This document shows positions 1 to 64,000 of a stretch of 64,000 nt of DNA, piece after piece. Numbering within the stretch: the stretch's first letter is position 1; each line of letters begins with the position of its first letter. The translations under genes and the position numbers were made by a program. The stretch is taken from assembly GCF_001404515.1 (NCBI RefSeq), contig NZ_CXWE01000003.1, positions 558,001-622,000 of the forward strand, given 5' to 3'. Source of the stretch: Roseibium album (lineage in GTDB: Bacteria > Pseudomonadota > Alphaproteobacteria > Rhizobiales > Stappiaceae). Below the pieces are notes generated by a model. It was not told the origin of the DNA. It was given only the letters and a program-made list of their open reading frames with translations, and searched no databases.

Positions 1-819
1 ACCGACGCGGCCTTTGAACTTGTCAGCGAATTTGATCCGGATCGCACCAGCGCGGTAGCGATTATCAAGCATGCCAATCCTTGCGGTGTCGCCGAAGGTG
101 CAAGCCTGAAGCAAGCGTATGAAAACGCCCTGCGCTGCGACCCGGTATCCGCTTTTGGCGGTATTGTCGCCCTCAACCAGGTTCTCGACGCCGAGGCAGC
201 GGAGGAGATTGTCAAGGTTTTCACCGAAGTGATCATTGCCCCGGATGCGGACGACGCGGCACGGGAGATCATCGCGTCGAAGAAAAACCTGCGACTTCTG
301 GTCACCGGTGGACTGGCGAACGCGCGCGCCAGCGGCCTTTTTGTCAAGTCGGTGGCCGGCGGGCTGCTTGTCCAGTCCCGTGACAATGGGGTCATTGACG
401 ATCTCGACCTTAAAATCGTGACCAGGCGCGCTCCGAGTGAGCAGGAGCTTGCCGATCTCAAATTTGCCTTCCGTGTGGCCAAACACGTGAAATCCAACGC
501 GATCGTTTATGCCAGGGATGGCGCGACGGTGGGAGTTGGTGCAGGCCAGATGAGCCGCGTGGACTCAGCCCGGATCGCTGCAAGAAAGGCTTTGGACGCA
601 ACGGAAGCTGCTGGCCTGAGCGAGCCTCTGACCAAGGGATGCGTTGTGGCGTCCGATGCCTTTTTCCCCTTTGCAGACGGATTGCTGTCGGCCGCCGAGG
701 CCGGGGCCACAGCGGTCATTCAGCCAGGCGGTTCCATGCGCGACGACGACGTGATCGCTGCTGCGGATGAGGCTGGACTTGCGATGGTGATGACGGGTAT
801 GCGCCACTTTCGTCACTAA
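1..819 (+). CDS. purH: PurH, bifunctional AICAR transformylase/IMP cyclohydrolase (3' part)
   Basis: The 5' end lies outside the window; the open frame runs from base 1 to a TAA stop, giving the last 272 residues. This is the AICAR formyltransferase domain, which adds a formyl group from 10-formyl-THF in the penultimate step of purine synthesis. The catalytic Lys-His stretch KHANPCGVA is visible at window residues 23-31, and the end carries the family's C-terminal pattern with DAFFPFADG and a terminal MRHFRH. The N-terminal MGS-like cyclohydrolase domain is not visible here. It converges with the MFS gene that follows, across 143 bp with no convincing terminator. Confidence 0.97.
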
Positions 820-962
820 TGTGTCAGTGATTGAAACCTGCCGATCCAACGGATTGATTTTGCTGTCACAAATGACGAAATCGAGGCAACCCGGCGTAAG
901 TCGGCGCGTCAGCCGGATCGATTGATCGCAAAACCCGATCAAGACATAGAAGCGTGCCGGAA

Positions 963-2342
963 CTACCCGGCGCGCTGCTCCTTTACTCCCCACATCAACA
1001 CCAGTCCGACGGCGAAGAAGACGAGAACCACCGACATGCCACCGGCCTGACTGCCGGTCAGGGCAGTGACAATCCCGACCGCGAGCGGCGCCATGAAACT
1101 CGTGACCTTGCCTGATAAGGCCAGCAGACCGAAATACTGGGACATGTGTTCCCTCGGGGCCAGCCGTATCAGCAGACTGCGCGAGGAAGCCTGCAACGGG
1201 CCGGCTACGGAGCCGATCACGGCGCCAAGCCCGATGAACACCTGCTCGGGGAGCGAGGCGAATTGAGCGCCTTCCGGCGCAGCCTGCGTCTTGATGATGA
1301 AGAATACCGTCGTCTTGTCGATCGAGACCATACCAAGGCCGCAGATCATGAGGATGACGAGCGAGAATATAATCACGGGCCAGGCGCCCAAACGGTCGTC
1401 CATCGGCCCTGCCAGAAGAAGTCCGAGTATTCCGGTGATAATGACAATGATGCCGAAGATGCCGATTTCGATGGACCCCCAGCCGAGTTGGCCAGCGGAA
1501 TAGATGCCGCCAAAGGCAAAAAGCGCGACCAGACCGTCCTTGAAAATCATGTTGGCGATCAGGAATTGAAAGATATTCCGGTTGGCCCTTGCCTGGGAGA
1601 GGCTTGCGTGCAATTCCGACAGCCCCTTGCGGATCGCTGTCGTGAATTTTTCTTTCGCGGATGCATCCGGCACGAAGAAGAACATCGGCAGGACGAACAG
1701 GGCGTACCACAGAGCCGAGAAGGGTCCGGTCACCCGGTCGCCTTCCTGTGTTGCCGGGTCCAGGCCGAGGACCGGACTGATCCCGGCAAGGGTCTTTCCG
1801 GTGTGCGAATCGGCTGAAAAGAGCAGCAGCGCGATCGCAAGCGTGATCAGCGCGCTCGCATATCCCGCCGCCCAGCCAAAGCTCGACAGGCGGCCGACCT
1901 GCGGTGCAGGAACGAGCGAAGGCATCATGGCATTGTTGAAAACTGTCGCAATCTCGATGGAAAGCGTGCCGACCGCAAAGGCGACAAGGGCAATGGCAAT
2001 GCTGTTCGAACCGCCTGGCTCGGCGTACCAGAACATCCAGCAACTGATGACAAAAGGGATTGAAAACACGAAGATCCACAACTTGCGGCGTCCGGTCGCG
2101 TCAGCGACAGAGCCGAGGATCGGCGCCATGATCGCGATACCAAGACCGGCCGCGGCAGTGGCAAACCCCCAAAGCGATTGACCTTCTTCCGGCGTTGCTG
2201 CCAGGACGGAGGCGAAATAGGGTGAAAACACGAATGTTGTGATCAGCGTAAAAAACGGCTGGGCTGCCCAGTCGTAAAGCGCCCAGGAGAGTACGGCGCG
2301 AGGATCTGTTTTCATCGTCGATCCACCAGAGACGGTATCCAT
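963..2342 (-). CDS. MFS transporter, UMF1/Atg22-like family
   Basis: A 459-residue polytopic membrane protein with about 12 hydrophobic segments. The N-terminus VLSWALYDWAAQPFFTL is the signature of the UMF1 group (Atg22-like MFS), whose members are proposed amino-acid or peptide exporters; the substrate here is unknown. I chose the ATG at 2342 because AGGA lies 7 nt before it. An in-frame ATG at 2315 (MKTDPRAV) is an alternative that starts closer to the conserved part. The gene lies downstream of the NAD-GDH gene on the same strand, separated from it by a strong hairpin, so it is probably transcribed on its own. Confidence 0.85.
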   Translation of the reverse strand: MDTVSGGSTMKTDPRAVLSWALYDWAAQPFFTLITTFVFSPYFASVLAATPEEGQSLWGFATAAAGLGIAIMAPILGSVADATGRRKLWIFVFSIPFVISCWMFWYAEPGGSNSIAIALVAFAVGTLSIEIATVFNNAMMPSLVPAPQVGRLSSFGWAAGYASALITLAIALLLFSADSHTGKTLAGISPVLGLDPATQEGDRVTGPFSALWYALFVLPMFFFVPDASAKEKFTTAIRKGLSELHASLSQARANRNIFQFLIANMIFKDGLVALFAFGGIYSAGQLGWGSIEIGIFGIIVIITGILGLLLAGPMDDRLGAWPVIIFSLVILMICGLGMVSIDKTTVFFIIKTQAAPEGAQFASLPEQVFIGLGAVIGSVAGPLQASSRSLLIRLAPREHMSQYFGLLALSGKVTSFMAPLAVGIVTALTGSQAGGMSVVLVFFAVGLVLMWGVKEQRAG

Positions 2343-2367
2343 CACGCTGTCCTGTCTCGAATTGCGA

Positions 2368-2394
2368 AAGGCCGGCAGGGAAACTGCCGGCCTT
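2368..2394 (-). terminator. Rho-independent terminator after NAD-GDH gene
   Basis: A perfect 11-bp inverted repeat, AAGGCCGGCAG and CTGCCGGCCTT, with a 5-nt loop. Read on the minus strand it is followed by a short T run. It lies 26 bp past the stop of the NAD-GDH gene and before the MFS start. Confidence 0.75.
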
Positions 2395-2419
2395 GTCACG
2401 CCATACCTTGCATGCCGCG

Positions 2420-5400
2420 TTAAGCCGTTCCGCAGATTTCCGCCAGCAGTCCGGCCGCCACGGTGAATTTCGATACGCTCAGGCCACCGTCGAGAATTTC
2501 CGTGACCGCACGATGCCTGTTGGCTGCTTCTCCCCCGTGTTCCTGCAGCCAGTTCTCGAAATTACCTGCCCTGATGGCCGCGCTCGCCAATGCCCTGTGC
2601 GCCGAGAAGAGAATCGCGCGTGCCCGGTCGAGGGCCAGCCCGTCATAGTAATCGCGGACTTCCAGGTTGCTGGCCATCTCGTGCATGTTTCCGATCCTGA
2701 AATGATGGGCGACCTGATAATAGGCCATTGCCGCGGTCTCGAGATCGGCGCCGGTTTCTTCAGAAACAATGACGATGTCCGGGATTGCCTGTTCGGCCAG
2801 AAGCCAGGCAATTCTGCGTGCAAGCGTCTGGGGAACGCCCTTTGCCTCGAACTCCGCTGCTCGCTGATTCAGGAGGCGAGCGGGTTCTTCCGGCACCAGG
2901 GACTCCAGGCGGCTGCGCAGATCGGAAATACCGGTTCGGAAACGCTCGACAACCGCGGAAAGTCCGTTGTCGAACGAGACGTTTCGCTTGAACCAGACCA
3001 CCCGCTCCAACAGCAACGACTGGATCTCGGTGTAAAGATCAAGTTGCAGATCACCATCGACCTTGGTGTCGAGTGCATCGATTTCAGTGTTCAGGTCGGT
3101 GAGATCGAAACTGTTGCGGACCGCGACGAATCCTTGCGCGATTTCTGTCGGAGTCGCACCTGTCTGGTCCATCAACCGGGTCAGGAATGTCGCGCCGCCA
3201 CGGTTGATCATCGAGTTCGCCAGCATCGTAGCAATGATTTCGCGGCGCAAACGGTGGCCCCCGATCTCGTCCTGGTATGTTGTCGCCATCTGGTCGGGAA
3301 AATAGCGGAACAGTTCTCGTGCCAGATAGGCATCGTCCGGAACGGTGCTGTCGAGCAGGGCGTCATAGAGAGTGATCTTGGCATAAGCCAGCAGGACGCC
3401 AAGTTCGGCGCGGGTGAGGAGCTGTCCGGCCTTGCGCATCTCCCTGAGTATCGCCTCGTCGGGCAGTTGCTCGACTTCCCGGTCCAGCAGATCAGCCTGC
3501 TCCAGTTGCCGCATCATGCGAACCTGGAAACCGAAGTCTTCCTGGCCCCGCAGTTCCATCATGGAAATCGCAAGCGTTTGCAGATAGTTGTTCCTGAGAA
3601 CCAGATCGGCAACCTCGTCCGTCATGTCGGCGAGAAGCACGTTCCGGTTTTCAAGAGACAGTTTCTGCGCCTTGCACGCCGCACCGAGCGCAATCTTGAT
3701 GTTGACTTCCATATCCGAGGAATTCACGCCCGCGGAATTGTCGATCGCATCGGAATTACAGCGTCCACCCTTCTTGTTGAATTCGATGCGCGCCAGCTGT
3801 GTCAGGCCGAGGTTGGCACCCTCGCCGATTACCTTTGCCCCAACGAACGGTGCCGTGATGCGGATCGGATCGTTGGCCCTGTCTCCGGCATCCGCATCGC
3901 TTTCCGTGGTTGCGCGGATATAGGTCCCGATGCCACCGAACCAGAGAAGGTCAACATTCATCCGCAGGATAGCCATCATGACTTCCTGGGGTGTCGCACT
4001 GGATTTGTCGAGGCCGATCAATTCCTGGATTTCAGCAGACAGCGGAATGGACTTCAGCTGCCGGGAGAAGATGCCGCCACCCTTTGAGATCAGGTCGGTA
4101 TTGTAGTCCTTCCAGGAGGATCGGCCCATGTCGAACAGCCGTTTGCGTTCGTCCCAGGTCTTGGCGGGGTCAGGATCCGGATCAATGAAGATATCGCGGT
4201 GATCGAACGCCGCGACAAGTTTCGTCGCCTTGGAGAGCAGCATTCCGTTGCCAAAGACATCACCCGACATGTCACCGACACCGGCCGCGGTAAAGGGTTC
4301 GGTCTGAATGTCCCGATTCATTTCACGGAAGTGACGCTTGACCGCTTCCCAGGCACCGCGTGCGGTGATGCCCATTTTCTTGTGGTCATAGCCGGCGGAA
4401 CCGCCTGAGGCAAAAGCATCCCCGAGCCAGAAATGCCGCCCTTCCGATATCCCGTTCGCCGTATCGGAAAACGTCGCAGTGCCCTTGTCGGCTGCGACAA
4501 CGAGATAGGGATCGTCGCCGTCGAAGCGTTGCACCCGATCCGGTGGAATGAGCTTGTCCTCATCCAGGTTGTCGGTGACATCGAGCAATGCGTTGATGAA
4601 GACCTTGTAGCTTTCAGTCCCCTCCTTGAACCAGGCTTCCCTGTCATTGATCGGAGGAAGCTGCTTCGGTACGAAACCGCCTTTCGCGCCGACAGGCACG
4701 ATAACGGCATTCTTGACCTGTTGTGCCTTGACGAGGCCGAGCACTTCCGTCCGGAAATCCTGAGGTCGGTCCGACCAGCGCAATCCGCCACGGGCGACCA
4801 TGCCAAAACGTAAATGCACTCCTTCTACACGGGGGCTGTAGACGAAGATTTCCCGATATGGCCGCGGCTGAGGCAGGTCTTCGATCTTTGGACTTTCGAT
4901 CTTGAAAGCAAAAGTGGGTTTGAGCTGTCCACTCTTGTCCAGCTGATAGAAATTCGTGCGCAGGATCGAGTTGATGACATTCTGGAACCGGCGCAGGATA
5001 CGGTCATCATCGAGACTGGAAACCTCTTCGAGGTCGGCTGTCAGCTCTTCCGCGAGCCGGTCTGAACCCAATTCCCGGTCCTTTGCGGTGACGTCCGGAT
5101 TGAAGCGCAGATGAAAAAGTTCCACCAGCTTTGCAGCGATCAGCGGATAATTGTTCAGGGTCCGCCACATGTAGTCTTCCGAGAACGGAATACCGGCCTG
5201 GCGGAGAAATTTTGACAATGCCCTGACGACAGCGACATCTCGCCATGCAAGATCGGCGGTCATGACCAGGCGATTGTAGCCGTCGTTTTCGGCACTGCCT
5301 TTCCAGATGGCCATGAACATGCCCTCAAGCCTGGATTCCAGTTCCTGCGGCAGGTTGAAGTCGTCTCCGGAGTGGCTTTCGAGTGTCATTTCATGCAGGT

Positions 5401-7231
5401 AGGACAGTGGCCTGTCCGCCGGTGTCACCCTGTAGGTTCGCTCGTTGATGACCTTGAAGCCCATGTTCTCCAGCAGCGGTACGCGGGCGGACAGGGGTAT
5501 GGGTGAACCGCAGTGATAAACCTTCAGGGACAGGCGGTTGTTTTCCGAACCTGACGGTCTGCGGAACGAGATTGTCGTGTCATCAAGCCCGGCCAGGGTT
5601 TCGAGCTTGACGATATCCGATACGGCGGACTGGGCAGTATAGACTTCCTTGTAGCCTCCGTGGAACGACAGGGCGTACCGTTCGGCCAGCTGCCGCGCCT
5701 GGACAGGCGGGAATTCCTTGTTCAGGGCATCCCGGACATTGTCGGACCAGGTCCGCACCATGTCAGCGACGGCAATCTCAAGTTCTTCCTGTTCCGGTTT
5801 CGGCGTTTCACCCTTGTCCCGCCCGACAATATAGTGAACCCGCGCCAGGGGACCTTCCATGTAGGTCACATACCAGGCGGACAGGCGACCCTCGTATATC
5901 GAGGCAAGATAGGTTCCGATATTGATCCTGATTTCGGTTGAATACCGGTCACGAGGCACAAACACCATGATCGAGACATACCGGTCAAACTTGTCCGGCC
6001 GGGACAGCACCCTGATTCGCGGGCGCTCGTCCAGTTGCAGGATTGCGATGGCAAATTCAAACAGGCGCTCACGTTCGATCTGAAACAGCTCGTCGCGCGG
6101 GAAAGCCTCCAGCACGTTGCGCAGCGCGCGGCCGGAGTGACTTTCAGACCCGTACCCGGCGCGTGCCAATACGCTGGCAACTTTCCGCCGCAGAAAGGGT
6201 ATCGTGTTGGTCGGTTCGGTATAGGCGGTTGAGGCAAACAAACCGACGATGCGCAATTCACCCGTCAGATTTCCATCATCGTCGTAAATCTTCGCGCCAA
6301 CGTAATCCATGTGCACACGCCGGTGAACGGTGCTTCTGACATTCGCCTTGGCGATGATGAGAGGCTCCGGATTCTTCAGGAATTCCCGGATTTCAGGTGT
6401 TATCTGCACAAATTCGGATCCACGTCTCAAGACGCGGACATCCGGATCGGTCAACAGGCCGAGGCCAGTTCCTTCGGTAGGTGAAAGCTCGCCTTCATCA
6501 ACTCCGCCCTCGAACCTGTATTCCCGCATTCCCAGGAAAATGAAGTTGTTGTTTTCCATCCACTCGAGGAAATGGATTGCCTCCCAGAGATCGTCGCTGC
6601 TGCCCGGAATTTGCGTGGTCTTGAAAGTGTCGATCGCTTCGGCGAGTCTCTCCTGCATCGGTTTGAAGTCGTCGACAACCGATCTTACCGAATTCAGGAC
6701 ATTGTCGAGCCGTTCCCGGAGCGCGGTGCGTGCTTCTTCCGAATCGATGCGCGTCACGTGAATGTGGATCAGGCTCTCCTGCCGATCCTTGCGCTTTGCC
6801 GGTTTCTTTCTGCCGACGGCAGAAAGCAGTTTGCCTTTTTCGTCCCTCTCGACAATGAAGATCGGATGCAGCACAAGGTGGATTTCCAGCTTGCTGCCCT
6901 GCAATTCGTCCATTACCGAATCAACCAGGAACGGCATGTTGTCATTTACGATTTCGATGACGGTCAGATTGTCGATTCTTGGATTTTTGCCTGAGGATGC
7001 CGGGTCGGTGATGCCAACGCGGTGTGTGCCCAATTCATGGTTCTGGAAATCCTGCCAGGCATCCACAACGAAGCCACACAGTTCCTCCGCCGTGTAGGTG
7101 ACAAGATCCTCTGCTGCCGCCCGGTCAAAAAACGCGCTGGCGAACTCCACCAGGGCGGGGTCTTTTTCTTTCAGGCCTGCGTGGACTGCGTCGATGAGCT
7201 TGATTTTCTCGACGTCGTGTTTGTCCGGCAT
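2420..7231 (-). CDS. NAD-specific glutamate dehydrogenase, large (180-kDa) class
   Basis: A 1603-residue protein of the Bac_GDH family (gdhB in Pseudomonas aeruginosa, gdhZ in Caulobacter). It oxidatively deaminates glutamate to 2-oxoglutarate and ammonia with NAD+, usually for catabolism. The N-terminal half, about residues 1-750, is the regulatory ACT-like part. The catalytic core shows MVARGGLRWSDRPQDFR near residue 810, then KNAVIVPVGAKGGF with the catalytic lysine, and GVGDMSGDVFGNGML near residue 985 in the dinucleotide-binding domain. Length matches the family, with no frameshift. ATG at 7231 is preceded by AGGGGG. It diverges from the AhpD-like gene; the 94-bp gap must hold both promoters. 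Confidence 0.96.
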   Translation of the reverse strand: MPDKHDVEKIKLIDAVHAGLKEKDPALVEFASAFFDRAAAEDLVTYTAEELCGFVVDAWQDFQNHELGTHRVGITDPASSGKNPRIDNLTVIEIVNDNMPFLVDSVMDELQGSKLEIHLVLHPIFIVERDEKGKLLSAVGRKKPAKRKDRQESLIHIHVTRIDSEEARTALRERLDNVLNSVRSVVDDFKPMQERLAEAIDTFKTTQIPGSSDDLWEAIHFLEWMENNNFIFLGMREYRFEGGVDEGELSPTEGTGLGLLTDPDVRVLRRGSEFVQITPEIREFLKNPEPLIIAKANVRSTVHRRVHMDYVGAKIYDDDGNLTGELRIVGLFASTAYTEPTNTIPFLRRKVASVLARAGYGSESHSGRALRNVLEAFPRDELFQIERERLFEFAIAILQLDERPRIRVLSRPDKFDRYVSIMVFVPRDRYSTEIRINIGTYLASIYEGRLSAWYVTYMEGPLARVHYIVGRDKGETPKPEQEELEIAVADMVRTWSDNVRDALNKEFPPVQARQLAERYALSFHGGYKEVYTAQSAVSDIVKLETLAGLDDTTISFRRPSGSENNRLSLKVYHCGSPIPLSARVPLLENMGFKVINERTYRVTPADRPLSYLHEMTLESHSGDDFNLPQELESRLEGMFMAIWKGSAENDGYNRLVMTADLAWRDVAVVRALSKFLRQAGIPFSEDYMWRTLNNYPLIAAKLVELFHLRFNPDVTAKDRELGSDRLAEELTADLEEVSSLDDDRILRRFQNVINSILRTNFYQLDKSGQLKPTFAFKIESPKIEDLPQPRPYREIFVYSPRVEGVHLRFGMVARGGLRWSDRPQDFRTEVLGLVKAQQVKNAVIVPVGAKGGFVPKQLPPINDREAWFKEGTESYKVFINALLDVTDNLDEDKLIPPDRVQRFDGDDPYLVVAADKGTATFSDTANGISEGRHFWLGDAFASGGSAGYDHKKMGITARGAWEAVKRHFREMNRDIQTEPFTAAGVGDMSGDVFGNGMLLSKATKLVAAFDHRDIFIDPDPDPAKTWDERKRLFDMGRSSWKDYNTDLISKGGGIFSRQLKSIPLSAEIQELIGLDKSSATPQEVMMAILRMNVDLLWFGGIGTYIRATTESDADAGDRANDPIRITAPFVGAKVIGEGANLGLTQLARIEFNKKGGRCNSDAIDNSAGVNSSDMEVNIKIALGAACKAQKLSLENRNVLLADMTDEVADLVLRNNYLQTLAISMMELRGQEDFGFQVRMMRQLEQADLLDREVEQLPDEAILREMRKAGQLLTRAELGVLLAYAKITLYDALLDSTVPDDAYLARELFRYFPDQMATTYQDEIGGHRLRREIIATMLANSMINRGGATFLTRLMDQTGATPTEIAQGFVAVRNSFDLTDLNTEIDALDTKVDGDLQLDLYTEIQSLLLERVVWFKRNVSFDNGLSAVVERFRTGISDLRSRLESLVPEEPARLLNQRAAEFEAKGVPQTLARRIAWLLAEQAIPDIVIVSEETGADLETAAMAYYQVAHHFRIGNMHEMASNLEVRDYYDGLALDRARAILFSAHRALASAAIRAGNFENWLQEHGGEAANRHRAVTEILDGGLSVSKFTVAAGLLAEICGTA

Positions 7232-7325
7232 TTCATTCCCCCTAGGCGATCTTTGTTGTGGCTCGGCCGCATGATGTGATTTTGTATTGCAGCGACATAA
7301 AAGTTTTCATGACGGGAGAGGCAAA

Positions 7326-7892
7326 TTGTCAAGTAAAGTCACCGCCTTGCATATCGATTCAAATGAAACATTAAGTGAAAAAACACTCGCTTATTTCGAT
7401 TTGTGCGAAGAAAAGCTGGGTCTGGTGCCCAATGTGCTGAAAGCGTATTCCTTTGATGAATCGAAGTTGGGCGCATTCACCGACATGTATAACGACCTCA
7501 TGCTGGCGGAATGCGGTCTCACCAAGCTTGAGAGGGAGATGATTGCCGTTGCGGTATCCGCCGTCAACCGTTGTTTCTATTGCCTGACCGCCCATGGCGC
7601 GGCTGTACGCGAATTATCGGGCGATCCGGTCCTCGGGGAACTGATGGTCATGAACTACCGTGTTGCCGAATTGAACGCGCGCCAGCGTGCGATGCTGGAT
7701 TTTGCGGTGAAACTGACTGAAAGACCTGCCGAAATCCTCGAAAGCGATCGACAAGCCCTGCGCGATGCGGGGTTCAGCGACCGCGATATCTGGGACATTG
7801 CCTCTGTTGCCGGCTTCTTCAACATGAGCAACCGGGTGGCGGCCGCGACCGACATGCGGCCCAATGATGAGTATCACTCAAGGGCTCGTTGA
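7326..7892 (+). CDS. Peroxidase-related (AhpD-like/carboxymuconolactone decarboxylase) family protein
   Basis: A protein of 188 residues from a TTG start, chosen because GGGAGAGG lies just upstream; a TTG at 7287 would add 13 residues but lacks a ribosome site. The core CFYCLTAHG carries the CxxC pair of the AhpD fold (Cys83 and Cys86) with a following histidine, as in alkylhydroperoxidase-like and TIGR01926-type peroxidase-related proteins. A thiol peroxidase or disulfide reductase role is likely, but the physiological substrate is not known. No signal peptide is present, so it should be cytoplasmic. It is followed 89 bp later by argC, probably with separate control. Confidence 0.85.
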   Translation: MSSKVTALHIDSNETLSEKTLAYFDLCEEKLGLVPNVLKAYSFDESKLGAFTDMYNDLMLAECGLTKLEREMIAVAVSAVNRCFYCLTAHGAAVRELSGDPVLGELMVMNYRVAELNARQRAMLDFAVKLTERPAEILESDRQALRDAGFSDRDIWDIASVAGFFNMSNRVAAATDMRPNDEYHSRAR

Positions 7893-7981
7893 GGTCTGAT
7901 CGCGCTCACAATCGGTGACAAGACCGTCGATTGGGTGTATGACGCATTCGATTTTACTCAGCCAGAGGAGAGGAACGGGCC

Positions 7982-8932
7982 ATGGTTGCGCGCGTGTTCA
8001 TAGATGGTGAAGCCGGTACGACGGGTCTGCAGATCCGTGAGCGCCTCGCCATGCGCCGCGATCTGGAGCTGATCTCCATTCCGGACGAAAGCAGAAAAGA
8101 CCCTGCGGCCCGGGCCGATTATCTCAACAAGGCCGATGTCGCGATTCTTTGCCTGCCCGACGCGGCGGCACGGGAAAGCGTCGACCTGATTGAAAATGAT
8201 ACGACCCGGGTTATCGATGCGTCGAGCGCACACAGGGTCGCCGAGGGCTGGGCGTACGGATTCGCCGAAATGGATCCCGATCAGAGCGGCGTCATTGCTG
8301 CGGCGATGCGTGTTGCCAACCCGGGTTGCTGGCCCCAGGGGTTGATCGCTTCCGTGCGTCCGCTCGTTGCCGCAGATCTTCTGCCTGCCGATTTTGCTCT
8401 GTCCTATCACGGGGTGTCGGGTTATTCCGGTGGCGGCAAGGGCATGATCGCCGACTACGAAGGGCGCGGGACGGACGCAAATGTCTTTGCGCCCTATGCG
8501 CTCGGCTTCAACCACAAGCACCTGCCGGAGATGACCGAGTATGCTCTGCTCGATTCGGCCCCGCTTTTTACACCGTCCGTCGGCAACTACTACAAGGGCA
8601 TGCTGACCGTGTTGCCTCTGAACCTGGCCGAATTGGCGCAGGCTCCGACAGGCATGCAGCTTCACGCCGCATTGGCAGACCATTTTGCCGGCGCGGACAA
8701 CGGGTTTGTCGAGGTCGCACCGCTTGAATCGCTGGAACGTGCCGATTTCCTGGACCCGCAAGCCGTCAATGACACCAACCTGCTGCGTCTTCATGTCTTT
8801 GCAAATGATGCACGCGCCCAGGCCGCGATCATTGCCGTTTACGACAACCTCGGCAAGGGTGCCTCGGGCGCTGCGGTCCAGAACCTAAACTTGATGCTCG
8901 GCGTCGATCAGGCCACAAGCCTTGCTGCCTAG
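7982..8932 (+). CDS. argC: N-acetyl-gamma-glutamyl-phosphate reductase, type 2
   Basis: A 316-residue enzyme that reduces N-acetylglutamyl-5-phosphate to the semialdehyde with NADPH, the third step of arginine synthesis. The N-terminus [18 protein letters not shown] is the nucleotide-binding loop of the shorter type-2 ArgC found in alphaproteobacteria. The catalytic cysteine is Cys116 in ANPGCWPQG, and NHKHLPEM supplies the expected histidine region. The ATG at 7982 follows GAGAGGAACGGGCC. leuD begins 52 bp downstream on the same strand with its own ribosome site, so the two may share a transcript. Confidence 0.95.
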
Positions 8933-8984
8933 GGCTGATGGCCCGGGGCGATCGAGCGGAACTGACCTTTCAGGAGACAGAACA

Positions 8985-9590
8985 ATGGAAAAATTTGAAA
9001 CCCTGACCGGTGTCGCGGCGCCCATGCCGATCGTGAATATCGATACCGACATGATCATTCCGAAGCAATTTCTGAAGACGATCAAGCGCACCGGACTCGG
9101 TTCCGCGCTGTTTCACGAAATGCGGACCAATGACGACGGTTCTGAAAACGTCGATTTCGTACTGAACAAGGCGGCTTACCGCGATGCGAAGATCCTGATT
9201 GCAGGTGACAACTTCGGATGCGGTTCTTCCCGCGAACACGCCCCCTGGGCGCTTCTGGATCATGGTATCCGCTGCGTCATCTCCACGTCCTTTGCAGATA
9301 TCTTCTACAACAACTGCTTCAAGAACGGCATATTGCCGATCGAGGTCTCCGAGGACGAGTTGGAAACCCTTCTTCACGCAGCTGAGCGCGGCGCGAACTT
9401 CACGCTGACCATTGATCTTGAAAATCAGGAGATCCGCGGTCTGGAAAGTGGGGACGTGGCGTTCAAGATCGATCATTTCCGCAAGCACTGCCTCATCAAT
9501 GGTCTTGACGATATCGGTCTGACGATGGCGAAGGCCGAGCAGATCGACACATTCGAAGGAAACCTGGGCGAAAGCCGTCCCTGGGTGTGA
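8985..9590 (+). CDS. leuD: 3-isopropylmalate dehydratase small subunit
   Basis: A protein of 201 residues. With LeuC it isomerises 2-isopropylmalate to 3-isopropylmalate in leucine synthesis. The swivelling domain signature is [17 protein letters not shown], which contacts substrate through its Ser-Arg pair. The ATG at 8985 is 7 nt after AGGAGA; upstream extension into the end of argC is not supported. The partner gene leuC is about 29 kb away on the other strand, a split arrangement that is common in this order. A terminator follows the gene. Confidence 0.96.
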
Positions 9591-9658
9591 TCGATCCGGG
9601 CGAGCGGAAACTGATTAGCTTCCGGTCTCCCGATCCCATTGCGATTTCAGGTTATTCT

Positions 9659-9694
9659 GTCCCGCTTCCAGTCCGGTAAAGCGGGACTTTTTTT
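9659..9694 (+). terminator. Rho-independent terminator after leuD
   Basis: Arms GTCCCGCTT and AAGCGGGAC (9 bp) enclose an 11-nt loop and are followed directly by seven T residues. It lies about 70 bp past the leuD stop and probably ends the argC-leuD transcript. Confidence 0.88.
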
Positions 9695-9768
9695 GAGCGA
9701 CGGGCGGATGAACCGCCAATACGGCAAGGTCATTGTCCGCGGCGCTGCGAACGATCAGTTCGGTCTTG

Positions 9769-11001
9769 CTAGTGCAATGCTTCCTGAACCGAAGGGAGTG
9801 CCGGTCTGTCCTTTATCAAAAACACGAGAATACCTGCGAACACGGCCAGACAGACAGACGACCACCAAACCCAGGTGTATTGAGCGTAGATGTCGTACAA
9901 GACACCGCCAAAATAGGCTCCGACTGCAGCACCAACCTGATGGCCGGCGGAAATGAGCCCGAATGCCAGCCCCATGACGCTTCTGCCAATATGAGATGCC
10001 ACAAGACTTGCGGTGACCGGAACGGTCGAATAGTCGACCAGGCCAAAGAGGATCGAGAAAAAGATCAGCGTCTCAAAGCTTGTGCCCACATTCACCAGAA
10101 TGATGAAGGTGAAGCCGCGAATGAGATAGATGATACCCAGAAGAAGCGGTCTGTTCATCCGGTCCGAGAGCCATCCCGCCAGGATCATTCCGGCAAGGTT
10201 TATGGCTGACAGAAGACCGTAAGCGGAAGCTGAAGGAACCGGGCCGAAGCCGCAAAATATTGCATAGGGCAAAAAATGCGTTTCGATCACACCCGACGTT
10301 GTGTAGCCGCAGATGAAGTAACTCCAGAACAGGATCTGAAACGTGGGCAGCTTCAGGATATTCAGGAGATCGTCTCCCAGACTGCTTTGCGATTCCTTCT
10401 GATCAGCGGAAAACATTGTTCTGCGCGTGTTTTGCGGGAACCAGAGATAGATGCAGAACATCACGACAAGAGCGCCCAGTCCAAGGGCCACAAATGCCAT
10501 GCGCCAGTCATAAGTGCCGATCAGCATGGCCAGAAGCGGTACAAAGACAAACTGTCCCCCCGTTGAACCCGACGTCGCGAAGCCGGTCGCAAGTCCCCGG
10601 TTCGTCTCGACCTCCTGTTCAACCGCGGTTGAGACCACATGAGTGGCCACCAGTCCGAATCCGACGGCGGCGATCCCGCTAAATGCCAGAAAGAAGACAA
10701 TCGGGTCGGTGGTGGCCGCCACGAGAAAGCAACCGATGGCAAGAGCACCGAGGCCGACGAGCAGGATCGCCCGTGCTCCCTTTTTATCGACAAGTCGCCC
10801 TCCGAACGGCGCAATGACCGCCATAACGAGGAGCGCCACGGCTGCCGCACTCGAGGTGAAGCTTCGCGACCAGTCGAGTTCTAGTTCAAGGACAGGTATC
10901 ACCAGTCCCAGGGACGCTCTTGCGGAAAATGCCAGGGCGAGGGCAACGAAGGACAATCCGATTGTCAAAATTGCCGTGCGGTTTTGTTGTGCCGGTTTCA
11001 A
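9769..11001 (-). CDS. MFS transporter, divergent from GlxA-type regulator
   Basis: A carrier of 410 residues with 12 predicted membrane segments and an MFS_1 pattern: the loop GGRLVDKKGAR after segment 2 and WLSDRMNRP after segment 8. The start is inferred as TTG at 11001, because a full AGGAGG lies 8 nt before it; any longer frame lacks a ribosome site. The substrate is unknown. The general look is of an organic-anion carrier. It is divergent from a GlxA-type AraC regulator with 62 bp between start codons, so that regulator is the likely controller. The C-terminus ends in the cytoplasm with no extra domain. Confidence 0.85.
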   Translation of the reverse strand: MKPAQQNRTAILTIGLSFVALALAFSARASLGLVIPVLELELDWSRSFTSSAAAVALLVMAVIAPFGGRLVDKKGARAILLVGLGALAIGCFLVAATTDPIVFFLAFSGIAAVGFGLVATHVVSTAVEQEVETNRGLATGFATSGSTGGQFVFVPLLAMLIGTYDWRMAFVALGLGALVVMFCIYLWFPQNTRRTMFSADQKESQSSLGDDLLNILKLPTFQILFWSYFICGYTTSGVIETHFLPYAIFCGFGPVPSASAYGLLSAINLAGMILAGWLSDRMNRPLLLGIIYLIRGFTFIILVNVGTSFETLIFFSILFGLVDYSTVPVTASLVASHIGRSVMGLAFGLISAGHQVGAAVGAYFGGVLYDIYAQYTWVWWSSVCLAVFAGILVFLIKDRPALPSVQEALH

Positions 11002-11063
11002 TTCCGGGTCCTCCTGTTTCCGAACCCGGTTTACAGGAGGGCGATTTTGGCATAAATGACAAT

Positions 11064-12083
11064 ATGCGATCAAAAACGGCCAAACTCGAAGACACTGAAG
11101 ACCGGCAACCTCGCCGCGTCGTATTTGTGATCTATCCCGGTGTCACGCTGCTGGATGTCGCGGGCCCGCTGCAGGCCTTTTCAAGTGCGAACAACACCGA
11201 CGTTGCAAACGGTGTTCGCGCATATGACGTCGTGGTCGCGTCACCGGAAGGTGGTCCAATCATAACGGACTGTCAGGTGGAACTGGGCACGGTCACACTG
11301 GACAAAGCATCCTTCAAACCCATCGACACACTCATAGTTGCCGGTGGTGACGGTGTGTTCGATGCGATGGAACAGGAAGATCTTGTCGATTGGATCAAGG
11401 AGGCTTCCAACGGTAGCCGACGCATCGCGTCGACCTGTATGGGCGCATTTCTCACGGCTGCAGCCGGTCTGATCAACGGGAAAAGTGTAACCACCCACTG
11501 GCGTCAGGTTGACGAATTGCAGAGATGCTTTCCCGACATCGAGGTCAAACGCGATCCGCTTTTTGTGCGCAACAGCAATATGTGGTCCTCTGCCGGTGTC
11601 ACGGCCGGCATCGATCTGGCGCTCGCGATGATCGAGGAAGATATGGGCCACGAAGCGGCGATGCAGGTTGCTCAGTCTCTGGTCGTCTTTTTCAAGCGGC
11701 CGGGAGGACAATCGCAGTTCAGCGACGTACTCAATATCCAGGCGTCGGAGCCCGAGGGGCTGTTTGCCGATCTCCATGCATGGATAGCTGGGCATCTGCA
11801 AAGCGATCTTAGCGTTCCAAAACTTGCGGAAAGACTCGCGATGAGCCCCCGCAGCTTCTCACGTAAATACAAGGCAAGAACGGGAATGACCCCAGCGAAG
11901 GCCGTTGAGCTTATACGCGTCGATGCGGCCAAACGAGCGCTTGTGCGCCGCGATCTTCCCTTGGCGAAAATTGCCGTCAATTCCGGTTTTCTGGATGAAC
12001 AGCGCCTCCGGCGCGCCTTCCAGAGGCACGTTGGCGTATCTCCGCTCTCGTATCGCGACATGTTCGGCGAAAATCAGGAATAG
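11064..12083 (+). CDS. GlxA-family transcriptional regulator (DJ-1/PfpI plus AraC HTH)
   Basis: A protein of 339 residues. Residues of about 15-190 form a DJ-1/PfpI-type class I amidotransferase-like domain, with the elbow STCMGAFLTAA holding the conserved cysteine. The C-terminal ~100 residues are a double helix-turn-helix of the AraC type (LAERLAMSPRSFSRKY and IAVNSGFLDEQRLRRAFQ). Such regulators include CdhR, GbdR and ArgR of Pseudomonas and usually activate uptake or catabolism of amines and amino acids. The inducer cannot be read here. ATG at 11064 was chosen because it follows the divergent promoter gap; an AGGAGG at 11034-11039 is too distant to be its ribosome site. Confidence 0.9.
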   Translation: MRSKTAKLEDTEDRQPRRVVFVIYPGVTLLDVAGPLQAFSSANNTDVANGVRAYDVVVASPEGGPIITDCQVELGTVTLDKASFKPIDTLIVAGGDGVFDAMEQEDLVDWIKEASNGSRRIASTCMGAFLTAAAGLINGKSVTTHWRQVDELQRCFPDIEVKRDPLFVRNSNMWSSAGVTAGIDLALAMIEEDMGHEAAMQVAQSLVVFFKRPGGQSQFSDVLNIQASEPEGLFADLHAWIAGHLQSDLSVPKLAERLAMSPRSFSRKYKARTGMTPAKAVELIRVDAAKRALVRRDLPLAKIAVNSGFLDEQRLRRAFQRHVGVSPLSYRDMFGENQE

Positions 12084-12384
12084 CGCTGGATTTCGGCCTG
12101 GCCGTCGGTATGAGGCGTAGCATCTGCACGATAAGGCCGACAGCTCGCCTTTATCGTATTCGGCATCGAAATCCGCGTCGGCATGCCCCCCAACGCGCTA
12201 TGCGACGTGGAGCATTATCAATGTAAACCGCCGCGTTCATCAGCGTCGTCTTCGTCTTTTCCGAAGGCAGGCGGTTCGGATTGAAGTCACCAAACCACCG
12301 GCAAGGCCGCACTCCATGTTGTGCTGCGGCATTGAAGGTGTATGTTCTGCGCCACAACATCCAAGACAGAAGAGAGAGCACGGC
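12084..12384. other. Intergenic stretch without recognisable gene
   Basis: A gap of 301 bp between the GlxA-type regulator and the methyltransferase. No RNA gene, terminator or repeat was seen. A minus-strand frame crossing it reads about 40 residues of gene-like sequence before meeting the methyltransferase, but matches no family I know and has no ribosome site. The last 25 bp before the methyltransferase hold a purine-rich ribosome site. Confidence 0.4.
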
Positions 12385-13428
12385 ATGCTGGCCCAAGATA
12401 CAGTGGCGACTGAAAACACAATCGAAAGTGCGGAGGACCTCTCTTCGATTGCATTCGGTTTCATGGCGTCCAAATCTCTGTTTGCCGGGCTTCACGTTGA
12501 TATCTTCTCGGTACTTGCAGACGGGCCCAAATCGGCTGAAGAGCTGGCGAAGGCCACCGGCATTCCGATAAATCGGATTGTTATTCTGACGACTGCGCTT
12601 GCAAGCGTTGGCCTTCTCGCCATCGGTGATGACAGGAAAATCTGGAATTCACCGGCGGCACAGAACTTTCTTTCGAAACAGTCGCAGTATGATTTCGGCG
12701 ACTACCTGCGTCATCAGATCGATCAGCAGATGTATCCGTTCCTGCTCCAGCTCAATGCTGTGATGAAAGGCGATCTGTCCGAAGATGCGATTGCCTCCTA
12801 TAGCCACTGGATGACGGACGAAGAACAGGCGTCGGTCTATTCCGAAAGCCAGCACGCAGGGTCGCTCGGTCCGGGCAAGACACTTGCACGGAAAGTGGAT
12901 CTGAGCAGTGCCGACACCTTGCTGGACGTCGGTGGCGGAACCGGCGCAATGACGATCAGCCTGTGCAATGAATACGAAAATCTGCACGCGACGATCATTG
13001 ATTTTCCGAATGTCGCGGAAATCGGCTGGCGGTTCATCTCCGAGGCAAATCTGGTCGATCGTGTTCGCTACATCCCCGGCAACGCCATCGAAGTCCAATG
13101 GCCAAGCAACCAGAGTGCCATCTTGATGTCCTACCTGATGAGTGGCGTTCCGGGCGACGACGTGGAAGGGCTTTTGCAGAAGGCATTCGATACGCTTTCT
13201 CCGGGCGGCAAGCTGATGGTTCACGACTTCATGGTCGAAGAGAACCGGCGCGGCCCGGCGCTGGCAGCGCTCTGGCAATTGCAGCACATGGCTTTCACCC
13301 CCGAAGCTCGCTCGCTTTCTGTCGGGTGGCTGACGGAAGCTGGCAAGAGAAAGGGATTCGAGGTTGCTGACGTCGATAACCTGATTCCCGCGATGACCAA
13401 GTTGGTCGTCTTTGAAAAACCCTCCTGA
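12385..13428 (+). CDS. SAM-dependent O-methyltransferase (acetylserotonin-OMT-like)
   Basis: A protein of 347 residues. The first ~100 form a winged-helix dimerisation domain (FGFMASKSLFAGLHVDIFSV, then AKATGIPINRIVILTTALASV). The Rossmann part follows, with SAM motif I LLDVGGGTGAMTISL at about residues 174-188 and a C-terminal HDFMVEENR segment. This is the layout of the Methyltransf_2 family that methylates small phenolic or enolic hydroxyls. The substrate is unknown. ATG at 12385 follows AGAGAGAG. The thioesterase gene begins 12 bp after the stop, so the pair is almost certainly co-transcribed and may act on a shared thioester or aromatic compound. Confidence 0.87.
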   Translation: MLAQDTVATENTIESAEDLSSIAFGFMASKSLFAGLHVDIFSVLADGPKSAEELAKATGIPINRIVILTTALASVGLLAIGDDRKIWNSPAAQNFLSKQSQYDFGDYLRHQIDQQMYPFLLQLNAVMKGDLSEDAIASYSHWMTDEEQASVYSESQHAGSLGPGKTLARKVDLSSADTLLDVGGGTGAMTISLCNEYENLHATIIDFPNVAEIGWRFISEANLVDRVRYIPGNAIEVQWPSNQSAILMSYLMSGVPGDDVEGLLQKAFDTLSPGGKLMVHDFMVEENRRGPALAALWQLQHMAFTPEARSLSVGWLTEAGKRKGFEVADVDNLIPAMTKLVVFEKPS

Positions 13429-13440
13429 TCGGGTGACCTC

Positions 13441-13893
13441 ATGGCAACGTTTCGCCTGCACGAAGAGCCGCTCCAGAGCGACTGGCTGGACGCCTATGGT
13501 CATCTGAACGAGGCTTATTATCTTGTGCCCTTCAGCAATGCGACCTGGAAGCTGCAAGACCATTTCGGCATTGGCACCGAATATTTCGAGGAAAACGGGT
13601 GCGCGTTATACACGCTGGAGACCCATTTGCGGTATGTCGGAGAAGTGCGTGCACCCGCGACACTGTCAATTGAATCCGCAATACTGGGTGTGGATACCAA
13701 GCGACTTCATGTCGGGCATACAATGTGGTCAGGGACCCGCGAATGCGCAACGTTCGAATGCATGCTGCTGCACTACGACACTCAAGCAGAAAGGTCCGCA
13801 GCATTTCCTGATGTCATTCGTGAAGGTCTTCACAACGCGCTCTTGAAGCCGACACCTGAATGGGTCGGACGGGCATTGCGCCGATTGGAATAG
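13441..13893 (+). CDS. Hotdog-fold acyl-CoA thioesterase
   Basis: A single hotdog domain of 150 residues. The N-terminal WLDAYGHLNEAYYLVPFSNATW has the Asp and Asn/His pattern of 4-hydroxybenzoyl-CoA-type thioesterases. It most resembles, from memory, the thioesterase linked to or fused with L-carnitine dehydrogenase (betainyl-CoA thioesterase). That makes a carnitine or betaine link possible, particularly with a GlxA-type regulator close by, but no carnitine dehydrogenase is present in the window. It is co-directional with the methyltransferase 12 bp upstream. The stop is followed by a short convergent gap. Confidence 0.75.
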   Translation: MATFRLHEEPLQSDWLDAYGHLNEAYYLVPFSNATWKLQDHFGIGTEYFEENGCALYTLETHLRYVGEVRAPATLSIESAILGVDTKRLHVGHTMWSGTRECATFECMLLHYDTQAERSAAFPDVIREGLHNALLKPTPEWVGRALRRLE

Positions 13894-13960
13894 GCGTGTC
13901 CGGTCAAAAAGGAAATCAGGCCCTCAAATCGCGGTGCGCGCGCGGCTGAAATAGCCGTGC

Positions 13961-14470
13961 CTATTCGCTCGCCTTTGAATCATCGCGCACCCGCCGCTCC
14001 GCATTGAGCTGTTCCAGCTCCACCATCTTGTCACCAATCGGACGCAAGGCGGCGATTGTGGCACGATACTTCAGGGAATGCTGCTCGAACAGACGCTGTG
14101 CCAGTTCCGGATACTCCTGGATCATGCGCTTGAACAGTGCCCGGCGGATACGGATGATGCTGACCGTTCCGACCGCATCTGCACGGCAAGGCCGTTTGCT
14201 TTCAGTCAGGAGTGCGGTCTGGCCGAGCAGGGTGCCCTGACCGACCCTTTCGACCTCGTCAAAGCCGTCTTCGCCCTTTTTCTGCAGGCTGACGGTGCCA
14301 TTTGTGATCACCAGACCGCCATCGGCCCGCTCCCCTTCCTCGAAGAGGCGCTGGCCGTCGTGGTAATCCATGCTTTCGGCGCTGAAGGCGAGCAGGCGGA
14401 GCTGATCGTCCTGAAAGTCCGAGAGCATCGGGATTTGCTTGAGAATCGCAATGTCTTGGGCAAGGCTCAT
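13961..14470 (-). CDS. Cyclic nucleotide-binding domain protein without DNA-binding domain
   Basis: A protein of 169 residues, essentially a single cNMP-binding beta-roll (about residues 10-130), with the phosphate-cassette region GQTALLTESKRPCRADA. The usual Crp winged helix is missing; instead a 40-residue charged tail follows. It could be a stand-alone nucleotide sensor or an adaptor for a partner protein. The start is the ATG at 14470; a TTG two codons upstream is possible, and neither has a good ribosome site. It lies 25 bp downstream of the response regulator on the same strand, so the two form a likely operon. Confidence 0.8.
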   Translation of the reverse strand: MSLAQDIAILKQIPMLSDFQDDQLRLLAFSAESMDYHDGQRLFEEGERADGGLVITNGTVSLQKKGEDGFDEVERVGQGTLLGQTALLTESKRPCRADAVGTVSIIRIRRALFKRMIQEYPELAQRLFEQHSLKYRATIAALRPIGDKMVELEQLNAERRVRDDSKASE

Positions 14471-14495
14471 GCCCAAGATTTACGCTGATTACCCG

Positions 14496-15179
14496 TTAGG
14501 GCACAAGCTTATATCCACCGGCTTCTGTGACAAGAAGCTCTGCATTGGACGGATCACGTTCGATTTTTTGTCGCAGGCGGTAAATATGCGTTTCCAGGGT
14601 ATGGGTGGTGACGCCTGAATTGTATCCCCAGACCTCATGCAGCAGAACGTCACGGGTGACCGGTTTTTCACCTGCACGGTAGAGGAACTTGAGAATGGAG
14701 GTTTCCTTTTCCGTGAGCCGTACCTTCGCGCCTCCATCGTCCTGCATCACCTTTGCGGCCGGACGGAAGGAATAGCGGCCGATTGCAAAAGTCGCGTCCT
14801 CGCTCTGCTCGTGCTGACGCAGATGCGCGCGTACACGGGCCAGGAGAACGGCAAACTTGAATGGTTTGGTGACATAGTCGTTGGCGCCGGCTTCCAGTCC
14901 GAGAATGGTGTCGCTGTCACCATCGTGGCCGGTCAGCATGATGATCGGTGCCTTGAAGCCGTTCTTGCGCAGAAGCTTTACCGCTTCACGCCCGTCAATA
15001 TCGGGCAGACCGACATCCATCAACAGCAGGTCAACATGTTCGTCCTTGGCAAGGCCGATACCGGATGTGGCTGAATCCGCCTGTATGGTTTCAAACTCGT
15101 CATAAAGCGAAAGTTGTTCAACCAGCGCTTCGCGCAGTTCGTTGTCATCATCGACTATCAAGATCGTGCGGGCGGTCAT
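14496..15179 (-). CDS. OmpR-family response regulator, CenR-like
   Basis: A protein of 227 residues. The receiver domain (1-120) has the acidic pair in VDDDNE, phospho-acceptor Asp55 in LLLMDVGLPDIDG, and Lys105 in VTKPF. The C-terminal winged helix ends in THTLETHIYRLRQKIERDP. The strong match in my memory to the rhizobial CenR-type regulator, which controls cell-envelope genes in Caulobacter and relatives, is inference. No sensor kinase gene lies next to it. ATG at 15179 was preferred over an upstream in-frame extension. It is divergent from an L,D-transpeptidase fold gene, which fits envelope control. Confidence 0.9.
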   Translation of the reverse strand: MTARTILIVDDDNELREALVEQLSLYDEFETIQADSATSGIGLAKDEHVDLLLMDVGLPDIDGREAVKLLRKNGFKAPIIMLTGHDGDSDTILGLEAGANDYVTKPFKFAVLLARVRAHLRQHEQSEDATFAIGRYSFRPAAKVMQDDGGAKVRLTEKETSILKFLYRAGEKPVTRDVLLHEVWGYNSGVTTHTLETHIYRLRQKIERDPSNAELLVTEAGGYKLVP

Positions 15180-15372
15180 GTGTGCGGTCCTCGCCAAAAG
15201 TCTCAAGGTGATCACGCCAACTTGTGCAATCTACACATGCGTGTTTCCTGCCTCTATGTGCGTGGGAAATTCTCGCCGCACAAGCAGTCATTCGTCAATT
15301 CTTCTTCACGCGGGGTTTAAGGCTGGTTTATCAAAGTGTTGATTTGGATATTGCAGGGCGAGGCAAGCAGGG

Positions 15373-15912
15373 ATGACAAAGTCCGGCAAACCGGCGGAAA
15401 CACTGGAGGTACGTGCGCTGCCACGCGACGGGACGAAGGGAATATTGCGTCTTGGACCGATCACGGTTCCGTGTGCCTTGGGGAGATCCGGTATCGTCAT
15501 GCGTAAAAAAGAAGGCGATGGCGGTACACCAATGGGCTCTTTCGATCTCCTTCACGTCTATTACAGGCCGGACAGGGGACGGCCGCCGCAAACAAATTTG
15601 CAGCTTGAGCCGCTCACGCCAAAATCCGGTTGGTGTGATGATCCGGAACACCGGCTCTATAACAGGCCTGTCACACTGCCGTTTCCCGCGAGCCACGAGA
15701 AAATGTGGCGCGACGACAGGCTCTACGACATTGTCGTCGTCCTGAACTGCAACATGTTCCCGGCCGTGAGAGGCAAGGGCAGCGCAATCTTCTTTCATAT
15801 CGCCCGTGAGACCTACACGCCGACGGAAGGTTGTGTGGCGGTTTCGCCAGAGCACATGCGCTTGCTGCTTGCAAAGGCGGGAGCGCATGTGCGTATGGTG
15901 ATCACGGCCTGA
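15373..15912 (+). CDS. L,D-transpeptidase (YkuD) fold protein lacking a signal peptide
   Basis: A protein of 179 residues covering one YkuD domain. The catalytic motif is complete: His142 in FFHIARE and Cys154 in TEGCVAVS. YkuD enzymes make 3-3 peptidoglycan crosslinks or attach proteins to the wall. The N-terminus, MTKSGKPAETLEVRALPRDG, is not a secretion signal, so either export is unconventional or the substrate is cytoplasmic. Short signal-less members of this sort occur widely in alphaproteobacteria with unknown roles. The start ATG follows AGCAGGG closely. It is divergent from the CenR-like regulator across 193 bp. Confidence 0.88.
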   Translation: MTKSGKPAETLEVRALPRDGTKGILRLGPITVPCALGRSGIVMRKKEGDGGTPMGSFDLLHVYYRPDRGRPPQTNLQLEPLTPKSGWCDDPEHRLYNRPVTLPFPASHEKMWRDDRLYDIVVVLNCNMFPAVRGKGSAIFFHIARETYTPTEGCVAVSPEHMRLLLAKAGAHVRMVITA

Positions 15913-15944
15913 CGTGATGTCACGCGATCATGGATTGATCGTGT

Positions 15945-16424
15945 TTATTCCGATTTTTGCGGGCGATAAATGGTGAAGCGTCCACTGACACGCACGGTCG
16001 TGCGTTCTCCCTCGCCACTTTCCAGATCGGCTGTCCTGACATAGAAGCGGTTCCGCTGGACGTTGAAATTTTCATAGACGTTGCATTCCAGGAACGTCGC
16101 AATGCCGTTTTCGTCAATGCTTTCCAGGATTGCCGTGTGCCGTGGAGCGCCTCGCGATTCCGTCCGCTCCTCGTAACCCCCGTCATTTTCGACACGGACC
16201 GTCACCTCGAAGCGGCTGAATTGAAAAACATCGCCGGGTCGGGCATTCGCCAACTGTTCCACTTCACGGCCCCAGTTGTAGATGGCCGACGGTTTGTGAA
16301 AGTCGAGATTTTCAAAGGCATTGTTGACCAGTGTCCAGCATTGGCCGTTGCCTTCCTGGCGTCCGAGCCGCTCTGTTGCAAATGCTATCAATCGCTGGGC
16401 TTCTTGTTCTGTTACATCGCGCAT
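15945..16424 (-). CDS. Uncharacterised protein with cysteine-peptidase-like Cys/His pattern
   Basis: A protein of 159 residues that I cannot assign to a named family. Cys29 in NGQCWTLVNNAF near the N-terminus and His96 in GAPRHTAILESI about 67 residues later, each at a predicted helix or strand start, are typical of CHAP/NlpC-like papain folds (compare the BBC1/AIM3 fold of fungi). The section RPGDVFQFSRFEV also resembles the 'GDvi.f' strand of these folds. There is no signal peptide or membrane segment. The start ATG at 16424 is 8 nt after GAGGA. It lies alone, convergent with the L,D-transpeptidase gene and divergent from the zinc metallopeptidase. Confidence 0.6.
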   Translation of the reverse strand: MRDVTEQEAQRLIAFATERLGRQEGNGQCWTLVNNAFENLDFHKPSAIYNWGREVEQLANARPGDVFQFSRFEVTVRVENDGGYEERTESRGAPRHTAILESIDENGIATFLECNVYENFNVQRNRFYVRTADLESGEGERTTVRVSGRFTIYRPQKSE

Positions 16425-16591
16425 TTCAAAAATCCTCAATTTACCGCTCTACTGCGCCTTGTTGTTCCACGGATTGTGACCTCCCGCTGTAATTGCCATC
16501 ACAATGTTGCGCTCCGGGATGCTCTTTTACGTGCAACTTACCGGCACGGTCTGGTATTCAGGGGCGTCATCGACAGAACGGATACTCAATC

Positions 16592-17485
16592 ATGCGTTGG
16601 AAAGGCCGCCGCGGCAGCAGCAATATCGACGACAGACGCGGGTCGCGCCCAAGGCGGCGCATGCGGGTCCCCGCCGGCAGGCGTGTTCGTGCGGGAGGCG
16701 GCATCGGTCTCACGGGTCTCGTCGTCATTGCCGGAATCGCGTGGATGATGGGGGTCAATCCGTTGACGCTTCTCAGCCAGCTCGACGCCGGCGGCTCTTA
16801 TGAACCGGGATATGATACTTCTGCACCGCGTTCTGCCGCCAACGATGAAACGGCACAATTCGTATCCGTGATCCTCGCCGATACGGAAAACACCTGGAGC
16901 GAGATCTTTTCCGGGCTTGGCGGCGACTATCCGGAACCCACACTGGTACTTTTCTCCGGGTCGGTTTCTTCAGCTTGTGGCTATGCCAGTGCGGCGACCG
17001 GACCGTTTTATTGCGGGGCCGACGACAAGCTTTATATCGACCTTTCCTTCTACCAGCAGCTTGCCAGGCAGCTGAATGCGCCGGGTGATTTCGCTCAGGC
17101 CTACGTGCTGGCCCACGAGGTCGGACATCACATCCAAAATGTGCTCGGCATTCTTCCGGAGTTTCACAAGATCCGCCGAACCCTCAGCAAGACGGAAGCA
17201 AACGCGCTATCGGTCAGGGTCGAGCTTCAGGCCGACTGTTATGCGGGTATCTGGGCGCACTTCGCGGCGCGGCAACAGGGTTTCGTGGAGGAAGGCGACA
17301 TTGAGGAGGCGCTGAACGCGGCAAGCCGCATTGGTGACGACACCCTGCAGCGTCAGGCACAGGGATATGTGGTTCCGGAGAGTTTCAATCACGGGACTTC
17401 GGCACAACGTGCCAGATGGTTCCGGCGAGGTTTCGACGCCGGTCAGCTTGACGCCTGCGACACCTTCAAGGCGGAAAATCTCTGA
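16592..17485 (+). CDS. YpfJ-family neutral zinc metallopeptidase
   Basis: A protein of 297 residues with a basic N-terminus (1-37), one membrane anchor at about 38-53, and a periplasmic domain. The zinc motif HEVGHH starts at His175, with the third ligand probably in ELQADCYAGIWA, an arrangement specific to the YpfJ/KPN_02809 family (zincins with an extended motif). The natural substrate is unknown. ATG at 16592 was chosen because it begins the classic basic-Arg-rich 'MRWKGRRGS' start of the family, although the ribosome site is weak. It is followed by a 161-bp gap before dapF. Confidence 0.92.
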   Translation: MRWKGRRGSSNIDDRRGSRPRRRMRVPAGRRVRAGGGIGLTGLVVIAGIAWMMGVNPLTLLSQLDAGGSYEPGYDTSAPRSAANDETAQFVSVILADTENTWSEIFSGLGGDYPEPTLVLFSGSVSSACGYASAATGPFYCGADDKLYIDLSFYQQLARQLNAPGDFAQAYVLAHEVGHHIQNVLGILPEFHKIRRTLSKTEANALSVRVELQADCYAGIWAHFAARQQGFVEEGDIEEALNAASRIGDDTLQRQAQGYVVPESFNHGTSAQRARWFRRGFDAGQLDACDTFKAENL

Positions 17486-17646
17486 CCGATCGGCAATAAT
17501 GCGTGTTCCGCATTGACCTCATGTAGACGCATGCCTGCTCCGAAAGCCCCTCCTACTGGTAATTTCTCGAGTTTTCGGCCATATAGGGTCAAGTGATCGC
17601 GACAAACCGATCTCATTCTCAACACCTTGGAAGAAGTACACCCGGC

Positions 17647-18555
17647 ATGGCGTCTGAAACCAGACCCTTTTTGAAGATGAATGGCCTCGGCAACGATTTC
17701 GTGGTCTGGGACGCGCGCGAACAGCCGCTGCGCCTTTCTTCGGACGTGATCGCCAGGCTGGGTGACCGGGAAAGCGGTATCGGCTTCGACCAGATGATCA
17801 CGGTTGAACGCTCTTCGCTCGGCGTTGATGCCTTCATGCGCATCCATAATCAGAATGGCGGCGAGGTCTCCGCGTGCGGCAATGCGACCCGCTGTATCGG
17901 ACGCCTGCTGATGGAGGAAATCGGCAAGGATCTCGTGACAATCGAAACAGGCGCCGGACTTCTGCATGCATTCGACAGCCCCGGACCGCGAAATGTAACG
18001 GTCGATATGGGACCGCCGAGGATTCGATGGGATGAAATTCCACTCGCTGAGGAATTTGCCGATACACGCGCCATCGAACTGCAGATCGGTCCGATCGACG
18101 ATCCGGTCCTGCACACGCCTGCGGCCGTCAACATGGGTAATCCGCACGCGATCTTCTGGGTCGACGATGTCGAAGGTTACGAACTGGAGCGCTTCGGACC
18201 ACTGCTGGAACTTCATCCGATATTCCCGGAGGGAGCCAATATTTCGCTCGCCCATGTCTTTGAAGAAGACCAGATCCGGCTGAAGGTCTGGGAGCGGGGC
18301 GTGGGCCTGACGCTGGCCTGCGGGACTGCTGCCTGCGCAGTCGGCGTCGCCGCAGCCCGCGACACCAAGACCAGCCGCAGGACAACGGTACATCTGCCTG
18401 GCGGTCCCATCGGGATCGAGTGGCGCGAAAGCGACGACCATGTGCTCATGACCGGTCTTACCGAAATCGAGTTCGAAGGAGAGGTCGATCTGGAGTCCCT
18501 GGAGTGGCGCAAGACCGGCTCCGGGGATGCTTCGGCGGCGGGAGCTGTCTCATGA
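17647..18555 (+). CDS. dapF: Diaminopimelate epimerase
   Basis: A 302-residue enzyme that converts LL- to meso-diaminopimelate for lysine and peptidoglycan synthesis. The FLKMNGLGNDFVVWD start, the first catalytic cysteine in SACGNATRC and the second in LACGTAACAV are all in place. ATG at 17647 follows GGAAG; upstream codons are not family-like. Its stop overlaps the start of mtaB (ATGA), so the two are translationally coupled. This dapF-mtaB(-ftsY) order is common in rhizobia. Confidence 0.96.
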   Translation: MASETRPFLKMNGLGNDFVVWDAREQPLRLSSDVIARLGDRESGIGFDQMITVERSSLGVDAFMRIHNQNGGEVSACGNATRCIGRLLMEEIGKDLVTIETGAGLLHAFDSPGPRNVTVDMGPPRIRWDEIPLAEEFADTRAIELQIGPIDDPVLHTPAAVNMGNPHAIFWVDDVEGYELERFGPLLELHPIFPEGANISLAHVFEEDQIRLKVWERGVGLTLACGTAACAVGVAAARDTKTSRRTTVHLPGGPIGIEWRESDDHVLMTGLTEIEFEGEVDLESLEWRKTGSGDASAAGAVS

Positions 18556-19820
18556 GCGTCGATGTCGTCACATTCGGTTGCCGGCTGAACTCCTATGAGT
18601 CGGAGGTGATGAAGCGCGAAGCGGAAGCTGCGGGCCTGCAGGACGCGATCCTCATCAACACGTGTGCCGTGACAAACGAAGCCGTGCGCCAGGCACGCCA
18701 GGCCGTCCGAAGGGCCAAGCGCGACCACCCGAATGCGCGTGTGATTGTCACGGGCTGCGCCGCCCAGACAGAAACCGAGACCTTTTCCGACATGGAAGAG
18801 GTCGATCTTGTCCTCGGCAACACCGAAAAGCTGGAGCGCAAGTCCTATCAGGACGTCGTCGCTTTCGGTATTTCGGAGACCGAGAAGGTTCGCGTCAACG
18901 ACATCATGAGCGTTGAGGAAACGGCGGGTCACCTGATCGACGGTCTGACCGGGCGCGCACGCGCCTTCGTTCAGGTCCAGAACGGCTGCGATCATCGCTG
19001 CACTTTCTGCATCATTCCCTATGGCCGTGGAAATTCCCGCTCCGTTCCGATGGGCGTGGTGATCGACCAGATCAGGCGGCTGGTGGAAAACGGTTACAAT
19101 GAAATCGTGCTGACAGGCGTGGATATCACTTCGTATGGTGCAGACCTTCCCGGTGCGCCGAAACTCGGCACGCTGACGGCCAAAATCCTTAAGATGGTGC
19201 CGGATCTGAAGCGCTTGCGCCTATCTTCCATCGATTCGATCGAAGCCGATGACGATCTCATGCGGGTGATTGCCGAAGACGAACGGCTGATGCCGCATTT
19301 TCACCTGTCGCTCCAGGCAGGTGACGACATGATCCTGAAAAGGATGAAACGCCGCCATCTCAGGGCCGACACGATCCGGTTTTGCGAGGATGTTCGGCAC
19401 CTGCGCCCGGACGTTGTTTTCGGTGCCGACATCATCGCGGGATTTCCGACGGAAACGGAAGCGATGTTCCGGAATTCTCTCGACATCGTCGACGCGTGCG
19501 GGCTGACCCATCTGCATGTGTTTCCGTTTTCACCGCGACCAGGGACCCCGGCAGCGCGCATGCCGCAGCTGGAGCGCAGCGTTGTCAAGGAGCGCGGCGC
19601 TCGTCTACGGGCAAAGGGCGCAGAAGTGCTGACCAGGCACCTGGCTTGTGAAGTCGGCAAGGATCGGCCGGTCCTGATCGAAAAGGAGGGCCTTGGCCGC
19701 ACCGAACAGTTCACGCAGGTTGAACTGGCCGGCGGACAGGCCGGAGAGATCGTAGATGTCCGCATTACCGGTCATACCGGTCGGCACCTTCTGGGTGACG
19801 CCCTTTCCAAGGCAGCCTGA
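18552..19820 (+). CDS. mtaB: tRNA t6A37 methylthiotransferase MtaB
   Basis: A protein of 422 residues. It adds a methylthio group to t6A at position 37 of tRNAs that read ANN codons. N-terminal UPF0004 domain: cysteines in FGCRLNSYE, INTCAVTN and VTGCAAQT bind the auxiliary 4Fe-4S cluster. The radical SAM domain has CDHRCTFC with the CxxxCxxC motif. The C-terminal part is a TRAM-like domain. The start ATG overlaps the dapF stop by four bases. The later neighbour ftsY is 183 bp downstream, with two small hairpins in that gap (about 19,900-19,941). Confidence 0.93.
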   Translation: MSVDVVTFGCRLNSYESEVMKREAEAAGLQDAILINTCAVTNEAVRQARQAVRRAKRDHPNARVIVTGCAAQTETETFSDMEEVDLVLGNTEKLERKSYQDVVAFGISETEKVRVNDIMSVEETAGHLIDGLTGRARAFVQVQNGCDHRCTFCIIPYGRGNSRSVPMGVVIDQIRRLVENGYNEIVLTGVDITSYGADLPGAPKLGTLTAKILKMVPDLKRLRLSSIDSIEADDDLMRVIAEDERLMPHFHLSLQAGDDMILKRMKRRHLRADTIRFCEDVRHLRPDVVFGADIIAGFPTETEAMFRNSLDIVDACGLTHLHVFPFSPRPGTPAARMPQLERSVVKERGARLRAKGAEVLTRHLACEVGKDRPVLIEKEGLGRTEQFTQVELAGGQAGEIVDVRITGHTGRHLLGDALSKAA

Positions 19821-20003
19821 CAGGGTGCCCGAACTCAAGTAATTCAGCAGATTGTCCTTCGGAATGACTCAAGCCGGTTTCACACTGACCAACCAACCTC
19901 TTCGCGAGGAAGCGCTTTACGTTGCCTCTCAGGATGAGGCAGGGTTTGTTGGGTGCAGGTTCAGTGGCTCAAGAGTGCGACGGGAAACATTTAAGGCGGT
20001 TTC

Positions 20004-21332
20004 ATGAGCGAGAAAAAACGCGGATTCCTGGGGCGGCTTTTCGGCGGCAAGGAAACGCCTGAAGAGCAGACTGAAGACCTGGTTGAAAAGACAGGGGAAG
20101 ACGCGCAAGCAGCGGAACCTGCCACGAAGGATTTGCCGGATAGCGAGGATGCGCCCGAACTCTCGGTCGAAATGGAAGTCAGACCGGTTGCATCGCTGAA
20201 CGAGCCTATTGAAACCTTCAGGATCGAAACAGGGCCGGGGATCGTTGAGGAGTTTTCAGCCAAACAAACCCCAATACCGTCAGATGACTTCGTTTCGACT
20301 GATGTTGCCCCGGATCTGGAAGCCGGCGAAACATCCGAGGGCGGAGAAACAGTTTCGGAAGACATTCAGCCGGAGGTCACGCCGGCAGAACCGTCTGCCG
20401 CATTGGAAGAGCCCAAGACTTCGTGGTTCCAGCGGCTGAAAAAGGGTCTTGCCCGGTCCTCCTCTTCGCTCACGGAGGGCATCACCTCCATCTTCACCAA
20501 GCGGAAGCTGGACGCCTCCATGCTGGAGGAACTGGAAGATATCCTGATCCAGGCAGATCTTGGCGTGGACACCGCCATGGCGATCACCGACCGGTTGTCG
20601 GACGGGCGCTACAACAAGGAAATCTCGCCGGAAGAAGTCCGGGCGATCCTGTCTGAAGAAGTTGAAAAGGTTCTTGAACCGGTCGCCCATCCACTCAACC
20701 TCGACACGGGAAAGAAACCGCACGTGGTGCTGATGGTGGGAGTCAATGGGACCGGCAAGACAACGACAATCGGTAAACTGTCCCAGAAACTGCGTTCTGA
20801 GGGCAAGCAGGTAATGCTCGCCGCAGGTGACACGTTCCGTGCTGCGGCCGTCGAACAGCTCAGGATCTGGGGTGAGCGCACCGGCGCCGACGTCATTTCC
20901 CGTGACACCGGTGCCGATGCGGCCGGCCTCGCTTTCGACGCCATGAAGGAAGCGCGGGAAAAACAGGTCGACGTTCTTCTGATCGACACGGCCGGCCGCC
21001 TTCAGAACAGGGCTGAATTGATGGACGAGCTTGAAAAGGTGATCCGTGTCATCAAGAAGCACGATCCCGACGCCCCGCACTCGGTCATCCTGACGCTTGA
21101 TGCCACAACCGGTCAAAACGCGCTGAATCAGGTGGAAATCTTCGGCAAGGTCGCCGGCGTCACCGGGCTAGTCATGACCAAACTAGACGGGACCGCCCGC
21201 GGCGGTATCCTGGTAGCGATAGCAGCCAAACACGGGTTACCGGTGCATTTCATTGGGGTTGGCGAAGGTGTGGAAGATCTGGAACCGTTTTCGGCGAAGG
21301 ATTTTGCCAGCGCAATCGCGGGACTTGCCTGA
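20004..21332 (+). CDS. ftsY: Signal recognition particle receptor FtsY
   Basis: A protein of 442 residues. It docks SRP-ribosome complexes at the inner membrane and is a GTPase partner of Ffh. Residues 1-130 form the acidic A domain, with many Glu residues and low complexity. The N domain follows with the start SWFQRLKKGLARSSSSL. The G domain shows G1 GVNGTGKTTTIGKL, then DTFRAAAVEQL, DTAGR and the TKLDG specificity motif. The start ATG is followed by basic MSEKKRGFLGRLFGG, a known membrane-targeting feature. It converges with the CGNR gene with only 14 bp between stops. Confidence 0.96.
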   Translation: MSEKKRGFLGRLFGGKETPEEQTEDLVEKTGEDAQAAEPATKDLPDSEDAPELSVEMEVRPVASLNEPIETFRIETGPGIVEEFSAKQTPIPSDDFVSTDVAPDLEAGETSEGGETVSEDIQPEVTPAEPSAALEEPKTSWFQRLKKGLARSSSSLTEGITSIFTKRKLDASMLEELEDILIQADLGVDTAMAITDRLSDGRYNKEISPEEVRAILSEEVEKVLEPVAHPLNLDTGKKPHVVLMVGVNGTGKTTTIGKLSQKLRSEGKQVMLAAGDTFRAAAVEQLRIWGERTGADVISRDTGADAAGLAFDAMKEAREKQVDVLLIDTAGRLQNRAELMDELEKVIRVIKKHDPDAPHSVILTLDATTGQNALNQVEIFGKVAGVTGLVMTKLDGTARGGILVAIAAKHGLPVHFIGVGEGVEDLEPFSAKDFASAIAGLA

Positions 21333-21346
21333 GATTCTTGCGTCCT

Positions 21347-21970
21347 TCAGACCTCCTTCCTGCGCTCCCGGAAGGCGGCTGACTTGGCGCGATTGCCGCA
21401 GACCTTCATGTCGCACCAGCGGCGTTTCCTGTTTTTCGTCAGGTCGTTGAACCAGAATGTACAGTTGGGTCCTGCGCATTGCCTGACGAGCAAGCGATCC
21501 ATTTCCGTCATCAGGTCTGCAATTGCATGCGCGATTGGAAGCAGCAGGTCTTCCGCTGTGTCGATTTCATACTGTCCGGCAAGCTCAAGTCGCCGTTCTC
21601 CCTGTGGGTCGAACTGTAGCCGGAACCTGTGCGCTCCTGCCATGAGAATGCGATTGATGGTTTCGATCTGATCGTCCTCCAACCGCCATTCAAGCTGATT
21701 GCCATGCCGGGTGAGAAGATTTCGAAACCATTCTCGTAACTGCCGCGCTCCATCGGCCGCAGCGTCGAGCTCCCTTGCAGGGATCCTTCCGGAGATTTCC
21801 GTTGCCCGGGAGACACTCAGAATCCCTGCAGCCGTCATCCAGGACACCAGGCCCCGTCCGCTTTCGAGCCACTCGATTTCTGATCCGTACGGCGCACCCA
21901 CTGTATTCAGAAAATCGAGAGCCGGATGATCAGCAATCAGGATTGGTGCAGGTTTTGTCGGGTCGGCCAA
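21347..21970 (-). CDS. CGNR zinc-finger/ABATE-domain putative regulator
   Basis: A protein of 207 residues from a TTG start with AAGGA 6 nt before it; a GTG seven codons upstream is the alternative. The N-terminal ABATE (stress-sensing) domain starts at HPALDFLNTVG. The C-terminal finger has cysteines in CAGPNC and, 17 residues later, CDMKVCGNR, which gives the family its name. CGNR proteins are predicted transcription factors. It is divergent from azoR, and two matching 27-bp dyads lie in the 144-bp gap, which makes control of itself and azoR plausible. Confidence 0.85.
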   Translation of the reverse strand: MADPTKPAPILIADHPALDFLNTVGAPYGSEIEWLESGRGLVSWMTAAGILSVSRATEISGRIPARELDAAADGARQLREWFRNLLTRHGNQLEWRLEDDQIETINRILMAGAHRFRLQFDPQGERRLELAGQYEIDTAEDLLLPIAHAIADLMTEMDRLLVRQCAGPNCTFWFNDLTKNRKRRWCDMKVCGNRAKSAAFRERRKEV

Positions 21971-22001
21971 GTGATTTCCTTGTTTCCTCACGCGGAATTG
22001 A

Positions 22002-22028
22002 AACCTTCAAACGTATATTTTGATGGTT
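22002..22028. promoter_or_regulatory. Dyad operator 1 in CGNR/azoR divergent region
   Basis: A 27-bp imperfect palindrome: the left half reads AACCTTCAAAC and the right half ATTTTGATGGTT, so AACCnTC is mirrored by GATGGTT. It lies 31 bp upstream of the CGNR start codon. The same element recurs 42 bp further on. Confidence 0.6.
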
Positions 22029-22043
22029 ACTCAGATTGTATGT

Positions 22044-22070
22044 AACCGTCAAACATGTATTTAGATGGTT
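22044..22070. promoter_or_regulatory. Dyad operator 2 in CGNR/azoR divergent region
   Basis: A 27-bp imperfect palindrome with left half AACCGTCAAAC and right half ATTTAGATGGTT. It agrees with operator 1 at about 22 of 27 positions. Centres are 42 bp apart, four helical turns, so bound proteins would lie on one face. It lies 44 bp before the azoR start codon. Confidence 0.6.
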
Positions 22071-22114
22071 GTCCGGCTTGAGCCGGGACGATTAATGTCG
22101 AGGAGTGTTCAAAG

Positions 22115-22732
22115 GTGTCAAAAATCCTGCATATCAACGCATCGCCACGCGGCGCCAAATCGCAATCCGCGCTGCTGGCGCGTTCCTATCTTGAAGAACG
22201 CAAACAAAAACAGCCTGAAATCCAAATCGAAACCCTGAACCTCTGGAGCGAGAACCTGCCGGAATTCGATGGTGACAAGAACGCCGCCAAACTATCTTTC
22301 TTCGGGGTCGGAGAGATGGACGAGGTGGGTAGAAACGCTTGGGAACAGGTAGTCGACATTACCCAAAAGTTTGTTTCAGCGGACGAATATGTCTTCAACG
22401 TGCCTATGTGGAACGGTGGCGTTCCGTACAAGCTGAAGCACTATATAGACATCATAACCCAACCGGGTTTGCTATTCGGATTCGAACCGGAACGTGGGTA
22501 TTTTGGCCTGCTGGAAAACAAGATCGCGCATGTATTCTACAGTTCGGGAGTGTTTGCGCCGGGTGCCGACAGGAAATATGGCGAGGATTTTCATTCGGCC
22601 TATATGGATTGGTGGTTCGGTCTCGTCGGAATAGAGCAGGTTGTCACCACGCGGCACCAACCAAGCCTTCTGACGACGGATCCCGAAGGCGATCTCGACA
22701 AGGCCCTCGCGCGCGCTAAGGCCGCTGCCTGA
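22115..22732 (+). CDS. azoR: FMN-dependent NADH-azoreductase (quinone reductase)
   Basis: A 205-residue flavodoxin-fold oxidoreductase that reduces quinones and azo compounds using NADH. Visible features are the FMN phosphate loop INASPRGAKSQSA near the start, FNVPMWNGGVPYKLKHYID in the middle (the MWNxxxP isoalloxazine contact), and a GIEQV segment near the end. The start is GTG at 22115 with GAGGAG 9 nt before it. It is divergent from the CGNR zinc-finger gene, and the dyads between them suggest induction by an electrophile or quinone. The gene converges with the COG0523 gene downstream. Confidence 0.92.
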   Translation: MSKILHINASPRGAKSQSALLARSYLEERKQKQPEIQIETLNLWSENLPEFDGDKNAAKLSFFGVGEMDEVGRNAWEQVVDITQKFVSADEYVFNVPMWNGGVPYKLKHYIDIITQPGLLFGFEPERGYFGLLENKIAHVFYSSGVFAPGADRKYGEDFHSAYMDWWFGLVGIEQVVTTRHQPSLLTTDPEGDLDKALARAKAAA

Positions 22733-22753
22733 TCGAGCCTCTTCCGATTAGTG

Positions 22754-22785
22754 GGCAACAGCAGCCGACACAGGCAGCTGTTGCC
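22754..22785 (+). terminator. Hairpin after azoR, possible terminator
   Basis: Arms GGCAACAGC and GCTGTTGCC (9 bp, perfect) enclose a 14-nt loop 21 bp past the azoR stop. There is no T run afterwards, so it may be a processing or stability element, or act with Rho. Confidence 0.4.
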
Positions 22786-22909
22786 AATCTGGATTGTACC
22801 GGCTTCAACGGGTGACCAGGGCATCGCCCGAATTCAGTTTCGGACGATTGTCGTTGGAACAGCGCCCACGAAGCATCCGTTCACGTCGCCGGCCCGATGG
22901 GCAGACAGC

Positions 22910-24121
22910 CTAGCGCACCGGACTGGTAAATCCGGAAATTGCAAGCGGATTGTCCGTCATGGACTTCGCGTCGGGCGTGTCTGGAAGCAACGCACCGGAA
23001 AACGCCTCGAACATCTTGCGGACAAATCCTTCCGGAAGATCTTTCGTGATGAAGACCATGCGCGTACGTCTGTCGTCATCCGGCCAGTCTTCCAGGGTCG
23101 TCGGCGGATGAAACACATGCTGCACACCGTGTATGACCACCGGCCGGTCGGGGTCTTCCGCCAAGTGCACGATGCCTTTCACGCGCAGGAGCTTCGGCCC
23201 GTGTGCCGATCGCAGCAAATCAAGAAACATTTCGAGGGCCGATGTGGACACGGGACGATCGGTTGCAAGCGTGAAGGCGCGGATCGCCTCGCTATGCCGG
23301 TTCACGTCATGGTCGTGGTCGTGGTCGTGGTGATGCCCGTGATGGTGGCCGTCATGATGATGACCATGAGAAGGGGCATGACCTTGCGTGTTGGCCGCAT
23401 AGGCCTCTTCGTTCAGCCAGGTTGCCACATCCGGAATTTTGCTGTTCGGGTCATAGAGGCCGGCATCGAAAAGCTTGCTCGGCTGCACCTCATCAGATTG
23501 CGCATCCAGCCGCAATGCACCCGGATTCAACGTACCAAGTCGGTGTTTCAGCTTTTCGAATTCCGCTCGTGCAGCCGGTGTTTGCAGCAGGTCCGTCTTG
23601 GTGAACACGATCCTGTCGGCAACAGCTGCCTGCTTGCGCGCTTCTTCATGTTCCAGAAGCGTGGAAAATCCGTTGACCGCATCCACCAGCGTGATCACGC
23701 TGTCGAGCCGATAGCGCATGACCAGATAGGGATGCAGCATCACCGTATGCAGGATCGGCGCGGGATCCGCGAGTCCGGTGGTTTCGATCAGGACCCTAGT
23801 GAGCCGGTCCTTGCGGCCATTGTCCAGATGACGCAACAGATTTTCCAGCGTGGTCACAAGGTCGCCGCGGATCGTGCAGCACAGGCATCCGGATGAAAGC
23901 TCGATGATGCCGTCCCCGGTCTGGTCGACGAAGAGGTGATCGAGCCCGATCTCACCGAATTCATTGATGATGACGGCCGTGTCCGCCATGGCCGGATCCT
24001 TCAGGATCCGGTTCAGGAGCGTGGTCTTTCCCGATCCGAGAAATCCCGTCAGAACAGACAGGGGAATAGGGGGCTTCGGCCCTTTTCGGCCAGGCTCCCT
24101 GCGGGCCTCCTGGGAAACCAT
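22910..24121 (-). CDS. COG0523 (CobW/ZigA-like) GTP-dependent metallochaperone
   Basis: A protein of 403 residues. G1 loop GFLGSGKTTLL, then INEFGEIGLDHLF, and the signature metal site SSGCLCCTI (CxCC). A TKTD base-specificity motif follows. The linker at about residues 242-280 is a dense His/Asp tract, expected to bind zinc. The CobW C-terminal domain completes the length. Close relatives of this type (ZigA, ZagA) are induced by zinc lack and supply metal to enzymes. A palindrome like a Zur operator lies 130 bp upstream. It could instead serve cobalt or nickel, though the urease operon is 2.4 kb away and has its own UreG. Confidence 0.88.
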   Translation of the reverse strand: MVSQEARREPGRKGPKPPIPLSVLTGFLGSGKTTLLNRILKDPAMADTAVIINEFGEIGLDHLFVDQTGDGIIELSSGCLCCTIRGDLVTTLENLLRHLDNGRKDRLTRVLIETTGLADPAPILHTVMLHPYLVMRYRLDSVITLVDAVNGFSTLLEHEEARKQAAVADRIVFTKTDLLQTPAARAEFEKLKHRLGTLNPGALRLDAQSDEVQPSKLFDAGLYDPNSKIPDVATWLNEEAYAANTQGHAPSHGHHHDGHHHGHHHDHDHDHDVNRHSEAIRAFTLATDRPVSTSALEMFLDLLRSAHGPKLLRVKGIVHLAEDPDRPVVIHGVQHVFHPPTTLEDWPDDDRRTRMVFITKDLPEGFVRKMFEAFSGALLPDTPDAKSMTDNPLAISGFTSPVR

Positions 24122-24251
24122 GAAACGCGTCTCCAATCGAAACACCGGCCGTTTGATGCGCTGTCAGCACCAGCTGACGCGCACTCCAGGGCCTGGAAGC
24201 AGTTCAGGCCGCACCGCTACCATTGTTTCCGTGGGATCGTCAAAGGGAAAG

Positions 24252-24266
24252 GGTAATATTATTACC
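24252..24266. promoter_or_regulatory. Zur-like palindrome upstream of COG0523 gene
   Basis: GGTAATATTATTACC is a perfect 15-bp palindrome with a single central base. It resembles the AT-rich Zur operators of alphaproteobacteria. It sits 130 bp before the COG0523 start and just past the stop of the small acidic protein gene. It contains the -10-like TAATAT, so binding could block initiation. Confidence 0.5.
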
Positions 24267-24559
24267 TAGCCGGCGTTGAGAACCGGTTCTTCGGCTTCGG
24301 TTTCTTCGATCTCTTCGTTGTTTTCCGAACGCTCAACGGCAAGGTCCATCGGAGTGAGATCCTGAACGAGATCAATGTCCTCGAATTCCGCGTCGTCAGC
24401 TTCATCTGTATCAATGACGTGACGGACTGCTTCAGCTGCCTTGCGAAGCGTCGCAATGACTTCTTCGATCGAGGCACCTTCCTCAAGCTGATCAGCGGAC
24501 AGCTCCGCGAGGCTGGCCAGAGCGCGGATGGTGGCAGTGGATCTCGGTTCAATCATCAT
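24266..24559 (-). CDS. Small acidic protein of unknown function
   Basis: A protein of 97 residues from ATG at 24559, preceded by AAGAGA; a second ATG lies at 24556. The N-terminal half is helical (ATIRALASLAELSADQLEEG, then IEEVIATLRKAAEAVRHVI). The C-terminal third is very rich in Asp and Glu, ending in EAEEPVLNAG. I do not recognise a family. There are no cysteines and no membrane segment. A protein-protein partner or metal-buffering role is imaginable but unsupported. Its stop is shared with the edge of the Zur-like palindrome. Confidence 0.6.
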   Translation of the reverse strand: MMIEPRSTATIRALASLAELSADQLEEGASIEEVIATLRKAAEAVRHVIDTDEADDAEFEDIDLVQDLTPMDLAVERSENNEEIEETEAEEPVLNAG

Positions 24560-24752
24560 GTGATCTCTTGATCTGAATTGCGTCGGCTCGCTCCAGGAAC
24601 AATGTACCCCCACGGGTGCCACTGAAAATCCCGCAGCCGATCGCCACTGTCGGACTAATTCTTACCTCAGTGTTAAGCAGTAGCGTAAATAAACGGTTAA
24701 TCGTTGATCCGACAACCACCCGGTTTCAGCAGGAAGTTTCCTGAAAGAGTGT

Positions 24753-26144
24753 CTACTTGCGCGGACTGGGTGCCGGAACTGGAACCGTAAAATCCAGTCC
24801 CTTGCGGAAAATCGAACCCGGCGCCGCCGCCTGAGCCTTCTGTTCCACCGGTTGCACAGCAACGGCAGCCTGTGAAATCGCGCCGGAAGAGCCGACTTCC
24901 GCCGTTTTTTGCATCTTCGCTCGAATTTCCATCTGGGCCCTGCGAACGGGGTTCGCTACCGGCGTCGGAACATCACTTGCCGGAATTTGTGTCCCGCCGG
25001 CAGATGCGGACGCTTTTGGAGATCCGGTCGGTTTTCCGAGCCCGACCTGCAGCGGACGGTAAGCTATCTTGCGCGGACCGAGCGTCCGGTCCAGGATTTT
25101 CGCCCAGTCCGGCTTTCCATTCGCCAGCGTGAATCCGCTTTCATCGACTTTCTTCAGCTGCTTGTCATCCGCGCTCCGGAAAAACAGGAAGCCCCCGGAA
25201 GGCTCGTTCTTCATGTCGAATCGGGCCATGTAGGCCTTTGCTCCCGGGCTCCGGTTCCGCCGGCAATATCCGTTGGCCGGAGGATTTCCGGACGAACCGG
25301 TCAGGCTGGCCACCGTCTTGCCGCCGCGGCGCTTCTTGAAACCCTTGTCGAAAAGCTGCCGTGCAAAGGCCGTTCTTTCCAGACCGGACCCGGCTCCGAG
25401 AATCACGGCGATCAGCGTCCGACCGCGCCGCGTAACGGAAGCGGCAACATTGTATCCGGAATTGCAGATATACCCGGTCTTCATGCCATTCGCGCCCGGC
25501 ACCCGAAGCAGAAACTCCCTGTTCGCCGAACGCAACGTCTTCTTTCCGAACCGAACGCCGGGATACTTGTAAAAGTCCCTGGATTCCGGAAAGTCGCGCC
25601 GAAGGGCCATTGCGAGGATCGCCATATCCCGTGCGGTGGTGATCTGTCCATTGTCCGGCAATCCATGTGGATTGGTGAATCGTGTGTTGCTCATGCCCAG
25701 ACGCCTGGCTTCGGCATTCATCATCGAAATGAAACCGGATTCAGATCCTGCAATGGCTTCCCCAAGCGCCACTGCAACATCGTTTGCCGACTTGATGAGG
25801 ATAATCTTCAGCGCCGTGTCGATGGTGAAACGCGTACCGACCTTGAAACCCATCTTGCTTGGCGGTTCGGACAACGAGTTTTTCGACTGGACAACCGCAG
25901 AATTAAGCGTCGCACGGCCTTCCCGGATCGCCTTGAACGTCACATAGGCTGTCATCATCTTTGTCAGGGAGGCAGGGTACCACTTCCGCGTCGCGTTCTT
26001 CTGTTCCAGAACCTTGCCAGTTTTCGCATCGATAAGAATGAACGCGCCGATATCCGCCCGTGCAGGCTGGCTGGTGAGGCCGGCAACAAAGCCGAACACC
26101 ACAAGCATTGAAATTATCAGGCGGCCAATTGTGCTTGAAAACAC
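24753..26144 (-). CDS. D-alanyl-D-alanine carboxypeptidase (peptidase S11, DacA-like)
   Basis: A protein of 463 residues from GTG at 26144, with GAGGG 6 nt before it; this start gives a clean signal peptide (IGRLIISMLVVFGFVAG, then ARA at residue 30). The mature enzyme trims the terminal D-Ala of peptidoglycan stems in the periplasm. All three active-site motifs are visible: Ser59-Leu-Thr-Lys62, Ser119-Ala-Asn121, and Lys-Thr-Gly in GMKTGYICNSG. The C-terminal ~120 residues are Pro/Ala-rich with no SPOR repeat that I can recognise. The long divergent gap to ureD carries both promoters. Confidence 0.93.
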   Translation of the reverse strand: MFSSTIGRLIISMLVVFGFVAGLTSQPARADIGAFILIDAKTGKVLEQKNATRKWYPASLTKMMTAYVTFKAIREGRATLNSAVVQSKNSLSEPPSKMGFKVGTRFTIDTALKIILIKSANDVAVALGEAIAGSESGFISMMNAEARRLGMSNTRFTNPHGLPDNGQITTARDMAILAMALRRDFPESRDFYKYPGVRFGKKTLRSANREFLLRVPGANGMKTGYICNSGYNVAASVTRRGRTLIAVILGAGSGLERTAFARQLFDKGFKKRRGGKTVASLTGSSGNPPANGYCRRNRSPGAKAYMARFDMKNEPSGGFLFFRSADDKQLKKVDESGFTLANGKPDWAKILDRTLGPRKIAYRPLQVGLGKPTGSPKASASAGGTQIPASDVPTPVANPVRRAQMEIRAKMQKTAEVGSSGAISQAAVAVQPVEQKAQAAAPGSIFRKGLDFTVPVPAPSPRK

Positions 26145-26311
26145 GTGTATCCCTCGCTGGTCACACCGCTTAAGAAAACGCACACAGGTTAAGGACTGCT
26201 TGCCTTTTTGCTGTGCCACTAAAAAACCGGAACATTTCGCTGAGGGCAACCCCCTCATGAAGCCGTAAAAATGATGATGATTTGTGCAAGCGCCTTATTT
26301 TTAGTCAACCG

Positions 26312-26333
26312 GATCGGAATGTCCTTTCCGATC
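26312..26333. promoter_or_regulatory. Inverted repeat upstream of the urease sigma-54 promoter
   Basis: Perfect 7-bp arms GATCGGA and TCCGATC, separated by 8 bp. It ends 58 bp before the sigma-54 element, roughly at -85 to -106 from the predicted start. That position suits an enhancer site for a bEBP such as NtrC, but it does not match the classic NtrC consensus. Confidence 0.45.
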
Positions 26334-26390
26334 AGCGCAAAATCGCGCACTTTCCGCATTGGTCCCGGTATCCGGCAGGAACAAAGATTT

Positions 26391-26407
26391 TTGGCCCGGC
26401 CTTTGCT
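26391..26407 (+). promoter_or_regulatory. Sigma-54 (RpoN) promoter of the urease operon
   Basis: TTGGCCCGGCCTTTGCT matches the -24/-12 consensus YTGGCACGRNNNTTGCW with one difference (A to C in GCACG). GG and GC are separated by exactly 10 bp, the fixed RpoN spacing. It lies 108 bp before the ureD ATG, predicting transcription from about 26419. Confidence 0.7.
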
Positions 26408-26515
26408 AGGAGTTTGAAAACACAGCGGGGGAAGCGCCAGGAATTGACCGGCCCTCGGAAAATTCAGTTGGCCGATGGCATATTGCCGGCGAAACGCCAA
26501 GGGGACGGAAACGGT

Positions 26516-27370
26516 ATGTATGGTGCTGCCACGGCATCAGATTTGGGTCCGCAGGACACGAGGTTGCAGCGGGTCAATGGCTCTGCGCGCATCCGCTTCA
26601 CCGGAGCTGGCGGCAGGACCCGGCTTGCTGACCTTTACCAGCAGGGTTCCGCCAAGATCCGCTTGCCAAAGGTTTACGACGGCGCAGACACGGCTGTTTT
26701 GATCAACACGGCCGGTGGCCTCACCGGCGGTGATGCCTTGACCTATGACGTTGCAGTGGATGACGCCACACACGCGATTGTGACCAGTCAGACCGCGGAA
26801 CGCGCCTATCGCAGCAATTCCGGCTCCGCAAAAGTGACAACGTCACTCAAGGTTGGCGATGACGCGACCCTGGAATGGCTGCCGCAGGAAACCATCCTGT
26901 TCGACAGATCCAGCCTTTCCCGTTCGATCAGCGCAGACTTGGCACCCGAGGGCAGATTGCTGCTGCTGGAGACCCTCGTGCTGGGGCGGAGAGCCATGCG
27001 CGAAACGGTTGAAAAGGTTTGGTTCAGGGACAGGTGGCGGATCAGACGGGGCGGCAAACTGGTGTTTGCAGATGACATCCGCTTCGATGGCGATCCGGGG
27101 AAATTTCTGGGCGGTCAGGCAGCCACAGGGGGTGACCGCACGATCGCAACCTTCCTGGACTGCACAACAGACGCTGAAGACAGGCTTTCGCTCGCTCGGT
27201 CCTGCCTCGAGGCGTCTGGAAATCACGCAATTCACGCAGCCGCCAGCGCCTGGAACGGCTTGCTGACGGTTCGATTTGTATCCGATGACAGCCGCATCTT
27301 ACGGAACACGCTGGTGTCCTTCCTGACCGATTACCGCTCGGCCGATCTGCCACGCGTCTGGCATTGCTAA
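26516..27370 (+). CDS. ureD: Urease accessory protein UreD
   Basis: A protein of 284 residues, the UreD/UreH scaffold that joins UreF and UreG to apo-urease for nickel loading. Family marks: GSARIRFTGAGGRTRLADLYQ, then VLINTAGGLTGGD, and WLPQETILFDRS. ATG at 26516 follows GGGGACGG and gives the usual family length; the frame stays open upstream but without family character. It is the first gene of the urease operon, behind the sigma-54 promoter. ureA begins 17 bp after the stop. Confidence 0.93.
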   Translation: MYGAATASDLGPQDTRLQRVNGSARIRFTGAGGRTRLADLYQQGSAKIRLPKVYDGADTAVLINTAGGLTGGDALTYDVAVDDATHAIVTSQTAERAYRSNSGSAKVTTSLKVGDDATLEWLPQETILFDRSSLSRSISADLAPEGRLLLLETLVLGRRAMRETVEKVWFRDRWRIRRGGKLVFADDIRFDGDPGKFLGGQAATGGDRTIATFLDCTTDAEDRLSLARSCLEASGNHAIHAAASAWNGLLTVRFVSDDSRILRNTLVSFLTDYRSADLPRVWHC

Positions 27371-27386
27371 TCTGGAGAACTGATCG

Positions 27387-27689
27387 ATGAACCTGACTCC
27401 GCGCGAGAAGGACAAGCTGCTCATTTCAATGGCTGCCATGGTTGCCCGGCGGCGCCTGGAGCGAGGCGTCAAACTCAATCATCCCGAAGCGATTGCCTTG
27501 ATTACGGACTTCGTCGTGGAAGGTGCGCGGGATGGCCGATCCGTTGCCGATCTCATGGCGGCCGGAGCGAAAATCCTGTCCCGCGAACAGGTGATGGAAG
27601 GCATTGCCGAAATGATCCATGATGTACAGGTGGAAGCGACGTTTCCAGACGGTACGAAACTCGTCACGGTACACGAACCGATCCGCTGA
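27387..27689 (+). CDS. ureA: Urease subunit gamma
   Basis: A protein of 100 residues, full length for the family. It starts [27 protein letters not shown], and continues with [13 protein letters not shown] and [12 protein letters not shown], all typical of UreA. It forms part of the (alpha-beta-gamma)3 urease in the cytoplasm. The bacterial-type split of gamma and beta subunits into separate genes is kept here. Confidence 0.97.
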
Positions 27690-27717
27690 TAGTCATGCTC
27701 TATTTTGGGAGTTAGCA

Positions 27718-28023
27718 ATGATACCAGGTGAAGTCTTCCCTGCTGATGGTGAAATCGAGCTGAACGCCGGGCTGGAAACCGTCGAGCTGGACGTTTCCAA
27801 CACAGGCGACCGGCCGGTTCAGGTCGGCAGTCACTACCATTTTGCAGAAACAAACGAAGGGCTGTCATTCGATCGTGACCTGGCCAGAGGCATGCGTCTC
27901 GACATCCCTGCCGGAACGGCCGTCCGCTTCGAACCCGGCCAAACCAGATCCGTCACGCTGGTTCCTTATCGCGGCGAGCGGACGGTGTACGGGTTCAATC
28001 AAAAAGTCATGGGCAAGCTCTGA
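27718..28023 (+). CDS. ureB: Urease subunit beta
   Basis: A protein of 101 residues from ATG at 27718, preceded by [23 protein letters not shown] and [13 protein letters not shown] are standard UreB stretches; the end [18 protein letters not shown] is also typical. Longer reading from further upstream lies within ureA and is not credible. The TGA stop overlaps the ATG of the next gene (TGATG). Confidence 0.97.
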
Positions 28024-28448
28024 TGCGCCAATGCATATCGTTCCGGAGGCTCTTGCTTGGGTTTGTCCTTACGTTTCTCCCCTTTTCGCCGGCAAGTGCG
28101 CAGAACACCGTCAATTGCGACAACCCGGTGAGCCAGATGGAAATGACCCTTTGTGCCGAGCGGGATTGGCAAGCGGCAGATGCGGAACTGAACACCGTCT
28201 ACAAGGTCGCCATGGAAAAAATGCGCGAAATGGACGGTTATCTGCCGGACAGCCTCAAAGGTGCCACCGAGGCCTTGCGGGACGCCCAGCGCGCCTGGGT
28301 TCCCTATCGCGACAAGGCTTGCGCCGCTTACGGCTTCCTCGCGCGGGGAGGCACACTTGAACCTCAACTCATTTACGTGTGCCGGGCTCAGCTGACCAGA
28401 ACGCGCGTGACCGAACTCAACGAACTTGCCGGGGGTCTTGGAAATTGA
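28023..28448 (+). CDS. LprI/DUF1311-type secreted protein, first of a tandem pair
   Basis: A protein of 141 residues with a signal peptide (LLLGFVLTFLPFSPASA at about 10-26). The mature part has the DUF1311 pattern: cysteines in NCDNPVSQMEMTLCAERD, then AWVPYRDKACAAYG and a final Cys in YVCRAQLT. LprI of Mycobacterium is a periplasmic lysozyme inhibitor; other DUF1311 proteins have no known role. It sits between ureB and ureC, its ATG overlapping the ureB stop. A urease-related job in the periplasm would be odd, as urease is cytoplasmic. Confidence 0.85.
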   Translation: MRQCISFRRLLLGFVLTFLPFSPASAQNTVNCDNPVSQMEMTLCAERDWQAADAELNTVYKVAMEKMREMDGYLPDSLKGATEALRDAQRAWVPYRDKACAAYGFLARGGTLEPQLIYVCRAQLTRTRVTELNELAGGLGN

Positions 28449-28861
28449 TGCGCTACCTGATTTCAGCCATTTTTGCGACCTCGGTTTTCCTGGCGGCTTC
28501 TGGGCTCCGGGCTCAGGAAAACGTCGATTGCGGGTATCCGCTGAACAATAACGAACGCACATATTGTGCGGAAAAAGCCCTGAAGGACGCCAACGCAACC
28601 ATGGAAGCGGCTTATGAAACGCTCAAAGCCAAGGTTGTTGCGATGGACGACGTATTGCCGGAGCACCTGAAAGGCAGTCCCGCTGCGCTCGAAGAAGCAC
28701 AAGCGGCCTGGCTCACGTTTCGGGAAAAGGACTGCAGGGCGTACAGCTTTCCCTTCAAGGCCGGAACGCGCGGCAACGATCTATATCGAAACTGCATGAT
28801 TGTCATGACCATGCATCGCGCCGACGATTTGGCAGCAACTCTCGAAGACTACGGCAACTGA
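28448..28861 (+). CDS. LprI/DUF1311-type secreted protein, second of a tandem pair
   Basis: A protein of 137 residues; its ATG overlaps the stop of the first copy (TGATG), so both are coupled. Signal peptide: LISAIFATSVFLAASGLRA. The mature part follows the same plan: DCGYPLNNNERTYCAEKA, then AWLTFREKDCRAYSF and YRNCMIVM, so the two share about a third of residues by eye. Likely tandem duplicates that have diverged. It is followed 18 bp later by ureC. Confidence 0.83.
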   Translation: MRYLISAIFATSVFLAASGLRAQENVDCGYPLNNNERTYCAEKALKDANATMEAAYETLKAKVVAMDDVLPEHLKGSPAALEEAQAAWLTFREKDCRAYSFPFKAGTRGNDLYRNCMIVMTMHRADDLAATLEDYGN

Positions 28862-28879
28862 TCGCCGACAGGAGCAAAC

Positions 28880-30592
28880 ATGGCTTACAGGATGCCGCGC
28901 GCCGCGTATGCGGACATGTACGGACCGACAACCGGTGACAGGCTGCGTCTTGCCGATACCGATCTCGTCATCGAAGTCGAAAAGGATTTCACCACCTATG
29001 GCGAGGAAGTGAAATTCGGCGGTGGCAAGGTGATCCGTGACGGTATGGGCCAGTCACAGGCACCGCGCAGCGCCGGCGCTGTCGACACGGTGATCACAAA
29101 CGCGCTGATCGTGGACCACTGGGGTATCGTCAAGGCTGATGTCGGGCTGAAGGATGGCCGCATTGTCGGTATCGGCAAGGCGGGCAACCCGGATGTTCAG
29201 CCGGATGTCGACATCGTCGTCGGGCCCGGGACGGAAGCCATAGCCGGGGAGGGCAAGATCCTGACCGCCGGGGCGCTCGACGTTCACATCCATTTCATCT
29301 GTCCGCAGCAGATCGAAGAAGCCCTGATGTCAGGTGTGACGACCATGCTGGGGGGCGGTACGGGACCAGCGACCGGCACAAACGCCACAACCTGCACGCC
29401 AGGGCCCTGGCATATCACCAGGATGCTGCAATCGGCGGACAGTTTTCCGATGAACCTCGCCTTTGCTGGCAAGGGCAACGCATCCTTGCCCGCGGCACTT
29501 GAAGAACAGATCATGGCCGGTGCCGCCGCCTTGAAGCTGCACGAGGACTGGGGCACGACACCGGCTGCCATCGATACCTGTCTTTCGGTCGCGGACGAAT
29601 ATGACGTCCAGGTGATGATCCACACCGACACGCTGAACGAGTCCGGCTTTGTTGAAAACACCACCGCGGCCTTCAGGAACCGCACGATCCATGCCTTCCA
29701 CACCGAGGGCGCCGGCGGTGGCCACGCTCCGGATATAATCAAGGTCTGCGGCGAGATGAATGTTCTGCCGTCATCGACCAACCCGACCCGGCCCTACACG
29801 GTCAACACGCTTGAAGAACATCTCGACATGCTGATGGTCTGTCACCATCTGGACAGTTCGATCCCTGAAGACGTTGCCTTTGCCGAGAGCCGTATCCGCA
29901 AGGAAACGATCGCGGCCGAGGACATTCTCCACGACATGGGTGCCTTTTCGATCATTGCTTCGGACAGCCAGGCTATGGGCCGTGTCGGAGAGGTGATTAT
30001 CCGAACCCTGCAGACCGCGCACAAAATGAAGGTTCAACGGGGCCGTCTGCCGGAAGAGGCCGGCGAAAACGACAATTTCCGCGTCAGGCGCTACATGGCC
30101 AAGATGACCATCAATCCCGCGATCGCACATGGTCTTGACCAGCATGTCGGATCGGTCGAGATCGGCAAGCTCGCGGACCTGGTGCTCTGGGATCCGAAAT
30201 TCTTCGGCGTCAAGCCTGACATGGTTCTGAAACTGGGTACGATCGCAGCCGCACCCATGGGTGATCCGAACGCATCCATTCCGACACCGCAACCGGTGCA
30301 CTACCGGCCTATGTTCGGCGCTTTCGGCAAGGCAATGACCGAAAGTCGCGTGACATTCGTTTCCCAGGCAGCCTACGACACGGGCGTTGCGGAAAAGGCC
30401 GGTCTGGACAGCCTCGTCCTGCCCGTCAAGAACGTGCGCGGCGGTATCAGCAAGAAGTCCATGGTCCTCAACGATGCGACGCCCGATATCGACGTTCATC
30501 CCGAAACCTACGAAGTCCGGGCCAACGGCGAATTGCTAACCTGTGAACCTGCAGATGTCCTGCCGATGGCACAGCGCTATTTCCTGTTCTGA
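28880..30592 (+). CDS. ureC: Urease subunit alpha
   Basis: A 570-residue catalytic subunit; hydrolyses urea to ammonia and carbamate at a di-nickel site. Key residues are present: [11 protein letters not shown] for the first nickel histidines, Lys219 in LKLHEDWG (carbamylated lysine), [15 protein letters not shown], and the mobile flap Cys321-His322-His323 in MVCHHLDSS. Full length and intact. The ATG follows ACAGGAGCAAAC. A 131-bp gap separates it from the GST gene, which still runs in the same direction. Confidence 0.98.
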
Positions 30593-30723
30593 ACCCGATG
30601 CACTGCTGAAGGAGCCAAAATCAGGATTGGCCTGAAATGCACTTAAGCTGAAGAAAACAGGATTAGACCCAAAACACCTTGGTGAAACCAGGGGGCCGGA
30701 TCGAAAATGGGAGAGGCAAAGGA

Positions 30724-31329
30724 ATGTACAAGATCGTCGGATTTCCGCGCACGCGCGCGATGCGTGTCATGTGGTTGCTGGAGGAGTTGGGCGAAGCCTA
30801 CGAGGTGGATCCGGCAATGCCGCAATCCGATGCCGCCCGGGCACTCAACCCGAGTGGCAAGGTGCCGATCCTGGTCGACGGCGACAGCGCCATCACCGAA
30901 TCCGTCGCGATCTGCACCTACCTTGCCGACAAGCACGGCCAGTTTACCTTTCCTCCCGGAACCCTTGAGCGTGCGCGCCAGGATAGCTTCACCCAGTTCG
31001 GAGTGGATGTTCTGGAAGGAGCCCTTTGGACGGCCGCAAAAAACACGTTCATCCTGCCGGAGGAAATCCGTGTCCCTGCAGTCAAGGATGTCTGCAGGAT
31101 GGAATTCCAGCGCGGTCTGGAAGTCCTCGAGCAGCGGCTTGGCGCTGGTCCTTACGTGATGGGCGAGACATTCACGATCGCGGACATCATAATCGGTCAT
31201 TGTTCGGGTTGGGCGGTTTTCGCCAAATTCGACCTGCCGAAGGAAGGACCGGTTCACGAATACCTGAAGCGCCTCAGGGAGCGCCCTGCCTTCAAGTCAA
31301 TGATGGCAAAGGTTGAAGCGGCACAATGA
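30724..31329 (+). CDS. Glutathione S-transferase family protein within the urease operon
   Basis: A protein of 201 residues. The N-terminal thioredoxin-fold part reads [22 protein letters not shown], with [17 protein letters not shown] and [14 protein letters not shown], the GSH gamma-glutamyl-binding loop. The all-helical C-domain holds [15 protein letters not shown]. The ATG at 30724 is close behind GGGAGAGGCAAAGGA. Its stop overlaps the ureE start (ATGA), so it is truly in the operon. Its task is unknown: a thiol carrier, a nickel-linked chaperone or a detoxifier are guesses. Confidence 0.87.
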
Positions 31330-31832
31330 TCCGGGTTCTGGCTATTCATCGCACCCGGGACTGGCAAGGTGACCCTGTGGACCGGGTCACCCTCGACCTG
31401 GATGACAGATACCGCCGGCGGGCGGTTCTGACGGGTGCGGGCGGCCTCACGTTCCTGCTCGACCAGCCCAGCGCGGTTCACCTTCACCACGGTGACGGCC
31501 TCGAACTGGAGGACGGGCGGATAGTCGAAGTACTGGCCGAGCCGGAAGACCTTGTCGAAATCGAAGCCGGGGATATTGCCCATCTCGTGAGGATCGCGTG
31601 GCATCTCGGCAACCGGCACCTGCCGACCCAGTTGCTTGGCGAAACGCTGCGGATCCGACGAGACCACGTCATTGAGGAAATGGTGTCCAGGCTCGGAGGA
31701 CGGCTGACACCTGTAAGCGCCGCATTCGACCCGGAAGGGGGCGCCTATGGTCATGGCCGCACCGAAGGCCACGTTCATGGGCACGGTCACGGGCACCATC
31801 ACCACGGCGGGCAAACATCCGCCCATGAATGA
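31326..31832 (+). CDS. ureE: Urease accessory protein UreE, with His-rich tail
   Basis: A protein of 168 residues. The N-terminal peptide-binding domain reads [18 protein letters not shown]; the metal-binding domain includes [18 protein letters not shown], with the conserved nickel histidine. The C-terminal 25 residues are rich in histidine ([15 protein letters not shown]), a nickel-storage tail as in Klebsiella UreE. The start overlaps the GST stop, and the end overlaps the ureF start by 8 bases. Confidence 0.94.
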
Positions 31833-32538
31833 CATCGTTTCACCTGCAGCGCTCTACCGTCTGATGACCTTCCTTTCTCCGGCCTTTCCCGTCGGGGCGT
31901 TCAGTTACAGCCACGGACTGGAAAAGGTGATCGAACAGGGCGGGGTGAAGGACGCCGCAGAACTCGAAGACTGGCTCTCCGGTATCTTGCGATATGGCGC
32001 TGGACGGAACGATGCGATCCTCCTGAAGGAAACGCTCCTGGCCGGCCAGGAGGGGGATGCGTCGTTGGTGATTGAATTGCGGGAACTTGGACTTGCCCTC
32101 CAACCCTCCCGTGAAAGGCATCTGGAAACCAGCGCGCAAGGCACGGCCTTCATGCAGACGGTTGCGAAAAGCTGGCCTCCGGACGCCGGTACAACGGCTG
32201 GAAAACTGTTTCGGGACCTGGTCGCCGCCGACCATGATCCCTGGCCCTATCCCGTCGCGTTCGGTCTCGTCTGTGCAGCGCACGCCATCCCGGTCAAGGC
32301 GGCAGCGACGTCCTTTCTTCAGGCTTTCGTCGCCAATATCGTTTCCGCGGCCATCCGCGCAGTTCCCATCGGGCAGAATGACGGACAAAGAACGATCGCC
32401 GGTCTGGAGCCGGTTGTTTTTGAAGTTTCCGAGACCGCACTCCGTTCGGGACTGGACGATCTCGGCAGTTCCGCCTTTTTCGCAGACATCGCCTCCATGG
32501 CACATGAAATCCAGTATTCGAGGTTGTTCCGCTCATGA
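31825..32538 (+). CDS. ureF: Urease accessory protein UreF
   Basis: A 237-residue, all-helical protein. [22 protein letters not shown] is the UreF mark, and [21 protein letters not shown] occurs at the end. It joins UreD and gates nickel delivery by UreG. I chose ATG at 31825; the frame stays open 26 codons upstream inside ureE, but those are not UreF-like. The stop overlaps the ureG start (ATGA). Confidence 0.94.
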
Positions 32539-33167
32539 GTTTTCAAAACGGTCCCCTGCGTGTCGGCATTGGTGGCCCGGTCGGCTCCGGCAAAACCACC
32601 CTGACCGATCACCTTTGCAAGGCAATGCGCGATGACTATTCGCTCGCCGTCATTACCAACGACATCTACACACGAGAGGATGCCGAAGCCCTGATGCGCT
32701 CCCAGGCTCTCACAAGCGACCGGATTCGCGGTGTCGAAACCGGGGGATGCCCACACACCGCCATCCGCGAGGACGCATCGATCAACCTCGCCGCAATTGA
32801 TGATCTGACCAGGGCGATACCGGACCTTGATCTGGTTCTGATCGAATCCGGCGGCGATAATCTCGCAGCTACCTTCTCCCCGGAACTCGCCGATCTGACG
32901 ATCTACGTCATCGACGTGGCGGCAGGCGAGGAAATCCCGCGAAAGGGTGGCCCGGGCATTACCAGGTCGGATCTTCTTGTCATCAACAAGACCGACCTTG
33001 CACCCCATGTCGGAGCGGATCTTGACGTCATGGACAGGGATGCATCAAGGATGCGCAAGAGCAGGCCATTTGTCTTTGCAAACATGAAGGCCGGTGACGG
33101 ACTCGCCCCGGTGGTCAGTTTTGTTGTTGAAAGAGGCGGCCTGGAGGCCCGGACAGGCAGAAACTAG
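32535..33167 (+). CDS. ureG: Urease accessory GTPase UreG
   Basis: A 210-residue SIMIBI GTPase: P-loop [11 protein letters not shown] near residue 12, [11 protein letters not shown], the nickel-binding Cys-Pro-His in [26 protein letters not shown] and the base motif NKTDLAP. It provides GTP hydrolysis for nickel insertion. This ends the recognisable urease genes; a DUF1761 gene follows 81 bp later on the same strand. Confidence 0.97.
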
Positions 33168-33248
33168 TCCGTTCCGGAACAACGCCTTGCTTGATCTTTT
33201 TGGCGTTTACGACCAACCTGCCCTCGGAAAAGTACGGAGGGCGGACCC

Positions 33249-33650
33249 ATGATGTTTGACGGCGTGAACCTGATTGCCGTGGCTGCAGCGGCCATTGCAT
33301 CCTTCATCTTCGGGTCGGTCTGGTACGGCGTGCTTGGCAAGGCCTGGATGAAGGCGGCCAGCCTGACGGAAGAGCAGACGAAACCGGATCCCGTGACACT
33401 CGGGCTTACATTTGTCTGTCAGATCGTGATGGCATTCGTCTTTGCGGGAATCGTCTACCACACGGGTGAAACAACAATCCGCGCCGGGATTATTTCCGCA
33501 CTGATGATCTGGGTTGGCATCATCATGACAACGCAAATCATCAACCATCGGTTCCAGGGAAAGCCGTGGAGCCTGACTTTTATCGATGGCGGGCACTGGC
33601 TGGGTGTCATTCTGGTGCAGGGCATTGTAATAGGTTGGTTCGGATCCTGA
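33249..33650 (+). CDS. DUF1761-type small membrane protein
   Basis: A protein of 133 residues with four predicted membrane segments. The start NLIAVAAAAIASFIFGSVWYGVLGKAWM fits the DUF1761 family, whose role is unknown. ATG at 33249 is used, with GGAGGGCGGACCC before it. As the last co-directional gene after ureG, it might be co-transcribed with the urease operon; urea or ammonia transport is not supported by homology. Confidence 0.78.
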   Translation: MMFDGVNLIAVAAAAIASFIFGSVWYGVLGKAWMKAASLTEEQTKPDPVTLGLTFVCQIVMAFVFAGIVYHTGETTIRAGIISALMIWVGIIMTTQIINHRFQGKPWSLTFIDGGHWLGVILVQGIVIGWFGS

Positions 33651-33719
33651 AGGCCTTGCCGCCGACGGTGCCTGTCGTAATTCACTACGTATTTGAACGC
33701 ATTAGACCAAGGACTCGGC

Positions 33720-33775
33720 GACTAAAGGACTAAAGTTTGGTTCTGGACGCCCAAGGGGGCCATACGCATAATGGC
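33720..33775 (+). promoter_or_regulatory. Repeats in the acs upstream region
   Basis: The 8-bp sequence GACTAAAG occurs twice in direct tandem (33,720-33,735). It is followed by an inverted repeat GCCAT-N7-ATGGC at 33,759-33,775. These lie 77-130 bp before the acs start and may bind an acetate-responsive regulator. No clear -35/-10 pair was picked out. Confidence 0.35.
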
Positions 33776-33851
33776 ACCCGGAAAATAAAGTCGGCTTCTG
33801 GGGGGAATAGATCCAAAGCCGGCCAATTTCGGTTTCGGGAGGTTCTCAATA

Positions 33852-35789
33852 ATGTCTGACTCTGTTTTTCCCGTTCCTGCGGAGGTAGCCGCACGGGCGC
33901 ATGTCGACAATGCCAAGTATCTGGAGATGTATGAGCGCTCCGTGGAAGATCCTGACGGCTTCTGGGGTGAGCACGGCAAACGGGTCGACTGGATCAAGCC
34001 TTACTCGAAGGTCAAGAACACCTCGTATGACTATCACAACGTCTCGATCAAATGGTTCGAGGACGGAACGCTCAATGTCGCGGCCAATTGTGTCGACCGG
34101 CATCTGGAAAAGCGCGGCGATCAACCGGCGATCATCTGGGAAGGTGATGATCCGGGCGAGCACAAGGTCATCACGTACAACGAACTCTCCCGGGAAGTGA
34201 ACAGGTTTGCCAACGTCCTGCACGGGCAGGGCGTGAAGAAGGGCGATCGCGTCACCATCTACATGCCGATGATCCCGGAGGCGGCTTACGCGATGCTGGC
34301 CTGCGCCCGCATCGGCGCTGTTCATTCCATTGTTTTCGGCGGCTTTTCACCGGACAGTCTCGCCCAGCGCATCGACGGCTGCAAATCGGACTGTATCGTC
34401 ACCGCTGACGAAGGGCTTCGCGGTGGGCGCAAGGTGCCGTTGAAAGCCAATGTCGACAGGGCGGCCGAGAAGGCTCCCGTCAAGTCCGTGATCGTGGTCA
34501 GGCGTACGGGCGGCGACATCTCCATGCAGGACGGACGTGATGTCTGGTACCATGAAGAGGCGGCACGTGTATCCGACCAGTGCGAACCGGTGGAAATGAA
34601 CGCGGAAGATCCGCTGTTCATCCTCTACACGTCCGGGTCGACCGGCCAGCCGAAAGGTGTACTGCACACGACCGGCGGCTACCTTGTTTACGCCTCCATG
34701 ACCCATGAATACGTCTTCGACTATCATGAGGGTGATGTCTACTGGTGTACCGCGGATGTGGGCTGGGTGACCGGACACAGTTACATTGTCTACGGTCCGC
34801 TGGCCAACGGGGCGACCACACTGATGTTTGAAGGCGTCCCGACCTATCCGGGACCGGGCCGGTTCTGGGAAGTCTGCGACAAGCACAACGTCAATATCTT
34901 CTACACGGCTCCGACAGCAATCCGTGCGCTGATGGGTGCGGGCGACGACCATGTCACCAAGACCTCGCGCAAATCATTGCGCCTGCTTGGATCCGTTGGC
35001 GAGCCGATCAACCCTGAAGCCTGGACCTGGTACCATAATGTCGTTGGCGAAGGCCGTTGCCCGATCGTCGATACCTGGTGGCAGACGGAGACCGGCGGCA
35101 TCCTCATCACGCCGCTTCCAGGTGCGACGGCGCTGAAGCCAGGTTCTGCAACAAGGCCTTTCTTCGGGGTTCAGCCTGCCATCGTCGATGCGGAAGGCAA
35201 GTTCCAGGAAGGTGCGACGGAAGGCAACCTTGTCATCAAGGATAGCTGGCCAGGTCAGATGCGGACGGTCTATGGCGACCATGAACGCTTCGTCCAGACC
35301 TATTTTGCCACTTACAAGGGGCTTTACTTCACCGGCGACGGCTGTCGGCGCGACGACGACGGTTACTACTGGATCACCGGGCGGGTGGACGATGTCATCA
35401 ACGTTTCCGGTCATCGCATGGGCACAGCGGAAGTCGAAAGCGCGCTTGTCGCACATCCGAAAGTTTCCGAGGCTGCCGTTGTCGGCTATCCGCACGATAT
35501 CAAGGGGCAGGGCATCTACGCTTATGTCACGCTGATGGAAGGCGAGGAACCGACGGACGAATTGAAAAAGGAACTGGTCAGGCACGTGCGCGCGGAAATC
35601 GGACCGATCGCGTCTCCAGACCTGATTCAGTTCTCTCCAGGCCTGCCGAAAACACGTTCAGGCAAGATCATGCGCCGCATTCTGCGCAAGATCGCCGAGG
35701 ACAGCTTCGACAATCTTGGCGACACATCGACACTGGCCGATCCGGCCGTTGTCGACGATCTGATTGACAATCGTCAGAACCGCGGTTGA
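33852..35789 (+). CDS. acs: Acetyl-CoA synthetase
   Basis: A 645-residue AMP-forming enzyme: acetate plus ATP and CoA to acetyl-CoA. AMP-binding motif [21 protein letters not shown], then [11 protein letters not shown] (A5), [21 protein letters not shown] (A7/A8) and [10 protein letters not shown] near the end, where the lysine is the usual acetylation site controlling activity. ATG at 33852 follows GGGAGG. The gene stands alone and ends in a strong terminator. Alone it suits acetate use, e.g. overflow acetate or propionate. Confidence 0.97.
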
Positions 35790-35812
35790 CCTGACAAATC
35801 CCCAACAAAAAA

Positions 35813-35830
35813 GCCCGCCGATCGGCGGGC
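35813..35830. terminator. Bidirectional terminator between acs and tadG-like gene
   Basis: GCCCGCCGATCGGCGGGC is a perfect 18-bp palindrome flanked by AAAAAA on the left and TTTTCT on the right. It therefore serves the convergent acs (plus) and tadG-like (minus) genes. Confidence 0.9.
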
Positions 35831-35853
35831 TTTTCTCTTGTCCTCACCTATCG

Positions 35854-37215
35854 TTATTGCGACAGGTAAACCTGCTGGATTTTCTTCGCAATGTTGGAGA
35901 AGGCGGCAATCAGATCGTCTGCGGACGTTGCGACATAGTACTTGTCCGGATCGGCGCACTCTCTCATTACCCGGGCCTGACTCGAAGTCGTCGCAGTCCC
36001 GAAATAGACCGTATAAATCGTGACACCGGCGTTTTTCATTGCGCTACAAAGAGAAAGGGCCCGCTGTGAGGATTTTCCCGAATAGCCCGAGCTCCGTTTC
36101 TCGACCCAGTAATCATTCGTCCCGTCCAGGCAAGTTCCGTCATACCTGACGCCTTTATACTCGTAATTTTGGCATTGAGTCTTCGTCCAGGTTACTTTCT
36201 CGTAGCGTGTATTGAAGGCCCCGTCGGTCATGATCAGGGCAAACTTCAACACTTCGGTATTCGAGTATTCGGCTGGCGCTGATTCCGTCGGCCAGAGATC
36301 TTTCCAGTTGGGGGAAAGTGTGTACCAGCCGACACCAATGCCAGTATGACCGGCTGTATAGCCGTCCGTTTCGAGATCGCCTATCGCGGTCATTAACGTG
36401 GACCGGTCGTCCGTCAGCGGTTGCAGCACGGAATCGGAGCACTCCGCGGCCCGGTAGGTTCCAGACCCGTTCCCGAGCGGTTCAACGGTATAGCTTGCAT
36501 CTGTGTACTGTTCGCCGCCAGTCCGCTCCGTAGCACATCTTGTACTATACCCATTGGTCGCTGCCGAAGCGTAGCTGTCCATGTTGACACCGACACTGTA
36601 AGGCACCAGCGAGATCTTGACCTTGCTTTCGGTCGAACCGTCCGGGATAAGGATATTGACCACCGATTCTGCTGCGTCTTTGAGATCGGAGAGTGCCCAG
36701 CCCATGGAACCGGTCACATCAACCACCATTGCCATTTCAATGTCGAACCGGGAAAAGGTTACCTGTGAGTTGGTACCGAACGTGAACGTTTCCGGCCCGA
36801 AGGCTTGTTTGCCGTAACCACCGAAATCGATGAACATGTTGTCCATGGTCGCCGCCGATGTGACGGTAACCCGACCGTTTTCGCTGTCGACAACGAAGGA
36901 CAGGTTATCGATCGCTTCGTCGAGGAAATCGGCGTCTGACATATTTCCCTTGAAGGAATCCGTGATGACTTTCTGGATTTCCGCGTCGGTCAAGGCCTGG
37001 GTCGACAATTGCGTCGCGGCGGCAAGCGCCGCAGCGTCGAGCGCGTAGGAAAGTTTTTCGCGCGCGTTCACGACCCGCGATACGTCGACCGCGGCACCGG
37101 CCATCACGATGATGATGACCAACATGATCCCGAAGATCGGGATAATCGCTCCCTCCCGTTCGCTGCGCAAACGAACGGCCAGGTTCCGGATAGAAAGAAT
37201 AGGTTGCTTTAACAT
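35854..37215 (-). CDS. TadG-like pilus assembly protein with von Willebrand A domain
   Basis: A protein of 453 residues. Residues of about 23-45 form a TadE/TadG-like N-terminal anchor (GAIIPIFGIMLVIIIVMAGAAVDVSRVVNAREKL in two steps). The C-terminal two-thirds are a VWA domain with the metal-site motif DVTGSMG (DxxGSxG-like) and cysteines in the loops. Such proteins often act with Tad/Flp pili, which help adhesion. Here no other tad genes are near, so it could be an independent surface or envelope protein. ATG follows GAGGCAG. Confidence 0.85.
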   Translation of the reverse strand: MLKQPILSIRNLAVRLRSEREGAIIPIFGIMLVIIIVMAGAAVDVSRVVNAREKLSYALDAAALAAATQLSTQALTDAEIQKVITDSFKGNMSDADFLDEAIDNLSFVVDSENGRVTVTSAATMDNMFIDFGGYGKQAFGPETFTFGTNSQVTFSRFDIEMAMVVDVTGSMGWALSDLKDAAESVVNILIPDGSTESKVKISLVPYSVGVNMDSYASAATNGYSTRCATERTGGEQYTDASYTVEPLGNGSGTYRAAECSDSVLQPLTDDRSTLMTAIGDLETDGYTAGHTGIGVGWYTLSPNWKDLWPTESAPAEYSNTEVLKFALIMTDGAFNTRYEKVTWTKTQCQNYEYKGVRYDGTCLDGTNDYWVEKRSSGYSGKSSQRALSLCSAMKNAGVTIYTVYFGTATTSSQARVMRECADPDKYYVATSADDLIAAFSNIAKKIQQVYLSQ

Positions 37216-37381
37216 GACTGCCTCACAGCTCTCATGAGACAGTTATTACAGAAAAGTACCTAAATTCTTAAATGAACCCTTTAAAACGGGTAAAATAAGT
37301 CTTAACGCAACTGAATAAAAAGACAATGTGAATGCGCGGACAAGGCAGATTTGCTTTCCGGTCAACCGAACACAATGCGCT

Positions 37382-37939
37382 CTACGGTTCGAGTTCTGTA
37401 TCCCAATACAGGAAATCCATCCAGCTCTCGTGCAGGTAGTTTGGCGGAAAACCCCTGCCATTGTTGTGCAGATCCTGGATGGTCGGCCGAAAGGGCATGT
37501 GCATCGGCCACATGTTCAACTGTTCGCAGGACTTGTTGGATTTGCGCAGGTTACAGGGTGAGCAGGCGGTGATCACATTCTCCCAGGTCGTCAGGCCACC
37601 TTTTGAACGGGGAATGAGGTGATCGAAGGTCAGTTCGTATTTGGAGCTGCAATACTGGCACTGAAATTTATCGCGGAGAAAGACGTTGAAGCGGGTAAAT
37701 GCGGGGTAACGGCTTGGTTTCACAAAAGTCTTGAGCGAGACAACGCTAGGCAATCGGAATTCGAAGCTCGGACTTCGGACCGCCGCATCATACTCTGCAA
37801 CTATGTTGACCCGATCCAGGAACACCGCCTTTATGGTGTCCTGCCACGACCACAAAGACAATGGATAGTAACTCAAAGGCCGGTAGTCCGCATTGAGCAC
37901 CAACGCCGGATGGGCTCCAGACGAAACCGCTATTGTCAC
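37382..37939 (-). CDS. HNH endonuclease family protein
   Basis: A protein of 185 residues from GTG at 37939 with AGGAG before it; an ATG at 37999 would add 20 residues. N-terminal part: VLNADYRPLSYYPLSLWSW. The HNH domain at about residues 95-150 has CQYC, then LTFDHLIPRSKGG and ACSPCNLRKSN: four zinc cysteines with the catalytic His in the DH pair. This family is conserved as a single-copy gene in rhizobia and relatives; substrate unknown. It lies between the VWA gene and leuC, alone. Confidence 0.86.
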   Translation of the reverse strand: MTIAVSSGAHPALVLNADYRPLSYYPLSLWSWQDTIKAVFLDRVNIVAEYDAAVRSPSFEFRLPSVVSLKTFVKPSRYPAFTRFNVFLRDKFQCQYCSSKYELTFDHLIPRSKGGLTTWENVITACSPCNLRKSNKSCEQLNMWPMHMPFRPTIQDLHNNGRGFPPNYLHESWMDFLYWDTELEP

Positions 37940-38240
37940 CTTCCGCTCCTCACACCTGCTCGGAATGTCCTGCGCCCGGTCAATCGGACAGCGGAACATG
38001 TCCTTTTGTGACAGGAGTATTGTAGTGCCGAGGTGACAGTCTTGTGAAGCCCGTCAAAGTCATTTCTGATTGAGGTTGTTGAAAGGCTTTTTCTGGCAAA
38101 GGATTTTTCTTAAATCTATGAATCAGTTGCCTGATATCAATTGCACCTGCGTTATGTCGACAGATTTACGTGCTCCACGAAAAAGGGCGCCCGAAGACGC
38201 CCTTTGAATTGCCGGAATTCTTGATTGGCGCGGATACGAA
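37940..38240. other. Intergenic stretch between HNH gene and leuC
   Basis: 301 bp that serves as the upstream region of the HNH gene and the end of the leuC transcript. Apart from the leuC terminator it is AT-richer than its neighbours around 38,090-38,160. No gene or RNA was seen. Confidence 0.5.
38182..38205 (-). terminator. Rho-independent terminator after leuC
   Basis: Arms AAAGGGCG and CGCCCTTT (8 bp) with an 8-nt loop; on the minus strand a T run (TTTTTCG) follows. It lies 36 bp past the leuC stop. Confidence 0.85.
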
Positions 38241-39653
38241 TCAATTCACCGTCCAGTTGCGAATATCAACGAAATGACCGGCGATCGCCGCTGCGGCAGC
38301 CATAGCCGGTGAAACAAGGTGGGTACGGCCCTTATGTCCTTGCCTGCCCTCGAAATTCCGGTTCGAAGTTGAAGCGCAGCGCTCACCAGGCTTAAGCTTG
38401 TCGGCATTCATTGCCAGGCACATGGAGCATCCAGGTTCACGCCAGTCAAATCCGGCTTCCTTGAAGATCACATCAAGGCCTTCTTCCTCAGCCTGTTCCT
38501 TCACGAGACCTGAGCCCGGAACCACCATGGCGTCGACATGCGCCGCCACTTTGTGGTTCCCGATGACAGCCGCGGCCGCACGCAGGTCTTCGATTCGACC
38601 GTTGGTGCACGAACCGATGAATGCACGATCGATCTTGATGTCGGTGATTTTTGTGCCCGGCTCAAGACCCATGTAGTCCAGTGCGCGCTTCTTGGAGTCG
38701 CGTCGGTTTTCATCCTCGATCTGCTCTGGATCCGGCACAACGCCTTCCACTGAAACCACATCTTCCGGAGAGGAGCCCCAGGAAACGATCGGCGGCAGGT
38801 TTGCGGCGTCCAGCTCGACAATCTTGTCGAAATAGGCATCCGCGTCCGAATGCAGCGTATGCCAGTAGGCCATCGCCATATCCCAGGCTTCGCCCTTTGG
38901 AGCCTTCGGACGGCCCTTGACGTATTCAAAGGTGATCTCGTCCGGAGCGATAAGTCCGGCGCGTGCGCCGGCTTCGATCGACATGTTACAGACGGTCATC
39001 CGTCCTTCCATGGACAGCGACCGGATCGCATCACCCGAATATTCGATGACGTAGCCCGTCCCGCCTGCGGTACCGATCTTGCCGATGATTGCCAGAACGA
39101 TGTCCTTTGCGGTGACACCTTCCGGCACATCACCATTGACCTTGACCAGCATGTTCTTGGCTTTTTTCTGGATCAGGGTCTGGGTCGCAAGGACATGCTC
39201 GACCTCGGACGTTCCGATGCCGTGTGCAAGTGATCCGAACGCACCGTGCGTGGACGTGTGGCTGTCGCCGCAGACAATGGTCATTCCAGGCAGCGTAAAG
39301 CCCTGTTCCGGACCGACGATATGAACGACACCCTGGCGCATATCCAGTTCGGAATAGTATTCAACTCCGAATTCGGCTGCGTTCTTGGCAAGAGTATCCA
39401 CCTGCAATGCGGACTCCGGATCGTCGATCCCGTCGCGCCGGTCGGTTGTCGGAACGTTATGGTCGACGACGGCCAGGGTCTTCTGCGGGCTGCGCACCTT
39501 GCGGCCATGCATCCGCAGTCCTTCGAAGGCCTGCGGGCTGGTGACTTCATGCACCAGGTGACGGTCTATGTAGAGCAGGCCGGTTCCGTCCGGCTGCATG
39601 TCGACCACGTGGTCGTCCCAGATCTTGTCGTAAAGCGTGCGAGCCTTCGCCAT
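38241..39653 (-). CDS. leuC: 3-isopropylmalate dehydratase large subunit
   Basis: A 470-residue aconitase-family protein. 4Fe-4S ligands: Cys in [14 protein letters not shown] region and the later pair in [12 protein letters not shown] and [12 protein letters not shown] at 39653 was chosen, with GAGGAGAG before it; it begins the standard [17 protein letters not shown]. It works with LeuD, encoded at the left end of the window. It follows rplS on the same strand, a usual place for leuC in this order, but a terminator lies between. Confidence 0.96.
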
Positions 39654-39855
39654 GGGTCTCTCCTCATTCACGCCGGTTCCAGTTGCGCCTGCGTCCCGGC
39701 ACCTGCTTCCGGCATCGTCTTCCTTCGCTGACAGGTGCAGCAAGGATTGTTGCAAAATTCTGGCTAGTGAATGGCGCAGCCACGCCTCAAGGTCAAGTTC
39801 TGGCGGGTTGAGCTGAATTCAACTGAGATTGATTGCCATGATTTCATACAAAAAA

Positions 39856-39874
39856 GGCGGTCGCAGGGACCGCC
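39856..39874 (-). terminator. Rho-independent terminator after rplS
   Basis: GGCGGTC...GGACCGCC: a 7-8-bp stem with a short loop. On the minus strand six or more T residues follow (TTTTTTG). It lies 26 bp past the rplS stop. Confidence 0.88.
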
Positions 39875-39899
39875 TTTCAATCGTATTCGCCAACTCGGC

Positions 39900-40370
39900 T
39901 TATTCAGCAGCGCTCTCTGCAGCTTCCTGCTGGGCCTTCTTGGCTTCCGCCTTGGCAACCTTGACAGCGGCAGCTTCCGCGCGCGCTTCCTCGTTGAGGC
40001 GCTTGGAGCGAACATTGGTGTTTTCGGTGATCCGGGCGGACTTACCGCGGCGATCACGAAGGTAGTAGAGTTTCGCGCGGCGAACCTTGCCGCGGCGGAC
40101 AACTTCAACACCCTCGAGCATCGGGGAAAAGATCGGGAAGACTCGTTCAACGCCTTCGCCATAGGAGATCTTGCGAACCGTGAAGCTCTCGTTGATGCCG
40201 CCGCCGGAACGGGCAATGCAGACACCTTCATAAGCCTGTGTACGGGTACGGCTACCTTCGGTGACCTTTACGTTAACGCGAACCGTGTCACCTGGTGAAA
40301 ATTCGGGAAGCTTGCGTTGAGCTTCGATCTTCGCCATTTCCTCAGCATTGAGCTGCTCGATTATGTTCAT
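39900..40370 (-). CDS. rplS: Ribosomal protein L19
   Basis: A protein of 156 residues. The L19 core (about 1-118) has [31 protein letters not shown] and [21 protein letters not shown] 38-residue Ala/Lys/Glu tail, not part of the fold, is usual for rhizobial L19. The leader upstream has two hairpins. It is the last gene of the ffh-rpsP-rimM-trmD-rplS group, but the LuxR gene and a candidate sRNA separate it from trmD, so it must have its own promoter. Confidence 0.97.
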
Positions 40371-40409
40371 GGCATATTTCCCTTTTCAATTACAAAGCGG
40401 TCAGAGCGT

Positions 40410-40429
40410 TTTCCGGTAAAGGCCGGAAA
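40410..40429 (-). promoter_or_regulatory. Hairpin 2 in the rplS leader
   Basis: TTTCCGG and CCGGAAA (7 bp) with a 6-nt loop, 40-59 nt before the rplS start codon. It could fold in the mRNA leader and take part in L19 autoregulation; no known motif was recognised. Confidence 0.4.
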
Positions 40430-40509
40430 CGTGTTCACCAGCTTTGGGCCATGTTGCATATCAACCGGGATTAACGGGATTGAACCGAAACCGGTTCCGC
40501 CCTGCAGGT

Positions 40510-40529
40510 CGTTCAACAGAAATTGAACG
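40510..40529 (-). promoter_or_regulatory. Hairpin 1 in the rplS leader or operator
   Basis: CGTTCAA and TTGAACG (7 bp, perfect) separated by 6 bp. It lies just downstream of the proposed rplS promoter, so it may be a leader hairpin or a protein-binding site. Confidence 0.4.
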
Positions 40530-40554
40530 CGCCATCACCCAGCTTTCGCGGGCG

Positions 40555-40581
40555 TATATAGCAAAATCCGGAGTTTGTCAT
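40555..40581 (-). promoter_or_regulatory. Possible rplS promoter
   Basis: On the minus strand ATGACA and TATATA, 15 bp apart, are near the sigma-70-type consensus but the spacer is short. Transcription would start near 40,548, giving a leader of about 180 nt. Confidence 0.35.
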
Positions 40582-40707
40582 GTTGTTTTTGTTCGTCTGA
40601 ATATACCGGCTTGCAAGCTTCGCATCGAATTTCGGAGAATAAATTCAAGAGCTTTACGCCGACGTGGCTATGAGAGCGCCATTTATACAGACAAATACGA
40701 GGCAGCC

Positions 40708-40822
40708 AATAACAACAAAAGCAGCGGCACAAGTGCCGCTGCTGATGCCTAGCATTGCCTAAAGTAATTCTTTCCCCATTTCACCAGTTCTTCACAACTG
40801 ACAAAACAATTTTGGTTGCAAT
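40708..40822 (-). ncRNA. Candidate small RNA, about 110 nt
   Basis: A stand-alone transcription unit on the minus strand with no coding frame over six codons. It begins behind a near-consensus promoter and ends in a strong intrinsic terminator (11-bp stem, T-rich tail). Predicted start is about 40,822 and end about 40,708. It is divergent from the LuxR-type gene. I could not match it to a known RNA family such as the alpha-r groups. Confidence 0.55.
40720..40743 (-). terminator. Intrinsic terminator of the candidate sRNA
   Basis: AGCAGCGGCAC and GTGCCGCTGCT: an 11-bp perfect stem (in effect 10 bp with a tetraloop), followed on the minus strand by TTTTGTTGTT. On the plus strand there is no T run, so it does not serve a plus-strand gene. 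No annotated minus-strand gene ends here. Confidence 0.8.
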
Positions 40823-40828
40823 AACATT

Positions 40829-40857
40829 CTTATAGCACATTTGAAAAAAATTGTCAC
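40829..40857 (-). promoter_or_regulatory. Promoter of the candidate sRNA
   Basis: On the minus strand GTGACA (5 of 6 to TTGACA), a 17-bp spacer and TATAAG (5 of 6 to TATAAT). TGC directly before the -10 adds an extended -10 element. It is the best sigma-70-type promoter seen in the window. Confidence 0.6.
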
Positions 40858-40936
40858 GATGGCATTTACGATATCTATAAAATAACGTTAATTGATATCG
40901 GTTAAATCTCAAGTTGCAAGCAACAGGATTCGTCAC

Positions 40937-42088
40937 TTGGTAAACGATCACTCCAGTTTACTGCACAAAATCTACTCGGCTGCTTTGCTCGACGAGGGGC
41001 TTACTGGTGTGCTTTCGGATCTTGCAACCACTTATCCGGATCTGCCAATTTCTTATCAGGCCCAATGCGTCTACCGGAACAAGGTTTACGACTGCGCCAT
41101 GTTCAATCACGGCGAAGACGCCGAGTTCCGGCTAAACCATGCCGTCTCGCCAAATCCGTTTCCACCAATTGCGTTGCAATGCGATCCTTCGGATGTGGTT
41201 TTCACGGGGGATTTCATTTCCACCGCCGATGTCGAGAACACCGATTTTTACGATGAATTCCTGAAGGATCACGGCGAAATCAATCGTGCCTTTGGCGTGA
41301 TACTGCATCGCGAAGGCGAGGATTCCGCGTTCGTGGCCGCCAACCTGCCCAGAAGAATGGGCCGGAAAGAAGAGGAACATGTCCGAAGTCTTTTCGGCTT
41401 TCTCAGGCCGCATCTGCAAAATGCCTTCGGGCTGCTCTTGGAACTTGCAAAACGGGACGCTGAACCCGCCAACCCGCAATTCTGGCTGGATCAGATTCCG
41501 ACGGCCGCTCTGGTTGTTGAACCCGACGGCAGAATTCTGCATTTCAACCGACAGGCCGACAAAGTGCTGACAACCGGCAAAGCGTTGTTTATCGACCGGA
41601 CTGTCCGTCTGGGCGCGCGCAGGCCTCAAATACAATCCGCTCTTCAGGCGGCTCTCGCAAAAGCGTCAGGATTATCCATGCCAGTCGGGCCAATACCCCT
41701 GATGGACAACGGGCACCCAGGTCCCTTCTTTTTCGTCTTGCCTATCCAGCACAAAGACCAGCTTCACCCGGGGCTTGCACCTTTTCTGGCGCCAAGGCTT
41801 CCTCTGCTCGTCACGGTGTTCGATCCGGACGATGTCCCCAAATCATCTGAAAAAATACTCTCGACTGCATTCGGTTTGACGGATCGGGAAGCGCTGCTGG
41901 TTCAACAGCTGATCCTTGGTGTCTCGCTGAAACAGGCAGCGGAAAACTTGCAGATTTCGTATAATACGGCAAGAAATCATCTGGCGAGCGCGACGTCGAA
42001 AACCGGTGCCCATTCACAGGCCGATATCGTCCGGCGCGGCACGCAGCTCCTTGCAAAACTGGGAGACCAGGCTTCGGACAGGACCTAG
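40937..42088 (+). CDS. LuxR-type HTH transcriptional regulator
   Basis: A protein of 383 residues from TTG at 40937, with CAGGA 8 nt before; a TTG at 40892 gives 15 more residues but no ribosome site. The C-terminal ~65 residues form a LuxR/Fix[25 protein letters not shown] and [21 protein letters not shown]. The middle (about residues 170-235) looks PAS-like: [27 protein letters not shown]. No autoinducer-binding domain is recognised. It lies opposite to and between trmD and rplS, overlapping the trmD stop by 4 bp, and faces away from the candidate sRNA. Confidence 0.85.
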
Positions 42089-42795
42089 TCCACGTCGTCT
42101 TCGTCCGCCATATAGGATTCCCAGAGATCCGGACGCCGTTCACGGGTCAGGCGCTCGGCCTCTGCCATCCGCCATTCGTGAATTTTCTGGTGGTTACCGG
42201 ATGTCAGAACATCCGGAATCGGCATGTTCTCGAAGGCGGCCGGACGGGTGTAATGCGGATGTTCCAGCAATCCGGTCTCGAAACTCTCCGTATCCGCACT
42301 TTCGATATTGCCCATGACGCCCGGGATAAGCCTGATGATGGCGTCCAGCATCGTGATCGCCGCGACCTCGCCACCTGACAGGATATAGTCGCCGACGGAA
42401 ACCTCCTCAAGTTCCCGGGAATCGATGACCCGCTGGTCAACACCCTCAAACCTGCCGCAGACAATAATGGCGCCCGGACCGGACGCAAGCTCATGTGCCC
42501 GTTCCTGCGTGAACGGGCGACCGCGAGGGCTCATCAAAAGCCGAGGACGCGGATCACCGGCAGGCGCCGCTGCATCGACTGCCATTGCGAGTATGTCTGC
42601 CCGCAACACCATCCCGGCGCCGCCACCGGCAGGCGTGTCGTCAACGCTTCGATGCTTGTCCGTGGCAAAATCCCGGATCTGGACCGTCTCGAGAGCCCAA
42701 AGCGCCCTGGCGAGCGCCCGCCCCGACAAGCTGTGGCCAAGCGGTCCTGGAAACATGTCCGGATAGAGCGAGAGGATCGTGGCTTTAAAGGGCAT
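42085..42795 (-). CDS. trmD: tRNA (guanine-N1)-methyltransferase
   Basis: A 236-residue SPOUT methyltransferase, making m1G37 in tRNAs. Motifs: [44 protein letters not shown] and [16 protein letters not shown], which shape the trefoil knot. ATG at 42795 begins the usual [12 protein letters not shown]; a frame extension upstream has no family support. It is between rimM and rplS as usual, but the opposite-strand VanZ and LuxR genes interrupt the block on either side. Confidence 0.96.
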
Positions 42796-42918
42796 CAAGT
42801 GACCATTAACCCTGAAATTCGAAAGTTCCGCCTGTCCACCGGACAATAACGGCACGGAAAGATCTGATTAAGGCCCACCGGTCATGCTGGCAAGAGCGTT
42901 TCAATCAGGTCCATTGCC

Positions 42919-43446
42919 GTGTTTCAGTTTCCAGTTTTGCGTTTCAAGCTTCCCGCCGTGATTCAGAGGCGGGTTGAACAGCACTATCTCGACATTTCGC
43001 TGAGCCGGATAGTACCGCTGGTTTCGCTGATGACATTCGGCATTCTGGTTGGCATGGTTTTCAAAACAGGCGTTGGTCATCCTTATGACAAGGTGATCCA
43101 TATTGGTTTCTTCGCCCTGCTGACACTCTCCATTCACGCGCTGTTCTGTTGCCGTCTGCGAATTTCAGCGGTCGTTGCGTTCACGATGGGAATTGCGGGT
43201 GAAGTCGTGCAAGGCTTTCTGCCGCATCATGAAATGTCGATAGCTGACACGGTCGCAAACGGCATCGGGGTAGCCTTGATCGTCGCGCTGATCGCATTGT
43301 TGCGGTCCGAGGTCAGTCAGGCGGTTGATGACCATGACACCGAGGAAAACCTGAACCTCAACCGCATGGGCCTGGAGCCCGTCCCAGTGCGTTATTTTTC
43401 CGGAGAATCCTCGTCAGACGATCCTGGCGCGTCTTCGGAAAAGTAG
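42919..43446 (+). CDS. VanZ-like family membrane protein
   Basis: A protein of 175 residues with four predicted membrane segments. KVIHIGFFALLTLSIHALF and GIAGEVVQGFLPHHEMSIAD, with the typical G-E-x-x-Q and DxxAN (DTVANGIG) marks, fit the VanZ-like family; function unknown outside teicoplanin resistance. The start is GTG at 42919, as the only in-frame codon before the first membrane helix. The last 55 bp overlap the 3' end of rimM on the other strand, so both C-terminal tails are encoded by the same DNA. Confidence 0.8.
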   Translation: MFQFPVLRFKLPAVIQRRVEQHYLDISLSRIVPLVSLMTFGILVGMVFKTGVGHPYDKVIHIGFFALLTLSIHALFCCRLRISAVVAFTMGIAGEVVQGFLPHHEMSIADTVANGIGVALIVALIALLRSEVSQAVDDHDTEENLNLNRMGLEPVPVRYFSGESSSDDPGASSEK

Positions 43447-43949
43447 TCGTCAGGCAAGTCCGCTTTCACAAACCCTTCCGCCATAGCGACCTCAGGCACG
43501 AATTCCTTCGTGAACGGGATGTAGAATGTCCTGCCTCGCTTCGGCCTGATCTCCAGAAGATCGCCGGCGCCGAAATCCTGAACCGCAACGATTTTCCCCA
43601 GTTGTGCACCGCTCTGGTCGATGACGCTCAGGCCGTTGAGGTCGGAATAGTAGAATTCGTCTTCATCAGGATCGGGAAACCGGTCACGGTCGACATAGAG
43701 TTCGACGCCGTTCAGTTCTTCCGCCTGGTTCCGGTCCTTCACCTGCTTGAACTTGGTGATCACGACCGTCTTCTGCACTCGCGCTTTTTCAACCTCGAAG
43801 GACCTTGATCCGTCCTTGGAGATCAGCACGCCGTAGTCGGTGAAAGAGAGCGGGTCGTCACCATAAGGCTTGACCCGCACTTCCCCGCGGATGCCGTGAG
43901 CGGCACCGATCTTGGCCATCAGGACTTTCTGACTGTCTGTTGAACTCAT
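43392..43949 (-). CDS. rimM: 16S rRNA processing protein RimM
   Basis: A protein of 185 residues. N-terminal domain: AKIGAAHGIRGEVRVKPYGDDP. PRC-barrel domain: FYYSDLNGLSVIDQSGAQLGKIV and LLEIRPKRGRTFYIPF. It helps mature the 3' major domain of the 30S subunit and binds S19. It follows rpsP by 62 bp. The acidic tail after about residue 168 is encoded by the bases overlapping the VanZ gene on the other strand. Confidence 0.96.
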   Translation of the reverse strand: MSSTDSQKVLMAKIGAAHGIRGEVRVKPYGDDPLSFTDYGVLISKDGSRSFEVEKARVQKTVVITKFKQVKDRNQAEELNGVELYVDRDRFPDPDEDEFYYSDLNGLSVIDQSGAQLGKIVAVQDFGAGDLLEIRPKRGRTFYIPFTKEFVPEVAMAEGFVKADLPDDYFSEDAPGSSDEDSPEK

Positions 43950-44011
43950 GTCAGCATGGGCCTTTGATGTATACCGGCGCCGTCTCTTTCAAATATTGGA
44001 TCGGCAGATGC

Positions 44012-44413
44012 TTATTCAGCAGCTGCTTCTTCGGAAGCGCCTTCGGTCGCAGCCTCTGCAGTTGCTGCAGCAGCTTCTTCATCAGCAAGTTTCTTGGCTT
44101 CCAGGCGTTCCTTGGCCTTGGCTCCGAGTTCTGCCTTCTGCGGGTTGTTGCGCGGCTCGCGCTTCAGCAGGCCGGCGGCATCCAGAAAACGGTGAACACG
44201 GTCGGTCGGCTTGGCACCGTTGCCGAGCCAGTACTGAATGCGTTCTACATTCAGCTTGACGCGGTCTTCGGAATCCTTCGGAAGCATCGGATCGTAGGAG
44301 CCGACCTTCTCGATGAAACGACCATCGCGCGGTGAGCGGATGTCAGCAATAACGATACGGTAATACGGGCGTTTCTTGGAACCGCCGCGTGCCAGGCGAA
44401 TTTTCGTAGCCAT
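44012..44413 (-). CDS. rpsP: Ribosomal protein S16
   Basis: A protein of 133 residues. The start [31 protein letters not shown] and [11 protein letters not shown] are diagnostic. The last ~45 residues form an Ala/Glu-rich tail, similar to that of rplS and usual for rhizobia. It is 18 bp behind the chorismate mutase gene, so it is co-transcribed with ffh. Confidence 0.98.
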
Positions 44414-44430
44414 TTTTTATCTCCAGTTTT

Positions 44431-44754
44431 TCAGTTGCCGGCTTCAGCGGCAATGGCTTCATGGTGCCGGATCACTTCGCGAACGATGAAGTTCAGGAAT
44501 TTCTCGGCAAAGTCAGGATCGAGATTGGCATCGGCAGCCAGCCGCCGCAGTCTTTCGATCTGAATCTTCTCCCGCGCCGGATCGGCCGGCGGCAGGTCGT
44601 TGGTTGCTTTCAGAACACCCACCTGCTGGGTGCACCTGAAACGTTCGGCGAGCATATGGATGAGCGCGGCATCGATATTGTCGATGGAAGATCTCAGAGC
44701 TTTCAGCTCCTGCAGAGCCTCGCTCTCGCCAAGCCGGGTCTCCGCTTCACTCAT
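44431..44754 (-). CDS. Chorismate mutase, AroQ class
   Basis: A protein of 107 residues, all helical. LKALRSSIDNIDAALIHMLAERFRCTQQVGVLK includes the Arg and Lys residues that bind chorismate. It rearranges chorismate to prephenate for Phe and Tyr synthesis. No signal peptide, so it is the cytoplasmic type. The start overlaps the ffh stop (ATGA). A gene of this kind between ffh and rpsP is common in rhizobia. Confidence 0.93.
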   Translation of the reverse strand: MSEAETRLGESEALQELKALRSSIDNIDAALIHMLAERFRCTQQVGVLKATNDLPPADPAREKIQIERLRRLAADANLDPDFAEKFLNFIVREVIRHHEAIAAEAGN

Positions 44755-46301
44755 CGCTTCTTACCCTTCCCCATGCCCGGCAGGCCGGGAAGTTTCGGCC
44801 CACCGAGACCTGGAAGACCCGGCATGCCCGGAGGCAATCCGACGCCACCCAATCCACCCGGCATCCCGCCGGGAAGGCCTTTCGGCAGTTCCATTCCATC
44901 GGGAAGCTGGCCCGACTTGGCCATTTCTTCCAGTTGTTTCGGATCGACATCCGGCATCCCGCCACCGCCAAGACCGCCCATGAGCTTGCCCAGCATGCCT
45001 TTGCCCTTGCCCATCTTCTTCATCATGTCCGCCATCTGGCGATGCATCTTGAGAAGCTTGTTGACTTCGGCAACCTGAACGCCGGACCCGGCTGCGATAC
45101 GCTTCTTGCGGCTCGCTTTCAGGAGGTCAGGTTTGGATCTTTCGGACGGGGTCATCGACTGAATGATCGCGATCTGGCGCTTGAACATCTTGTCGTCGAT
45201 GTTTGATGCCTCGATCTGCTTCTTCATCTTGCCGACACCCGGCAGCATGCCCATCATCCCGGACATGCCTCCAAGCTTTTCCATCTGTTTCAGCTGCTCG
45301 GCGAGATCTTCCAGGTCGAAATGACCCTTCTGCATCCTCTTCGCCATCTTCGCGGCTTTTTCCGCATCGATGGCCTCGGCAGCCTTTTCGACAAGCGAAA
45401 CGATATCGCCCATTCCGAGGATACGGTCGGCGATCCGCTTCGGATGGAAGTCTTCCAGCGCATCGGATTTTTCACCGGTACCGATCAGTTTGACGGGTTT
45501 GCCGGTGACCGCCTGCATGGAAAGCGCGGCACCGCCGCGTCCGTCACCGTCCATTCGAGTCAGTGCGATACCGGTGATGCCAACACGTTCGTCAAAGCTG
45601 CTGGCCAGATTGACCGCATCCTGTCCGGTCAATGAGTCGGCAACCAGCAGAATTTCATGAGGCTGGGCGGCGGCTTTCACATCCGCCATTTCCATCATCA
45701 ACGGCTCGTCGATATGTATACGGCCCGCCGTATCCAGCATGACGACGTCGTAGCCGCCGAGCTTTGCCGCAGACATCGCCCGGTTGGCAATTTCAACCGG
45801 GCCCTGGCCTTCGACAATCGGCAACGTGTCGATCTCGTTCTGCTCACCCAGAATTTTCAACTGTTCCTGAGCGGCCGGACGACGGGTATCAAGCGATGCC
45901 ATCAGAACCTTGCGCCTGTCGCGCTGGGTCATCCTGCGGGCAATTTTTGCAGTCGTTGTCGTTTTACCGGAACCCTGAAGGCCGACCATCATGATCGCCA
46001 CGGGTGCAGGCGCATTCAGGTCGATTGGCTGAGCTTCGGCACCAAGCATCTCCACCAACTGGTCATGAACGATCTTCACGACCATCTGGCCCGGCGTAAC
46101 TGACTTGACGACTTCGGCACCGACAGCACGGCTGCGAACCTTGTCGGTGAAGGAGCGTACGATCGGCAGGGCAACGTCGGCTTCGATAAGCGCGCGCCGG
46201 ATTTCACGCATCGCTTCGTTGACGTCGTTTTCCGACAGCGCACCACGGCCGGTGAGCTTGTCGAATACTCCGCTTAGTCGATCGGACAGGCTTTCAAACA
46301 T
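44751..46301 (-). CDS. ffh: Signal recognition particle protein Ffh
   Basis: A protein of 516 residues. N and G domains: GLQGSGKTTTTAKIARR, DTRRPAAQEQL, DTAGR and TRMDGDGRGGAAL. The M domain is rich in Met and Gly and ends with Gly/Pro/Leu runs in about the last 50 residues (LPGGMPGGLGGVGL-like). It binds signal sequences with 4.5S RNA, which is not in this window. ATG at 46301 with AAGGA before it; a TTG directly upstream is less likely. A 7-bp hairpin (46,325-46,342) lies just before the start. Confidence 0.97.
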   Translation of the reverse strand: MFESLSDRLSGVFDKLTGRGALSENDVNEAMREIRRALIEADVALPIVRSFTDKVRSRAVGAEVVKSVTPGQMVVKIVHDQLVEMLGAEAQPIDLNAPAPVAIMMVGLQGSGKTTTTAKIARRMTQRDRRKVLMASLDTRRPAAQEQLKILGEQNEIDTLPIVEGQGPVEIANRAMSAAKLGGYDVVMLDTAGRIHIDEPLMMEMADVKAAAQPHEILLVADSLTGQDAVNLASSFDERVGITGIALTRMDGDGRGGAALSMQAVTGKPVKLIGTGEKSDALEDFHPKRIADRILGMGDIVSLVEKAAEAIDAEKAAKMAKRMQKGHFDLEDLAEQLKQMEKLGGMSGMMGMLPGVGKMKKQIEASNIDDKMFKRQIAIIQSMTPSERSKPDLLKASRKKRIAAGSGVQVAEVNKLLKMHRQMADMMKKMGKGKGMLGKLMGGLGGGGMPDVDPKQLEEMAKSGQLPDGMELPKGLPGGMPGGLGGVGLPPGMPGLPGLGGPKLPGLPGMGKGKKR

Positions 46302-46500
46302 CAAAGGGTCCTTAAGTCATCTTCTTCGGGAAATCTCCCGAACCATATGGGCAACCGGCGCCTGGATCCAACAGGTTTGCTTGACGCAAAGCAGTTTCGC
46401 ACCCGAGGGCGCGTCGCGCTGTCGGGTGTGAACCTCCGGGATCTCTTTACACCTTTTCGGGTCCCGGTCGGTGGTACAGGTTGTCAGTCACTCATATGGA

Positions 46501-46538
46501 GTTCGCGGGTCTATGCCCGACTGCGAACCGAGAGTCAA
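46501..46538 (-). promoter_or_regulatory. Possible ffh promoter with internal dyad
   Basis: On the minus strand TTGACT is a good -35, followed 17 bp on by a poor -10 (CATAGA). A dyad with arms GTTCGC and GCGAAC (46,501-46,528) overlaps the -10. The distance to the ffh start is about 205 bp. Confidence 0.3.
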
Positions 46539-46572
46539 GCATGGCGCCCCTTTTAAAACCCGGCAGAACAGG

Positions 46573-47445
46573 TCAATCCCGCCGGGACGTCTCGTAGCGC
46601 GAAGAAATCTCGTAGTAGTCGCTGAAGCCGATGCGGGTCCTGATTTCCTTGAAATCCATGAGTTCGGATTGTCGCGGTGCATCGGCTTTCAATTGACCGA
46701 GCGTCGTGAGCATGGCCTTCATCGCGCTGGCCATGAGAGTCAGCGGATAGGCCGCGATGGCAAACCCTATCTCTTCCAGTTCCCTGTGTGAAAGCTCCGG
46801 CGTTTCACCACCTTCAACGATGTTTGCCATTTTGGGCCCGGGCAGTTCCCGGCAGACTGTCTCCATTTCCGCAACGGTTTTCGGAGCCTCGACAAAGAGA
46901 ATGTCAGCGCCCAGTTCCTTGAACCGCGCTGCCCGTTCAATCGCTTCACTCAAGCCGTGTTCATGACGTGCGTCGGTTCGTGCAAGGATCAGGATATCCG
47001 CGCCGTTCTCCCTGGCATCGTTTGCGGCGCGGATCCGGTCGAAAGCTTCGTCCCGCGAAACAACAGCCTTGCCTGGCGTATGGCCGCATCTCTTCGGCGC
47101 GACCTGATCCTCGATCATGACGGCGGCCGCCCCCGCCTTGGCAAAACCGGTGACAGTCCTGCGCACGTTCATGGCGTTGCCGTATCCTGTGTCTCCGTCG
47201 GCAATCAGGGGAAAGTCGACGGCATTCGTTATGTTGCCGACCTGATCGAGCACCTCCCCGTAGGACATCAACCCGAGATCAGGTTGCCCGATTCTCGAAG
47301 CGGAAGTTGCAAATCCCGACATGAAGGTCAGGTCGAATCCCGACTGCTCGATCAGTTTTGCAGAAAGTGCATCAAAACAGCACGGCATGACGTGCAATTT
47401 GTCCGCATCGAGCAGTTTCCTGAGTTTTTCAGCCTGTGACGGCAT
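46573..47445 (-). CDS. Isocitrate lyase/PEP mutase family enzyme
   Basis: A protein of 290 residues in the PEP mutase/ICL TIM-barrel family. FPLIADGDTGYGNAMNVRRTV supplies the Mg-binding Asp residues and MIEDQVAPKRCGHTPGKAVV has the catalytic Cys in KRCGH, as in methylisocitrate lyase PrpB. So a C-C lyase is more likely than a phosphonomutase; 2-methylisocitrate, dimethylmalate or oxaloacetate are possible substrates. The ATG at 47445 was chosen. It begins 9 bp after the TRAP DctM stop, so it probably handles the imported acid. Confidence 0.88.
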   Translation of the reverse strand: MPSQAEKLRKLLDADKLHVMPCCFDALSAKLIEQSGFDLTFMSGFATSASRIGQPDLGLMSYGEVLDQVGNITNAVDFPLIADGDTGYGNAMNVRRTVTGFAKAGAAAVMIEDQVAPKRCGHTPGKAVVSRDEAFDRIRAANDARENGADILILARTDARHEHGLSEAIERAARFKELGADILFVEAPKTVAEMETVCRELPGPKMANIVEGGETPELSHRELEEIGFAIAAYPLTLMASAMKAMLTTLGQLKADAPRQSELMDFKEIRTRIGFSDYYEISSRYETSRRD

Positions 47446-47454
47446 TCTCACCAC

Positions 47455-48729
47455 CTAGAATTTGAAAGGTATGTATAGGGCCAGGTCGGTCCAGATATAC
47501 AGGATGGCAACCGACAGCAGCATCAGTGCCAGAAACGGCAGCACCCCGCGCGAAACGTCGGAAAGGCTGGATTTCGCAACCGACTGGATCACATAGAGAT
47601 TGAGACCGACCGGTGGTGTGATCAGCGCACATTCTACCATCACCACCATATAGACCCCGAACCAGATCGGATCGAAACCGAGCGCCATCGCAGCAGGCAA
47701 CAACACGGGTGTCATGATCAGGACCATGGACAGCGCTTCGAAAACAAGCCCCATGATCAGCAGCACAACGGACACGACCAGGATGAACGCCAGCGGCGTA
47801 TCGATATTCTGTCCGATGAACATCGAAATTTCCTGCGGGAGCCGGTAGAGCGTGATTGCCTTGCCGAAAACCTTTGCACCGGCAACGATCAGGAGAATGG
47901 CAACAGTCGTGACCATCGAGTCGTAAGCTGCTTCCTTCAACCCCTGCCAGGAAAGTGATCTGAGGACGACGCCCGTGATGACCAGAGCGACCGCGAACCC
48001 GATTGCCGCCGCTTCGGTCGGAGTTGCGATGCCTGAATAAATGACACCGATGACAAAAACCGCCAGCACTACGGACGGCAATGCGCGCAGGGAACTCCGC
48101 AGACGTTCGTCAACGCTCGCAGCTGGTTCGGACCGATATCCGCCGAACCAGCGCGCATGGATCATCGCGAAAGCGATGAACAACACCACCAGCAGAATAC
48201 CTGGCCCTATTCCGGCAAGAAACAACGCAATGACGGACTGTTCGGTCACAAAACCATAGACGATCATCGGGATCGACGGAGGAATGAGGATGCCGAGCGT
48301 CCCTCCCGCCGCCAGCAGACCATAGACGAAGCGGCGCTCGTAGCCGCGGCTGATCATCTCGGGAATGGCCACCGTACCGATGGTTGCGGCGGTTGCCACC
48401 GATGAGCCTGAAATCGCAGCAAAGATCGCACAGGAAAGGATCGTCGCGACGGCCAGACCCCCGGGCCAGTGACCAACCCATGCATGTACGGCTGCAAAAA
48501 GATCCTTTCCGACACCACCCTTCAGCAGGATGTTCGACATCAGCAGGAACAGCGGCACGGCAAGCAGGATGAACCCGTCCAGGGTGGAAAGGATGGCCTG
48601 TGGCGCCATCAAGGGCGAAAAGCCGCCGAATATCAGCATCGCGAGCCCGATACCGCCAAGCGTGAAGGCGACCGGGACGCGAATAAGCAGGAGCGCGAAC
48701 AGCGCGGCCAGGATCAGCAGAGTGGTCAT
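47455..48729 (-). CDS. TRAP transporter large permease (DctM)
   Basis: A protein of 424 residues with about 12 membrane segments. TLLILAALFALLLIRVPVAF, then LDGFILLAVPLFLLMSNIL, GTLGILIPPSIPMIVYG and TPTEAAAIG are DctM marks. It moves solute with sodium ions. The start ATG overlaps the dctQ stop (ATGA). The lyase gene follows 9 bp later. Confidence 0.95.
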   Translation of the reverse strand: MTTLLILAALFALLLIRVPVAFTLGGIGLAMLIFGGFSPLMAPQAILSTLDGFILLAVPLFLLMSNILLKGGVGKDLFAAVHAWVGHWPGGLAVATILSCAIFAAISGSSVATAATIGTVAIPEMISRGYERRFVYGLLAAGGTLGILIPPSIPMIVYGFVTEQSVIALFLAGIGPGILLVVLFIAFAMIHARWFGGYRSEPAASVDERLRSSLRALPSVVLAVFVIGVIYSGIATPTEAAAIGFAVALVITGVVLRSLSWQGLKEAAYDSMVTTVAILLIVAGAKVFGKAITLYRLPQEISMFIGQNIDTPLAFILVVSVVLLIMGLVFEALSMVLIMTPVLLPAAMALGFDPIWFGVYMVVMVECALITPPVGLNLYVIQSVAKSSLSDVSRGVLPFLALMLLSVAILYIWTDLALYIPFKF

Positions 48730-49220
48730 GAAGCGGTGCCGCCTTCCAGATCCCGACGCCCGATAGCCGATCCGAGCTCGATGACCGCCTGGACGAACAG
48801 CAGTGCAAATCCAACCGGTATCGCAAGCTCGGAAATCCAAGTTGGCAAGTCGAGCATGGATCCCGTGGTGCGCCCACGTTCAAAGGAATCAAGGAATATC
48901 TCTCCACCTTTCCAGGTAACGATTGCGCTGAAAAGGGCAATTGCACTCATTGCCAGGACACGGCAGACACGTTGCGCCATGTCCCCTAGCCTGATTGTCA
49001 GCGCATCGACGGCTATGTGCTGATTTGCCTTCAGCAGCCAGGGCATCCCGATCATGCTTCCCCAGATGAGGCACAGCTGCGAGAGCTCTGCCGCCCAGAT
49101 CGTCGGCGCAACGAACAGATAGCGCGCGCTGACCTCGTAGGTCAGCATGCAACCGGCCAGAATGAACAAAAAGGCCGCTGATCCGGCAAGCATCCGAAGC
49201 AGCGCATAAAACGCTCTCAT
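48726..49220 (-). CDS. TRAP transporter small permease (DctQ)
   Basis: A protein of 164 residues with four membrane segments. YEVSARYLFVAPTIWAAELSQL is the usual DctQ mark (R-Y-x-F, W-x-x-E). The start is ATG at 49220. It pairs with DctM, with which it is translationally coupled. An imperfect 30-bp stem-loop separates it from dctP. Confidence 0.93.
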   Translation of the reverse strand: MRAFYALLRMLAGSAAFLFILAGCMLTYEVSARYLFVAPTIWAAELSQLCLIWGSMIGMPWLLKANQHIAVDALTIRLGDMAQRVCRVLAMSAIALFSAIVTWKGGEIFLDSFERGRTTGSMLDLPTWISELAIPVGFALLFVQAVIELGSAIGRRDLEGGTAS

Positions 49221-49271
49221 GGGTAACCAAGCAGACTTTTGAAGGTGGAATTGTTCGAAACGGATATCAAT

Positions 49272-49301
49272 GCGCTCCGCATCCGGCCGGACGCGAAGCG
49301 C
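49272..49301 (-). promoter_or_regulatory. Stem-loop between dctP and dctQ
   Basis: An imperfect 30-bp palindrome, starting GCGCTCCGC and ending GCGAAGCGC, with centre CCGG. No T run follows, so it is probably not a full terminator but a 3' stabiliser for dctP mRNA or an attenuator. The gap is 99 bp. Confidence 0.6.
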
Positions 49302-49319
49302 TTTCATTCAGTAAGACTT

Positions 49320-50312
49320 TCAGAGACCCTTCGCCGCGTCCATGACAGATTTGCCGAGATCTCCCGCTTTTTCCGAATAGGTGTCATAAACCGGCTGGCT
49401 GACGGCCTTCCAGGCTGCAATTTCATCCGCGTCCGGTCTATAGACGGTCATGCCATTTTCTTCAGCTGCCGCGTAGGCCGCAGCCTCGATTTCCGACATG
49501 CGGTTACGCACGTCGTTTTCCGCTTTCACGGCAGCTGCCTGAATGATGGCCTGGTGTTCTTCAGGAAGTCCGTTCCAGAAATCGGTGTTCACGACGACGA
49601 TGAATTCGATATCCGCGTGATTGGTAACCGTAATGGTATCCATCACTTCCCAGAGTTTCCTGGACTTGACCCCGGACACGCCGGTCATGCCGATATCAAC
49701 GGTTCCACGTTGATAGGCAAGATACTGCTCGGACCCGGAAATCAGGGTCGGCGCACCGCCGGAAGCGGTCACGAAATCGCCGAGCGTCTTGCCGAACACA
49801 CGCACTTTCTTGCCTTCCATGTCTTCCGGCGTCTTCAGCGGCCCGTCCTTGGAAAGCATGATCGCGCCACCATAGGCCTGCCACCAGAGCACGGTTGAGC
49901 CCGTATCCTTGATCGCCTCATCCAGCGGGCCACGGACCGGCGAACCAGGTGCAACGGCAGCACGGACCTTGTCTTCGGTGTCGAATAAAAACGGTTGGTA
50001 GAAAATATCGACGGCCGGAACATCACCGACATAGCGCGTAAGCGATGCCACGCCCATCTCAATCGCACCCGATCCGACCGCCGCCGGAACTTCCTTGTCC
50101 TTGTAGAGTTGAGCGGAATCATAGATCTCGACGGCTATGTCGCCACTGGAATTCTTTTCAACTTCTTCCTTGAACAGGAGCAGGTTCTGGCCAAGGTGGC
50201 TCTTCAGGGGCAATTGCAACGAGATCCGCAAAGTCGTGTCGGCGGCAAGGGCAACTCCCGACGTAAGTCCGAGTGCGACAACCGCACCCATGGCCCAGGC
50301 AAGTGTTTTCAT
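49320..50312 (-). CDS. TRAP transporter solute-binding protein (DctP)
   Basis: A protein of 330 residues. Signal peptide: AMGAVVALGLTSGVALA, cut before ADTTLRISLQL. The DctP fold has VRVFGKTLGDFVTASGGAPT and the Arg that binds the ligand carboxylate. Ligand is presumably a carboxylate of the type used by the linked lyase. ATG at 50312 with GGGAGGAAATC before. It is the first gene of the TRAP-lyase operon, divergent from trkH. Confidence 0.94.
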   Translation of the reverse strand: MKTLAWAMGAVVALGLTSGVALAADTTLRISLQLPLKSHLGQNLLLFKEEVEKNSSGDIAVEIYDSAQLYKDKEVPAAVGSGAIEMGVASLTRYVGDVPAVDIFYQPFLFDTEDKVRAAVAPGSPVRGPLDEAIKDTGSTVLWWQAYGGAIMLSKDGPLKTPEDMEGKKVRVFGKTLGDFVTASGGAPTLISGSEQYLAYQRGTVDIGMTGVSGVKSRKLWEVMDTITVTNHADIEFIVVVNTDFWNGLPEEHQAIIQAAAVKAENDVRNRMSEIEAAAYAAAEENGMTVYRPDADEIAAWKAVSQPVYDTYSEKAGDLGKSVMDAAKGL

Positions 50313-50567
50313 GATTTCCTCCCAAAAATAGGTCGGCAGTCTTGCAAAGGACCAACCCGCGGTCAATGACGTGAAAACCCGGGATGCATGACAAAAACTC
50401 ATTTTTCACTTGAGCTTAGCAATAATCCGGGTTGTCTCTTGTGCCGGGAAAAGCGCTGGTTCGCCGAAAATCGGCTGCGGTGCTTGCAATTCATCAAACG
50501 AGGCGGATAAACCTCGGCCCCGCCTTGAAAGCTTGACAGATCCCTGAGCGCAACGGAATCTCAATCC

Positions 50568-52007
50568 ATGAACTATCGAGCCATTGCGTTGCCGATTGGG
50601 CGTTTGCTCATTCTCATTTCGCTCATGATGTTCATTCCGGCGATCGTTGACCTTGTTGCCTCGGACGTCGACTGGCAGGTGTTTCTGGTATCGTCCCTGG
50701 CACTGGGAACAACAGGTCTTCTCGTCAATCTGGCGTTTCACGGGCAAAAATTCCCGCACCGCTTCCGGGAATCCATCGTTTTCGTAAATGCCGCCTGGGT
50801 TGTTTTTTCCCTGGCCGGCGCCATTCCTTTCTATTTCAGCGATCTGGACATCGGGATTGCAGATGCGGTGTTCGAGACGGCCTCTGGTCTTACTACGACC
50901 GGGTCGACCGTATTGACCGGCCTGGACGAGATGCCTCCCGGCATTCTCCTGTGGCGCGCCCTGCTGCAATGGATTGGCGGGATAGGAATTGTCGCCGTCG
51001 GCATCTGGCTGTTGCCAGGCCTGAGGATTGGCGGCAGTCAGCTGTTTGTTCTTGAATCATCCGAGCACGCAACAAAACCCTACGGTCGAACATGGCCATT
51101 CGTATACCGGCTGCTGGCGCTGTATGGCGGTCTTTCGGCTGCTTGCTTGCTGCTTTACCTGTTCTGCGGCATGACATTGTTCAATGCGGTGGTTCATGCC
51201 ATGACCACTGTTTCGACAGGCGGGTTCTCGACATCCGATCAATCGTTCGGACAATTTCACGGCATTGCCGTGTACTGGGTTTCGATTGTCTTCATGCTGC
51301 TCTCAAGCGTCCCCTTTCTCTATCTGCTCCGCAGCATGGAACGCCGGCGCTTCAAGCGGGATATTCAGATCATCCTGATGCTTTCTATTGTCACTGCCGG
51401 CGCGCTCGGAGTTTTTTATTTCGAGCGTTATGCAGCACATGACACACCGTTCCACATGTTCACGCTGGCAGTGTTCAATGTCGTGTCGGTCGTGAGCACG
51501 ACAGGCTACGCAGCAGACGACTATCTGAAATTCGGCCCCGCGGTGATCACCGTCTTTTTCATCCTGACTTTTTTTGGCGGATGCAGCGGATCGACGTCAG
51601 GCGGCTTCAAGATGTTCCGCATCGCCATTGTCTGGAACGTTGTGATCAGCGGAATGCGCCGCCTGGTCCATCCGCACCGCGTCTCGATCCTGAGATTTCA
51701 GGGAAACCCGGTGCCGGACAGTGTTGTGGAAGGGGTATTCGTATTCGCCGTGCTTTACGCGGGAACCTATGCGGCCTTTTCGCTTGCCTATCTTTTTCTG
51801 GGACTGGATCTGATGACCGCCTTGAGTGCCTCGATCACGGCACTCGCCAATGTCGGGCCAGGGATTGGCGACACGATCGGACCGTCCGGAACATTTCAGA
51901 TCCTTCCGGATCCGGCGAAATGGCTCCTGGCGATCGAAATGATACTGGGACGACTGGAAATACTCGCGGGGATACTGTTGGTCACGCCGGATTTCTGGCT
52001 CGACTGA
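50568..52007 (+). CDS. TrkH-family potassium uptake protein
   Basis: A protein of 479 residues with four membrane-pore-membrane repeats. The selectivity stretches are ASGLTTTGSTVL, MTTVSTGGFST, VVSTTGYAADD and ALANVGPGIG, each with the key Gly of the K+ filter. It takes up potassium across the inner membrane and usually works with a TrkA partner, which is not encoded in the window. The start ATG is 8 bp after an AATC, with weak ribosome site. It stands alone. Confidence 0.94.
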   Translation: MNYRAIALPIGRLLILISLMMFIPAIVDLVASDVDWQVFLVSSLALGTTGLLVNLAFHGQKFPHRFRESIVFVNAAWVVFSLAGAIPFYFSDLDIGIADAVFETASGLTTTGSTVLTGLDEMPPGILLWRALLQWIGGIGIVAVGIWLLPGLRIGGSQLFVLESSEHATKPYGRTWPFVYRLLALYGGLSAACLLLYLFCGMTLFNAVVHAMTTVSTGGFSTSDQSFGQFHGIAVYWVSIVFMLLSSVPFLYLLRSMERRRFKRDIQIILMLSIVTAGALGVFYFERYAAHDTPFHMFTLAVFNVVSVVSTTGYAADDYLKFGPAVITVFFILTFFGGCSGSTSGGFKMFRIAIVWNVVISGMRRLVHPHRVSILRFQGNPVPDSVVEGVFVFAVLYAGTYAAFSLAYLFLGLDLMTALSASITALANVGPGIGDTIGPSGTFQILPDPAKWLLAIEMILGRLEILAGILLVTPDFWLD

Positions 52008-52028
52008 CCGGCTTGTAGAACACGGAAA

Positions 52029-52060
52029 ACCACTGCCGGCGTGACCGTACCGGCAGTGGT
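52029..52060 (-). terminator. Terminator between trkH and EF-hand gene
   Basis: Arms ACCACTGCCGG and CCGGCAGTGGT (11 bp, perfect) with a 10-nt loop. On the minus strand TTTTCC follows, which serves the EF-hand gene; on the plus strand, CTTAAT is T-poor but the hairpin could still aid trkH. Confidence 0.75.
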
Positions 52061-52121
52061 CTTAATCAGGCAACCCCGCTGCAATAGCAGCTTACGGGGG
52101 GAGGATCGCCCGAAGCTGAGA

Positions 52122-52352
52122 TTATGGCTGAACCGCTGCAAACTCAGCCGGATCGAGCAGGTTGTCCTGATTCGCGTCTGCTGCCTTGAAAACGTCTTCC
52201 GACAGATCCGGAACAGCGGTTGTGATTTCTTCGAAGCTCACGAAACCGTCCTGGTTGCTGTCGATCGTCTCAAATGACATGCCCTGTGCAAGCGCTGCTG
52301 TGGACGCAGTGAAAGCACCAATGAGAAGAGCAGCGGTAAGACGTTTGGACAT
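52122..52352 (-). CDS. Small secreted EF-hand protein
   Basis: A protein of 76 residues with a signal peptide (LTAALLIGAFTASTAALAQ). The mature part holds two EF-hand loops: DSNQDGFVSFEE and DANQDNLLDPAE, both with the D-x-D/N-x-D/N-G-like pattern of calcium ligands; the second lacks the usual Gly at loop position 6. It would bind calcium in the periplasm. ATG at 52352 is behind GTTACATC with GGAGG further up (GGTTGGAGGTTAC). The frame extends upstream, but those residues are not family-like. Confidence 0.85.
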   Translation of the reverse strand: MSKRLTAALLIGAFTASTAALAQGMSFETIDSNQDGFVSFEEITTAVPDLSEDVFKAADANQDNLLDPAEFAAVQP

Positions 52353-52779
52353 GATGTAACCTCCAACTGTTGGTTCTAAGCAGGCTATCCCGACCCTTGC
52401 TACGAAGGAATCTGAGTGGGATGCCCACCATGTGTTCCGTCTGTCCGCCAAGCCCCTGCGACCTGCCGAACCGGAACAGGGAGGACTTTGATGCGGGATC
52501 GCGACAGGTAAAGGGCTGCTCTTTGGAACCTTCAGGGCATTGTTGTGACTGATTCTCGTATTCAGACACATGCCAGTCATATTCACGTCACTTTTGAAAG
52601 TGTTCGGCAAGAAAAAGGCTGATATATATTAATCAGTAAGGGAAAATATATCGAATTTAAAATGAGTTTACTTACATCTGGAAATCAGGATACGGGACTT
52701 GCATAATTTCAACCTAATTTTACGCAAAATCCCGATCTTTCATGCCGTTTCCACGTGCCAACGCTACTTTGGCAATTTG
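52353..52779. other. Intergenic stretch between EF-hand and PLP-binding protein genes
   Basis: 427 bp. The right half (52,610-52,740) is AT-rich, with a TGATATATATTAATCA-type dyad near 52,620. A long-range inverted repeat, CGGGA...TCCCG around 52,694-52,733, could form an RNA hairpin. No gene was identified. Confidence 0.4.
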
Positions 52780-53451
52780 TCAGGGATAATCTCGCGCGCC
52801 AAAAATCGCAGATCCGACGCGAACATGGGTTGCTCCGAATCCGACAGCGACCTGATAGTCGGATGACATTCCCATGGATAGCTGGTTCAGCCCATTCCGC
52901 TTCGCAATTTTCTCCAGCAGCGCAAAATGCTCACCCGGTGCGTCTTCGACCGGTGGAATGCACATGAGGCCCCTGATATCGAGACCGACGATCTCCCGGC
53001 ACTCCGCAACAAAAGTATCGACATCTTTAGGTGCAATGCCTGCCTTCTGTGGTTCCTCACCGGTGTTCACCTGAACAAAACAAGGTAGACTGCGGCCTTG
53101 CTTGTCCATTTCAGTCTTCAGCGCCCTGGCAATTTTAGGCCGGTCAACCGTGTGGATGACATCGAATGTTGCAACCGCCTCCTTGGCCTTGTTGGATTGC
53201 AGTGGTCCAATCAGGTGCAATTCGATACCGGAGAACTCCGTACGCAGGTCGGGCCATTTCCCCATCGCCTCCTGGACGCGATTTTCGCCAAATACCCGCT
53301 GACCGGCCGTCAGAACCGGACGGATATCATCTGCAAAAAAGGTCTTGGACACCGCGATCAACGTAACTGCACCCTCCCGCCGGCCAAATTCAGCCTCTGC
53401 GCGCCGGATATCGTCCTGAACTCCTGAAAGACGGCCTGAGGCGGATGACAT
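52780..53451 (-). CDS. YggS/PLPBP-family pyridoxal phosphate-binding protein
   Basis: A protein of 223 residues, single TIM-like barrel. LIAVSKTFFADDI holds the PLP lysine (AVSKT), and FGENRVQEAMGKW and ELHLIGPLQSNKAK are typical. GMSSDYQVAVGFGATHVRVGSAIFGAR near the end binds the phosphate. It has no known enzyme activity; family members keep PLP and amino acid pools in balance. ATG at 53451. It is divergent from leuS across 370 bp. Confidence 0.94.
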   Translation of the reverse strand: MSSASGRLSGVQDDIRRAEAEFGRREGAVTLIAVSKTFFADDIRPVLTAGQRVFGENRVQEAMGKWPDLRTEFSGIELHLIGPLQSNKAKEAVATFDVIHTVDRPKIARALKTEMDKQGRSLPCFVQVNTGEEPQKAGIAPKDVDTFVAECREIVGLDIRGLMCIPPVEDAPGEHFALLEKIAKRNGLNQLSMGMSSDYQVAVGFGATHVRVGSAIFGARDYP

Positions 53452-53821
53452 CGATATTCCCTTTGCAACGATGGACGAATTTTCTCAACTTCTCTTACGC
53501 CTTGTAGGGCAATCTTCTCAAGGCTGTCGCTTCAGTTTGTGCTTGCCGGTCGATTTCCGCGGTCAGAAAAGGCAATCCCGGACACCTTCATGCACTTACC
53601 TTGGGGCGAATTCCTTGAAATCTTGGTCCTTCCGACATGCTTTTGCGTCCTGATCCGGCGAACCGAAAGCTTTACGGATGCGGCATTGCGAAATAAACAG
53701 TCATCCAAGGGGTCTTTCTATAGTCACATGTTGACCCGCAACCCAATTTCTGGTGACAGTCCGGCAGGAAAACATTCAGGAAATCCGCCGGGTCCGGCGG
53801 CAAGAACAAACGGCACAATTG
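53452..53821. other. Divergent region between PLP-binding protein gene and leuS
   Basis: 370 bp. The only marked element is CCGCCGG-GT-CCGGCGG at 53,785-53,800, a perfect 7-bp dyad 21 bp before the leuS start that could form a hairpin near its ribosome site. No T-box or leader peptide was seen. Confidence 0.45.
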
Positions 53822-56443
53822 ATGGCAACGGAACGGTACAACGCGCGCGAGGTTGAAGCGCGCTGGCAGAAAGTCTGGAACGACAAGGATGTCTTCGTCA
53901 CACACAATGACGATCCCCGGGACAAGTACTACGTCCTTGAGATGTTCCCCTATCCGTCCGGCCGCATTCACATGGGTCATGTACGCAATTATGCAATGGG
54001 CGATGTCGTGGCACGCTACAAGCGTGCCAAGGGTTTAAATGTCCTGCATCCGATGGGTTGGGACGCTTTCGGCATGCCGGCAGAAAATGCGGCAATGCAG
54101 AACAATGTGCATCCGAAAGACTGGACCTACGAAAACATCGCCGCCATGCGCGACCAGCTCAAGATCATGGGCCTGTCGCTGGACTGGACCCGGGAATTTG
54201 CGACCTGCGACGTCGGTTATTACACCCAGCAGCAGCGCTTGTTCCTGAGGTTTCTGGAAGCCGGACTGGTTTACCGGAAGAATGCCAAGGTGAACTGGGA
54301 CCCGGTCGACATGACTGTCCTGGCAAATGAACAGGTGATCGACGGCCGTGGCTGGCGCTCTGGCGCTCTGGTTGAGCAGCGCGAACTGACCCAGTGGTTC
54401 TTCAGAATTTCTGATTATTCCGAAGATCTGCTGGAAGCGATCGACACGCTCGACCGCTGGCCGGACAAGGTCCGCCTGATGCAGAAGAACTGGATCGGCC
54501 GGTCCGAAGGCTTGCGCGTCCGGTTTGAATTCACCGAGGCTGCGCCGACCGGCGACACGACACTGGAAATTTTCACCACGCGCCCGGACACCCTGTTCGG
54601 CGCTTCCTTCATGGGCCTGTCACCGGACCATCCGATTTCGGCAAAGCTTGCGGAAGACAATCCGGAGCTGAAGGCCTTCATCGATGAATGCAAGCGTGTC
54701 GGCACTTCTGAGGAAGCTATTGAGAAAGCGGACAAAAACGGCGTTGATACCGGATTGAGAGTAAGGCATCCACTCGACAGTTCGCTCGAATTGCCGGTCT
54801 ATGTCGCCAACTTTATCCTGATGGACTACGGCACCGGTGCCATCTTCGCCTGTCCTGCCCATGACCAGCGCGACCTGGATTTTGCCCGCAAATACGGCTT
54901 GCCGGTCAAGCCGGTCGTGCTGCCGAAAGATGCAGACCCGGCAACTTTTGAAATCGGCTCGGAGGCATTTACGGACGACGGAACGATCTTCAATTCCGAT
55001 TTCATGAATGGCATGTCCATTCCTGATGCGAAGGAAGCAATTGCGCAAAAGCTTGAAGCCGTCAACGTCGACGGTGCACCTCAGGGCGAGCGTCAGGTCA
55101 ACTATCGTCTGCGCGACTGGGGGATTTCGCGCCAGCGCTACTGGGGCTGTCCGATCCCGGTCATACATTGCGACGATTGCGGTGTTGTTCCGGAAAAGGA
55201 TGAAAACCTGCCGGTTCAACTGCCGGACGACATCAATTTCGACAAACCCGGGAACCCGCTGGATCGGCACCCGACCTGGCGGGAAACCACCTGTCCGAAA
55301 TGCGGCAAGGCTGCCAGGCGTGAGAGCGACACCATGGACACGTTCGTGGATTCTTCCTGGTACTTTGCCCGTTTCACGGCGCCGGATTGCGACCAGCCGA
55401 CGGATCCGGAAGCGGCCAATGGCTGGCTGCCGGTCGATCAGTATATCGGCGGCATCGAACACGCGATCCTGCACCTGCTTTATTCCCGCTTCTTTACCCG
55501 GGCGATGCAGAAGGTCGGCGCACTCGATCTGAAGGAACCTTTCAAGGGATTGTTCACCCAGGGAATGGTTACCCATGAGACTTACCGTCTCGGGGAAGGA
55601 GCAAACGGATCCTGGATTTCTCCGGCCGAGATCAGGATTGAGGACGTTGACGGAAATCGACGCGCCACATTGCTGGAAACCGGTGAAGACGTCGCCATCG
55701 GGTCGATCGAAAAGATGTCGAAGTCGAAAAGGAACACCGTTGATCCGACCGATATCATCGACACATACGGAGCTGACACGGCGCGCTGGTTCATGTTGTC
55801 GGACAGCCCTCCCGAACGTGATGTTATCTGGACGGAAGACGGTGTTCAGGGAGCCTGGCGCTTTGTTCAGCGCGTCTGGCGCCTGATCAACGAGATTTCC
55901 GAATCAATCGAACCTAGGGCCGGCTCCGCACCGGAAGCCTCCGGCGCGGTTCTTGAGCTGCGGCGTGCGAGCCACAAGACATTGGCAGCTGTTTCCAATG
56001 ATCTGGAATCGCTCGGGTTCAACAGGGCGGTCGCGCGGCTGTACGAACTTGTCAACACGATCAGCAAGACCGTTGGTAACGATATCGAAGACTCTTCGAT
56101 GGAATATGCGATCAGGGAGGCTGCCGACTACCTTGTCCAGATGATGGCGCCAATGATGCCGCACCTTGCCGAGGAATGCTGGTCCGCTCTTGGTCACGGC
56201 AATCTGATTTCCGAGGCCAAGTGGCCGGTCGCCGACCCGGCCCTGCTGGCCGAGGATTCGGTCACTTACCCAATCCAGATCAACGGCAAGCGCCGCGGTG
56301 AACTGGAAATTGCAAAAGAAGCTTCCAAAGAAGAGGTCGAAGCAGCTACCTTGGCTCTGGATTTCGTTCGAAAGGCGCTGCAGGGCAACGCGCCCAGGAA
56401 ACTCATCGTCGTGCCGCAGAGGATTGTGAATGTCGTTGTTTAG
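53822..56443 (+). CDS. leuS: Leucyl-tRNA synthetase
   Basis: A 873-residue class I enzyme. HIGH-type motif HMGH in [20 protein letters not shown] near residue 45; the CP1 editing domain has [20 protein letters not shown] near residue 625 completes the active site. A zinc-like cysteine pair CDDCGV and CPKCG sits in the ZN1 part. ATG at 53822. It is the first of a leuS-lptE-holA run; its 3' end overlaps lptE by 14 bp. Confidence 0.97.
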
Positions 56444-57008
56444 CAACATCTTGAAAAGCGAAAACAACTTGCGGCGTGCCGCCCTCTGCTCCGCCTTCCT
56501 GGCGGCCGTCATCTTGAGCGGGTGCCAGATTCGCCCGCTTTACGGCACCAGCACGACCGGTGATTTCGGAGCGCAATCTTCCCCGGTCGCCGCAGATCTT
56601 GCGGCAATCGAACTTGAGTCGATCTCGGCCCGGTTCGCCAATGAGGAGTCGGCAAGGGTCCTCAACAACGAGCTTACCTTCCGGCTGGAGCGCGGCGCAA
56701 GGTCCGTGGCAAAGAAGTTCCGGCTTGAGATCCTGGTCGATGTGAACAATGCGGCGGTTGGCGTGGAACAGTTCTCTGACGTTCCGTCCGCCTTCACGAT
56801 CACCATGAACTCGACTTATGTCCTGAGTGATATCGAGACGGACGAAACCCTGACAACCGGCCGGACATTCAGATCGGCATCCTATGACTTCTCCAGCCAG
56901 CGCTTTGCCAACCAGCGCGCGCTCCGGGACGCACAGGAGCGGATTGCGAAGGCAGTTGCCGACGATATCGCAACCCGTCTTGCGGGCTATTTTGCCAGTC
57001 GATCCTGA
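56430..57008 (+). CDS. lptE: LPS assembly lipoprotein LptE
   Basis: A protein of 192 residues. A lipoprotein signal ([16 protein letters not shown]) with lipobox LSGC puts it in the outer membrane after Cys32. [12 protein letters not shown] and [21 protein letters not shown] fit LptE, the partner of LptD in LPS export. The context leuS-lptE-holA supports it; the same order occurs in Escherichia coli and most Proteobacteria. ATG at 56430 overlaps the end of leuS. Confidence 0.92.
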
Positions 57009-57032
57009 GAGCCCGGCGGGAGGTAACGGATT

Positions 57033-58073
57033 GTGACCGCCCTGAAGGCCGCAGAAATTGACCGGTTCATCGCCAATCCCCCCGACAGCGGTGCTGTGGT
57101 TCTGATATTCGGACCTGACACTGGCCTTGTATCGGAACGGGCGACACGGCTCGTGGCCAAGGCCACGGAAGGCGACAGCGACCCCTTCAATCTGATCAAG
57201 ATCGATGCTTCGGAACTCGCTTCGGATCCGAATCGATTGATTGACGAGGTTCTGACCATTCCACTCTTCGGTGGGCGCCGGATTGTCTGGGTCAAGGATG
57301 CCGGCGGCAAGAATCTCAGCCCTGCGCTTGATCCTGTCCTGAAGCTGGACGACTGGCAGACATTTGTCGTGCTGGAAGGCGGAGACATCAAGAAAGGTGT
57401 CGGTCTCAGAAAGCTGATCGAGACACACAGGCGCGCCGTCGCACTGCCCTGTTATGCGGACAATGATCGCGGCATCGACCAGCTGATCGACGAGGAAACC
57501 AGGGAAGCCGGTCTGTCCATCACCCGTGAGGCCCGTGGTGCCCTGCACAGCCTTCTTGGTGGAGACCGGATGGCCAGCCGTGGAGAGCTCAAGAAGCTCT
57601 GCCTTTATGCGCTCGGCAAGGGCCGGATAGACAGCGAAGATATCGAAGCGATCATCGGCGATGCATCATCCTTCGAGATGTCAGAACTTATTGATGCCGC
57701 AGCCTCAGGAGACATTGCACTCCTCGACCATGGACTTGAACGGCTTTCCGAAGCCGGATCAAAAGCGTCCGTCATCGCCAACCAGGCCCTGAAGCATTTT
57801 CAGCATCTGCACCGAATGCGGATCGATGTCGACAAGGGAAAGAACGCACAAGCGGTTATCGACGGACAGCGTCCCCCTGTTTTCTTCAGCCGCAAGCCCA
57901 AACTCGCGCAACAGCTTCGTATCTGGTCGCTCGCCGATCTGGAACGGGCAATGGAAATCCTCGCGGAAGCCACGAAGATTTCTCGCCTCAATGATCCGCT
58001 CGGTGTACCGGTTCTCTCCGAGGCACTACTGACACTGGGAAGAGTCGCAAGGGCGCGCGCCCAACGGCGTTGA
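57033..58073 (+). CDS. holA: DNA polymerase III subunit delta
   Basis: A protein of 346 residues; the delta subunit opens the beta clamp. VVLIFGPDTGLVSERATRLV is the degenerate P-loop area, followed by IPLFGGRRIVWVKDAG and the helical C-domain, with LAKI-like loader contacts. The start is GTG at 57033 behind GGCGGGAGG. It follows lptE by 24 bp. A weak hairpin after the stop could end the transcript. Confidence 0.94.
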   Translation: MTALKAAEIDRFIANPPDSGAVVLIFGPDTGLVSERATRLVAKATEGDSDPFNLIKIDASELASDPNRLIDEVLTIPLFGGRRIVWVKDAGGKNLSPALDPVLKLDDWQTFVVLEGGDIKKGVGLRKLIETHRRAVALPCYADNDRGIDQLIDEETREAGLSITREARGALHSLLGGDRMASRGELKKLCLYALGKGRIDSEDIEAIIGDASSFEMSELIDAAASGDIALLDHGLERLSEAGSKASVIANQALKHFQHLHRMRIDVDKGKNAQAVIDGQRPPVFFSRKPKLAQQLRIWSLADLERAMEILAEATKISRLNDPLGVPVLSEALLTLGRVARARAQRR

Positions 58074-58165
58074 AATGCGGATCCATGACCGATTCCAAAA
58101 TCGCGCATCCTCTTCAGTCAAGTCGCACGCAACCAGGCAAAAGGGCACAAACGCAAAGTCAGTTT

Positions 58166-58185
58166 GATAGAAATATCTATCTTTT
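58166..58185 (+). terminator. Weak terminator after holA
   Basis: GATAGA-AATA-TCTATC followed by TTTT; the stem is AT-rich and only 6 bp. It lies 92 bp past the holA stop and just before the parB end. Confidence 0.4.
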
Positions 58186-58192
58186 CAGACAC

Positions 58193-59098
58193 TTAGCGTG
58201 TTTCGACACCAAGTTTCCTGCAGATCTCGTCAAGCTGCTCCAATGAGGTGTACTTGATTTTGAGATCTCCGGATTCTTTTCCGGGTTTGTGTCCAACAAC
58301 CACCTTCAGGCCCAAGGTGTCGGTCAAGCGTTTTTCCAGCGCCTTGGTGTCCGCATCCTTCTGGGGCTTTTCGCTTTGGACTTTTTCACCCTTCAGCTTC
58401 GCAAGGGCTGCCGGGTCCTGTGAAATCTTTTCAGCATCCCGAACAGTCAGGCCCTTCTCAACAATCAGTTCAGCGAGCGCGGCCGGATCATCAACGGTAA
58501 TCAGCGCACGCGCATGGCCAGCCGTCAGCAGGCCTTCGGCGAGGTAATCCTTGACAGAATTCGGAAGTTTCAGAAGCCGCATCGTGTTGGCGACATGGCT
58601 GCGGCTCTTGCCGATAACCTTCGCCAGTTCGCCCTGGCTATACTTGAACTCCGCGGTCAGCTGATCGTAACCCATTGCTTCTTCGATCGGATTGAGGTCA
58701 GCACGCTGCACGTTCTCGATAATCGCAAGTTCGAGCGCTTCCTGATCGGTAACGTCGCGAATGATAATCGGGGCTTCATGCAGCCCCGCCCGCTGCGCGG
58801 CCCTCCAGCGCCGCTCGCCGGCAATTATCTCGAAGCGGTTGGTTTTTCCTGCTGCCGGGCGCACCAGGATCGGTTGAACGATTCCCTTCGCTTTCAACGA
58901 TTCCGCGAGGTCGCCAAGATCCTTCTCCGTAAAGGTCTTGCGTGGATTGCGAGGATTCGGCTCAAGGTGTTCGATAGGAACCCTGCGGCTGTCCCGAACG
59001 ACTTTCTCCGGGGTTGCCACAGCTTCAGGAGCCGAATCTCCGATCAGAGCAGCCAGACCTCTACCCAAACGTTTGTTCTTGACGTCCTTGTCAGCCAT
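58193..59098 (-). CDS. parB: Chromosome partition protein ParB
   Basis: A protein of 301 residues. N-terminal KRLGRGLAALIGD for ParA contact; ParB/Srx CTPase domain: GIVQPILVRP, then EIIAGERRWRAAQ (the GERRxRA box). HTH: LAKVIGKSRSHVANTMRLLKLP. C-terminal dimer domain at the end. It spreads from parS sites, of which three candidates lie at 60.6-62.9 kb. parA lies 105 bp upstream on the same strand. Confidence 0.97.
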   Translation of the reverse strand: MADKDVKNKRLGRGLAALIGDSAPEAVATPEKVVRDSRRVPIEHLEPNPRNPRKTFTEKDLGDLAESLKAKGIVQPILVRPAAGKTNRFEIIAGERRWRAAQRAGLHEAPIIIRDVTDQEALELAIIENVQRADLNPIEEAMGYDQLTAEFKYSQGELAKVIGKSRSHVANTMRLLKLPNSVKDYLAEGLLTAGHARALITVDDPAALAELIVEKGLTVRDAEKISQDPAALAKLKGEKVQSEKPQKDADTKALEKRLTDTLGLKVVVGHKPGKESGDLKIKYTSLEQLDEICRKLGVETR

Positions 59099-59203
59099 AA
59101 CGCACCATTTTCTTCTTATATTTCAAAAGATTAGCTTGTGACAGCAAGGCCTTTCACGCCGTCACAAACCTGAATTCAATCCGGAAACGCATCACGGCGA
59201 CAG

Positions 59204-60028
59204 TCAGGCAGCCACGCGGCGCAATTCACGTTCCCGTTGAATGATTTCGGACGCCAGCCGAAGATAGGCTTGGCTCCCGGCGCATTTCAGATCATAAAGC
59301 AACGCCGGTTTGCCATAAGATGGTGCTTCCGAAACACGAACGTTTCGCGGAATGATTGTCTCGTAAACCGCATCGCCCATCGTCTCGCGAACATCGGCAA
59401 CAACCTGGCTGGAAAGATTGTTGCGGCTGTCATACATGGTGAGCACGATGCCATGAATACTGAGTTCTGAATTCAATGCGTCCCTGACCTGTTCAACCGT
59501 GCTGAGCAACTGGCTAAGGCCCTCAAGCGCAAAGAACTCACACTGGAGTGGCACAAGAATAGAATGCGATGCCGAAAGTGCATTGATTGTCAGAAGGTTA
59601 AGCGATGGCGGACAATCGACCAGGACATAGGTGAAGCCGACTTCCTGGAACAGACGTGAGCGCGTCAGATTCTCGATCGCGTTGCGAAGGCGGAAAGCGC
59701 GGTCACTCGTCGATGCAATCTCAAGCTCAAGGCCAAGCAGGTCCATCGTCGACGGAGCCACCCAAAGCCGTTGCACCGCTGTTTCCCGCACAGCCTCGGC
59801 CAGCGAGCAGTCTCCACTCAGGACTTCATAGGTAGACAACCCCCGGTCGCGATGTTCAATGCCCAGACCGGTGGACGCATTGCCCTGGGGATCGAGATCG
59901 ATGACCAGCACCTTTTCCCCGATTGCCGCCAGCGCTGTGCCGAGGTTGATGGCGGTCGTGGTCTTTCCCACCCCGCCTTTCTGGTTCGCGAGCGCGAGGA
60001 CGCGAGGTGTTTCGGGAAGCATGCTCAT
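59204..60028 (-). CDS. parA: Chromosome partition protein ParA
   Basis: A 274-residue Walker-type ATPase. Deviant P-loop ANQKGGVGKTTTAIN at about residue 15, then DLDPQGNAS and DCPPSLNLLT. It drives origin segregation with ParB. ATG at 60028; a GTG two codons upstream has a better-placed AGGA, so the start is uncertain by 2 residues. It follows rsmG by 19 bp. Confidence 0.97.
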   Translation of the reverse strand: MSMLPETPRVLALANQKGGVGKTTTAINLGTALAAIGEKVLVIDLDPQGNASTGLGIEHRDRGLSTYEVLSGDCSLAEAVRETAVQRLWVAPSTMDLLGLELEIASTSDRAFRLRNAIENLTRSRLFQEVGFTYVLVDCPPSLNLLTINALSASHSILVPLQCEFFALEGLSQLLSTVEQVRDALNSELSIHGIVLTMYDSRNNLSSQVVADVRETMGDAVYETIIPRNVRVSEAPSYGKPALLYDLKCAGSQAYLRLASEIIQRERELRRVAA

Positions 60029-60047
60029 TGCCACGACACTTTCCTGG

Positions 60048-60704
60048 TTAGTCCGTCCGGGCTGATATATTTGAGAAAACAAGCATCCGGCTCACAGGAT
60101 CTACAAGACTTACCTTTTCTACCAGATCGAAGTTCCAAGCGTCAGAGGCTTCGTTAACTTCTCTCTGAAAATCCTGACCTTTGTGGAAAACAGCACCCGC
60201 TCCCGCCGCTGTAAACGGTTCTGACAGGCTAAAAAGCAGGTCGAGAGAGGCCAGGGCACGAGCCGAAATGGCATCGACCGGGCCATGTCTCCAGTCTTTC
60301 GCCACCGATTCGATACGTCCCGGATGGACAGTACCGGTCGAGCCCGTTTCCCGGAGTGCAGTGCGCAGAAACGCAGCCTTGCGCTGATTGCTTTCGATCA
60401 GATGCACATGCGCGTCCGGTTCGTCTGCCAGCAGGATCGCGGTGACAATACCCGGAAAACCTCCTCCGCTGCCGATATCCACCCATACACGGGCTGCAGG
60501 ATCGAGCCACTGGGTCTGCAGACTATCGGCAACATGCCGTGTCCAGATATCCGCAATAGTGGACGGTGCGATAAGGTTTTGCGCGGGCTGCCACTTCAGT
60601 ACAAGGTCCACATAGATCTGGAGCCTTTCCAAAGTTTCACGTGAAACATCCCCATACTTATGCACAATCTGTCCAGTGTCGTTCAACACCACCGGCCGCG
60701 CCAT
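60048..60704 (-). CDS. rsmG: 16S rRNA m7G527 methyltransferase RsmG
   Basis: A protein of 218 residues (GidB). SAM motif: VWVDIGSGGGFPGIVTAIL. RALASLDLLFSLSEPF is also typical. Residues DVSRETL near the N-terminus are encoded by a parS-like site. The start overlaps the mnmG stop (TGATG). The gene order mnmG-rsmG-parA-parB is the classic origin-near group. Confidence 0.96.
   Translation of the reverse strand: MARPVVLNDTGQIVHKYGDVSRETLERLQIYVDLVLKWQPAQNLIAPSTIADIWTRHVADSLQTQWLDPAARVWVDIGSGGGFPGIVTAILLADEPDAHVHLIESNQRKAAFLRTALRETGSTGTVHPGRIESVAKDWRHGPVDAISARALASLDLLFSLSEPFTAAGAGAVFHKGQDFQREVNEASDAWNFDLVEKVSLVDPVSRMLVFSNISARTD
60633..60648. promoter_or_regulatory. parS site inside rsmG
   Basis: AGTTTCACGTGAAACA has the perfect 14-bp core GTTTCACGTGAAAC and matches the widespread parS consensus TGTTTCACGTGAAACA at 15 of 16 positions. 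Confidence 0.88.
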
Positions 60705-62590
60705 CAGGCGGCTCCCTTGCGGGAACTGCGCTTGAGATGGGACAGGATCAATGTCAGTGCAGCAGGCGTAATGCCGTCCATTCGTGACGCTTGCCCAAGC
60801 GTTGCTGGTCCAACATCGATCAGCTTCTGTTTCACCTCGTTGGACAATCCGACAATCGCTTCGTAGTCGAAATCATCGGGGATTCGCAAGGCTTCGTCGC
60901 GCTTCAATGCTTCGATATCCGCCATCTGTCTGTCGAGGTATACGGCGTAGAGGGCATCAGTCGCAACTTGCTCCGCTATTCCCCGGTCGACCGCACCAAG
61001 CTCCGGCCAGATCGTTGTGAGCATCTCATAGGTCACATTCGGGTAGGACAGCAGATCGAACGCAGACCGGCGAATTCCGTCCTGGTTCACAGGCAATCCC
61101 TTTTTCCGTGCTTCCGAAGGCGTCACCGAAAGGGTTTCAAGAAGGTCGCGGGCTTGCTCGATCTTCGCCATCTTGGTGTCAAATGCCAGACGTCTGGTAT
61201 CGGACACAAAACCCCTTTCCACTCCGAGCGGAGTCAATCGCTGATCCGCATTGTCGGCCCGCAGCGACAAACGGTATTCCGCTCTTGACGTGAACATGCG
61301 GTACGGTTCGGTAATACCCCTCGTCACGAGGTCGTCGATCATCACACCGATGTATCCCTGCGACCGGTCTACGACAAAGGGTTCCTTGCCTGCTGTCTGA
61401 AACGCGGCATTGACACCGGCAACAAGCCCCTGCGCCCCTGCTTCTTCATACCCTGTCGTTCCATTGATCTGACCTGCGAGATAAAGCCCCGGGCAGCGTT
61501 TCGCCTCCAGTGTCGGACGAAGCTCACGCGGATCCACATGATCGTACTCGATCGCGTAACCAGGCTGAATAACCGTCACGTCCTCGAGACCTGGAATGGT
61601 TTTCAAAAATGCGAGTTGCGCGTCTTCCGGAAGCGAAGTCGATATGCCGTTGGGATAAACGGTGTGATCATCAAGTCCTTCCGGTTCAAGGAAGATCTGA
61701 TGCCCGTCTCTTTCGCCGAACCGAACGATCTTGTCCTCGATCGAAGGACAGTATCGCGGCCCCCGTCCTTTTATCTCCCCTGAATACATGGCGGAACGGG
61801 AAAGATTGTCCTGAATGATCTTATGGGTCTCAGGAGTGGTTCGGGTGATATGGCACGGAATCTGTGGGGTTTCGATCCTGTAGGTCAATGTTGAAAACGG
61901 AACCGGATCGTCATCGCCAGGCTGCTCCTCCAGGCGATCCCAGTGGATTGTTCGACCATCAAGTCGCGCCGGTGTGCCTGTCTTGAGACGCCCGAGTTCA
62001 AAGCCGATCTCTTCAAGGGAGGCCGACAGCCCCAGAGCGGGCGCCTCACCTGAACGGCCTGCCGGTATCTTCCTGTCACCAATATGAATTAGCCCGCGCA
62101 GGAAGGTACCGCTGGTCAATACGATTGCCTTGCAGGACACAATGCGACCGTCGGCAAGATCAATCCCTGAAACAGCAGAGCTTGGTCCGTCACCTGCAAA
62201 GCGGATCTTGTGGGCTTCGCCTTCGACAACCGTCAGACTTTCGATGCCGGCAATCTCGCGCTGCATGGCTTCACGGTAAAGTCTACGGTCTGCCTGCGCA
62301 CGCGGACCCCGGACGGCCGGACCTTTGCGCCGGTTGAGCATGCGGAACTGAATGCCGCCCTGATCCGCGACCCGGCCCATCAGACCATCAAGTGCATCTA
62401 TCTCGCGAACCAGATGCCCCTTGCCAAGGCCGCCAATCGCCGGGTTGCAGGACATCACTCCAATCGTTTCGAACTTGTGAGTAACGAGTGCGGTCGATGC
62501 ACCAGCACGCGCGGACGCTCCCGCTGCTTCACAGCCCGCATGACCGCCGCCAATCACCACAACGTCGAATTTCAGTTTCTGGTCACTCAT
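60704..62590 (-). CDS. mnmG: tRNA cmnm5U34 synthesis enzyme MnmG (GidA)
   Basis: A protein of 628 residues. FAD loop: [15 protein letters not shown]; then [28 protein letters not shown] and [13 protein letters not shown]. With MnmE it modifies U34 of several tRNAs. ATG at 62590. It is 285 bp downstream of mnmE, and the gap holds two parS-like sites. Confidence 0.97.
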
Positions 62591-62810
62591 GGTCTCACCG
62601 TCCACACAGGCACTTCAGACAAGCACCCGGTAATATCCAGATCATTTTCAGGGATCGGTCGCCGGCATCATGCCGGACTATCATATGCGGTCTAAACCGG
62701 CAGTTCCTGTGCGCCGTTATAATGCGAGACGCCATCTGGGTCAAAGCGGAATTCGATTGGACGAATCCTGGAAATTTCGTCAACTCCTGGATAGCGGATC
62801 TTAAGGCTGA

Positions 62811-62826
62811 TGATTCACGTGAAACA
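62811..62826. promoter_or_regulatory. parS-like site in mnmE-mnmG gap (1)
   Basis: TGATTCACGTGAAACA: 15 of 16 to the parS consensus, with one change (T to A at position 3). Confidence 0.8.
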
Positions 62827-62859
62827 TGTTCCGGTACAGAATCGATCCTTGGGTAGACT

Positions 62860-62875
62860 TGATTCACGTGAAACT
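62860..62875. promoter_or_regulatory. parS-like site in mnmE-mnmG gap (2)
   Basis: TGATTCACGTGAAACT: 14 of 16 to the parS consensus. It shares the same T-to-A change as its neighbour, 49 bp away, and ends at the base before the mnmE stop codon. Confidence 0.75.
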
Positions 62876-64000
62876 TCATTTGCCAATACAAAAGTCCCGG
62901 AAGATGACATCCAGGAGATCGTCCACGTCAATTCGTCCAGTAATCCGACCGAGTGCATCAGCAGCGCGCCGCAGGTCTTCAGCTCGCAATTCTGTCGGCA
63001 GATGGTTGGCATGCACCGCCGTTTTCAAACCCGTCAGGCAATTTGACAGGTAATGCCGGTGCCGTTCACGCGTTGCAAGTGGTGCTTCACCGAGGGAAAT
63101 CGTTTCTTCGGCAAAACGTGTCAGGGCGCTGATTAGCATCTTGACGCCTTCTTCATTTCTGTCCGAACAGGAGATTTCCTTGATTGTTCCGGAAGAGTCT
63201 TGTTCCGGAAGAGTCACAAGATCGCTTTTCGTTCGAACGATCCAGAGTGGGATCTTTTCCCTTAACTCTTCCGGAAGACCGCTGACAGGATCATCATAAG
63301 GCACACCATCCAGTTCCATCGCCCAAAGGATCAGATCAGCTTCCTGTCCCCTGGCCTGTGCCCTGCGGATCCCCTCCCTTTCAACAATTCCCCCTGCGTC
63401 CCGAAGTCCGGCGGTATCGACCAGCGTAAGCGGATATCCTCCGAGATCGAGATGAACCTCGATGACGTCACGCGTCGTCCCCGCTTCTTCTGTGACAATG
63501 GCGACATCCCGACCGGCAATAGCATTCAGCAAACTGGATTTGCCGGCATTCGGCGCACCCATGAGAACGACTTGCAAACCGGAACGCAGGCGTTCTCCGC
63601 TTTTCGACTTGTCCAGATGGATTGCAATCTCGCCATGGAGGGCCGCGGCTTCCGACCAGACCTCATCTGCGACGCTGCCGGGCACATCCTCTTCATCGGC
63701 AAAGTCAAAATCGGCCTCGATCATCGCACGCATATGGATCAGCCTTGAGCGCCAGCCTTCATAAAGCTCACCGAGCGCACCGCCCATCTGCCGGACAGCC
63801 TGTTTCCTCTGGCTTTCCGTTTCCGCCGCAATCAGGTCTGCAAGGCCTTCAACTTCCGTCAGGTCCATCCGACCATGATAAAAAGCCCGTCGCGTGAATT
63901 CGCCTGCTTCCGCAGGCCGGCAGTTTTCAAACTTCCCCAACTCACTGAGCACCTTGCCGACGACCGCTCTGCCGCCATGGCAGTGAAGTTCAGCAACGTC
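62876..64000 (-). CDS. mnmE: tRNA modification GTPase MnmE (5' end missing)
   Basis: 374 residues are visible; the N-terminal part lies beyond the right edge, and the frame stays open to base 64,000. Seen are the ELHCHGGRAVV and ENCRPAEAGEFTRRAF stretches of the formyl-THF-binding region, then the G domain with GAPNAGKSSLLNAIAG, the AGTTRD loop and DTAGLRD, and the C-terminal Cys in FCIGK, the catalytic residue of family. It partners MnmG. Confidence 0.97.
   Translation of the reverse strand, partial: DVAELHCHGGRAVVGKVLSELGKFENCRPAEAGEFTRRAFYHGRMDLTEVEGLADLIAAETESQRKQAVRQMGGALGELYEGWRSRLIHMRAMIEADFDFADEEDVPGSVADEVWSEAAALHGEIAIHLDKSKSGERLRSGLQVVLMGAPNAGKSSLLNAIAGRDVAIVTEEAGTTRDVIEVHLDLGGYPLTLVDTAGLRDAGGIVEREGIRRAQARGQEADLILWAMELDGVPYDDPVSGLPEELREKIPLWIVRTKSDLVTLPEQDSSGTIKEISCSDRNEEGVKMLISALTRFAEETISLGEAPLATRERHRHYLSNCLTGLKTAVHANHLPTELRAEDLRRAADALGRITGRIDVDDLLDVIFRDFCIGK

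Follow-up and report, generated by a model that had tools for sequence, protein, structure and literature searches.

The 64,000-nucleotide stretch of Roseibium album DNA analysed here (the window) carries a predicted small RNA (sRNA) gene between a LuxR-type regulator gene on the plus strand and rplS on the minus strand, divergent from the regulator gene (Table 1). Roseibium is a genus common in marine and coral samples. The rplS gene starts about 340 nt past the sRNA terminator on the same strand. On the other side of the locus, trmD and luxR are convergent, and their ends overlap at 42085-42088. A mechanical ORF list places the luxR start at 40892, but in-frame stops occur between this position and the TTG at 40937 in G067, G023, G013 and G068, so that the TTG is the most likely start and 40892 an unlikely one.

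Table 1. Features at the predicted sRNA locus, in positions of the window.
Feature	Position	Strand	Description
rplS (ribosomal protein L19)	39900..40370	-	Neighbour outside the sRNA unit; ATG at 40370
Independent rplS promoter	40553..40581	-	ATGACA-17-TATACG, downstream of the sRNA terminator
sRNA gene, predicted RNA of about 112 nt	40709..40822	-	From the seven-genome alignment, covariance model R1 and sharp conservation limits
Intrinsic terminator of the sRNA	40710..40743	-	10-bp GC-rich stem with CTTG loop (40743-40720), U-rich tail TTTGTTGTTA
Conserved stretch GGGAAAGAATTACTTTAGGCAATGCTAGGC	40747..40776	-	Partly unpaired; candidate base-pairing region, from the alignment
5' hairpin (P2) of the RNA	40778..40807	-	Sequence variable, pairing partly kept
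sRNA promoter	40829..40857	-	-35 GTGACA (40857-40852), 17-nt spacer, extended -10 TGC-TATAAG (hexamer 40834-40829)
Region matching the 16-bp box of other lineages	40858..40883	.	No recognisable box in the core clade
LuxR-type regulator gene with probable PAS domain	40937..42088	+	383 aa, likely TTG start

The promoter given in the preliminary description, with GTGACA and TGC-TATAAG separated by 17 nt on the minus strand, could be read directly in the sequence at 40857-40829. Its rank as the best sigma-70 promoter of the window could not be confirmed: in the promoter scan, which covered 38000-44000 of the window, two other sites reach 10/12, the value that the sRNA promoter also attains by our own count. 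The scan itself missed the sRNA promoter because it demands T at the last -10 position. The terminator stem begins about 85 nt after the -10 hexamer. This terminator was recovered by the scan, and its stem, described earlier as a perfect one of 11 bp, is realistically 10 bp, since an eleventh pair would leave a 2-nt loop. It is the longest stem among the five terminator-like sites in 38000-44000, a number that does not exceed that in shuffled sequences (mean 6.5). With the start at 40822, assumed to lie 7 nt after the -10 hexamer, the promoter and terminator positions predict an RNA of about 112 nt, in agreement with the length of about 110 nt first proposed. Two entries of the ORF list reach into the sRNA stretch, 40444-40752 on the plus strand and 40535-40732 on the minus strand. 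Both lie mostly within unconserved spacer, which makes a protein gene unlikely here and accords with the initial statement that none fits. We also rejected a repeated element, as a 181-base query matched once in its own genome (E ≤ 0.01).

We searched 45 genomes of the genus with the regulator protein and obtained matches at E ≤ 1e-10 in 27 of them, 13 showing at least 52% identity. G022 was counted as the fourteenth luxR genome, its gene being cut by the contig end (61% identity over 51 residues), and the remaining 13 genomes were treated as having no luxR orthologue because their matches showed only 22-32% identity. All 14 genomes with an orthologue have luxR adjoining rplS (14/45). The trmD gene lies on the other side of luxR in 12 of the 14; none was found within 1.5 kb in G003, and it is out of view in G022. 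Under a strict terminator rule (9 or more stem pairs, including 6 or more G-C, and at least 4 T in 8), only G018 among the 31 luxR-less genomes had a terminator on the sRNA strand; these genomes were scanned over 520 nt before rplS (473 in one), which often includes the trmD end. The opposite-strand control gave 3/14 for the luxR genomes and 2/31 for the luxR-less ones, and mononucleotide shuffles of each luxR region yielded a terminator in 0-2 of 200. Two luxR genomes escaped the strict rule, G033 and G028, and in the latter a looser rule detects a 7-bp stem. This looser rule, run on the luxR genomes only, found a terminator in 13/14. The regulator and the sRNA had been suggested to form one accessory unit, and their pairing is largely supported by the strict terminator counts (12/14 luxR genomes versus 1/31 others) but not by G018 and G033, the latter having luxR with neither a terminator nor the upstream box described below.

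The luxR-less genome G018 (best match 29% identity) is sister to G024 (98/89). Its trmD-rplS gap (L081) keeps a 16-bp box identical to that of G024, a -10-like hexamer and an almost unchanged terminator, but its RNA body and downstream spacer have diverged. By these features, G018 looks like a remnant after luxR loss. Since it keeps box and terminator without luxR, the regulator-sRNA pair is not inseparable. The patchy distribution on the tree, together with the G018 remnant, suggests an old gain followed by repeated loss, with separate gains as the alternative.

In a rough tree built from the rplS region, seven of the 14 luxR genomes group together (support 86/95) and are called the core clade here. 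The window's genome shares with the six other Roseibium genomes of this clade a conserved block with sharp limits that comprises promoter, body and terminator. In four divergent core genomes (G000, G032, G068 and G023, with G030, G013 and G067 omitted as near relatives), the identity in 20-nt steps was 0.82-0.88 across the promoter (0.85 overall), 0.47-0.64 in the 5' part of the body (0.47-0.89 over the body as a whole) and 0.87-0.91 between the start of the conserved unpaired stretch and the end of the terminator. Over the next 120 nt it fell to 0.14-0.37. Over all seven core genomes, the values were 0.86 for the promoter, 0.86 for the terminator and 0.35 for the spacer. GTGACA followed by TATA was found at the orthologous place in all seven core genomes and in no more than these among the 14 luxR genomes (7/14). 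The conservation expected among relatives that keep luxR was thus observed for the terminator (12/14) but for the GTGACA promoter in only half of them; six of the others have a palindrome-like box and a TAnnnn hexamer in its stead. An own promoter and terminator, no conserved frame and conservation as a unit characterise the seven core genomes and, in part, the other luxR genomes. This comparative conservation is the strong evidence for the predicted sRNA unit.

A covariance model (R1) was built from the seven core genomes and searched across the 45 genomes of the genus, under stricter filter settings at which some weak matches are lost. The seven building members score 102-137 bits, by construction. 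The R1 search recovered three further copies at the orthologous place (36-42 bits), namely in G006 (42.1 bits), G028 (38.7 bits) and G022 (36.1 bits), and the best match away from the locus reached 29.9 bits. The match at the right place in G019 scored 26.4 bits, below this best off-place match, and weak matches (E ≤ 1) occurred in 24/45 genomes in all. No R1 match was found at the orthologous place in G033, G003 and G024, although G003 and G024 carry a strong terminator at that position. When run on 199 genomes of the order, the model recovered the copy in the window itself and, besides it, a single weak match (27.5 bits). The comparison of genomes shows a small predicted transcription unit that is independent and is linked to the regulator, and it is very probable from these alignments that the stretch is an sRNA gene of a genus-restricted family, paired with the LuxR-type regulator.

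The segments TTACTTTAGG and GCGGCACT.GTGCCGC are invariant in the seven core genomes, and TTTAGG within the conserved stretch is also present in G022 and G019. In P2, 3 of 12 pairs are changed on both sides, and 88% of the cells are paired in the core genomes. The whole-structure covariation score was 0.217 versus a shuffled mean of 0.170, a value reached in 1/500 shuffles. Four pairs overall are changed on both sides, a count that 52/500 shuffles attain and that is also obtained when the partner is slid by +3. Covariation over the whole predicted sRNA structure is modest. The fold energy of the window copy (G000) is unimpressive (z of -1.5 and -1.2) and that of the G030 copy gives a z of -1.9; the other five core copies have low fold energies (z of -3.2 to -4.6). 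Four non-core copies were also folded, with z values of -4.4 for G006, -2.6 for G022, -1.6 for G019 and -1.2 for G028.

The Rfam search that had been proposed assigned the sRNA locus to no family: the scan of the window with Rfam 15 gave no match there at the gathering level, and neither did a search of eight loci, including the window's own, at the same level. At E ≤ 10 on 361 bases of the sRNA locus, the best match reached 19.2 bits versus a cut-off of 100, and nothing credible was obtained. The window has Rfam matches elsewhere. One is to 5_ureB_sRNA (RF02514) at 29033-29321 on the minus strand (99.8 bits versus a cut-off of 40), which may reflect merely conserved coding sequence. Another is to the ffh sRNA family RF01793 at 46392-46443 on the minus strand (55.9 bits), close upstream of the same-strand ORF 44751-46304, which we tentatively read as ffh. 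In viral contigs, a 41-letter pattern had no match. The titles and abstract openings returned by literature searches for Labrenzia small RNA and Roseibium sRNA name no such RNA, and the main text of a study on Rhizobiales sRNA families (PMC3927594) mentions no Labrenzia, LuxR, rplS or trmD. We found no description of this well-delimited sRNA family in the literature and Rfam searches made.

We also looked for complements of the conserved stretch. The 12-base complement CCTAAAGTAATT occurs in 6/7 core genomes, each time in the sRNA gene only, and is missing in G032. A 10-base complement has 20 sites in five genomes, 5 of which are the sRNA gene itself. It recurs orthologously about 190 nt before a reductase gene in three genomes (L125, L129 and L144, near position 1500) and before a second gene in two genomes; the names FabI-like for the reductase and caspase-like for the second gene come from reading the translations. 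Ordinary conservation may explain these recurring sites, and in each of the five genomes the reversed control outnumbers the 10-mer, so we claim no target.

Upstream of the sRNA, most luxR lineages outside the core clade show a palindromic box. In G022 it is a perfect 16-bp palindrome, TAGTGCAATTGCACTA, which is matched at 15 of 16 positions in G006, 14 in G028, 13 in G019 and G003, and 12 in G024 and G018. A TAnnnn hexamer that begins exactly 22 nt after a box of at least 12/16 was found in 6/14 luxR genomes and in G018. The hexamers are TATGAG (G022), TAGTCT (G006), TAACAT (G028), TAAATA (G019), TAAACT (G003), TAAAAT (G024) and TAATAT (G018); they match TATAAT at only 3-5 of 6 positions, and G006 and G019 have other positions that score equally well or better. 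If transcription starts 7 nt past the hexamer, the centre of the box falls near -42.5. LuxR homologues are described as usually, but not always, binding a 20-bp palindrome centred at -42.5 (PMC4471428), so the box, at 16 bp versus the described 20 bp, would occupy the position where a LuxR-type activator binds. The constant 22-nt spacing may be partly or wholly due to shared descent.

Neither the seven core genomes nor G033 have the box, with best matches of 9-10/16 at chance level; the core clade has a near-consensus -35 instead. The shuffle counts for the box (0-19 of 2000) are optimistic because the consensus was drawn from the same sequences, and the weaker matches rest on their position, since nine luxR-less genomes reach 11/16 somewhere in up to 1500 nt. 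A search of the 45 genomes with TAGTGCAWWTGCAC gave eight rows in five genomes: four rows, representing three sites (G028, G006 and G022), at the sRNA locus, and four rows, also three sites (G028, G017 and G023), elsewhere. The reversed control of TAGTGCAWWTGCAC gave 3, and we therefore claim no regulon for the box.

Thirteen regulator orthologues align over 383 columns. The Pfam family GerE (LuxR-type HTH) matched the C-terminal part of 11/13 at E ≤ 0.01, the window protein (6.3e-7) being above the cut-off, and PAS_4 matched 3/13 at E ≤ 0.01, with 20.3 bits versus a cut-off of 23.1 for the window protein. The regulator probably carries a PAS domain before the HTH. No autoinducer (AHL)-binding domain is among the Pfam families matched by the 13 orthologues at E ≤ 0.01, unlike in an AHL-type LuxR quorum-sensing receptor. 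NCBIfam gave no regulator match above its cut-offs, and a sequence-profile search of the PDB with the regulators (E ≤ 0.01) returned HTH domains only and no VqmA. The AlphaFold model of the regulator is poor (pLDDT 59, pTM 0.36), being better over residues 191-270 (the PAS part) and 311-370 (the HTH). A Foldseek search with this model placed VqmA chains at ranks 1, 3 and 5-10 (E of 6e-6 to 2e-4) and the light-activated EL222 at ranks 2 and 4. With identities of 14-18% and TM-scores of 0.19-0.36, these similarities give a hint of the class and domain order but do not prove kinship. The regulator search in 297 genomes of the order (E ≤ 1e-25) gave three matches, in the window's genome, in G019 of the same genus and in G210 of another family (26% identity).

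The rplS gene appears to be transcribed independently. We searched the 45 genus genomes for ATGACA followed by TAT 14-19 nt later within 420 nt of rplS, and found this arrangement 162-227 nt before the gene in 42 of them, that is, in 14/14 luxR genomes and in 28/31 luxR-less ones (G027, G031 and G062 being the misses). With rplS having its own promoter so widely, luxR does not interrupt a tight operon, which corrects the earlier view that it breaks a normally compact trmD-rplS order. Within the rplS leader of about 170 nt (40371-40585 of the window, minus strand), the blocks GCAACATGGCCCAAAG and CGCTCTGACCGCTTTGTAATTGAAAAGGGAAA are strongly kept across the aligned luxR genomes, and may possibly represent an L19 regulatory leader. 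Beyond luxR, a VanZ-like gene (Pfam match below the cut-off) lies at 42919-43446 on the plus strand, opposite to and between rimM and trmD; a relative is found beside trmD in 36/45 genus genomes, which is every one whose trmD was in view.

The same independent promoter bears on whether the sRNA stretch might be an attenuator or a long leader of rplS, with a start at 40822 and a terminator controlling read-through into the gene. The shared strand and the position of rplS beyond the terminator would suit such an arrangement, but a separate rplS promoter intervenes in 14/14 luxR genomes and is also present in 28/31 others, 30 of the 31 luxR-less genomes have no such terminator, and the spacer after the terminator is unconserved; we regard this reading as very unlikely. 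We give similarly little credence to the hairpin merely terminating run-on transcription from trmD, or antisense transcription through luxR, beside a promoter-like sequence that arose by chance. Although trmD reads towards the hairpin and is convergent with luxR, the promoter and body are conserved with the hairpin in seven genomes, and G018 is the only one with such a terminator among the 24 luxR-less genomes whose trmD was in view. We find it barely credible that a small peptide is encoded here, for instance by a frame that opens at the ATG within GGCAATGC and reads through the terminator. From this ATG a frame of about 33 codons, counted by eye, is open in the window, but the ATG is missing in G022, the peptide frames end by eye at differing places between genomes, and conservation ceases at the terminator; this small ORF was rejected.

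The account that we favour, and consider fairly probable as a whole, is an sRNA of about 112 nt with its own terminator and a divergent luxR, in which the regulator activates the sRNA through the box and the RNA pairs with targets. The regulator would use its N-terminal and PAS parts to sense light, the redox state or a small molecule, and would bind the palindrome centred near -42.5, thereby activating the sRNA in the box-bearing lineages. Transcription would end at the sRNA's own terminator, before the independent rplS promoter, and the RNA with its U-rich 3' tail would base-pair with target mRNAs via the conserved UUACUUUAGG, probably with Hfq. In the window's clade, with a good -35 and no recognisable palindrome, the RNA is probably more constitutive, or the regulator site has changed. 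It is also conceivable, if rather unlikely, that the sRNA is real and the regulator is not its activator: the two might share ancestry only, the box might serve luxR autoregulation or another factor, or the regulator might repress the RNA. The retention of box, -10-like hexamer and terminator in G018 after luxR loss fits this reading, as does the good -35 without a box in the window's clade. Against it stand the fixed distance of 22 nt between box and hexamer and the finding that the terminator occurs almost only where luxR does.

Three known systems offer comparisons. VqmA is described as a LuxR-type regulator that senses DPO and induces the Hfq-associated sRNA VqmR (PMC6451090), and vqmA and vqmR are reported to co-occur nearly always in Vibrio (PMC10426928). 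The Roseibium locus likewise has a LuxR-type HTH regulator with a probable PAS domain adjoining a predicted, intrinsically terminated sRNA; the regulator and sRNA genes are mostly found together, as given for Vibrio in PMC10426928; and VqmA chains are the top structural matches of the low-confidence regulator model. The differences are considerable. The Roseibium pair is divergent, whereas the Vibrio order given in PMC10426928 (vqmR promoter, vqmR, vqmA upstream region) would imply a tandem arrangement. The Roseibium regulator has an extra N-terminal part of about 180 residues, and the box of the other lineages is TAGTGCAATTGCACTA-like, as opposed to the VqmA operator described as GG-N6-CC (PMC8284805). 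Furthermore, the Roseibium regulators have no sequence match to VqmA in the PDB (E ≤ 0.01) and the RNA matches no Rfam family. As the box differs, the gene order appears different and sequence matches are lacking for both RNA and regulator, the pair cannot be classed as VqmA-VqmR.

The PAS-LuxR activators of Streptomyces (PimM type) share the PAS-LuxR domain order and a palindrome of 16 bp that lies in the -35 region and is centred on AWWT, given as CTVGGGAWWTCCCBAG (PMC9774167). Their half-site differs from that of the Roseibium box, they control antibiotic genes and not an sRNA, and the N-terminal part of the Roseibium regulator is larger. In the VtlR-AbcR1 system of Agrobacterium, an alphaproteobacterial regulator is described as directly activating a neighbouring sRNA (PMC7486931), as the Roseibium regulator would do; VtlR, however, belongs to the LysR family, and the Roseibium RNA matches no Rfam family.

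The sRNA family has a natural regulator partner and natural variants, G018 having apparently lost luxR and the window's clade the box. It can therefore be tested directly whether a PAS-LuxR receptor works through a single sRNA outside Vibrio. On present evidence, the Roseibium pair would by analogy work most like VqmA-VqmR. We tentatively suggest that it may be an independently arisen alphaproteobacterial counterpart of that system, in which a signal-sensing PAS-LuxR regulator mainly switches one fast-evolving divergent sRNA, with box and terminator kept and body and targets rewired between species.
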